From assembly GCA_029933125.1 (NCBI GenBank), contig JAOZOU010000015.1:1-30740 (forward strand): a stretch of DNA of 30,740 bases. Direction: 5' to 3'. This document shows, in pieces, positions 1 through 30,740 of this stretch (its first letter is position 1; every line of letters begins with the position of its first letter). A model generated the notes under the pieces. It ran no database searches. It was not told the origin of the DNA and saw only the letters and a program-made list of their open reading frames with translations. The position numbers were made by a program, and so were the translations under genes. This stretch comes from a bacterium (GTDB lineage Bacteria > Arandabacterota > Arandabacteria > Arandabacterales > Arandabacteraceae).

Positions 1-55
1 GCCGTATGAGTTCCCGATCGAGGGTGCTGACTTCTCCGTTCAGTATGCCTTGGCG
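1..55. repeat. Terminal direct repeat (left copy), assembly overlap of a circular genome
   Basis: These 55 bases are identical to the last 55 bases of the window (30686-30740). The capsid reading frame continues in phase across the join, so the two ends are the same locus read twice. A 55-base exact overlap is typical of a k-mer assembler closing a circle. It need not be a biological terminal repeat. The non-redundant circle is 30,685 bp. Confidence 0.95.
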
Positions 56-847
56 AGCGAGGTAACCGACGCCTCCAGCATGAGCAAGTGGACCCACGTG
101 GGCACCACCGGGAGCAAGGTCACGCTCACAGCCAAGAAGTCTGTGGCTCGTACGGTCTTCAGTGATGAGGCTGACGAGGAATCCATCGTTCCGCTTCTGC
201 CGTTCCTTGAGCGGAAGCATGCCCTGCATCATGCGATCTGCATTGAGCAGGCAATCCTGAACGGTGATACGACGGCAACACACATGGATTCGGACGTCAC
301 CGCAAGCACCGATTTCCGTAAGGCCTGGGATGGCCTGCGAGACATAGCGCTCAATACGAAATCAAGCGCTACTGTTAATCTCGGCACCTTCAGCACGGCG
401 AATCTCCGTACGCTGCGTAAGGCGATGGGCAAATACGGCGTGAATCCTGACCGCTGCGCGTGGATCACCAGCATTGCCGGACTGTTCAGCTTCCTCGGCC
501 TGGATGAGGTTATCACCGTTGACAAGTACGGTCCCAACGCAACGGTTCTGAAGGGCGAGCTCGCGAAGTTCGACGGCATTCCACTCATTGTGAGCGAGTA
601 TTGCCGTCAGGACCTTAACGCCAGCGGAGTCTATGACGGGACCACAACCACGAAGACGGTTGTTTACCTCGTTAACCGGGACTCGTTCCTCGTGGGCAAT
701 CGCAAGGGTGTCACGACAAAGTTTAGTGATCAGGTGCTGATGGAATATGGCGCTCAGGTGATCGTCTCGTACAAGCGCACGGCGTTCGCTGACGTCTTTA
801 GCGGTTCGAGCGACCTGGACGTTGTACTCGGCATCAACGTTGGCTAA
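2..847 (+). CDS. Major capsid protein, C-terminal part (gene crosses the circular join)
   Basis: This is the 3' portion of the gene that starts at 30117. Joining 30117-30740 to 56-847 gives one uninterrupted 471-residue protein. The part here has the features of an HK97-fold major capsid protein: a region with LPFLERKHALHHAICIEQAIL, a central segment on choosing a domain to fold against (VNPDRCAWITSIAGLFSF), and a C-terminal beta-rich end with KFSDQVLMEYGAQV. It assembles the icosahedral shell after cleavage of its N-terminal delta-like domain. It follows the protease in the usual order portal, protease, capsid. Frame and position make the capsid assignment strong. The exact subfamily is not determined. 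Confidence 0.9.
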   Translation, partial: PYEFPIEGADFSVQYALASEVTDASSMSKWTHVGTTGSKVTLTAKKSVARTVFSDEADEESIVPLLPFLERKHALHHAICIEQAILNGDTTATHMDSDVTASTDFRKAWDGLRDIALNTKSSATVNLGTFSTANLRTLRKAMGKYGVNPDRCAWITSIAGLFSFLGLDEVITVDKYGPNATVLKGELAKFDGIPLIVSEYCRQDLNASGVYDGTTTTKTVVYLVNRDSFLVGNRKGVTTKFSDQVLMEYGAQVIVSYKRTAFADVFSGSSDLDVVLGINVG

Positions 848-867
848 CCGCTTACGGGCTTTAGGGT

Positions 868-904
868 CGGCGGGTAGCCGGCTCAAGGGCTTCGCTATCC
901 GCCG
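868..904 (+). other. RNA hairpin downstream of the capsid gene
   Basis: An 11-bp stem is formed by 868-878 (CGGCGGGTAGC) and 894-904 (GCTATCCGCCG), with one G-U pair and a 15-nt loop. It lies 21 nt after the capsid stop codon. No T-run follows, so it is not a textbook intrinsic terminator. It could protect the 3' end of the abundant capsid message or attenuate downstream expression. Confidence 0.5.
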
Positions 905-935
905 CCCATGAGGCTCGGCATGAAAGGAGAGAGCG

Positions 936-1166
936 ATGAAGAGGATCAAGTTCAAAGGCGGTGCGCCACCGTTCAAAGAAGTCTATCGCTCTGGCTCAGT
1001 AACTCTCCTTAAAGGCGAGACGATTGAGCTGCCAGACGAAGAGGCGGATCGCTTGCTTAATGATTTTCCGCACCTTTTCGAGATGATAGATAAGCGGGCA
1101 CATGAAGCGCCGCCACAAGATCGCATGGTTCGTAAACCAGGCAGAAAGCGAGGGAGGAGCAAATGA
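936..1166 (+). CDS. Small hypothetical protein downstream of the capsid gene
   Basis: A 76-residue protein with no recognised family. It has a strong ribosome-binding site (AAAGGAGA, 923-930) before the ATG at 936. The centre reads like a small folded domain: GSVTLLKGETIELPDEEADRLL followed by a segment ending in a Phe-rich turn (DFPHLFEMI). The last 15 residues are very basic (RMVRKPGRKRGRSK) and probably disordered or nucleic-acid-contacting. Short proteins with a 'G-E-x-x-x-L-P-x-x-x-A-x-x-L' pattern are common right after phage capsid genes. The position suggests a head-completion or connector-accessory role, which is an inference. It overlaps the next gene by 4 nt. Confidence 0.7.
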   Translation: MKRIKFKGGAPPFKEVYRSGSVTLLKGETIELPDEEADRLLNDFPHLFEMIDKRAHEAPPQDRMVRKPGRKRGRSK

Positions 1167-1522
1167 AGCGGATTGCGCTATCGATCCTGATATGTGTCGC
1201 GATGATACCCTCGGTCGCCCATGCCTGGCCGTTGAGCACGCAGGAGGCAGTGCAGCCCTTTCAGAAGCTGGCGTATTACGATCGGCAGACAATCGCGGCA
1301 GCCGATTCGGTGACCCTGATTCCTGGTGTCGACCTTGACGGATTGACGTTTGCCACATCTGCAGGTTGCAGTTTGCGCATATGGGGTACGAACGTTGTCA
1401 CACGGTACATGCACTTCGAAGGCGGGGAAGCATTCGAGTTTCCCGACCTCGATATCGATAGCCTGCGGGTCAAGGCTGAGACAAATGCAACGACCGTGAG
1501 GGTGTGGGGATGGCGTCGTTAG
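1163..1522 (+). CDS. Signal-peptide-bearing protein inside the head gene cluster
   Basis: A 119-residue protein. The N-terminus is a clear Sec signal peptide: MKR, a hydrophobic core (IALSILICVAMIPSV), and an AHA signal peptidase I site after about residue 21. The mature part (about 98 residues) is rich in beta-favouring residues (SLRIWGTNVVTRYMHF, SLRVKAETNATTVRVWGW). It starts with a good Shine-Dalgarno site (GGGAGGAG) and overlaps both neighbours, so it is co-translated with head and connector genes. A secreted product is odd there, since head proteins assemble in the cytoplasm. It may act in the envelope, or the hydrophobic segment may have another use. No family was recognised. Confidence 0.7.
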   Translation: MKRIALSILICVAMIPSVAHAWPLSTQEAVQPFQKLAYYDRQTIAAADSVTLIPGVDLDGLTFATSAGCSLRIWGTNVVTRYMHFEGGEAFEFPDLDIDSLRVKAETNATTVRVWGWRR

Positions 1523-2118
1523 TTGATCATGCGATAGTGAGCCTTGATGAGGCGAAGGCCTGGATCGGCATCGATGATACGTCGCAAGATTCACTCGTAA
1601 CGGACATCATCAGTGCCGTGACGGACTTCATCGAGTCGGAGCGCTGTCTTGCCAGGCGGGTAAAAAGGCGCACGGCTGCGATTGAGGAGAAGTTCACAGG
1701 TGATGGCACTAACTGGTATCGTGTCAAGCATCCCCCCATCGGCACACTTTCTGAGATTTACATCGAAGACATGGTCACACTCGATGCCAGTGATTGTGCA
1801 GATACCGACCTTGTCCGCTACGATCCTGATAATGGGGACATTTGGCTTGTGCAGTACCGGTTCTGGCGAGGCTATCCGCTCAATTGCAAGGTGACCTATA
1901 CCGGCGGCTGGTCAACGGTTCCTAACCCGATAAAGCAGGCTGCGCTGATGCTTGTTAAGGCGCTCTATCAGTACAGGGATCGGCAGAGTGAGGGTGTCTC
2001 GAGCGTGTCAATCGGCGTCGGTGGAGCAAGCCAAAGCGTATCCTATCTGGCTGATGTAGTGAAAGACCCAAATATCTGGACGCTCTTAGAACCCTATCGC
2101 CTCGTGAGGTATCGATAG
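1510..2118 (+). CDS. Head-tail connector protein (gp6-like / phage_connect type)
   Basis: A 202-residue protein starting at ATG 1510. A GTG two codons upstream (1504) is an alternative. The first 60 residues follow the typical connector pattern: 'SLDEAKAWIGIDD', then a helix with 'LVTDIISAVTDFIESE'. This N-terminal pattern is shared by HK97 gp6 and phi-E125 gp8-like adaptor proteins, which form a ring under the portal. The middle is beta-rich and ends with the 'VTYTGGWSTVPNPIKQAALMLV' signature seen at the helical C-terminus of such adaptors. It lies between the capsid gene and the gp10-like gene, where adaptor genes sit. Its start lies inside the previous gene and its stop overlaps the next GTG start. 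Confidence 0.8.
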   Translation: MASLVDHAIVSLDEAKAWIGIDDTSQDSLVTDIISAVTDFIESERCLARRVKRRTAAIEEKFTGDGTNWYRVKHPPIGTLSEIYIEDMVTLDASDCADTDLVRYDPDNGDIWLVQYRFWRGYPLNCKVTYTGGWSTVPNPIKQAALMLVKALYQYRDRQSEGVSSVSIGVGGASQSVSYLADVVKDPNIWTLLEPYRLVRYR

Positions 2119-2570
2119 TGAGGATTGAGCTCGAAGGTCGTGGCTTTGAAGAGCTTCAGCGGAAGCTCAAGAAGGCGCGGCAGGCGATTGACCTCGACGG
2201 CTGGATGAACCGCTCATGCGCTCGTGTCGTGGCTTATAGTAAAAAGCAACGCTTCCGTGGCGGCGGTGGTGGTAAGAAGGGTGCCGGTGTGCCAGCTGTG
2301 CCCGGAATCCTGACTACCAGAACCGGGCGGCTACGAGACTCGATTGGCTGGCGCATTGAGCGCAAAGGCAAAGAGTTGATCGGCAGGGTCGGTACGAACG
2401 TGGTTTACGGCCGTATCCATGAGTACGGCGGAACTGCTGGGCGTAACCGTGCAGCGAACATACGACCGAGACCGTACTTGAAACCAGCCCTTGAACGAGA
2501 AGCGAGGAATATCAGGCAGGACTTGGGCAAGATGGTTGCAGGCGCACTCAAGAGGGCAGGATTAAAATGA
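2118..2570 (+). CDS. HK97 gp10-like tail-completion/neck protein
   Basis: A 150-residue protein starting at GTG 2118, overlapping the previous stop (TAGTG). It carries the gp10-family signature: an N-terminal helix (FEELQRKLKKARQAI), a Gly/Lys-rich linker, 'TRTGRLRDSIGWRI' near residue 70, 'VGTNVVYGRIHEYGG' near residue 95 and 'RPRPYLKPALE' near residue 118. This is the pattern of HK97 gp10 and related neck or head-closure proteins. It works at the head-tail interface. It overlaps the next gene by 4 nt (ATGA). Confidence 0.85.
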   Translation: MRIELEGRGFEELQRKLKKARQAIDLDGWMNRSCARVVAYSKKQRFRGGGGGKKGAGVPAVPGILTTRTGRLRDSIGWRIERKGKELIGRVGTNVVYGRIHEYGGTAGRNRAANIRPRPYLKPALEREARNIRQDLGKMVAGALKRAGLK

Positions 2571-3613
2571 AAAAGCGAGCAGAGAATAGCGACTATCTCA
2601 AGAAGGGTTCGAGCGTGAGCTGGCAAGATTGCCTGGCGCAGACCGCTGGGGTCGGTACCAGCGACTACGGTGATAACGATTATCTCTACGTTGGAAAGAA
2701 TTACAACGCCAAGACGGGTGGCTACAGCATCTGGCAAACGTTTCTGGTATTTCAGGTGCCCACGATACCTGAAACACACGAGATTGAGTCGGCAGCGATT
2801 CGCCTTTACGTGGCAGATGATATGACCGATAGCGAGATCACTATTGGCTGTCGATTGACCGAGAGTTTTGGTGACGTTGATTCAGGCGATTGGGATACAG
2901 CTGCAATACAGAGCACAACCTGTAGTTCAGAGAACGTAAAGGCCGACGGCGCTGGCAATCAGTACCTCGAGATACCGCTAACAAGCGCGCAGTACTATTA
3001 CGTTAAAAACCCGAAAGCGCTGTGGTATGGGCGAATTTACTTTCTGCTTCGGATTAACCCTGGCTCTGCGCCTACGGGGCATGAATACCTGCGATTCTAC
3101 TCAAGCCGCTATGCTACTGAGAGTCTCCGTCCTTATCTGCATGTCTATACCAAAGACGAGAAGGAGCAGATACTCGATGTCCTCCTTACGAGGCTCCAAG
3201 CGATTGACGAGTTCAGCGGCTACAACACGACACCGAAGACGGTCGCACGGGACATGGTTCCGGTCTTCCACCTGAACGAGAGCCAATTCCCGGTGCTTTA
3301 CATATACGGATCCGAGGAGACGGTTGAGCCTGCAGGGTTCGGCTCGGCGTTTAGCGATTGGAAGATAGAAATTGCCGCCGCGGTTTACGCACGGAGTGGC
3401 ATGAACGAGGCGTTGCATCGGCTCGTGAGCGATGTCAAGCGGGTAATCGAGCAGGATGTCAAGAATTCAACTCCGCTCTTAGGGCTTGACTTCGTTGTTG
3501 GGTTGGATGTGACGCGAACGCAGACCAGCGCGGACTGGGTGGCTGATAATAATCGAGGAATCGCAATCATCGAGGTGACAGTGAGGTTCAAGCATAGTCT
3601 AACCGAGGGGTGA
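2567..3613 (+). CDS. Tail terminator fused to an N-terminal DNRLRE-like beta-sandwich
   Basis: A 348-residue, two-part protein. Residues 1 to about 193 look like a DNRLRE or carbohydrate-binding beta-sandwich: 'WQTFLVFQVPTI', 'IESAAIRLYVAD', 'FGDVDSGDWDTAA', 'YLEIPLTSAQYYYV' and a closing 'YLRFYSSRYATESLRPYL'. Residues from about 197 to the end resemble a tail-terminator protein: an N-terminal helix (ILDVLLTRLQAID), a beta-rich core and a C-terminal 'IIEVTVRFKHS' strand. Terminators of this kind are usually about 130-160 residues, so the N-terminal half is extra. The position before the tail tube gene supports the terminator role. The fusion could display a sugar-binding module at the neck. 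Confidence 0.75.
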   Translation: MKKRAENSDYLKKGSSVSWQDCLAQTAGVGTSDYGDNDYLYVGKNYNAKTGGYSIWQTFLVFQVPTIPETHEIESAAIRLYVADDMTDSEITIGCRLTESFGDVDSGDWDTAAIQSTTCSSENVKADGAGNQYLEIPLTSAQYYYVKNPKALWYGRIYFLLRINPGSAPTGHEYLRFYSSRYATESLRPYLHVYTKDEKEQILDVLLTRLQAIDEFSGYNTTPKTVARDMVPVFHLNESQFPVLYIYGSEETVEPAGFGSAFSDWKIEIAAAVYARSGMNEALHRLVSDVKRVIEQDVKNSTPLLGLDFVVGLDVTRTQTSADWVADNNRGIAIIEVTVRFKHSLTEG

Positions 3614-3619
3614 TGAACA

Positions 3620-4603
3620 ATGGCTTTCGCACTTGGAACTAACGCCTTTCTTGGAGTTGGGAAGGAAACAAGTTGGGGGCAAGCAGTTACCGCCGACTGG
3701 TACATCGATTTCCTCTTGGCGGGGGAGACATTGAGCCTTAATCGTGAATATGAGTTCCTTCCGAGGCTCGACGGTACCAGCCAGAGGAAGGAGCCTTACC
3801 TGAAGCGGCAATTGATAGCTGGCGACTTGCCAATTCAGTTGAACTATGAGGGCATCGAGCTGTTCCTGTATCAACTATTGGGTAGCGTAGACGGCCCCAA
3901 CCTTATCGGTTCCAGTGACGCCTACGAATGGACGTTTACGCCCGGTAATAGCCTGCCTGCAGGTCTCACACTACACATGAACCGTGATGTCAAGAAATGG
4001 AAATATGCCGGCTGTAAAATCAGTGCCGGCAAATTCGAATTCAATTCTGGTGAACCGGGCAAAGCCACGTTTACAATCCTGGGCAAGAGCCTCACAACAG
4101 AGACCGCCGACACAAGAGGCAGTGTTAGCTTCAAGACATTCAAGCCGGTTATGCAAACACAAGGCGTCCTGGAGATTGATGATACAGATCGGTCGGCCTC
4201 GGTGAAATCGGCAAGTATCAATATCGAAAATCCGCTGAGCGAGGAACAGCCGATTTTCGATGCGGACGGCCACATCATTGAACCGCAATTTACAGACAAG
4301 ATGAAAATCAATGGTAATCTTGTTGGCTGGCTTGATGCAACCATGTACTCGGCGGTGTCGGCAAAATTCGAGGCAGGCACAGCTGCAAAGCTGGAGGTCA
4401 TTTTCACAGGCGAAGAAATTGAAACAGGTTACTATTACAAGCTACAGATAACCCTACCGAATATCACGCTCGTAGGTGCCGGTGATCCGTCGGTTGCTGC
4501 AGCTGGCCTGCTGGAGGTCACCTGGAATTTCGAAGCCTGGTACGACGGGACAGACGATCAGATAGAGATCAAGCTTATTAACACCAATGGGACATCGCTC
4601 TAA
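3620..4603 (+). CDS. Major tail tube protein
   Basis: A 327-residue protein with a good ribosome-binding site (GAGGGGTGATG) before the ATG. The opening 'GTNAFLGVGKETSWGQAVT' matches the start of many siphovirus tail tube proteins, and the rest is beta-rich, as expected for rings of tube subunits. Residues 70-140 hold a loop region with 'LPAGLTLHMNRDVKKWKYAGCKI', followed by 'GKFEFNSGEPGKATFTILG', a pattern common in tube proteins. The C-terminal part (from about 180) may be an added surface domain. It lies between the terminator and chaperone genes, the canonical tube position. Being beta-rich and long fits a tube subunit better than a structural protein of the head. Confidence 0.82.
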   Translation: MAFALGTNAFLGVGKETSWGQAVTADWYIDFLLAGETLSLNREYEFLPRLDGTSQRKEPYLKRQLIAGDLPIQLNYEGIELFLYQLLGSVDGPNLIGSSDAYEWTFTPGNSLPAGLTLHMNRDVKKWKYAGCKISAGKFEFNSGEPGKATFTILGKSLTTETADTRGSVSFKTFKPVMQTQGVLEIDDTDRSASVKSASINIENPLSEEQPIFDADGHIIEPQFTDKMKINGNLVGWLDATMYSAVSAKFEAGTAAKLEVIFTGEEIETGYYYKLQITLPNITLVGAGDPSVAAAGLLEVTWNFEAWYDGTDDQIEIKLINTNGTSL

Positions 4604-4619
4604 CGAGGGGGATAGCGGT

Positions 4620-5072
4620 ATGGAGGTCGAATACCCTAAGGAGCTCTTACGGACAATCAGGCTCTCAAATGGCATGGAGTTTGTCACTCGGCGACCGCTC
4701 TTTCGTGAGCTCGCGGTTGCGACGCTGTTGCCAGTTCCTGGGCAAGAGCCCGGTCCGCAACAGCCGCCGATAAGGGAGACGAAGCCGGCACAGCTTGTGC
4801 AGGCGGAGGCACAGGAGTCCGTCAAGGTGCTCGTTGAGATCGAGAACCTGATGGTGAAGACGGCAGTGAAGCCACGGATTGTGCCTGATGGTGAGCCCAA
4901 GCGTAAGGATGAGATTTACGAGACGCAGGCGCTTCCCTATGCGGTCGAGTACTTCCAAAAGCTTACCGAGGCGCATTTTGGCGAGGCACAAGCAGCGCTC
5001 GCGCCCTTTCGTCAAGAGGCACGGCGTGATTCTCGATCAACTGGCGCAACGGTACGGAAGGATGCCACATGA
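4620..5072 (+). CDS. Tail assembly chaperone (G-like, short product)
   Basis: A 150-residue protein starting at ATG 4620 behind a GAGGGG site. An in-frame ATG at 4587 lies inside the tube gene and has no ribosome-binding site. It begins 'MEVEYPKELLRTIRLSNGMEFVTRRPLF', then has a Pro/Gln-rich linker (residues 45-65), and an 'EVLVEIENLM'-type segment. This is the G-type chaperone that coats the tape measure protein before tube polymerisation. It is identified mainly by position between tube and tape measure and by the overlapping T-type frame. The last 20 residues after the presumed frameshift point are Arg-rich (QEARRDSRSTGATVRKDAT), as expected for a fortuitous tail. Confidence 0.75.
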   Translation: MEVEYPKELLRTIRLSNGMEFVTRRPLFRELAVATLLPVPGQEPGPQQPPIRETKPAQLVQAEAQESVKVLVEIENLMVKTAVKPRIVPDGEPKRKDEIYETQALPYAVEYFQKLTEAHFGEAQAALAPFRQEARRDSRSTGATVRKDAT

Positions 5073-5196
5073 GATTCTTGAGATCGATTACGCCAGCTTT
5101 CTCTTCGACACTGCCGTTGCTGAGGAAGGCATGCAGTTCGAAATCAGAAAGCACAAGGAATTGGAGGCGAAGCTGAGGCATGGCACACGTAGCTGA
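4620..5196 (+). CDS. Tail assembly chaperone G-T fusion made by +1 frameshift
   Basis: A second open frame ends at 5196 and is displaced by +1 (or -2) from the G frame. Its credible part begins near 5008 and reads 'VKRHGVILDQLAQRYGRM', then 'ILEIDYASFLFDTAVAEEG', a T-type chaperone C-terminus (about 61 residues). The likely shift site is GCG CCC TTT CGT at 5001-5012. Slipping +1 on CCC TTT C re-pairs Pro and Phe tRNAs and yields 'APF' followed by 'VKRHG'. The fusion would be about 191 residues. A -2 slip has no good re-pairing here. G and GT products in a fixed ratio are needed for tape-measure chaperoning in siphoviruses. The last 17 nt overlap the tape measure start. Confidence 0.7.
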
Positions 5197-7033
5197 GGTC
5201 ATCATAAAAGCTCGTGACCTGATGAGTGGCGAGCTTGAGAAGGCTTCGAGTAAACTGGACAAGATAAGGAAAGACCTTTTGAAAGTCGGGCTTGCTGCCG
5301 GAGCCATGTCCGCAGGCTTGGTCTATTCGATGAAGAAGGTGGTTGATGCGGCAGCAGAGCAGCAGAAGCAGGAATATATGCTTGCCCAAGCGATGAAACA
5401 CGCAAACGTTTTCACGGCGGAAGCCTACAAGCATGCATTGGATTATGCATCAGCACTGCAGCAACAAACCATCTATGGAGATGAGGCGATCCTTGGTGTT
5501 CAGCGGCTTCTGGTTCAGTTTGGTGTGTCTGGCGAAATGCTAGATAAATTAACAGCAGCTACTCTTGATTTGGCTAGTGCACAACGCATGGACTTGAAAT
5601 CTGCAGCCAACCTGGTTGCAAAATCCGTAGGTAGTACGACCAACGCACTCGACCGTTATGGAATAAAAATTGACAATACCGCTCGTGGGACAGAACGAGC
5701 CGCACAATTGGTTGATGCAATAGCAAAGAAATTTGGCGGCACAGCACAGGCAGAGGCGCAAACGTTCGCCGGCAGGATGCAGCAGCTGAAGAATGTCGTG
5801 GGCGACCTAAAGGAAAGCCTGGGGGAAGCCCTGTTGCCGATCCTTACGGACTTTGCGCAGAGGGCGACTGTTCTTGTGGGCAAGCTTAAGAGCTGGGCGG
5901 ATGCGCATCCGGGCTTGATCAAGGTGATTATGGCGGTCGTTGCTGCAATCGCAGGCGGTGCAGGCTTGATTGCTGCCTTAGCCGCTATCACAACAATTGC
6001 ACCTGCCGTCGGTGCTGCATTTACCCTAATGACAGGTCCTATCGGCTGGGTGATTGCTGGGATAACCGCGCTCGTAGTGGTCGGTTGGAAGTTCCGCAGG
6101 CAGATTGCCGAAGCGTTCCTCAAGGCTGCTGATGCCGTCCTTGGCGCACTGGAGAAGATAGTTGGCGGTGTTAACTGGGTTCTCTCCAAACTCGGTATCC
6201 ATTGGCTCGATGGCGCCATTGAAGCGATAGAGAAGGCAAGAGGCAAGCTCCAGGAGATGATGGCAGATACGCAAGAGCTGGGCGAGGTAGCGGATGCGGC
6301 CAGTAACAAGGTCGAGGAATCAATGAATAGGACGCTCAAGCAGACGGCAAACCTGGCTGCAAAGGCATCGGCAACGATTGATGACCTTAACATCAAACTG
6401 CGTGAGCCGGCTGTGAGGAAGATAAAAACTGAGACGGAACGATTGGAAGCACCTGAACCCGAAGGATTAGAAATCGAAAAGTGGGAAGAGGAATACGTCG
6501 ATCCGCTAAGCATCCTCAACGAGCGGGTTATGGAAATCTTCGGTAATACTGCGAAGGCGGTTGTGAGTACTGCTGATACAATTGGCAGCGCCTTTGCGCA
6601 GACAGTCGACATGATGCTAACCGAAGGTGTGAGCTTCGCAGAAGGACTCAAGCGGGTCTTTAAGGACATGGCACGGGCGGTTATTGCCGAGCTCACCAGA
6701 ATTATTGCCAAGATGCTTGTTATCAAGGCATTGAAGACCGTCTTTGGCATCCCCTTCAAGGAGGGCGGTATCGTACCTGGATTTCAAGCAGGCGGCATTG
6801 TGCCTTGGTTCGCCAGGCAAACCGGAACGCTTGCGCTCCTACATCCAGGCGAGATGGTACTGAACCGCCAGCAACAGGCCAGGTTGATGGCGCTATTGGC
6901 TGGCGCAGAAGCCGGCAACCGTCGAGGTGCAAACGTGTCGATAGTCGTTCAGACGTTGGATACCGAAAATTTGAGCTATGCTTTGAGATACGGCGAATTG
7001 GCGAATGTGCTGAGGAGGACCGTCCAGATATGA
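5180..7033 (+). CDS. Tail tape measure protein
   Basis: A 617-residue protein starting inside the chaperone T frame. Domain order: an N-terminal helical region with 'LEKASSKLDKIRKDLLKVGLAAGAMSAGL', a long coiled region (60-230) containing 'GTTNALDRYGIKIDNTARG' and 'GTAQAEAQTFAGRMQQLKNVVGDL', then several hydrophobic segments (about 250-305), and a C-terminal 'GGIVPGFQAGGIVP' with 'HPGEMVLNRQQQARL'. All are hallmarks of siphovirus tape measures. With the empirical 0.15 nm per residue of lambda, the tail would be about 90 nm. It measures tail length, fills the tube and is ejected with DNA. The stop overlaps the next ATG. Confidence 0.93.
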   Translation: MAHVAEVIIKARDLMSGELEKASSKLDKIRKDLLKVGLAAGAMSAGLVYSMKKVVDAAAEQQKQEYMLAQAMKHANVFTAEAYKHALDYASALQQQTIYGDEAILGVQRLLVQFGVSGEMLDKLTAATLDLASAQRMDLKSAANLVAKSVGSTTNALDRYGIKIDNTARGTERAAQLVDAIAKKFGGTAQAEAQTFAGRMQQLKNVVGDLKESLGEALLPILTDFAQRATVLVGKLKSWADAHPGLIKVIMAVVAAIAGGAGLIAALAAITTIAPAVGAAFTLMTGPIGWVIAGITALVVVGWKFRRQIAEAFLKAADAVLGALEKIVGGVNWVLSKLGIHWLDGAIEAIEKARGKLQEMMADTQELGEVADAASNKVEESMNRTLKQTANLAAKASATIDDLNIKLREPAVRKIKTETERLEAPEPEGLEIEKWEEEYVDPLSILNERVMEIFGNTAKAVVSTADTIGSAFAQTVDMMLTEGVSFAEGLKRVFKDMARAVIAELTRIIAKMLVIKALKTVFGIPFKEGGIVPGFQAGGIVPWFARQTGTLALLHPGEMVLNRQQQARLMALLAGAEAGNRRGANVSIVVQTLDTENLSYALRYGELANVLRRTVQI

Positions 7034-7851
7034 CCGCAACCAAGCTAGTCAACTTTTGGGTAGGCTACAACGATGCTATTGCTGAACGGTCGGAAACTAC
7101 GATCGAGTCAAGCACTGGCGCCGATTCGGGATACCCTGCAACCAATTTGCTGGATGACTCGGTCTATACCTGCTGGCGCTATACGGGAAGTGGTACCGTA
7201 TATGTAGAGTTTGACCTCGGTACAAGCCTCGAAATCGCCGGCTGCGCTCTGGTGAACCATAACGCCGGTGACCTGGCTCAGACATACAGCGAGCTGAGGG
7301 TCAATTATGGGAACTCGAGTCCACCGACGGGCTTGGCAATTGCTAACTCGATAAGGAGCTCCATCGGCAATGACGACTTCGTTCGGGTGTTCCAGACGCC
7401 GCTGGCGGGACGCTACTGGCAATTCAAGTTTACGTTTCTGAATTCCGGCACGCTATCGGTCGGTAGGATGGTCCTGTTTCGGGACGCCTTTGGGATTGAC
7501 GATGGCGTAGGATTAGGTAGCCGGTTGAGATACGAGCATAATGAGCAGGTAGCGAGCGCGGTGGCTGGTGGTGAATTCCGCTTCGACGTCGGTAGGTTGA
7601 GACCCGTGCTCGATCTCAACTTGAACTTGATGCCGGTCGAGAAATGGGAACAACTCGAGGATATGGTCAGGGCTGTGAAGGTCAACCACAGTCAGGTGGT
7701 GACGACTGTGCCATTCGGCACGACCAAAGTCGGCCCGGGCCAGGTATTTGGCTTGGCGGTATTGGGGTATCTCGATGAGCAAGCAATCGAGATTGTGCCA
7801 GTTGTGGGCGGCTATGCTAACGCCCATGTAATTGTGCGAGGTGTGGGTTAG
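7030..7851 (+). CDS. Distal tail / tail-tip protein with a discoidin-like (galactose-binding) N-terminal domain
   Basis: A 273-residue protein whose ATG at 7030 overlaps the tape measure stop (ATGA). The first 150 residues resemble a galactose-binding beta-sandwich: 'GYPATNLLDDSVYTCWRYT', then 'VYVEFDLGTSLEIAGCALVNHN', a pattern of F5/8 type C domains where a 'D..  .T.W' motif precedes a strand. The C-terminal half ('FRFDVGRLRPVLDLNLNLMPVEKWEQLEDMV') has the look of a distal tail protein. The gene sits between tape measure and the large hub gene, where distal tail proteins lie. The role is inferred: ring at the tail tip, possibly contacting surface sugars. Confidence 0.7.
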   Translation: MTATKLVNFWVGYNDAIAERSETTIESSTGADSGYPATNLLDDSVYTCWRYTGSGTVYVEFDLGTSLEIAGCALVNHNAGDLAQTYSELRVNYGNSSPPTGLAIANSIRSSIGNDDFVRVFQTPLAGRYWQFKFTFLNSGTLSVGRMVLFRDAFGIDDGVGLGSRLRYEHNEQVASAVAGGEFRFDVGRLRPVLDLNLNLMPVEKWEQLEDMVRAVKVNHSQVVTTVPFGTTKVGPGQVFGLAVLGYLDEQAIEIVPVVGGYANAHVIVRGVG

Positions 7852-7853
7852 CT

Positions 7854-10214
7854 GTGGGGTTTCTTGAGGCGGTAACGAATCGAGGCCAGCGCCTGGGTAT
7901 CGGTTTTGACATTAGACTATACCGCGCAGAGCCGGAGAGCCTGCCCTACTGGCGCATTGGTACGGCAGCGTGGTTAGCGCCGAAGTTCCAACCGTTGATT
8001 GCTCAGTGTTCCGATATCACCACTGAGTTATCGTTTGGCGAGGCTATGGCTGGGCCAAGCGAAGTGACTCTCAGTGTTATCAGGAAGCAAGTCGCGCTTC
8101 CCAACCAGGAGGTCTATCCAGATATTGTAGAGGCCGTGTTGAATGGGTACGAGATAGTAGGTAGGCCGATTAGGGCCTGGTTGTGCGCGGTAGAGGAAGA
8201 CGGGACGCTGAATGAGTATCGGATATGGTCTGGGTATGTGACGACTTTCGCTTATGATCAGACAGTGGTGAGGATTGGAGCGATAAGCAAAATTGATCAC
8301 TTACTCAGCCGCAAAATTAACTTGGACACGATTAACAAGGCCGATTATGGTGATGCCCCTGTAGAAAGTATCGGCCAGGCAATCCCACGAGTGTTTGGCG
8401 AGTGGAAGACGGACATCGGCGCGCCGCCAGATTATCCTGATGCGTACAAGAAGCGGGCGGAGCAAGCGGGTCTATGTCCATTCGAGAACGTGGTCCCGGC
8501 CTTTTGTATTGCTGAGCGCTTAAGCAGGGATATAGCACCGCAATTTGTGGTGAGCTCACACGAGCTGAAGACGTTCCCGTTTAGTAATCGGCACAGCGTC
8601 TATGTGATGAAAGGTCCGGCGGTATTAGTTGCTGATAGTGATGAGGTGACGATAGAGAACGGTAGTAATGGAGCAACCGTCGAATTTACTGCATCGCCAA
8701 GCCTCTACTATTCTATGCCCGTCCGCGATTATTATTACGGGGGTACGTTCGCGTTTGACAATCCGGAAAGGGCGTTCGACCGCGAGCTTGAGACGGCAGC
8801 GACATTGAGGCAGGGCTCCACGGTCACTTACGGATTGGGCGGACGCTTGGTCAAGTTGCCCGACTGGGGCATCATCGAGAGCGTTAGCGTGCTCGCTGTT
8901 ATCAGTTATAACGTGCGAGACGGCGAGGAGATAGTAGTCAGGTACGGATTGCATGATGTTGACCAGCCGATGGGGTCACGGTGGGTGGGCGGCTATGGTG
9001 AGGATACGCTTCAGGGCTATTTCATTTATACACAACACGAGCATCTGGTTGATCCGTTGCCGGGTAGTTACGCAAGCGATTTCCCGAAGAACCTCGCTGT
9101 GTTTTTGGAAACGGACCGTGGGTTGTTGGGAGCTGACGAGTGGCTGAAGGTTCATGCCTTGGCCGTTATTGTGAATTACGAGGGCAGGTTGTTGGTTCAA
9201 GTGCGTGAAAAGACCACGCGCGGCTACCATATGGTTCGCAGGCCGAAGTTCTTGCGGCAAGCGCAGACACCAGAGTTTGTGATGCGCGAGAAGGTATTGT
9301 GGACGGAGAATTATCCACTGGCGGAGCCAACCTCTGTTAACGTCTATTGCGCCTGCGAGGGCCTTGAAGACGTCACTGGGGCGCTCGAGGGAACGGTGGG
9401 GGCCCTGGTTCAGACTCCGGTCGCAATCATGTATGCGCTGTTGAGCGACGTGGACGTTGCCGTCGCGAGCGAAGAGCCGGGCAGCTATGCGCAGACGCTA
9501 GCTGCTCAGCAGAGTGATGGCCTAAGGGCCAGGCTGGTTATCGAGGAGCCGCGCACATATGGGGAGGTGCTGAAGGCGTTGGCGGCGGCCTCGTTAGTCG
9601 GGGTTAGCTCAAACACTGCCGGTGAATTCGCACTCGTCTATTGGCCAGGGGTAGAGAACCGGTCGCTATATGACGAACCGATTCAGGCGGAGTACGTGTT
9701 GCAGGTTCTGATTGGATATACGCCGTTTGGGAGGGTTAAAAACGGCATCTACGTCGCCTGCGAATACTCGCCGCGTTTGGGTAAGAACACCCGACTCGCC
9801 TATTGCGATAAGAACGGCAGCGATGACGGCTACGGTAACGATGATTATGCGGATAAGGCAGCGCTGAGTGCCAGTGAGGACAAGTACGGTCGCCACGAGT
9901 TGCATTTGGATGCGTATCCACTGAGGGCCTCCTCCGCAGCATTTGTGCGCGACCAGTACGCCAGGATGTTGAGGGAGCAGCGCGTAGCACTGCGTATGCG
10001 GTTGACCTGGCGCTATTACGACCTAATGCCAGGGCATGTGATTGAGATAGATGATGAGTCGTGGCGTGATGCTGGCTTGTACTATCCTGGCGAGACGAAT
10101 GGTCAGTCAGGCTATTGGGCCTATGGTGGGGTTAGCCGTAAGTTCATAGTCGAGCGGGTCACGTTTTTCCCGATTGGGCAGATGGAAGTTGAGGCGTCGG
10201 AATTGCCGAGTTAA
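7854..10214 (+). CDS. Tail hub / baseplate protein
   Basis: A 786-residue protein, starting at GTG 7854 two bases after the preceding stop. The N-terminal third has features of tail-tip hub proteins ('LSFGEAMAGPSEVTLSVIRKQ', 'YRIWSGYVTTFAYDQTVVRIGAISKIDHLL'), and 'RQPRVFGEW'-like text (GQAIPRVFGEW) near residue 175 is typical of baseplate wedge/hub proteins. The C-terminal 150 residues ('LRASSAAFVRDQYARMLREQRVALRMRLTWRYYDLMPGHVIEIDD') match the second hub domain that closes the tail tube. It probably caps the tube and holds the fibre encoded next. No lytic or protease motif is visible. Order of genes and length support the call, but the family is not named with certainty. Confidence 0.72.
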   Translation: MGFLEAVTNRGQRLGIGFDIRLYRAEPESLPYWRIGTAAWLAPKFQPLIAQCSDITTELSFGEAMAGPSEVTLSVIRKQVALPNQEVYPDIVEAVLNGYEIVGRPIRAWLCAVEEDGTLNEYRIWSGYVTTFAYDQTVVRIGAISKIDHLLSRKINLDTINKADYGDAPVESIGQAIPRVFGEWKTDIGAPPDYPDAYKKRAEQAGLCPFENVVPAFCIAERLSRDIAPQFVVSSHELKTFPFSNRHSVYVMKGPAVLVADSDEVTIENGSNGATVEFTASPSLYYSMPVRDYYYGGTFAFDNPERAFDRELETAATLRQGSTVTYGLGGRLVKLPDWGIIESVSVLAVISYNVRDGEEIVVRYGLHDVDQPMGSRWVGGYGEDTLQGYFIYTQHEHLVDPLPGSYASDFPKNLAVFLETDRGLLGADEWLKVHALAVIVNYEGRLLVQVREKTTRGYHMVRRPKFLRQAQTPEFVMREKVLWTENYPLAEPTSVNVYCACEGLEDVTGALEGTVGALVQTPVAIMYALLSDVDVAVASEEPGSYAQTLAAQQSDGLRARLVIEEPRTYGEVLKALAAASLVGVSSNTAGEFALVYWPGVENRSLYDEPIQAEYVLQVLIGYTPFGRVKNGIYVACEYSPRLGKNTRLAYCDKNGSDDGYGNDDYADKAALSASEDKYGRHELHLDAYPLRASSAAFVRDQYARMLREQRVALRMRLTWRYYDLMPGHVIEIDDESWRDAGLYYPGETNGQSGYWAYGGVSRKFIVERVTFFPIGQMEVEASELPS

Positions 10215-10229
10215 GGGGGTTGATAGGTT

Positions 10230-11861
10230 ATGAGGATAGTCGCATTGGCCTTGATTTTGTTGGTGATTAGTCTGGGCGCTGGTTTCGAGAGTAGGCTCAA
10301 CGTGGCAGTGGGCGATGGCAGCATAACGGCAGAGAAGTTGGCGAGAGGCGCTTTGAGCCGCCCGGAGGTATTTGATCGTGGTTTCCGTCCTGACACGGCT
10401 ACAATCTGCATTGTCTTTGACGACAACTATGCCGATACCTACAGCCACGTGCTCGCATGGAACGACTCGGGGTTCGTGTTTGGGTTCGGTATAGTGCGGC
10501 AGTGGATCGGGAACACGGGGCGGTTGACCGAATCGCAGATCAGAACGCTCCATGCCAAAGGTAATGAGATACTCAACCACTCTTATAGCCACAACCCTTG
10601 GCTTTCGCACTGCAATGCAACCCAACTTGAGCAGCAGGTCAACGACGCTTACAGGTATCTCACGGATACGCTCGGCGTTGAGGTGCACGGTTTTGATTAT
10701 CCCGGCGGAGACTACAATGACGCTGCTTGGCTCAAGGTGGCGGAACTGCACGATTATGCGAGCGGCCTCTACGCTGTGCAGAACATGGACTATGAGGCCG
10801 ACTCCTCAGTGGCCTATGACGCCAGCAATAAGTGGTGGAGATATGTCGGATCTCTTGTTGGCAAGAGTGACAGCGTGCACTGTGGCACCTCCCCTGATTC
10901 GACCTTTTACAGCGATCGCCTGATATTTCCAGGGGGCGTCCCGAACCCGTGGTTGTTGCCAATTGGCTGGGCACACGGGCCTGGCTCAACCAGTGGGACA
11001 TTGATTGGGCTTGAATCCGCCAAGGCAGCTGTGCGATTCGTGCAGCGGAATGGAGCTGCTGCAAGCTTTTACTTTCACTCGTGGGATTCAGCTGGGGCGT
11101 GGATCGGTGACTGGCTCCAGTTTGTGAAGCAGGAGGTCGATGCAGGCAGGCTGAGGGTGAGGACGCAGTGGTGGATCGTGCAGAACTACTGCTTGAGACC
11201 TCTGGCGGCTGGAGCTAACCTGTTTCCTGCCCAGCACCTGACAAGCTCGTGGGGTGGCAAGCCAGACGGCTGGCAGTATGGCCTCTGGGACGCCGGTACG
11301 CAGACTTGGTGGCTGCGGAATGATGGAGGCGGCTTTGCTGGTAATCAGCAGTATGCGGAATTGAGACTGACGGCGGGTGGAATGCTCAGCTTTGCTCGCT
11401 ACGTGCCAGGTGGCTGCTATGTGTACGCCTCTATAAAAGCGAACGCGTACGGAGCCTTTGCAACAGCCAGCGATTCAGTAGAACTCACATGCCATCTGGA
11501 TGTAAGGTCGCCCGATTTCTGCTCTGCGTCGGCACTAAATAACGCGGCTGACAATGGCGCTTATGATAGGGTTTACCGAAGGAACGCCTCGTATCAATCC
11601 GATCCTGGCGGACAGCGTGATGCGGAGACGGCGGTGAGTTTTGCAAACGGCTATCAGATGCAGTCACGCGGGTTGCGGGGCAATCGGAACGTTTGGAAGG
11701 AGCTAAGGTCCTGGCAATACGTCGGTGATCCGTGTGTGGTGGTCTGGAAGCTGCGACTGCGGAACGTGCCAGCGCATGGCTGGAAAGCGAATAGAGGGAT
11801 AAAGCTTGACGATGTCATCTTTACCGTGATCAGGCGAACGCCCGTGCCAGGGCAGTTTTGA
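10230..11861 (+). CDS. Polysaccharide deacetylase (CE4/NodB-like) tail fibre
   Basis: A 543-residue protein behind an AAGGGGG site. Residues 1-18 are a hydrophobic segment (signal peptide or anchor). Residues 29-42 carry 'DGSITAEKLARGAL', a motif found at tail-fibre N-termini. Residues 55-290 hold the CE4 signatures: FDD at 63-65 (base and metal ligand), the metal site HSYSH at 117-121 (H117 and H121), 'FDYPGG' at 155-160 in place of the usual R-x-PY motif, and a late histidine in 'FYFHSWD' (H283). The last 220 residues are beta-rich (jelly-roll-like). It likely de-N-acetylates surface glycans during adsorption. The arginine missing from motif 3 leaves catalysis uncertain. Confidence 0.8.
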   Translation: MRIVALALILLVISLGAGFESRLNVAVGDGSITAEKLARGALSRPEVFDRGFRPDTATICIVFDDNYADTYSHVLAWNDSGFVFGFGIVRQWIGNTGRLTESQIRTLHAKGNEILNHSYSHNPWLSHCNATQLEQQVNDAYRYLTDTLGVEVHGFDYPGGDYNDAAWLKVAELHDYASGLYAVQNMDYEADSSVAYDASNKWWRYVGSLVGKSDSVHCGTSPDSTFYSDRLIFPGGVPNPWLLPIGWAHGPGSTSGTLIGLESAKAAVRFVQRNGAAASFYFHSWDSAGAWIGDWLQFVKQEVDAGRLRVRTQWWIVQNYCLRPLAAGANLFPAQHLTSSWGGKPDGWQYGLWDAGTQTWWLRNDGGGFAGNQQYAELRLTAGGMLSFARYVPGGCYVYASIKANAYGAFATASDSVELTCHLDVRSPDFCSASALNNAADNGAYDRVYRRNASYQSDPGGQRDAETAVSFANGYQMQSRGLRGNRNVWKELRSWQYVGDPCVVVWKLRLRNVPAHGWKANRGIKLDDVIFTVIRRTPVPGQF

Positions 11862-11882
11862 TCGAGGCAGGCTAAGCGGGCA

Positions 11883-12068
11883 GTGATCCAAGTGACGACT
11901 GACGAACTGTGGGACTTGATCAAGGATAGGCTCGACAAGATTGAAAAGAAGCTTGACGAGGCCAATGGACGGAGTCAGAGGAACGCCTGGAACATCAAGG
12001 GACTCTGGGCTCTCGTGAGCGCCGAATTTGGACTCTTCGTCTGGTGGCTCAAGTCAAAGTTTGGGTAA
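11883..12068 (+). CDS. XhlA-like small membrane protein (holin accessory)
   Basis: A 61-residue protein starting at GTG 11883 with a weak GAGGCAGG site. It has a charged helix ('ELWDLIKDRLDKIEKKLDEANGRSQ') followed by one membrane segment ('GLWALVSAEFGLFVWWL') and a short basic end. This organisation matches XhlA/haemolysin-type proteins that help holins. It lies directly before the endolysin. An alternative is a short tail-associated coiled coil, but the membrane segment argues against that. Confidence 0.6.
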   Translation: MIQVTTDELWDLIKDRLDKIEKKLDEANGRSQRNAWNIKGLWALVSAEFGLFVWWLKSKFG

Positions 12069-12072
12069 TATC

Positions 12073-12753
12073 ATGAAGAGAAAGCAGTTCTGGACGGACA
12101 GCGACATACTTGCAGGCAGGCACATTCTTCTCATGCCCGGGCACGTGAACCATACAACAGGGGCCTTGATCCTCGACACTGAGGTTACCAAGGGCACAGG
12201 CTACGGCTGTGAGGCGGAGCTCAACTTGGACATAGCCGTTGTCCTGGCCAAGCGGCTGTGGCAGCACGATGCAGATGTGAGGCTTACGAGTGGTAGCTGG
12301 CGGAGAAAGAAACTCATCTCCGAACGCCTTAGGCCAGTGATCACGCTTGAGCTGCATTGTAACTCGTTCCGAGACCCCGATGTTAGAGGTTTTGAGCTCT
12401 GGTATGACAATGATGAGCCGAGCAAACGGCTCGCTGAGGCGATAGCGGTGTGCCTGCAGGCACTCGAGATACCGCCTCGGAAAAACCCTATCCGTCGCAT
12501 GGACGCAGATAGTAACGAAGGTGACTGGCGGGATAAACACGATGCGCTGTTTGAGTACGTGAAGACACGACCGCTGGTGCTCCTGGAGCTTGGCTTCCTC
12601 ACCAACCGCGAAGACCTCAGGCTTCTCACATCATCTCGTTACCAGCTTTCGCTCGCCTTCCTCATCACCTGGGGCATCAAGCGTTTTTTCTTGAGCGGCA
12701 GGAAGAGCGACTCTGGTGCTGGTGGTGGAATGAATGAGACCTGTGATGTTTGA
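12073..12753 (+). CDS. N-acetylmuramoyl-L-alanine amidase endolysin (Amidase_3)
   Basis: A 226-residue endolysin. The ATG at 12073 follows the membrane-protein stop by 4 nt. An upstream start at 12028 would overlap that gene and adds a low-complexity Ser-rich stretch. The Amidase_3 catalytic set is visible: zinc ligands H24 ('LMPGHVN'), E47 or E49 ('GCEAELNL') and H95 ('LELHCNS'), and the catalytic glutamate E172 ('VLLELGFLTN'). It hydrolyses the amide bond between MurNAc and the L-alanine of the stem peptide. There is no signal peptide or cell-wall-binding domain, so it needs a holin. The C-terminus overlaps the next gene by 20 nt. Confidence 0.9.
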   Translation: MKRKQFWTDSDILAGRHILLMPGHVNHTTGALILDTEVTKGTGYGCEAELNLDIAVVLAKRLWQHDADVRLTSGSWRRKKLISERLRPVITLELHCNSFRDPDVRGFELWYDNDEPSKRLAEAIAVCLQALEIPPRKNPIRRMDADSNEGDWRDKHDALFEYVKTRPLVLLELGFLTNREDLRLLTSSRYQLSLAFLITWGIKRFFLSGRKSDSGAGGGMNETCDV

Positions 12754-13072
12754 CGACGGCGAATACGAAATCCGACTGATGTTGGTCTCCAATCTTGAAG
12801 ATTACAAGACGACCGAGGATGAAGAAGAACCGTTCGCTATATATCAGCCCCCGAATGATAATCGGCTTGCAACCATTATGATTCGAGGCGACCTACCTCC
12901 GTTCAAGCTTCGCTGGGCGTTATGGCATGAGCTCTTGCATCATTTCGAGTTTGCTTACGATATAGAGCTGTCAGATGACGTCGTTGATAACCTGGCACGG
13001 TTCATAACTCGATTTCTGCGGCTCAACGGGAGGCATATCACATGGCTACGGACGCCAAAGGCAACCCGATAG
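12734..13072 (+). CDS. Small HExxH zinc metallopeptidase (ImmA/IrrE-like)
   Basis: A 112-residue protein whose ATG lies inside the endolysin end (GGTGG upstream). The motif HELLHHFE (residues 65-72) is a classic HExxH zinc site, preceded by a hydrophobic helix ('FKLRWALWHELLHH') and followed 15 residues later by 'DDVVDNLARFITRFL', which could hold the third acidic ligand. The layout resembles the small ImmA/IrrE peptidase domain that cleaves phage repressors. Here it sits in the lysis region, not beside the repressor at 18.6 kb. A peptidase of that kind could instead act on envelope or host proteins. The substrate is unknown. Confidence 0.65.
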   Translation: MRPVMFDDGEYEIRLMLVSNLEDYKTTEDEEEPFAIYQPPNDNRLATIMIRGDLPPFKLRWALWHELLHHFEFAYDIELSDDVVDNLARFITRFLRLNGRHITWLRTPKATR

Positions 13073-14073
13073 AGGCGGCTGCAGGGGAGCTTCGTGAGAA
13101 GCTAGAGGCGGCTGGTAATGCAGTCGCCAAAAGCCGCATCTTGAAAAGCATATCACCGACGCTCTGGCAGGAGTTCTATGACCACTATCTTGGTGTCAGG
13201 CAGGTTGCCAAAGCCCTGGGTATCGACCACAATGCGGTATCCCGATATCTAAATCGGGCAGGCGTGCGGCAATTTAAAAACAAGTACGCTCGATATGAGA
13301 GCAAGCGCTGGCAGCAATTACTCGATATGATGGCTGAACGTGCCGATGGGATAGTACATGAGCGCCCGGTCTTGCGGCTTAATCCATCGCACGATTATGC
13401 GATCTTTGGTGATGTCCACTGCCCGGCACATAGCGAGAAGTGGCTGAAGCGGCTTGGAGTTGTATGCCAGCATTATGGAATCACCCGGGCGATCAGTGCT
13501 GGCGACATCATTAATTTCGACGCAATCTCGTATTGGGCAAAACGGGAGCGTGGTGAGGTGCCGAAGGTGCAGCAGGAGCTGGGAGTTTACGAGATATTAG
13601 AGAGGTTTCTGTTGGAGCTGTTTCCCGATGGCATCTGGCTCATCATTAGCAACCATGAGATGCGACTGCTACACATCCTCAAGCACGAGATACAGGCGGA
13701 CTACCTGTTTGAGCGACTCTTAAGGACAGGCAAATGGATTGACGGTCAAGTGATCTCGATCGGCAGGAAATTGCGGATATTCCATCCGAGCCGTCGCACG
13801 TGGAAACGGCCACTCAATCAGGCGAATGAATTAGCGCTGGCTAACGAGTGCTCTGTGATACTGGCGCATACGCACAGGTTTGCGTTTGCACATAGCGATG
13901 CGGGCAGGGTGATCGGTCTTTTGGGTGGGCTGTTTGATGAGCGCTATTTGCGGTATCGAACAAGCGGCTTGAATCGGTATCAATTGCAGAACGGTTTTTT
14001 CCTCTGGCGCAAACGCAAACTCATACCCTTCTGTGATGGGCTCACAGACTGGGAGCTTTATGGATGCGATTGA
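13042..14073 (+). CDS. Metallophosphoesterase with N-terminal HTH
   Basis: A 343-residue protein with GGGAGG before its ATG (13042), overlapping the previous gene. Residues 40-75 form a helix-turn-helix ('GVRQVAKALGIDHNAVSRYLNRAGV'). The calcineurin-like core follows: GDVH at 123-126, GDIINFD at 154-160, the NHE box at 204-206 and the paired histidines HTH at 276-278. These metal-binding motifs are intact, so the enzyme is likely active on phosphoester or nucleotide substrates. Phage enzymes of this fold include DNA nucleases and phosphatases. The HTH domain suggests the enzyme is targeted to DNA. It ends just before a promoter (14082). Confidence 0.85.
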   Translation: MATDAKGNPIEAAAGELREKLEAAGNAVAKSRILKSISPTLWQEFYDHYLGVRQVAKALGIDHNAVSRYLNRAGVRQFKNKYARYESKRWQQLLDMMAERADGIVHERPVLRLNPSHDYAIFGDVHCPAHSEKWLKRLGVVCQHYGITRAISAGDIINFDAISYWAKRERGEVPKVQQELGVYEILERFLLELFPDGIWLIISNHEMRLLHILKHEIQADYLFERLLRTGKWIDGQVISIGRKLRIFHPSRRTWKRPLNQANELALANECSVILAHTHRFAFAHSDAGRVIGLLGGLFDERYLRYRTSGLNRYQLQNGFFLWRKRKLIPFCDGLTDWELYGCD

Positions 14074-14081
14074 GGAAAGCC

Positions 14082-14111
14082 TTGACAAGCGACTGCGCGC
14101 ACTTTTATCTT
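14082..14111 (+). promoter_or_regulatory. Sigma70-type promoter for the accessory/lysis cassette
   Basis: A perfect -35 box TTGACA (14082-14087), an 18-bp spacer, and a -10 box TATCTT (14106-14111). Transcription would start near 14118, about 110 nt before the TTG start of the holin-like gene. It starts 9 nt after the metallophosphoesterase stop, in the largest gene-free gap of this part of the + strand cassette (14074-14226). No other feature is seen in that gap. Confidence 0.6.
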
Positions 14112-14226
14112 TTCGTTGCCTGCCGCGCTGACATCCGTTCGTGTCTTGCTTCCTTTACTCCATGGCTACCCTGCAGCGCGGAGCAACTAGCAATGATGGA
14201 TGCTCCGCCGATTGGAGGAGATCAAA

Positions 14227-14487
14227 TTGGTTGAGATAGCTGGCGATGTGGGGGTCAAGAGCCTCGCGATTCCCGTTATCATGGGATTTGCGGCATGGCT
14301 AAAAAAGTATACGGTGGTGAGCAACAAGGCAATCCCGTTGATTGTGGTTGCCATGTGCGTTGCTGTGGAGTGCTTTGCGGCTGGCAATGCGAGTGCCTAC
14401 ACCATCCTCAAAGGTGCAGGCTGGGGCTTTGTAACCGTGGGCTTGTATTCGGCGGCTAAGAATACCGCTGAGGGATTAAGACGATGA
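14227..14487 (+). CDS. Holin-like membrane protein
   Basis: An 86-residue protein. The start is TTG at 14227: a strong Shine-Dalgarno GGAGGAG (14214-14220) sits 6 nt upstream. An ATG at 14200 lies before this site and is less likely. Three hydrophobic segments are visible ('SLAIPVIMGFAAWL', 'IPLIVVAMCVAVECFAA', 'AYTILKGAGWGFVTVGLYSA'), with a basic C-terminus (NTAEGLRR). This three-segment layout fits a class I holin. It is not next to the amidase (2 kb upstream), so the role stays inferred. It would form the membrane lesion that releases the endolysin, possibly with the XhlA-like protein at 11883. Confidence 0.6.
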   Translation: MVEIAGDVGVKSLAIPVIMGFAAWLKKYTVVSNKAIPLIVVAMCVAVECFAAGNASAYTILKGAGWGFVTVGLYSAAKNTAEGLRR

Positions 14488-14693
14488 GTTGGCATTGGAA
14501 ATATCACGGTGCTCCTATTTGGGAATGCGAAATCACGCTGAAGGTGTTGATGCCTGGACGCTCGGCAAGAGAGGTGAAAGAGCAAATCGGCAAGAGGATG
14601 AGAAAGGTTGAACGCAACTTTTTCGCCGTTGAGAAAGTTCAGGTCACCGACCCTAAGATGACCTCAATGTATGTAATCAGCACGTGGGGATAA
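14484..14693 (+). CDS. Small hypothetical protein in the accessory cassette
   Basis: A 69-residue protein whose ATG overlaps the holin-like stop (ATGA). It has a beta-alpha-beta look ('IWECEITLKVLMPG', 'SAREVKEQIGKRMRKVERNF', 'VEKVQVTDPKMTSMYVIST'), like a small ferredoxin-type fold. No family was recognised. It has no membrane segment. It is probably translated by coupling with the holin-like gene. Confidence 0.6.
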   Translation: MSWHWKYHGAPIWECEITLKVLMPGRSAREVKEQIGKRMRKVERNFFAVEKVQVTDPKMTSMYVISTWG

Positions 14694-14705
14694 GGAGGTT
14701 GAATC

Positions 14706-15212
14706 ATGAGACCAGTACCAATATGGGGTTATCTTCTACTTGCGTTGTTGCTTGGTGCTGCTTTTGCTTTGGGCTTTGTTGCCAGAGCACATGCTGACAC
14801 TCATTTCGAGGTTGGCGCTGGTATGCTCGTTATGGTGCCTGAAGACCACTCGCTTGGCGCACAGGCACTTCGAGCAATTGACGCTGGTATCCGCTACCGT
14901 CCTGATGTGAAGGATGGTGACAGCGTCCGGCCGAGCCGCTTGAGTTTCACTTCCAAGTACTTCCAGACCGAGATGACGGCAATTGGCGTTGATTGGCATG
15001 CCTTCGAGTGGGAAGGCGTAGAGTTTCGGGTTGGCGCACGAGGGCTTCTCCGTGGCACCTATGAGAAAATGACATTAGGCGGTGAGGCAATCTTCGGTGG
15101 TGACTTCTGGATGGGTGATCAGCAGGGCATGTTTACGATTGGTGCTGGCCGGATACCTGATGACCAGAGACCCTGGGTGATTGAGCTTGGGTTAGGCGTG
15201 AGGACGGATTGA
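14706..15212 (+). CDS. Secreted, predicted outer-membrane beta-barrel-like protein
   Basis: A 168-residue protein with an excellent ribosome-binding site (AAGGAGG) before the ATG. Residues 1-31 are a long Sec signal peptide with a Leu-rich core and an AHA cleavage site (before DTHFEV). The mature 137 residues alternate polar and non-polar positions in several segments ('FEVGAGMLVMV', 'SRLSFTSKYF', 'VEFRVGARGLLRGTY', 'MFTIGAGRI', 'WVIELGLGVRTD'), as in small 8-strand barrels. The last strand lacks the usual terminal aromatic, so insertion by BAM is uncertain. Lambda Lom and other phage-encoded OMP-like morons lie in comparable places. A role in surface change or superinfection exclusion is an inference. 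Confidence 0.55.
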   Translation: MRPVPIWGYLLLALLLGAAFALGFVARAHADTHFEVGAGMLVMVPEDHSLGAQALRAIDAGIRYRPDVKDGDSVRPSRLSFTSKYFQTEMTAIGVDWHAFEWEGVEFRVGARGLLRGTYEKMTLGGEAIFGGDFWMGDQQGMFTIGAGRIPDDQRPWVIELGLGVRTD

Positions 15213-15430
15213 TGGGTGGAAACAAAGAGCGCAAACTCACAGGCGTCTATATCCGAATCCAAGACGAGGACGGCAACTGGGTCAGTAAAGATATCTCAGA
15301 CTGTACCGAGACCCAGCAACGGCTATTCCTTGATAAGCAGTGGAAGACTTGGGTAATCGAGTTCTGTCTCATCATGCTACGGGTTCTACGAGAGCTTGGT
15401 GAGACGCTGGACTTGGAAAGGACGGATTGA
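15212..15430 (+). CDS. Small hypothetical protein
   Basis: A 72-residue protein. The ATG at 15212 overlaps the previous stop (TTGATG); a TTG at 15209 is an alternative. The N-terminal half is charged and beta-like ('GVYIRIQDEDGNWVSKDI'), and the C-terminal half is an amphipathic helix ('WKTWVIEFCLIMLRVLRELGETLDL') that could lie on a membrane. No family was recognised. It is co-transcribed with the surrounding small genes and overlaps the next start by one base. Confidence 0.6.
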   Translation: MGGNKERKLTGVYIRIQDEDGNWVSKDISDCTETQQRLFLDKQWKTWVIEFCLIMLRVLRELGETLDLERTD

Positions 15431-15600
15431 TGCGTTTATTGGACAAGGTGTGTATTAGCCTGACGCTGGGCATCTCAGTTATTGCATATTTCAGCTATTT
15501 TCTGGGATATGACGACCGGGCGTTGTATCTCTCTGTGATCACTGTCCTATGGGCAATTGCTATGATCGGTATGTCCATAGCGGAGAGCCTTGAACGATAG
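15430..15600 (+). CDS. Small two-segment membrane protein
   Basis: A 56-residue ORF beginning at ATG 15430, which overlaps the previous stop (TGATG), and ending with TAG at 15598-15600. The translation begins MRLLDKVCISLTLGISVIAY, giving a first membrane segment. A second follows after a short loop ('ALYLSVITVLWAIAMIGMSIA'), and the end is charged (ESLER). The N-terminus is short and basic. The size and topology resemble class II holins or antiholins. Its place beside other membrane genes makes a lysis-timing role plausible but unproven. Confidence 0.6.
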   Translation: MRLLDKVCISLTLGISVIAYFSYFLGYDDRALYLSVITVLWAIAMIGMSIAESLER

Positions 15601-15638
15601 TGGGGCTGGAGGATTCGAGTTGGGAGGAGGACGGATTA

Positions 15639-15890
15639 ATGCGAGTGGTCATTAATGGCGAGGAGTTTATCCCCGTATCGGAGGCTGCGCGCATTCTGGG
15701 TGTCTCACCCGCAACGATTCGGCGATGGAGCCGTAAGACAGGGCTTTGCCTGCCGTGCATGATCGATCAAATGAACGGCTACCGGTGGTTCAAACGATCA
15801 GATGTCGAGGCGCTCAAGGATCGGTGGATCAGACGTCCGACCGTCGAGGCAGAAATCAGGGCATCCAAGCAGGATCTCAAGGCGGACTAG
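15639..15890 (+). CDS. MerR-type/excisionase-like HTH DNA-binding protein
   Basis: An 83-residue protein starting at ATG 15639, with GGGAGGAGG (15622-15630) 8 nt upstream. A GTG at 15600 would add 13 acidic residues with no ribosome-binding site. The motif 'FIPVSEAARILGVSPATIRRWSRKTGL' (residues 9-35) is the MerR/excisionase winged helix, followed by 'YRWFKRSDVEALKDRW'. It may act as a recombination directionality factor or as a late regulator. No integrase was found in the genome, so a regulator is more likely. It lies immediately before the tmRNA-like RNA. Confidence 0.7.
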   Translation: MRVVINGEEFIPVSEAARILGVSPATIRRWSRKTGLCLPCMIDQMNGYRWFKRSDVEALKDRWIRRPTVEAEIRASKQDLKAD

Positions 15891-15891
15891 C

Positions 15892-16030
15892 GCGGCTGAA
15901 GGATTCGACGGGCATGGCGTGAAGCTCACTCGCTCGGTTTGGGATTATGCCGGGCGCAGAATGGTACCGTTCATCGGTCGCCGGAGCTTCTGACCTTGCC
16001 CCGACTCGGGTTCGATTCCCGACAGCTCCA
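15892..16030 (+). ncRNA. tmRNA-like tRNA-like domain RNA (truncated, no tag frame seen)
   Basis: Both conserved tmRNA ends occur in order. The 5' end has GGATTCGACGGG (15901-15912), an exact match to the E. coli tmRNA 5' region. The 3' end has T-stem TCGGG (16006-16010), T-loop TTCGATT and CCCGA (16018-16022), then CAGCTCC and discriminator A (16023-16030). The 7-bp acceptor pairs 15892-15898 with 16023-16029 and keeps the G3-U70 pair that specifies alanine, with one C-C mismatch at position 2. A P2-like helix pairs 15911-15927 with 15984-16000 (13 pairs, 4 mismatches). The 56-nt loop is far too short for the tmRNA pseudoknots. No CCA is encoded. The only stop-closed frame in the loop ends 'RRSF', not ALAA-like. 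Confidence 0.72.
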
Positions 16031-16049
16031 CAAAATCAAATAGACTATT

Positions 16050-16123
16050 GGGGACGCCCAGTTCATCCCGAGCGATGGGAGTCGCTCGCCAACGCAAGCC
16101 TATGGGCTGCGTTAGGCGTCCTC
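16050..16123 (+). ncRNA. Structured RNA, three-way junction
   Basis: Starting 20 nt after the tmRNA-like domain, three helices fit together. A closing 9-bp helix joins 16050-16058 with 16115-16123 (one G-U). A 7-bp hairpin joins 16069-16075 with 16082-16088. A hairpin of AACGC + AGCC with GGCT + GCGTT (16091-16113) has one bulged A and a TATG loop. All three pair exactly. It may be part of one transcript with the tmRNA-like domain, or an independent element. No protein-coding gene was recognised in 15891-16188. Confidence 0.6.
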
Positions 16124-16188
16124 AGCGCTTCACAAGCAAATAGGGTTGTTTTTGTGGACACAACGTCAGGGGGTTGTTAGAGATCGCC

Positions 16189-16458
16189 ATGAACAACGCT
16201 AGGCGCAATGGGGAGTATTCACCCTGGCGACCCCATCATTTCTACTGGGGTCTGATTCTGTGCATCATAGGCTTCTGGCTACTGTTTCCGCTACCGAAGC
16301 TCGGTTTGCTGGTCTGGCTACCGTTGGAGATCGTTGGGATACTTTTGATAGTGGACGACCTCTACCAACACTTCAGGCAGAAGTCAGAGCCGGAGTACTT
16401 GAGTCCCATCCATAGGTGGTGGGACCAGTTTATTGAATGGCTGAGGAGAAGAACATGA
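16189..16458 (+). CDS. Small two-segment membrane protein
   Basis: An 89-residue protein, ATG at 16189. A TTG at 16174 is an alternative start, but the GGGGG before it leaves almost no spacing. After 'GEYSPWRPHHFYWG', two hydrophobic segments follow ('LILCIIGFWLLFPLPKLGLLVWLPLEIVGILLIV'), then a charged, Trp-rich tail ('HRWWDQFIEWLRRRT'). The His-His-Phe-Tyr-Trp entry to the first membrane segment is distinctive. No function is assigned. It overlaps the next gene by 4 nt. Confidence 0.6.
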   Translation: MNNARRNGEYSPWRPHHFYWGLILCIIGFWLLFPLPKLGLLVWLPLEIVGILLIVDDLYQHFRQKSEPEYLSPIHRWWDQFIEWLRRRT

Positions 16459-16655
16459 ACGGCGAGCCTGCTGTTCACTGCTGGGCAAGTTATCGCGAGT
16501 GGCTCGAAGAGCGCGATCCCGAGAACCCTCTGATATTCGATCTGATGATTCACGACAAGATTTGTCTACTCGAAGATGGGCATGAGGGTCCGCATGAATG
16601 GACGGATGTGCGTGATATTGTAATTGATTTCGGCAGACGGAGCCAGGAGGGGTAG
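16455..16655 (+). CDS. Small Cys/His-containing hypothetical protein
   Basis: A 66-residue protein; ATG 16455 has GAGGAG 6 nt upstream, better than an in-frame ATG at 16437. It is acidic and contains 'HCWASYREWLEERDPENP' and 'ICLLEDGHEGPHEWTDV'. The spaced Cys and His residues (C, then C and two H in the second motif) could bind one zinc. It ends 12 bases before the convergent stop of the minus-strand operon at 16668. No intrinsic terminator is visible in that gap. Confidence 0.6.
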   Translation: MNGEPAVHCWASYREWLEERDPENPLIFDLMIHDKICLLEDGHEGPHEWTDVRDIVIDFGRRSQEG

Positions 16656-16667
16656 AGGTCTGAGCCA

Positions 16668-17564
16668 TTAAGCGCTTTCCTTGGGACCATCTTGTTTACA
16701 GGGTCGCTGCTCAAGCCAAGACTTTATTATGAAAATGTTGATCACCGCTGCAAGATTCACTGTGAATTCTGCAAGCGAACGCGGCATCTCTAGTATGTCC
16801 TTGCCTTGCCCGTGCCCACTACCCGGTCGATTGCGCACTTGCGCAACCCCCAAAGCAAGCTTTTCGAAGTGAGTGTGGAACTCGCCATGATACTTAGGAA
16901 TAATGCCCGACTTGATGAGGCGGTGCAATAGCTCCGTGAATGTTAGACGGTCTCGTGTTCCAAGGGCAGCCTTCATGGTGCTTTCGACCGATTTCAAAGC
17001 GCTTGCAGCTGCATCCTTGGGTCGTTCGGACATCAATAGCGAAACGGCTGTCTGAAATTCTTCCAATGGACCGCTGAAACGCGCTTCCTTCATAAGGATT
17101 TGGGCTTTGCTAATGATTCCCCTATGTACGTATTCCGAGTCGACCCGCAGAATCATTCCGTTGACTATCCGCCATGGCGACTGATGAACCTCAAATGCCT
17201 GGTTGATTTCTCGTTCGCACCGAATAGCCCGCTCCTCAGGAACACAAGCCATCCACGCTTCGAGGGCATCGAAGACATTGGCGGGTTTTGCCCTATCGAT
17301 AAAAGTTGCGAAATTCACGGGCACAAGGTTGCATTCGGAATCGTGCGCAACTAGCCAATCCTCGCCGTAGAAGTCTTTCAGCTCCCGCTCCGCCTCTAGA
17401 AACGTCGTGTTTCGCGGACCCTCATGAGTGGCGTCCGGCGGTTCATAGATTGAATGCCTGTCCAAGATCCGCCGAATGGATACGCGAAGCTGCCTTGGCA
17501 GCAGCACTTTCATTTTGCCGCTTTCGAGCACGTCAGCGTGCCTTCTGCTGAAATAGAGTTGCAT
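16668..17564 (-). CDS. AbiJ/Abi-C-like HEPN abortive-infection protein
   Basis: A 298-residue minus-strand protein with a good ribosome-binding site (GGAG 6-7 nt before the ATG at 17564). The N-terminus 'MQLYFSRRHADVL', then 'LLPRQLRVSIRRIL', matches the AbiJ N-terminal domain pattern. The C-terminal 100 residues match the Abi-C/HEPN type: 'ASALKSVESTMKAAL', 'TFTELLHRLIKSG', and the signature 'VRNRPGSGHGQG' (R244, N245 and H251, fitting the HEPN R-x(4-6)-H motif), followed by 'FTVNLAAVINIFII'. It likely cleaves RNA when another phage infects, protecting the prophage-bearing cell. It is the last gene of the minus-strand operon. AbiJ-like proteins are chiefly bacterial, so a phage copy is notable. 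Confidence 0.72.
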   Translation of the reverse strand: MQLYFSRRHADVLESGKMKVLLPRQLRVSIRRILDRHSIYEPPDATHEGPRNTTFLEAERELKDFYGEDWLVAHDSECNLVPVNFATFIDRAKPANVFDALEAWMACVPEERAIRCEREINQAFEVHQSPWRIVNGMILRVDSEYVHRGIISKAQILMKEARFSGPLEEFQTAVSLLMSERPKDAAASALKSVESTMKAALGTRDRLTFTELLHRLIKSGIIPKYHGEFHTHFEKLALGVAQVRNRPGSGHGQGKDILEMPRSLAEFTVNLAAVINIFIIKSWLEQRPCKQDGPKESA

Positions 17565-17573
17565 CTGTATCTC

Positions 17574-18023
17574 CTATTTGTCTATCTTAACGCCGTAGAA
17601 ATCACTACAAACTGCCAGCCGTTCACCCCACTTGTCCTGAAGCACAACCCTTGCATCCCTGGGGTCACCGCCGATCTGAGCGATAACTTTCCGCAAGCCA
17701 ATATAGATGGTACCAGCGACATCCTTCTTTGTACCCTCATCAATGAGATACCAATCATTTGAGCCGACCGTCAGCGTCCACGAGTGACGATTGGCGTCAT
17801 ATTCGGCATTGCTGAACATGGGTGATTCATCGATTAGCTGCTGTAAATAATGCCGGGAAAGCGAATCGAAAGCTGCCTTGTATCTTGCTTTAGCCTCTTG
17901 CTCTGCTTTAATTTTGGCTTCACGCTCGGGGGACGTATGGTAGAGCGCAATGGCAACCGTCAACCCAATGATCCCGAAAAATATCCCCACGATCCAGAGT
18001 ATAACCTTGACTGGTTTACGCAT
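17574..18023 (-). CDS. Membrane-anchored hypothetical protein in the defence operon
   Basis: A 149-residue minus-strand protein with AGGAGG before the ATG at 18023. It overlaps the upstream gene by 8 nt. Residues 5-30 form one membrane segment ('VKVILWIVGIFFGIIGLTVAIAL'), followed by a coiled-coil (residues 33-60, 'PEREAKIKAEQEAKARYKAAFDSL') and a soluble domain with beta strands ('WTLTVGSNDWYLID', 'AGTIYIGLRKVIAQIGG', 'DARVVLQDKWGERLAVCSDFYGVKI'). It is probably anchored in the inner membrane with the domain outside. Its pairing with the Abi-like gene suggests superinfection exclusion, but no family was recognised. Confidence 0.65.
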   Translation of the reverse strand: MRKPVKVILWIVGIFFGIIGLTVAIALYHTSPEREAKIKAEQEAKARYKAAFDSLSRHYLQQLIDESPMFSNAEYDANRHSWTLTVGSNDWYLIDEGTKKDVAGTIYIGLRKVIAQIGGDPRDARVVLQDKWGERLAVCSDFYGVKIDK

Positions 18024-18468
18024 GGCTTGACCTCCTTGCTTTACGCCTGGCTCTTTGCAGTGCCATTTCTACTACCGTGCCGAGTGCCTGGGCCTGCACG
18101 ACCTTGACTTCCTCTTCGCTCAAATCTTCAGGTGCTCCCGGCACAGGCTGAGGTTTCAGCCCTAATGGCTTCGCAACTTCCTTGTTCCAGCGTCGCACCC
18201 AGTCAACATCACGGAAACGATTGTGGCAGCTACGACCCCTTTCATAGGCGATAGCCTTCTGGATAACCCGGATCTCGAACTCGGTGATGACTGGAAAGAG
18301 CACCTGCTGCGACTGTATGCTTCGCATCATATCGCACAACTCATCTATCATAGCAGAGATGAAATGTGCAGGGAGAATATCCAAATCGGTCAGGCGGCAC
18401 AGCCTAAAAGTCCAGTCCCAAAGAAACTTGTGATCCCGCGGCTCAATGAACACTCTTGCAAATTTCAT
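18016..18468 (-). CDS. Hypothetical first gene of the minus-strand operon
   Basis: A 150-residue protein starting at ATG 18468. An in-frame ATG at 18513 gives 165 residues, but the minus-strand promoter predicted here has its -10 box at 18500-18495 and would start transcription near 18488, downstream of that ATG. GGAG lies just before 18468. The protein is Trp-rich near its start ('DHKFLWDWTFRLCRL'), with helices ('ISAMIDELCDMMRSI') and a basic C-terminus ('ALQRARRKARRSSHA'). No family was recognised. It overlaps the next gene by 8 nt. Confidence 0.6.
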   Translation of the reverse strand: MKFARVFIEPRDHKFLWDWTFRLCRLTDLDILPAHFISAMIDELCDMMRSIQSQQVLFPVITEFEIRVIQKAIAYERGRSCHNRFRDVDWVRRWNKEVAKPLGLKPQPVPGAPEDLSEEEVKVVQAQALGTVVEMALQRARRKARRSSHA

Positions 18469-18494
18469 CGGCTCCGCTGTCCCGAGACCAACCA

Positions 18495-18523
18495 ATTCTA
18501 GCATAATGCTCATCCCGCGTCAA
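18495..18523 (-). promoter_or_regulatory. Minus-strand sigma70 promoter of the Abi-like operon
   Basis: Read on the minus strand: -35 TTGACG (18523-18518, 5 of 6), a 17-bp spacer, and -10 TAGAAT (18500-18495, 5 of 6) with a TG one base upstream (extended -10). Start of transcription near 18488. It faces away from the + strand repressor promoter at 18572-18600. The promoter decides the start of the minus-strand operon at 18468. Confidence 0.7.
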
Positions 18524-18526
18524 GCC

Positions 18527-18551
18527 CTAAAAATTTTTCTAAAGTTTTTTT
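18527..18551. repeat. Near-tandem CTAAA repeats, candidate repressor operator
   Basis: Two tandem near-copies, CTAAAAATTTTT (18527-18538) and CTAAAGTTTTTTT (18539-18551), lie 12 bp apart between the divergent promoters. A further T7 tract follows at 18564-18570. The first copy contains the palindrome AAAAATTTTT. The A/T tracts would bend DNA. They are a plausible binding site for the HTH repressor encoded beside them. Confidence 0.4.
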
Positions 18552-18571
18552 GTCCGGGGTCGATTTTTTTC

Positions 18572-18600
18572 TTGACAACGCTCTTGGAATTTTGTAAACT
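18572..18600 (+). promoter_or_regulatory. Repressor promoter giving a leaderless message
   Basis: -35 TTGACA (18572-18577, perfect), a 17-bp spacer, and -10 TAAACT (18595-18600). The transcript would start near 18607, three bases before ATG 18610 and after ATG 18601. No ribosome-binding site precedes either. A leaderless repressor message is known from lambda cI made from PRM. Confidence 0.65.
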
Positions 18601-18609
18601 ATGAACGTC

Positions 18610-18882
18610 ATGAATGGAAACCTAAAAAATGGGGAACTAAAGAGACGGTTCGGAGAGGAGATTTTCCGCCTCCGGACCGCCTTGCATATTAAGCAGCAGG
18701 ATTTTGCAAAGATCCTCGGTATCTCACCGGTGCTTATGAATCATGTTGAGCGAGGGCGGCGAGCGCTAAAGATATTGGAGCTTGTCCGTTTGCGCGAAAC
18801 CTATGGGGTAAGTATCGATCACATGATCGATAGCATCGTTGAGGATATCGGCGCATGCGCTGACAAAAAAGGAGGGGGTTAA
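18610..18882 (+). CDS. Cro/CI-type HTH repressor
   Basis: A 90-residue protein. ATG 18610 is preferred over ATG 18601 because transcription from the promoter just upstream should start near 18607. The helix-turn-helix reads 'LRTALHIKQQDFAKILGISPVLMNHVERGRRAL', the pattern of XRE-family regulators, and the C-terminal half is helical ('ELVRLRETYGVSIDHMIDSIVEDIGA'). It lacks a peptidase/autocleavage domain, so induction would not be RecA-driven. It probably binds the repeats in the divergent region and sets lysis versus maintenance. The ribosome-binding site of the next gene lies inside its end. Confidence 0.8.
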   Translation: MNGNLKNGELKRRFGEEIFRLRTALHIKQQDFAKILGISPVLMNHVERGRRALKILELVRLRETYGVSIDHMIDSIVEDIGACADKKGGG

Positions 18883-18883
18883 A

Positions 18884-19087
18884 ATGGCTGTTATCGAACA
18901 AAGAAGCCCGATCTGTCCATTCTGTGGGCAGAACTGGGAAACTGACGGACCTTGCGATCATGCAGGGTCAACGTATTCCGTCCTCCATCCCGACGGCAGC
19001 AGTCACGTCGAGTATGAGTTCGGCGATGACTGCCCTGATGACCCGCCCGCCATATATAAGCGCGGCGGATTGAGCTGGTGGAGGTAA
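18884..19087 (+). CDS. Small zinc-ribbon-like protein
   Basis: A 67-residue protein with an outstanding Shine-Dalgarno (AAGGAGGGGG) and ATG 18884, one base after the repressor stop. The zinc-binding pattern is CPFCG followed by 'GPCDH' about 14 residues later. The rest is acidic, with 'YEFGDDCPDDPP'. It could be a small regulator or an anti-host protein made with the repressor. No family was recognised. Confidence 0.65.
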   Translation: MAVIEQRSPICPFCGQNWETDGPCDHAGSTYSVLHPDGSSHVEYEFGDDCPDDPPAIYKRGGLSWWR

Positions 19088-19219
19088 TAAGCGGCAATGG
19101 TGGTAGCGCGTTGGCGATTTTGTGAAGCAATGTCGCATAATAAACAGATACGCAACTTGCACTTTTTTGCTTTCCCTGGCTCCTCGTTGTTCTCTAATTC
19201 TCAGCAAATTGACCCGGCG

Positions 19220-19712
19220 CACCGTGAGCTGGCAAAAGAATGGGCTTTTGCTGTAAACCCGTCCCGAGACCACGGCGCCGGGGATCTAAACGATAAATTA
19301 GCGGTTGCTTGCCACTCGCTCGCCTTGTTCGCCTTCCTCACCACTTCCTTGAACCCCTGCGGCAATGTGCGTCGAGACCAGAGGCAGCAGCCGCTATTCG
19401 ATTCCAATTTGACTGGCAGCCTCAACCCAGGGACGGGGAGTTTTGCTCACGGAGGAGCGCCTGGCTGCCTCGGAAAGGGGGGATGCGTAGCGGATAGCCA
19501 AGCCGATCCATCAGCAAAACCGAATAGCATCACCTGCGGTCAGCGCGGCAGGCCTATCTGCGTGCGACGCACAGGCAGGCAGACCGCAGTTGGGGCTTGC
19601 GTAGCGACCAACGGAGGAAGCCTTCACTGCTCCCACTCCAACTATCGTCAGGACTTGAGTGGCGCGCAGGCCCCAACGTAAAAAATCCCGACGGTCGGTG
19701 ACGAGACCGACC
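19220..19712 (+). ncRNA. Large structured RNA candidate in a 640-nt gene-free region
   Basis: Between 19088 and 19727 no protein gene was credible on either strand: a 194-residue + strand frame (19097-19681) has a biased, non-protein-like composition and no clear ribosome-binding site. The stretch contains well-formed helices. They are GCAAAAG 19232-19238 with 19245-19251, a 14-bp helix 19299-19313 with 19383-19396 (one bulge, one G-U), GGCAGCC 19415-19421 with 19463-19469, CTGCGGTC 19534-19541 with 19582-19589, a 13-bp helix 19589-19601 with 19665-19677 (one G-U) enclosing CCACTC/GAGTGG, and GGTCGGT 19693-19699 with 19706-19712. A modest promoter (TTGGCG 19111, CATAAT 19136) lies upstream. 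The last hairpin ends just before AGGAGG of the next gene. The exact ends are uncertain. Confidence 0.5.
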
Positions 19713-19727
19713 ATCAGGAGGTGTATC

Positions 19728-20000
19728 ATGCGACTAGAGCCTATCAGAACACATGGCGAATGTCAAGAATTTGTTTGGGAGCCCGATCCCGTTGACATTG
19801 AGGCAGCATTTGGTTTCATCCGGGATACCGCAAGAGCGGTCCGCACGCGTGCGCTTCCACTCTATGACCTCGACACGATAGAGCGCTGTGCCGAATCGTA
19901 TCGGCAGATGCTCCAGCGCATGCGGATTAACAGAGAGAGATCAATCAGAGCGCGCATCCAAAGATTGCTCTCAAAGGTTAGGAGTGATGGCAATGAATAA
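19728..20000 (+). CDS. Small hypothetical protein upstream of the recombination genes
   Basis: A 90-residue protein starting at ATG 19728 behind AGGAGG. An earlier in-frame start at 19659 would extend into the structured RNA region and is rejected. The N-terminal part is acidic ('GECQEFVWEPDPVDIEAAFGFI'), and the C-terminal half is a long basic helix ('YRQMLQRMRINRERSIRARIQRLLSKVRS'). The gene is read together with the annealing protein gene that follows, which it overlaps by 8 nt. It may contact nucleic acid. No family was recognised. Confidence 0.65.
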   Translation: MRLEPIRTHGECQEFVWEPDPVDIEAAFGFIRDTARAVRTRALPLYDLDTIERCAESYRQMLQRMRINRERSIRARIQRLLSKVRSDGNE

Positions 20001-20844
20001 CAAGAACGACATAAAGGAAACGCCCGAAAGCAAAGTTGCTCCTACGAGTGAGGAAGTCATGGAGCTGCCGGCGGTCCCGATTGATGACCTTGTGCAGATT
20101 GCCCAGGCAGCTCAGCAACGCATTGAGGCTATCAAGCTCATCAAAACGGTGGCGCTTGGCGTGACCAATGCCCGGGACTGGGTCGATCAACAGGGTCGCC
20201 CGTACCTTCAGGCCAGCGGCTGTGAGAAGGTTGCTAGGACATTCGGCATTTCCTGGCAGATACTTGGCGAGCCGGAGATCGAGCACCTGCCCGGTGGACA
20301 CATCCAGGTCACCTATAAAGCCCGATTCTCACTTGGCAAAGCCTCGATTGAGGCGATAGGGATAAGAGCCAGCAACGAGCCGTTTTTCAGCACTCGTTGG
20401 AAGAAGAACGGAGAAAAGATTACGTTGCCCGCCTCCGAGATCACGCTCGGCGATGTCAAGAAGGCAGCCTATACCAATTGCCTCGCCAACGGCATCTCAC
20501 GACTGCTCGGCATTCGGAATCTCACCTGGGAAGACCTTGAGAAGTTTGCCGGTATCAAACGTGAAGAGGTGAGCCGCATCGAGTACAGAAAGCGCAAGCC
20601 TGAGCCTGAAGGTCGCATCAATCAAGCACAACAGAAGCGGCTCTGGGCAATTGCCAGGCAATACGGACTTACGGATGACGAGGTCCGGAGCATCATCACG
20701 CAGGCTGGCTACACGAGCACTGCCGAGATCAAGAGGGATGACTATGACGGCATAATCCACGCCATAGAGACGCAAGGGAAACTCAAGAGCCAGCTGACGG
20801 TCGAAGACGTCGACGAGGCGCCAATGAGGAGTGATTCGCAATGA
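19993..20844 (+). CDS. Putative single-strand annealing/recombination protein
   Basis: A 283-residue protein; ATG 19993 is preferred over ATG 19987 because GGAG is 8 nt away. The central domain (about 60-200) contains 'NARDWVDQQGRPYLQASGCEKVARTFGISWQIL', 'GKASIEAIGIRASNEPFFSTRW' and 'GDVKKAAYTNCLANGISRLLGIRNLTWEDLE', a pattern I associate with phage annealing proteins. The C-terminal 70 residues ('RINQAQQKRLWAIARQYGLTDDEVRSII') resemble a small DNA-binding tail domain. It is followed by a Cas4/RecB-like nuclease, the exonuclease partner expected in a two-gene recombination system. The family is not proven by residues alone. Confidence 0.65.
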   Translation: MNNKNDIKETPESKVAPTSEEVMELPAVPIDDLVQIAQAAQQRIEAIKLIKTVALGVTNARDWVDQQGRPYLQASGCEKVARTFGISWQILGEPEIEHLPGGHIQVTYKARFSLGKASIEAIGIRASNEPFFSTRWKKNGEKITLPASEITLGDVKKAAYTNCLANGISRLLGIRNLTWEDLEKFAGIKREEVSRIEYRKRKPEPEGRINQAQQKRLWAIARQYGLTDDEVRSIITQAGYTSTAEIKRDDYDGIIHAIETQGKLKSQLTVEDVDEAPMRSDSQ

Positions 20845-21839
20845 AAACACAATCCTACCAATTCGACATAGCAGAACCCCCCATTGATTTGGTTGGGGCA
20901 ATTCTTGAAGCCAAGAAACGCAAAGCGCGAATTTATCCCGTCCATTCGAATAGAGCGAGCGAATTGGGACATCCGTGCCTGCGATACCTCTATTACTTGA
21001 GAACTGCTTGGCAGGAGAAGCAACCGCCCTCGCCTGAGCTGATTCTCAAGTTTGATATGGGCAAGGCAATTGAGCGGCTCGTTCTGGAAGATTTGCGAGA
21101 GGCTGGACGCGAAGAAGGCTTTGAGGTGATCGAAGAACAGCGCCCGTTCGAATGGAAAGAGTTCAAAATTACCGGGAAAATCGACGGCAAATTGTTACGG
21201 GATCGCACGGCCTATCCGCTGGAAATCAAGGGCTTTTCAACGCATGCCTTTGAACGAATCAATCGACTTGAGGACATGCTCAGAAGTCCTTATGCCTACA
21301 TGCGCAAATATCCAGCACAGATAATGCTTTATCTGCTGCTGGACAATAAAGAGCAAGGTGTGATGATCCTTAGAGATAAGAACGATGCGAGGTATAAGCA
21401 ACTCTGGGTAGCATTAGATTATGAATATGCAGAGAGCCTGCTCAAGAAAGCGGAGGCGGTGAACAAGGCGGTTGAGGCTGGCGAACCACCTGAACGCATG
21501 GAGTACGAAGATAGCGTCTGCAGCTATTGCGACTTCCAGCATATCTGCCTGCCCGAGGTTAAGCGTGAGCCTCTGCCGATGCCGAATCCGGCAGAGATGC
21601 AGGAGCTGGATGAAATGCTCTCTCGCTGGTGGGAGCTCAAGCCGCTGGCAAGAGAGTTTAGCGAACTTGATAGTGCACTTAAGCGCAAGCTTGAGGGCAA
21701 GCGGCTCGCTTTCGGCAGCTGGTACATCGACGGCAAATGGGTCGAGACGAAGCGGTACGAGATACCGCCGGAGGTTAAGGCGCAGTACGTAGTGCAGTCG
21801 AAGTATTGGCGCCGGAAGATCGTGAAGATAGAGGGGTGA
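20841..21839 (+). CDS. Cas4/RecB-like PD-(D/E)XK nuclease with Fe-S cysteines
   Basis: A 332-residue protein starting at 20841 (overlap ATGA, GAGGAG upstream). Catalytic residues are visible: D115 in 'ITGKIDGKLL', E128 and K130 in 'YPLEIKGFS', and Q160 in 'PAQIMLYLLLD' (RecB motif QxxxY). The cysteines C46 ('HPCLRYLYYLR') and C227, C230, C236 ('CSYCDFQHIC') fit the 4Fe-4S cluster of Cas4 and AddB-type nucleases. It probably trims DNA ends to make single strands for the annealing protein, and may act in replication or packaging-end processing. No CRISPR array was found, so it is not a CRISPR Cas4. Confidence 0.82.
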   Translation: MKTQSYQFDIAEPPIDLVGAILEAKKRKARIYPVHSNRASELGHPCLRYLYYLRTAWQEKQPPSPELILKFDMGKAIERLVLEDLREAGREEGFEVIEEQRPFEWKEFKITGKIDGKLLRDRTAYPLEIKGFSTHAFERINRLEDMLRSPYAYMRKYPAQIMLYLLLDNKEQGVMILRDKNDARYKQLWVALDYEYAESLLKKAEAVNKAVEAGEPPERMEYEDSVCSYCDFQHICLPEVKREPLPMPNPAEMQELDEMLSRWWELKPLAREFSELDSALKRKLEGKRLAFGSWYIDGKWVETKRYEIPPEVKAQYVVQSKYWRRKIVKIEG

Positions 21840-21844
21840 ATACC

Positions 21845-22090
21845 ATGAGGTTTCAGCTCGAAGATTGGCAGAATTTGCATGAGCAAGTGGAATCTATCAA
21901 GCATGACTTTGAAGTCAGGGTGCTTGGGGAATTTGAGTATCAGTTCTCTGACTTAAAGGCTTTTCCCCGGGCCATCCGCAGCTTGGCTACCGAGATGCTA
22001 AATCGCATCTACCAGCTTGAGGATCACTTTAACAAGCTTACATCAATGATTGGCGAAGAGGTGGCCGAGAGAGAAACGGCGGAGCGATAA
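21845..22090 (+). CDS. Small helical hypothetical protein
   Basis: An 81-residue protein; ATG 21845 follows GAGGGGTG by 9 nt. An in-frame ATG at 21806 lies inside the nuclease gene. It is acidic and mostly helical ('WQNLHEQVESIKHDFEVRVLGEFEYQF', 'AIRSLATEMLNRIYQLEDHFNKLTSMI'). Its coiled-coil-like nature could mediate self-association or contact with the ATPase. No family was recognised. Confidence 0.6.
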   Translation: MRFQLEDWQNLHEQVESIKHDFEVRVLGEFEYQFSDLKAFPRAIRSLATEMLNRIYQLEDHFNKLTSMIGEEVAERETAER

Positions 22091-22135
22091 ACACCGAAAT
22101 AACCCGACTAATTAGCAAGGGCGAGTGGGGCTACC

Positions 22136-22402
22136 ATGGATGGTAAGGAGCATCGTGACTTGATTGATTTCCCGGTCTCAGACATTTGGCGAGACCATTA
22201 TTATGAGCAGGGGCTTACGACCTATCCATCACCGGCATACCGCTCGGAGCTTGTAGCAACAATCGATGGTTTGAGAGGCGAGCTTAAGCGGCTCAATGAC
22301 CTCGTGGAAAAGAGGCGACGCTTAGCTGTTAAGAGGCAGCCACAACCGACCGGTAGACAAAGCAAGCGAACCCAGGGGCAGCCATGGCAACCGGTACGAT
22401 AA
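22136..22402 (+). CDS. Small hypothetical protein, basic C-terminus
   Basis: An 88-residue protein. The N-terminus is acidic/aromatic ('FPVSDIWRDHYYEQGLTTY'), a helix follows ('VATIDGLRGELKRLNDLVEKRRRLAV'), and the tail is basic and Gln-rich ('KRQPQPTGRQSKRTQGQPW'), possibly binding DNA. It overlaps the RepA-like ATPase gene by 19 nt, which suggests coupling in expression. No family was recognised. Confidence 0.55.
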   Translation: MDGKEHRDLIDFPVSDIWRDHYYEQGLTTYPSPAYRSELVATIDGLRGELKRLNDLVEKRRRLAVKRQPQPTGRQSKRTQGQPWQPVR

Positions 22403-23661
22403 CGTATGCTGCAGGTCGTTATCAGGGCGTCTGGTGGATCGATCCACTTGACCCAGGCGAGCGGATCGTAGCAAGAATCGATGCTGTCAAGGCCCACAGT
22501 GATGGGCGGCTCACTGCACGGCTTGATGTCACTGCTCATACGCGGCGAGGCGACCTTGAGCTCTATATTGGCAGCTTAAACGTCGTCAGCTTGCGGACTC
22601 GCACATCGATAGCCAAAGAACTTACGAAGCGCTTCCCGCTTGAGCATTGGCGTTGGGATCAGATTCTCGAAGACCTCTGTCGGCACGTCATTCGCCGGGA
22701 GCTAAGGACAGAACGAGCCAACGTCCTTGCTCTGCGTGAACCTACCGAGCCGGATTATCTGGTTTATCCTCTTGTCCTGGATCGGTTGCCGACTCTCTGG
22801 TATGGCCCAGGGGCAGCCGGTAAGACAATGGCAGGGCTATACATCGCATTGATCGTACAGAATGGGCTTAGTTTCAGGGGTAAGCGGGTGAAGCAGACCA
22901 ACGTGCTCTATTGCGACTGGGAGGTCGATCGGGTTGAGGCGGAGCGTCGTATATCATACCTGGCACGTGGTCTGGCAGAAGAGCGACATTGCGAGATAGC
23001 CCTGCCTTATTACCGGCGCTGTGTTCTCTCGATAGCAGATGAGGCAAGCGAGATTGCGATGGACCTCGCTGAGCACAAGATCGGTCTTTTAATCGTGGAC
23101 AGTGCGGCGGCTGCCTGTGGCGGTAACATCCAGGCAGATGAGACGGCGATCACCTATTTTGCCGCTCTGCGGAAAATCTGCGCTGAGACCTCTGCCGCAT
23201 CCATAACGCTTACCCACGTCACAAAAGCCGAACGCCGGGACGCCAAACAAAAGCGTCTGCCCCTCGGATCGGTCATGTTCGAGAACCAGCCTCGTATGAC
23301 GTGGGAGATAAGAACAAATGAGCTTGAAGGCGAGGATCGGCTCCTTAATTTCTTCTGTCGCAAGAGCAATCAGAAGACGCCAGAGCCGTTCGGTTTGCGA
23401 TTTTGTTTCGGCGATGATCTTATCCAGGTGATTGAGACAATGCCTGAAGAGCCGAGCTCCGAGGAACAACTTGCCAGAGACTATATCATCGAGGAACTTG
23501 CAAAAGGACCCATGACGTTGAGAGAACTTGCGCAAGCCACCGAGACGCCTATCAACAGCCTCAAGGTTATACTCTATAGGCTCAAGAAGCGAGGTATAGT
23601 GACACGTATCAGACATGGAACCTGGGCATTGCTCGAACACCGGTATGGAGATGAGGTATAA
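22384..23661 (+). CDS. RepA/AAA_25-type replicative helicase-like ATPase
   Basis: A 425-residue protein with AGGGG 5 nt before the ATG. Residues 1-130 form a small N-terminal domain. The RecA-fold ATPase has Walker A GPGAAGKT at 141-148, 'VLYCDWE' near 174-180, Walker B LLIVDS at 235-240, and 'LTHVTKAERR' near 280. The C-terminal winged-helix (about 365-420, 'LRELAQATETPINSLKVILYRLKKRGIV') could bind the iterons lying directly downstream. The family is that of RepA-like hexameric helicases and related primase-helicase loaders in phages and plasmids. It likely starts replication at 23683-23949. Confidence 0.75.
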   Translation: MATGTITYAAGRYQGVWWIDPLDPGERIVARIDAVKAHSDGRLTARLDVTAHTRRGDLELYIGSLNVVSLRTRTSIAKELTKRFPLEHWRWDQILEDLCRHVIRRELRTERANVLALREPTEPDYLVYPLVLDRLPTLWYGPGAAGKTMAGLYIALIVQNGLSFRGKRVKQTNVLYCDWEVDRVEAERRISYLARGLAEERHCEIALPYYRRCVLSIADEASEIAMDLAEHKIGLLIVDSAAAACGGNIQADETAITYFAALRKICAETSAASITLTHVTKAERRDAKQKRLPLGSVMFENQPRMTWEIRTNELEGEDRLLNFFCRKSNQKTPEPFGLRFCFGDDLIQVIETMPEEPSSEEQLARDYIIEELAKGPMTLRELAQATETPINSLKVILYRLKKRGIVTRIRHGTWALLEHRYGDEV

Positions 23662-23963
23662 TGTACAGCGCAGCACTATTGCAAAAGTTAACAGTAAAAG
23701 TTAACACCCCTAAAGGGGGGGAAAGTGTTAACTTTCACTTTCCACCCTTTAGAGAGGGGCAAAAGTTAACACAAAAGTTAACTGTTAACTTTGCTATAAC
23801 TCCTTATCGCTGCAACAGTTACACGATCCGCCCTGTCGAAAAGTTAACACGAAAGTTAACAGTTAATTCTTGGATCGGAAGAATCCAAAAGTTAACAGCA
23901 AAGTTAACAGGTTTCGGCAGGGTGTTAACTTTTCGTACGTTCGTACGAATCACAGCCGCGTGA
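23661..23963 (+). CDS. Iteron-spanning open frame with KLT repeats, doubtful as a protein
   Basis: A 100-residue frame whose ATG overlaps the ATPase stop (TAATG), with GAGG 6-7 nt upstream. It is built over the iteron array: GTTAAC in the main frame gives 'KLT' units (QKLTVK, QKLTQKLT, EKLTRKLT, QKLTAKLT). Within-pair spacings of 12 and module spacings of 78, 78 and 48 are multiples of three, which keeps the frame. The other iterons give 'VN' or 'LT'. The composition is unlike a folded protein. Either a protein is read through the origin or the frame is a by-product of the repeats. I favour the latter but include it because the start is well placed. Confidence 0.3.
   Translation: MYSAALLQKLTVKVNTPKGGESVNFHFPPFREGQKLTQKLTVNFAITPYRCNSYTIRPVEKLTRKLTVNSWIGRIQKLTAKLTGFGRVLTFRTFVRITAA
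23683..23930. repeat. GTTAAC iteron array, probable replication origin
   Basis: Eleven copies of GTTAAC, most as AAAGTTAACA(C/G). Direct copies start at 23687, 23700, 23765, 23777, 23843, 23855, 23891 and 23903. Inverted copies start at 23727, 23784 and 23924. They group into pairs spaced 12-13 bp, beginning 78, 78 and 48 bp apart, usually with an inverted copy after. A 7-bp hairpin GAAAGTG/CACTTTC (23721-23742) holds one inverted copy, and CCCC-TAAA-GGGG lies at 23707-23718. It directly follows the RepA-like gene. Iterons of this kind mark plasmid and phage origins, and also repressor or partition sites. Confidence 0.75.
23932..23949. repeat. Tandem TTCGTACG repeat ending in a palindrome
   Basis: TTCGTACG is present twice in a row (23932-23947). 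The second copy with AA makes the 10-bp palindrome TTCGTACGAA (23940-23949). It lies directly at the right edge of the iteron array and before the resolvase gene. It may be a binding site for a second initiation factor or a nicking/resolution site. Confidence 0.5.
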
Positions 23964-23978
23964 TGGAGCCGGGAGGGC

Positions 23979-24410
23979 ATGGTGAACACCCGACGCAAAG
24001 GCAACAGAGCCGAAAATGAGCTGGCTCAGGCTCTTGAAGAGGCTGGTTATTATGTGATGCTTTCAAGAGCAAGCCAGGGCGAGTTTGACATCGTGGCTAT
24101 CCCATTCGAGGAGCCGCCGGGCAATCCTGAGCCAGGCAACAGATTCACAAAGGGCAGCCAGGCAAAAAGAGCGTATGAGGCTCTGACTCGGTTCAAGCGG
24201 TGGTCTACAAAAATAGAGGCTGAATGGGTCACCGGAGCCTTGGCCGAGCCGGAGGATGTGCTCTTGATCCAGGTCAAAAGCGGTCGAACTGGTGGCGCAC
24301 TCAAGAAATTGCGGCAGTTCCCGAAGCTCAAACCGCCTACCTGCCTCATGGTTGCACTAAGGCAGCGCGGCGGAAAGTGGCGCTTCTGGTGTGTGAGGAG
24401 GTATAATTGA
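23979..24410 (+). CDS. Holliday junction resolvase-like protein (Hjc-type PD-(D/E)XK)
   Basis: A 143-residue protein; GTG at 23982 is an alternative start since GGAGG is close to the ATG at 23979. The N-terminal 'RRKGNRAENELAQALEEAGYYV' with E12 and 'GEFDIVAI' with D37 matches Hjc/archaeal-type resolvases. The second catalytic group is 'LLIQVKSG' (Q98, K100), where Q stands in place of the usual E. About 50 residues between these motifs form an insertion ('EEPPGNPEPGNRFTKGSQAKRA' and on). It would resolve branched recombination or replication products before packaging, in line with its place beside the origin. Confidence 0.75.
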   Translation: MVNTRRKGNRAENELAQALEEAGYYVMLSRASQGEFDIVAIPFEEPPGNPEPGNRFTKGSQAKRAYEALTRFKRWSTKIEAEWVTGALAEPEDVLLIQVKSGRTGGALKKLRQFPKLKPPTCLMVALRQRGGKWRFWCVRRYN

Positions 24411-24411
24411 A

Positions 24412-24654
24412 ATGGAGGTGCTGAAGTTGGCATTACTCGAAAAAGGCAAGCCGACCGTGTATGAAATCATGCGGGCAGCGAGGAACACAAAGCCTGACTG
24501 GCAGACGCATTTCAACATAATCATTCGCTCAACGCCGGATGGTTGGGTTCGTGTCGACATAGACGAAGGTGAGAAGCATGAGACGCTTTACTACTCCAAA
24601 AGAGCGCATGCAATAGCCGCACTGGTTAAGCGCTTCGCAAACTTTTTGGTGTGA
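24412..24654 (+). CDS. Small hypothetical protein before the terminase genes
   Basis: An 80-residue protein; ATG 24412 follows GAGGAGGT. It has a helical start ('MEVLKLALLEKGKPTVYEIMRAARN') and a beta-rich centre ('FNIIIRSTPDGWVRVDIDEGEKHETLYYS'), ending with a helix ('HAIAALVKRFANFLV'). No family was recognised. The gap after it (24655-24725) contains a 15-bp direct repeat and no gene. Confidence 0.6.
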   Translation: MEVLKLALLEKGKPTVYEIMRAARNTKPDWQTHFNIIIRSTPDGWVRVDIDEGEKHETLYYSKRAHAIAALVKRFANFLV

Positions 24655-24668
24655 TACCCGCTTATCGT

Positions 24669-24696
24669 ACCAAACCCACCTTGACCAAACCCACCT
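24669..24696 (+). repeat. Direct repeat upstream of terminase small subunit (candidate packaging site)
   Basis: ACCAAACCCACCT occurs twice (24669-24681 and 24684-24696), a 15-bp period. It lies 30 bases before the TerS start. Terminase small subunits often bind repeats near or in their own gene to start packaging, so this is a candidate pac or cos recognition site. Confidence 0.45.
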
Positions 24697-24725
24697 GTTA
24701 GCCACAGCCTCAAGTTAGAGGCGAT

Positions 24726-25142
24726 ATGGCAAAGCGATCTAAACTTACACCCGAACGTCAAAAACGTATCTGTGACGCTATCCGCAAAGGATCGCATTTA
24801 GATACCGCAGCGCGCCTTGGCAACATTAATCCGCGGACTTTCTATAAGTGGCTGGAGCGTGGCGAGAAGGAAGGCAGCGGTCCTTATTTCAATTTTCTGC
24901 AAGCAGTAAGAGAGGCGGAAGCAAAAGCCGAGGAATATCTGCTCGGTCTGATTGTAAATGCCGCAGAAGGCGGTAGCTGGCAAGCAGCCGCCTGGATACT
25001 TGAGAGACGTCACCCTGAGCGCTGGGCACGTATAGACAGACTCATCGCAAAGCATAGCCACAGCGGCAGTGTCAATGTGGTGGTGCAGTTTGGTGGCAAC
25101 GATAACGAAGGAGATAACAATCCAATACAAGCCGCATCTTAA
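24726..25142 (+). CDS. terS: Terminase small subunit
   Basis: A 138-residue protein (start behind GAGGCGAT). The N-terminal HTH ('RQKRICDAIRKGSHLDTAARLGNINPRTFYKWLERGE') is the DNA-binding part of TerS. A helical core follows ('FLQAVREAEAKAEEYLLGLIVNAAEGGSWQAAAWILERRHPERWAR'), ending with a disordered, Asn/Gly-rich tail ('GGNDNEGDNNPIQAAS'). It recognises the packaging start on viral DNA and hands it to TerL. It overlaps the large subunit frame by about 74 nt when that is read from GTG 25069. Confidence 0.88.
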   Translation: MAKRSKLTPERQKRICDAIRKGSHLDTAARLGNINPRTFYKWLERGEKEGSGPYFNFLQAVREAEAKAEEYLLGLIVNAAEGGSWQAAAWILERRHPERWARIDRLIAKHSHSGSVNVVVQFGGNDNEGDNNPIQAAS

Positions 25143-26316
25143 GCAAGCGGAGTTCCACAAAGCGGTGGATAGATGCCGCTTCACAGCTTTCATTGGTGGG
25201 ATCGGTTCAGGCAAGACGAAAGCGGGGATCGCGGAGCTTCTGCGTAGGGGATTGATGATGCCAGGTGGTTTTGGGATTGTGGGAGCTCCTACCTATCCCA
25301 TGCTCCGGGATGCGACTGAACGCACATTCTGGGAGATGTGTCCCGAGGAGCTGGTTGTTGACCATAACAAGACCGAGCATTGGGTTCGGCTCATCAATGG
25401 CTTCGAGATTATCTTCCGCTCCACCGATAACCCGGACCGCCTGAGGGGGCCGAATGTCTCGCTCGTCTATCTTGATGAGGCAAGCCTTATGCCCAAGCAG
25501 GCCTGGCTCATCTCCATCGGTAGGCTCAGGGAGCGAAAGGATTGGCGGTTTTGGCTCACCACCACGCCTAAGGGTCTTAACTGGGTTTACGAAGTCTTCG
25601 GCAAAGAGGATAAGGACAGGGCCACCATCCGCGTGGCAACGCATGAAAATCCTTACCTCAATCGCGATACGATAGCTGCCCTCGAAGAGCAATACGTAGG
25701 CGACTTCCGCCGGCAGGAGCTTGAAGGCGAATTCGTAGCCTTCGAAGGCTTGGTCTATCCGATGTTTCGAGAAGACCTGCACGTTACCTCCGGCGAGGAG
25801 CAATACAAATACCATGTGGGCGGGATCGATTGGGGTTATACTAACCCGACGGTAGTCCTTATTGCCGGGGTTGATAGTGATGACAGCATTCATGTCCATT
25901 ACGAGTTCTATCGCTCACACGTGACCCTCGATGCCCTGATCCCGGAGCTGAGGCAGGTCACGGCGAAGTTCGGCGTTGAGCGCTACTGGTGTGATCCCAG
26001 CGAGCCGGATCATATCAGGGCATTGCAGCAGGCAGGCATACCCGCAGATGCGGCAGATAACGCAATCGTCCCCGGCATCATGGACGTAACGAGCATGCTG
26101 GAACCGCTGAATGATAAACCGCAACTGACGCTATCACCCGCATGTGCCAACACAATTGCAGAACTCAAGCAATACCAGTGGATGCGTGACAGGAACGGGC
26201 AGTTTAGCAAAGAGATGCCGGTTAAGGTAAATGATCATGGCTGTGATGCGCTGCGCTACATGGTCAGGAGCTGGCGCCAAGGACGTAATCGAGCGCCAAC
26301 AATCGGGGTGTTGTAA
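25069..26316 (+). CDS. terL: Terminase large subunit
   Basis: A 415-residue protein in the GTG 25069 reading. The ATPase domain has Walker A GGIGSGKT (43-50), Walker B VYLDEA (133-138) and the TTTPKG motif (164-169). The nuclease domain has D254 in 'GGIDWGYTNP' and a late acidic pair in 'DHGCDALRYMV'. It powers DNA translocation and cuts the concatemer. The true start may be later: AAGGAG (25108-25113) lies 6 nt before ATC 25120 (protein beginning near 'QYKPHLKQAEFH'), where family members start. The stop is directly followed by the portal ATG. Confidence 0.93.
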   Translation: MSMWWCSLVATITKEITIQYKPHLKQAEFHKAVDRCRFTAFIGGIGSGKTKAGIAELLRRGLMMPGGFGIVGAPTYPMLRDATERTFWEMCPEELVVDHNKTEHWVRLINGFEIIFRSTDNPDRLRGPNVSLVYLDEASLMPKQAWLISIGRLRERKDWRFWLTTTPKGLNWVYEVFGKEDKDRATIRVATHENPYLNRDTIAALEEQYVGDFRRQELEGEFVAFEGLVYPMFREDLHVTSGEEQYKYHVGGIDWGYTNPTVVLIAGVDSDDSIHVHYEFYRSHVTLDALIPELRQVTAKFGVERYWCDPSEPDHIRALQQAGIPADAADNAIVPGIMDVTSMLEPLNDKPQLTLSPACANTIAELKQYQWMRDRNGQFSKEMPVKVNDHGCDALRYMVRSWRQGRNRAPTIGVL

Positions 26317-28440
26317 ATGCTCACGGCTATCATGAGCAGGATGAGGGCGTTGTTTCGCAAGACGCGCACAAGCTTGATCTATTTCACACCGTATGAGCAG
26401 GAACATGGGCTGCGCAATCCAGACCCAATCTCCAGCTTTATCGACTGCTATTCGAAGGTACAGTGGGTCTACTCCTGTGTCTGGGCTATTGCGAGCTTTG
26501 CTGCGATGGTTCCGTTTAAGCTCTACCGTCGCAAAGGCGATGGCGAGCTTGAAGAGCTTGACAGAGCGCATCCTGCTTGTGCCCTCTTCGAGAACGTCAA
26601 CCCATTTTATACGCGTTATCAACTTTGGGAAGCCTTGATCGCCTATCTGGAGCTCACCGGCGTAGCCTACATCCTCAAGGTCAACAGCCGCCGCGAATTT
26701 TTCGACTATGACGCGCCGCCTGACGAACTTTGGATAATTCATCCTGCAAGGGTAACCGCGATACCGAGCAATGATTCGTTAGCCCCTGCCCAATATGAGG
26801 TACAGCTCGGGCACGGACAGAAGCGGCGTGTGAATCGCGAGGCTCTCGCAGCAGTGCGTTACTTCAACCCCAACAGCCCGCTCTGTGGCCAAGGCAGCGT
26901 CCACGCAATACAGGGTTCAATCGCGAGTGATTATTATGCCCAGATATACAACGTCAGCCTGCTCAAGAATCAGGCAAGACCATTTGGCGCAATCAAAGTC
27001 AGTGGATTCCTGACGGACGAACAGCGCGAGCAGCTCCGCAACGAGTGGGATAAAGTGCATAAGGGCGTAGCTAAATCGGGCAGGCCGGCAATCCTATCGG
27101 GTGACGTTGACTGGATCGATATGAGCAAAACTCCGCATGATATTGAGTTTGCTGAGCTGCGCAAGATGAGCCGGGAGGAGATCATCGCAGCTTTCGGTTT
27201 ATTTCCCGCTGTTTTGGGCTTACCTACTGCCAACTATGCAACAGCACGTGAACAGAGGCGCATGTTCGCTGAAAATACCATGGTACCGAAGCTCACGCTG
27301 ATTCAGGAGGCGATAACGCAGTTTATCTTGCGTGATTTCGGCGAAGACATCATTGGCACGTTCGATCTGTCGGCAGTGCCGGCCCTCAAAGATGATGAGG
27401 AGCGAAAGGCGAAAATCGCAACGATGCTCGTTGAGAAGCGTATCCTCACGCCGAACGAAGCGCGGCAACTGTACTACAAGCTGGAGCCATATGATGGCGG
27501 CGATGACGTGCTGGCGCTTATGACACTTATACCTGTTGGCACTCCGCCGCCTGAGAAGGGGCAAAAAAGTATACACGGTAGAAACGGAGGTGGACCGCAG
27601 TATACACCGCAGCAGTCACGGCGATGGTTGAAATATGTGCGCCGAATAAAGACGATTGAGCGGCAGGCAGAGCGTTGGATCAGAGAAATGTTTGACAAGC
27701 AGGAAGCAGAAATCCTTAAGGCATTGCGCCGATCCAGACGTGATCTCGACGATGTGATCGACTCCGCCATGCTTGCTGAGATAGCTGCCCCAGTTGTTAA
27801 GCGAGTCCTCGTTGCTGCAGCCGAAGAGGGAATCAAGCATGGAAAAGAGCCGCTGGAGTTTCTGGCTATTGATTTTTCTCTGGAATCACCTGAGCTGGTT
27901 GCTTGGCTTGAGAGCCATGCTGCTGAAGCGGTAACGCAAATCAATCGTACAACGCAGCAGCTCCTCAATGTGAGCATCACCGAGGCTATTGCAAACGGTG
28001 AGAGCATCAAGCAGATAGAGAGCCGAATCCATGAGGTCTTTGATCGCAGGCGTCGAAACGCGCATACAATCGCCAGGACAGAAACATTGCGTGGCGTGCA
28101 GACTACACAGCACATGCTCTGGGGGCAATCGCAGGTAGTTGAGAAAAAGGAGTGGATAGCCTCAATGGCCCCCAATATGCGACCGGAGCACGGGGCAATA
28201 CATGGCGAGCAAGTGAAACTCAACGAACCGTTTTCTATTGGCGTCATGTTCCCTGGTGATCCAGACGGTGACCCTAGCATGACAATCAACTGCCTGTGCG
28301 ACATGGCGCCAGTGGTGAGCGCTAAAGCCCAGGCGGAATATATGTGCAGCCGCATCGAGAAGTGGTGGTTACCACCAGTCACGGGGGAGGGATCACGCAG
28401 ATGGCAAATCGAAGCGAGACTCAAACAGCAGAAGCGATAA
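26317..28440 (+). CDS. Portal protein fused to a Mu gpF-like minor head domain
   Basis: A 707-residue protein starting at ATG 26317, just after the TerL stop. Residues 1 to about 420 are a portal: 'IASFAAMVPFKLYRRKGDG', 'YNVSLLKNQARPFGAIKVSG' and 'LFPAVLGLPTANYATAREQRRMF', the last being typical of HK97-type portals. A linker rich in Gly and Arg follows (430-450). From about 460 to the end it resembles a gpF-type minor head protein: 'IESRIHEVFDRRRRNAHTIARTETLRG', then 'MFPGDPDGDPSMTINCLCDM'. Both parts are normally separate genes. It forms the DNA entry channel and its inner or neck accessory. It overlaps the protease by 40 nt. Confidence 0.9.
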   Translation: MLTAIMSRMRALFRKTRTSLIYFTPYEQEHGLRNPDPISSFIDCYSKVQWVYSCVWAIASFAAMVPFKLYRRKGDGELEELDRAHPACALFENVNPFYTRYQLWEALIAYLELTGVAYILKVNSRREFFDYDAPPDELWIIHPARVTAIPSNDSLAPAQYEVQLGHGQKRRVNREALAAVRYFNPNSPLCGQGSVHAIQGSIASDYYAQIYNVSLLKNQARPFGAIKVSGFLTDEQREQLRNEWDKVHKGVAKSGRPAILSGDVDWIDMSKTPHDIEFAELRKMSREEIIAAFGLFPAVLGLPTANYATAREQRRMFAENTMVPKLTLIQEAITQFILRDFGEDIIGTFDLSAVPALKDDEERKAKIATMLVEKRILTPNEARQLYYKLEPYDGGDDVLALMTLIPVGTPPPEKGQKSIHGRNGGGPQYTPQQSRRWLKYVRRIKTIERQAERWIREMFDKQEAEILKALRRSRRDLDDVIDSAMLAEIAAPVVKRVLVAAAEEGIKHGKEPLEFLAIDFSLESPELVAWLESHAAEAVTQINRTTQQLLNVSITEAIANGESIKQIESRIHEVFDRRRRNAHTIARTETLRGVQTTQHMLWGQSQVVEKKEWIASMAPNMRPEHGAIHGEQVKLNEPFSIGVMFPGDPDGDPSMTINCLCDMAPVVSAKAQAEYMCSRIEKWWLPPVTGEGSRRWQIEARLKQQKR

Positions 28441-29939
28441 TGGCTCGACCGCTTACCGGAGAGGTCATTGGCAAGCGCGAAGGCAAGCATTCGCTTGATA
28501 TTGATCGGCGGATCGTTTGGTTCCGTGCATCAACTAACCAGCTATGTGATGACGGCATAATCATTGAGCCCGAGGCTTGGCGGGAGTATATGCCGGCATA
28601 CATGCGCAACGGTGTCCTGCTGGATTCACATAACTACTCAAGCATCAAGAGCATTGTGGGGCACGCGGTTGATTGGGACATCGATTCGCGGGGATTGCTC
28701 GTGGCCTACCAGCTTGATGAGACGCCCGAAGGCGAAGCGGCTTGGCAACGCATATTGCAAGGCAGCCTCCGAGCCGTGAGCGTTGGCTGGAAGACGCTGG
28801 AGTCGGCGAAGGAAGTTCTGGATGATAAAAGCATCACGAGGGTAACACAGGCCCGGCTGCTCGAGGTGAGCCTCGTCTGTGTGCCAATGGATGATGAGGC
28901 GCTTATTGCCCACCTTGCTGCGTGCGCTTACTCGGGTGACTGCGAAACAGCGCTCCGTTTGCGCAGCTTCCTGAGTGAAGTTACTCAGCACGCTGGGCAA
29001 ATTGATGATCAGCGCCCAGGCTGGGAAGAGACCGAGAATGAGATTCGCTACCGCGTGCGTGACCCGAAGCTGTTTGACCCGGACTCCTTCCGTACGAAGA
29101 AGCTGGACGTTAAGGGCAAAGGCGACGTGCGGCTCATTCTTGGCAAGCCCAAGAAGGCGAAGCCTGAAGAGAAGGGCAAGATGATTCTTCAGGCGCTACG
29201 CTTCGAGAAGGAAGCCGGCTGGACGCTCAAAGAGGCAAAGGAGTGGTATGTAGAACACAAAGACAGTTTAAGGTCTAATGATGACGCAAACGACACCGGT
29301 GAGCGTGCAATTGTGCCGTATAAGAAGTTTCCGTTGGCACCCGAAGACGAGCCGTGGAGCTTCACTGGCGACGAGGGGAACGCAATTCTCGAGAAGGGTG
29401 GCTGGGAATTGTACAAAGCCTGCCATACCTACTACCTCGGAACGGGCACACCGGAGAAGAAGGCGGCTTACAAGTTACCGCACCATAAAATTCATCAGGG
29501 CAAAGTAAGCACCTTCTGGCGTGGCGTAGCCGCCGCAATGCAGAGGCTCAAGCAGACTAATATGCCTGCTGCTGAGAAGGATCGGGCCTATAACCACCTT
29601 GCGAAGCACTACAAGGAGTTTGGCAAAGAACCGCCTGAGCGTTCGCTCATCATAGGCGATTTTGAAAGCGATCAGGATGTGGTCTATGAGCGAGTGGGCA
29701 AGGTCTTGAGTGCCAAGAACCGAGAGCTTGTTGAGAATGCGATTGATGCAATGCAAGAGGCAATCGCTGCGCTCGAGCGCTTGCTCCAGGCTGCGGATGG
29801 GCAGAAAAGCGCAACCGAGCCAGAGCTAGAGAAAACAATGCTGCCTGCACACTGGCAGGCGATTCATAGATTGGCAGAGCTGAGGCAAGACGTCAAAGAC
29901 GTGTATGCCGAGCTCAGGAAGATAAGGATACGAACCTAA
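28401..29939 (+). CDS. Prohead protease fused to a large C-terminal domain
   Basis: A 512-residue protein; ATG 28401 has GGAGG 10 nt upstream, while ATG 28440 (overlapping the portal stop) has no such site. Residues 1-200 hold the HK97-type serine protease: H77 in 'GVLLDSHNYSS' and S127 in 'SLRAVSVGW'. The C-terminal part has two conserved blocks: 'NEIRYRVRDPKLFDPDSFRTKKL' with 'GWTLKEAKEWYVEHKD' (residues about 230-310), then 'GWELYKACHTYY' and 'DRAYNHLAKHYKEFGKEPPE' (about 350-430). Such blocks recur in phage proteases and scaffolds, so it may also act as a scaffold. It cleaves the delta domain of the capsid protein. Confidence 0.85.
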   Translation: MANRSETQTAEAIMARPLTGEVIGKREGKHSLDIDRRIVWFRASTNQLCDDGIIIEPEAWREYMPAYMRNGVLLDSHNYSSIKSIVGHAVDWDIDSRGLLVAYQLDETPEGEAAWQRILQGSLRAVSVGWKTLESAKEVLDDKSITRVTQARLLEVSLVCVPMDDEALIAHLAACAYSGDCETALRLRSFLSEVTQHAGQIDDQRPGWEETENEIRYRVRDPKLFDPDSFRTKKLDVKGKGDVRLILGKPKKAKPEEKGKMILQALRFEKEAGWTLKEAKEWYVEHKDSLRSNDDANDTGERAIVPYKKFPLAPEDEPWSFTGDEGNAILEKGGWELYKACHTYYLGTGTPEKKAAYKLPHHKIHQGKVSTFWRGVAAAMQRLKQTNMPAAEKDRAYNHLAKHYKEFGKEPPERSLIIGDFESDQDVVYERVGKVLSAKNRELVENAIDAMQEAIAALERLLQAADGQKSATEPELEKTMLPAHWQAIHRLAELRQDVKDVYAELRKIRIRT

Positions 29940-29943
29940 GGGA

Positions 29944-30091
29944 GTGCCCACCAGGCACGGAGTTTTGCGGGACTCACACCTGGCGGGCTTGAGAGGGGGC
30001 AAGGCAGACAGTTGCCATTCTGGGATCCAACTGGCTTTTGGTCTGACTCTTACCCCCTTGGTCGTAGGATAGCACGCTACCGCAGGCGTGC
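29944..30091 (+). other. Structured leader before the major capsid gene
   Basis: The 177-nt gap between the protease and capsid genes holds several pairings: GTGCC 29944-29948 with GGCAC 29954-29958; alternatively CCAGG 29951-29955 with CCTGG 29979-29983; GGCAA 29998-30002 with TTGCC 30012-30016, or AGGGGG 29994-29999 with CCCCCT 30053-30058; and GCACGC 30072-30077 with GCGTGC 30086-30091. Some of the pairings exclude one another. No clear promoter or T-run is present. A structured leader could regulate or stabilise the capsid message. Confidence 0.45.
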
Positions 30092-30116
30092 ACAAGGGGA
30101 ATCAAGGGTGATGTAA

Positions 30117-30740
30117 ATGGCAGAGGTAAATCTTAAGGAGATTGAGGAAAAGCTCGACGAGGTCGGCAGAACCGTAGTCTCTGTCAACGATTATGTTGAG
30201 CAGACGGCGGTCAAGGTTGAAAAGCTTGAAGAGACCGTCAGGAAGGTTGAAGCCCTGGCAAAACGGGCTAACGAGATCAGCCGTCGGCAGACGCTGTCCG
30301 GGATTATCAACCGTTACGGTCCAACCGACGGCAAGGATCTGCTCACCCGAGCGCTGACTGATCCCACACCACACGCTCGGTTCCTCAAGGGCGAAGCTCT
30401 CAACAATGACGATACTTTGGTCTTGCGCTTCCAAGAGGCGAACGATCGGCTGCTTTTGGCTGCTATGGCGTTGGGGCTTGAGCCTAAGCCAGAGGTCTTT
30501 GCACGCAGATTGCCCAAGCTCTGGCACGACTTCCAGACGCTTGCAAGCGATCTTGCTCGTGCAATGGACACGGGCACTGAGCTCGCCGACTGGCTTATGA
30601 CCCAGATGTCGCCGAGGTTGCTCAATCTCGTTCGGCTGGAGCTTAAGGTTGCGGCTCTGTTCGAAGAGGTCAATATGCCTCGGTCGCCGTATGAGTTCCC
30701 GATCGAGGGTGCTGACTTCTCCGTTCAGTATGCCTTGGCG
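30117..30740 (+). CDS. Major capsid protein, N-terminal part (continues at position 56)
   Basis: The 5' part of the capsid gene, 208 codons up to the end of the window, with ATG 30117 preceded by GGGTG. Residues 5-55 form a coiled coil ('EIEEKLDEVGRTVVSVNDYVEQTAVKVEKLEETVRKVEALAKR'), the delta/scaffold region removed by the prohead protease. The fold-typical 'LWHDFQTLASDLARAMDTG' and 'LFEEVNMPRSPYEFPIEGADF' follow. The frame joins position 56 with no gap, and the full protein is 471 residues, longer than HK97 gp5 (about 385). The extra length is partly the coiled coil and a mid-protein insertion. Confidence 0.92.
   Translation, partial: MAEVNLKEIEEKLDEVGRTVVSVNDYVEQTAVKVEKLEETVRKVEALAKRANEISRRQTLSGIINRYGPTDGKDLLTRALTDPTPHARFLKGEALNNDDTLVLRFQEANDRLLLAAMALGLEPKPEVFARRLPKLWHDFQTLASDLARAMDTGTELADWLMTQMSPRLLNLVRLELKVAALFEEVNMPRSPYEFPIEGADFSVQYALA
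30686..30740. repeat. Terminal direct repeat (right copy)
   Basis: Identical to bases 1-55. It marks the overlap of a circular or circularly permuted molecule. The capsid frame continues unbroken into position 56. Confidence 0.95.

What the first reader, a model, noticed from the sequence alone, without database searches (positions are those of the whole stretch)
15892..16030. Phage-encoded minimal tmRNA: the tRNA-like domain without tag frame or pseudoknots
Both tmRNA termini are kept in order: GGATTCGACGGG at the 5' side and TCGGG-TTCGATT-CCCGA with CAGCTCC and A at the 3' side. They close an acceptor stem with the alanine-identity G3-U70 pair (C-C at position 2). A P2-like helix pairs 15911-15927 with 15984-16000. 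Everything between the P2 strands is 56 nt, while known tmRNAs run to several hundred nucleotides, so the pseudoknots and most of the message part are absent. Full-length phage tmRNAs are known, but I know of no tRNA-like domain alone in a phage. A domain of this kind would still bind AlaRS, EF-Tu and SmpB. It could act as a decoy that blocks host trans-translation, or as an attachment site to the host ssrA gene.
Basis: partly seen in the sequence, partly recalled or inferred. Interest (0 to 1): 0.9.

Follow-up and report, generated by a model that had tools for sequence, protein, structure and literature searches.

The report
Phage miniature tmRNA without a tag
A phage genome carries a stripped-down copy of the bacterial ribosome-rescue RNA (tmRNA), only its tRNA-like part, which probably jams the host's rescue system; one such phage RNA was already published, but a search of viral contigs shows that dozens of phages carry similar ones.

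Summary
Window 15892-16033 matches the Rfam tmRNA model end to end (46.8 bits, E 2.6e-17; cut-off 47), with everything between the P2 strands reduced to 56 nt. Its unconstrained minimum-energy fold is acceptor stem, P2 and T-arm. It is the weakest member of its class: C-C at acceptor pair 2-71, CGAC for GGAC, no CCA. The phage genome is complete and has no recognised integrase. Two CRISPR spacers in the MAG tie it to that host, which has its own full-length tmRNA and SmpB.

It is not unique. The tagless 'tRNA-like domain only' form was published for mycobacteriophage DS6A, and a similar molecule inhibits tmRNA in E. coli. New here: pattern scans of IMG/VR found 86 distinct ~80-nt TLD-only tmRNAs plus 11 compact 116-140-nt ones, in varied phage gene contexts, with strong covariation and G3-U70 in 82 of 82 fully paired acceptors. 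ARAGORN misses all those tested; Rfam scores them 50-81 bits.

Most likely it binds SmpB (perhaps also AlaRS, EF-Tu and stalled ribosomes) and blocks host trans-translation. Function is inferred. For the window copy, decay of a captured tmRNA cannot be excluded. The attP reading is weak.

The parts
15892..16033 (+). mini-tmRNA (tRNA-like domain plus P2, no message domain)
   Evidence: RF00023 46.8 bits E 2.6e-17, full model span; MFE fold = TLD+P2
15892..15898 (+). acceptor stem 5' strand GCGGCTG (C2-C71 mismatch, G3-U70)
   Evidence: sequence; fold
15901..15909 (+). tmRNA D-loop motif GGATTCGAC
   Evidence: class consensus
15910..15927 (+). P2 helix 5' strand
   Evidence: MFE pairing with 15984-16002; duplex -25.6 kcal/mol against background mean -8.9
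15928..15983 (+). 56-nt insert in place of the tag frame and pseudoknots; predicted two hairpins
   Evidence: no similarity to the host message domain beyond short runs
15984..16002 (+). P2 helix 3' strand
16006..16022 (+). T-arm TCGGG-TTCGATT-CCCGA
16023..16033 (+). acceptor 3' strand CAGCTCC, discriminator A, then CAA (CCA not encoded)
15600..15890 (+). small MerR/excisionase-like HTH gene ending 1 nt before the RNA; likely co-transcribed (inference)
   Evidence: PF00376 E 4.6e-8, phrog_66 E 2.3e-9; no sigma-70-like promoter found in 15400-16300

Best explanation
Window 15892-16033 is a phage-encoded miniature tmRNA: the tRNA-like domain and P2 helix of a tmRNA whose message domain has been lost. 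It most likely works as a molecular decoy. Transcribed with the upstream HTH gene and trimmed like a tRNA, it would bind SmpB (and, if charged, EF-Tu), compete with host tmRNA for SmpB or for stalled ribosomes, and so lower host trans-translation and proteolytic tagging during infection. Shown here: tmRNA homology, the TLD+P2 fold, the lack of a message domain, a host with its own tmRNA and SmpB, and a conserved covarying class of TLD-only tmRNAs in many phages. Inferred: transcription, processing, SmpB binding and inhibition. (Identity as a tmRNA-derived TLD+P2 element: about 0.9; the decoy function on top of that gives the stated confidence.)
For: RF00023 match with E 2.6e-17 and TLD+P2 as unconstrained MFE. 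P2 far stronger than at comparable chance sites. Conserved class: 94 distinct pattern hits, 82 with 7/7 acceptor pairs although the pattern did not include the acceptor (shuffled partners: mean 15, max 26 in 500 shuffles), and G3-U70 in 82/82. In A1, 94.8% of cells pair (shuffled 69.3%), covariation 0.594 (shuffled 0.118; slid partners at most 0.135), and P2 pairs change on both sides in 28-38 of 63 sequences. No excess of tag-like frames in the short minis: 33 of 86, shuffled mean 36. All 25 whole viral contigs tested carry exactly one over-cutoff tmRNA hit, the mini, and none has SmpB. Host link: two CRISPR spacers; the host has a full tmRNA and SmpB. Literature: a DS6A-like TLD molecule inhibits tmRNA, perhaps by titrating SmpB (PMC4131195; PMC11915505); the TLD crystal construct that binds SmpB is 5' 25 nt + UUCG + 3' 34 nt (PMC3985003), very like the natural 80-nt phage RNAs.
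Against: The window copy departs from the class: C2-C71 mismatch (G2-C71 in 62/63 of A1), CGAC instead of GGAC, 2 nt between acceptor and D-loop, no encoded CCA, score just under the Rfam cut-off and only 32 bits with R1. No close relative was found, so there is no direct evidence of selection on this copy. No expression or binding data. Some phages might profit from trans-translation rather than from its loss (own knowledge).
Confidence: 0.55

Rival explanations
1. Tagless ribosome rescue: the charged mini-tmRNA with SmpB enters stalled ribosomes, takes over the nascent chain and lets ribosome and peptide be freed without a degradation tag, so that phage proteins are not marked for proteolysis. 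It would replace, not block, host tmRNA.
For: G3-U70, T-arm and D-loop are kept across the class, which a pure SmpB sink might not need. Jakobid mitochondrial tmRNAs lack tag and pseudoknots and persist together with nucleus-encoded SmpB (PMC11915505; PMC3985003).
Against: No known way to end translation without a resume frame. A DS6A-like molecule inhibits tmRNA whether or not it can be charged (PMC4131195). The window copy has a C-C pair in the acceptor and no CCA.
Confidence: 0.2
2. The window copy is a decaying remnant of a bacterial tmRNA captured by the phage, its message domain deleted, with no present function.
For: C2-C71 mismatch, CGAC, no CCA, sub-threshold Rfam score, R1 score no better than tRNA-Ala, no conserved relatives.
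Against: P2 is still -25.6 kcal/mol, T-stem and G3-U70 are intact and the MFE is the native fold. A compact phage genome keeps a 283-nt intergenic gap that holds it. TLD-only tmRNAs are a conserved class in phages.
Confidence: 0.15
3. A minimal tmRNA that still encodes a tag inside P2, without pseudoknots.
For: A frame AGRRMVPFIGRRSF* ends in the 3' strand of P2. Four of the longer viral relatives share a frame ANT[A/V]G.. with a stop at the same place (L250, L340, L475: ANTAGLTE*; L476: ANTVGMFK*).
Against: The window frame lacks the usual Ala-Asn start and hydrophobic end; a 93-nt stretch often holds such a frame by chance; the 80-nt class shows no excess of tag-like frames.
Confidence: 0.06
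4. The segment is a phage attachment site (attP) for integration into a tmRNA or tRNA gene.
For: The 3' half resembles the 3' end of ssrA, a common attB; the neighbouring gene matches an excisionase/regulator profile.
Against: No integrase among the proteins scanned. The best match in the spacer-linked host is 84% over 32 nt, while such sites usually share 30-45 bp (PMC10865867). attP does not explain the 5' half and P2.
Confidence: 0.04

Closest known systems
TLD-only tmRNA of mycobacteriophage DS6A (tmRNA Website 'TLD only'; PMC4131195, PMC11915505)
   Same: Phage-encoded, little more than the tRNA-like domain, no tag frame; a similar molecule inhibits tmRNA in E. coli
   Different: DS6A's sequence is not in the collections held, so no direct alignment. 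The window RNA is 142 nt with a long P2 and a 56-nt structured insert; phage and host are from an unrelated, poorly sampled phylum
Jakobid mitochondrial and Mallomonadaceae plastid tmRNAs without tag frame
   Same: Loss of message domain and pseudoknots, TLD kept
   Different: Organellar, not viral; the mitochondrial ones persist with SmpB as the cell's own factor
Full-length tmRNA (ssrA) of bacteria and phages, Rfam RF00023
   Same: Acceptor with G3-U70, D-loop GGATTCGAC, P2, T-arm
   Different: No tag reading frame recognisable, no pseudoknots; 142 nt against 352 nt in this host
Integrative elements and prophages in ssrA (CP4-57, cluster K1 mycobacteriophages)
   Same: Phage carrying ssrA-like DNA
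   Different: Those carry a 3' fragment matching the host gene next to an integrase; here both ends and P2 are present and no integrase was found

Membership tests
tmRNA (RF00023) | covariance-model score at or above the curated cut-off (47) | tested here: not met
   46.8 bits, E 2.6e-17; short class members score 51.6-79.5 and the minis of 25 whole viral contigs 50.4-81.1
tmRNA (RF00023) | tag reading frame and pseudoknots | tested here: not met
   Only 56 nt between the P2 strands, predicted two hairpins; no recognisable tag
TLD-only phage tmRNA (DS6A kind) | acceptor stem with G3-U70 | tested here: met
   6 of 7 pairs incl. G3-U70; pair 2-71 is C-C
TLD-only phage tmRNA (DS6A kind) | tmRNA D-loop GGNTTCGAC followed by P2 | tested here: met
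   15901-15909, P2 duplex -25.6 kcal/mol
TLD-only phage tmRNA (DS6A kind) | fits the model of the 80-nt phage minis (R1) better than tRNAs do | tested here: not met
   32 bits on the 3' half, tRNA-Ala 30-32; ten other longer relatives 51.6-62.6
TLD-only phage tmRNA (DS6A kind) | lies in a phage genome | tested here: met
   terminase, portal, protease, tape measure, endolysin; 55-bp terminal repeat of a complete contig
TLD-only phage tmRNA (DS6A kind) | inhibits host trans-translation / binds SmpB | not testable with these tools
   needs RNA and protein
attP in ssrA | long identity to a host ssrA or tRNA 3' end | tested here: not met
   best 84% over 32 nt in the spacer-linked host
attP in ssrA | integrase gene in the phage | tested here: not met
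   none in 34 proteins scanned against PHROGs or Pfam; some small ORFs not scanned

The most novel reading that the evidence does not exclude
TLD-only tmRNAs are a widespread class of phage RNA: many unrelated phages carry an 80-140-nt mimic of the tRNA-like half of tmRNA that shuts down or reroutes the host's ribosome rescue, an RNA-based takeover of translation quality control, overlooked because tmRNA gene finders require a tag frame.
Probability: 0.45. Interest if true: 0.85.

Novelty: new member of a known kind. Interest (0 to 1): 0.62.

Why it matters
Trans-translation is nearly universal in bacteria and is a drug target. One phage was known to carry a TLD-only tmRNA. If many phages carry one, inhibiting or rerouting ribosome rescue is a common phage strategy, and the class supplies a large set of natural SmpB ligands. 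It can be tested at once by expressing minis in laboratory E. coli with a tagging reporter or in a strain that depends on trans-translation. It also exposes a blind spot: ARAGORN misses these genes, although the Rfam model finds most of them.

Tried and rejected
The first two viral-contig patterns used a gap of 60-90 nt and could not have matched the window (true gap 94-95), so searches are uninformative; with the right gap found none. blastn against isolate phages finds only TLD 3' halves, of tRNA-Ala or tmRNA genes, and nothing for the locus with flanks. Neighbour-protein searches gave no related phage. DS6A's record is not held. Lacusarx phage tmRNA, suspected because its paper cites Mao 2009, is annotated at full length (394 bp). 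R1 as a test for the window failed to single it out. Considered and rejected: simple internal deletion of the present host's ssrA, because only the TLD core is similar; misbinning, because CRISPR spacers of the MAG match the phage.

Full report
What is there. The window is contig C175 of a 3.23-Mb MAG. Its first and last 55 bases are identical, as in a complete circularly assembled genome, and it encodes terminase, portal, prohead protease, head and neck proteins, tape measure, endolysin, a Cas4-type exonuclease and a primase/helicase: a tailed phage of about 30.7 kb.

The RNA. cmscan aligns it to the whole tmRNA model (RF00023, 46.8 bits, E 2.6e-17, cut-off 47), with acceptor stem, D-loop, P2 and T-arm in standard, non-permuted order and only 56 nt inside P2. 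The unconstrained minimum-energy fold gives this structure. ARAGORN finds nothing. The match is not a T-arm artefact: tRNA-Ala genes of the same MAG reach 37 bits, and among about 150 other sites with GGATTCGAC 50-130 nt before a T-arm none has a P2 as strong, or both P2 and acceptor. Weak points are the C-C at pair 2-71, CGAC for GGAC, 2 nt between acceptor and D-loop, and CAA for CCA. A model of the short phage minis scores this copy only like tRNA-Ala.

Host. A CRISPR array of the MAG (C171, 28-nt repeat, about 61-bp units) has one spacer matching phage 18746-18775 without mismatch (31 of 33 over the whole spacer, read) and one matching 25810-25841 at 29 of 32. So this MAG's population meets this phage. 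The MAG has a full tmRNA (352 nt, tag ANTTLAMAA) and SmpB. Host and phage RNAs share only the conserved TLD core, so the phage RNA is not a fresh deletion of the present host gene.

Relatives. No close relative of the window RNA was found. A degenerate pattern scan of IMG/VR turned up a clear longer relative, L024 (125 nt, 70.6 bits, perfect 7-bp acceptor with G3-U70, long perfect P2, CCA encoded). Of 94 distinct hits, 82 have a fully paired acceptor although the acceptor was not in the pattern (shuffled partners: mean 15, maximum 26), and all 82 have G1-C72, G2-C71 and G3-U70 while pairs 4-6 take five types each. A broader filter over all loci, which does require G3-U70, gives 86 distinct short sequences (about 69-83 nt, in 86 loci) and 11 longer ones (116-140 nt; L308 in that list is a tRNA cluster and is not counted; L250, L340 and L475 are close variants of one another). 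Rfam scores the nine short ones found over its cut-off at 51.6-79.5 bits (L437 in that call gave only a tRNA), and ARAGORN calls none of the minis in the 14 loci tested.

Selection on structure. On 63 sequences below 90% identity, P2 pairs change on both sides in 28-38 sequences, the covariation score is 0.594 against 0.118 for shuffles and at most 0.135 for slid partners. Caveats: the inner T-stem pairs and the first P2 pair were fixed by the search pattern, and the filter behind this alignment required at least 6 acceptor pairs with G3-U70; one search is the filter-free test of the acceptor. Tag-like frames are no more frequent than in shuffled loops (33 of 86, shuffled mean 36). In 25 viral contigs searched whole the mini is the only tmRNA hit over the cut-off and SmpB is absent; these records may be fragments. 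Neighbours vary: capsid and protease genes (L354, L380), primase (L352, L391), DnaB helicase (L365), transglycosylase (L423), tRNA genes (L353, L376). In 149 genomes of the order of a Rhodobacter MAG nothing scores at 1e-6 with R1; that search had no positive control.

Function. TLD is the part of tmRNA that binds SmpB, AlaRS and EF-Tu; the third acceptor pair is G-U in all tmRNAs, and the D-arm contacts SmpB (PMC3985003). The crystal construct of TLD with SmpB is 25 + 4 + 34 nt, very like the natural phage minis. [quoted passage not shown] PMC11915505; the original Mao 2009 paper was not available to me). Hence the decoy model. The conserved charging signal leaves room for tagless rescue, as discussed for jakobid mitochondria.

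Verdict. Observation confirmed; interpretation partly supported; the kind is known from one phage; this copy is a divergent, perhaps weakened, member; the new point is that TLD-only tmRNAs are common in environmental phages.

Noticed in passing
window 1-55 and 30686-30740: Identical 55-bp ends: complete, circularly assembled phage genome.
   Followed up: yes
window 18746-18775 and 25810-25841: Protospacers matched by two spacers of a CRISPR array in the same MAG (L515 1050-1985, repeat ATCGTCCCCACGCGTGTGGGGGTGACCC), linking phage and host.
   Followed up: yes
window 16048-16125: Very stable three-way-junction fold (-42 kcal/mol, z -3.9) directly downstream of the mini-tmRNA; no Rfam family; could be a second structured RNA or a 3' stabiliser.
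   Followed up: partly
window 16668-17564 (-): Protein with AbiJ_NTD4 and Abi_C domains: a phage-borne abortive-infection-like gene close to the mini-tmRNA.
   Followed up: no
window 19542-19589: Matches a dispersed 27-48-bp host sequence with many copies in the MAG (C42, C162, C27, C164) and in a genome of the same genus.
   Followed up: no
window 19101-19146: 93% match over 46 bp to host C120:301585-301630, unexplained.
   Followed up: no
L250 1623-1761, L340 11475-11613 (-), L475 2095-2233 (-), L476 10687-10823 (-): Compact 137-139-nt viral tmRNAs that may keep an 8-codon tag frame (ANTAGLTE*, ANTVGMFK*) without the usual pseudoknots.
   Followed up: partly
L469, L471, L481 (mini-tmRNA interiors): Three viral tmRNAs of about 120-126 nt share an inner helix around a motif like AAGACNUGAAA, resembling the 3' end of the normal message domain.
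   Followed up: no
L458 5916-6012 (-), L416 5224-5296 (+): Pistol ribozymes in two viral contigs that also carry mini-tmRNAs.
   Followed up: no
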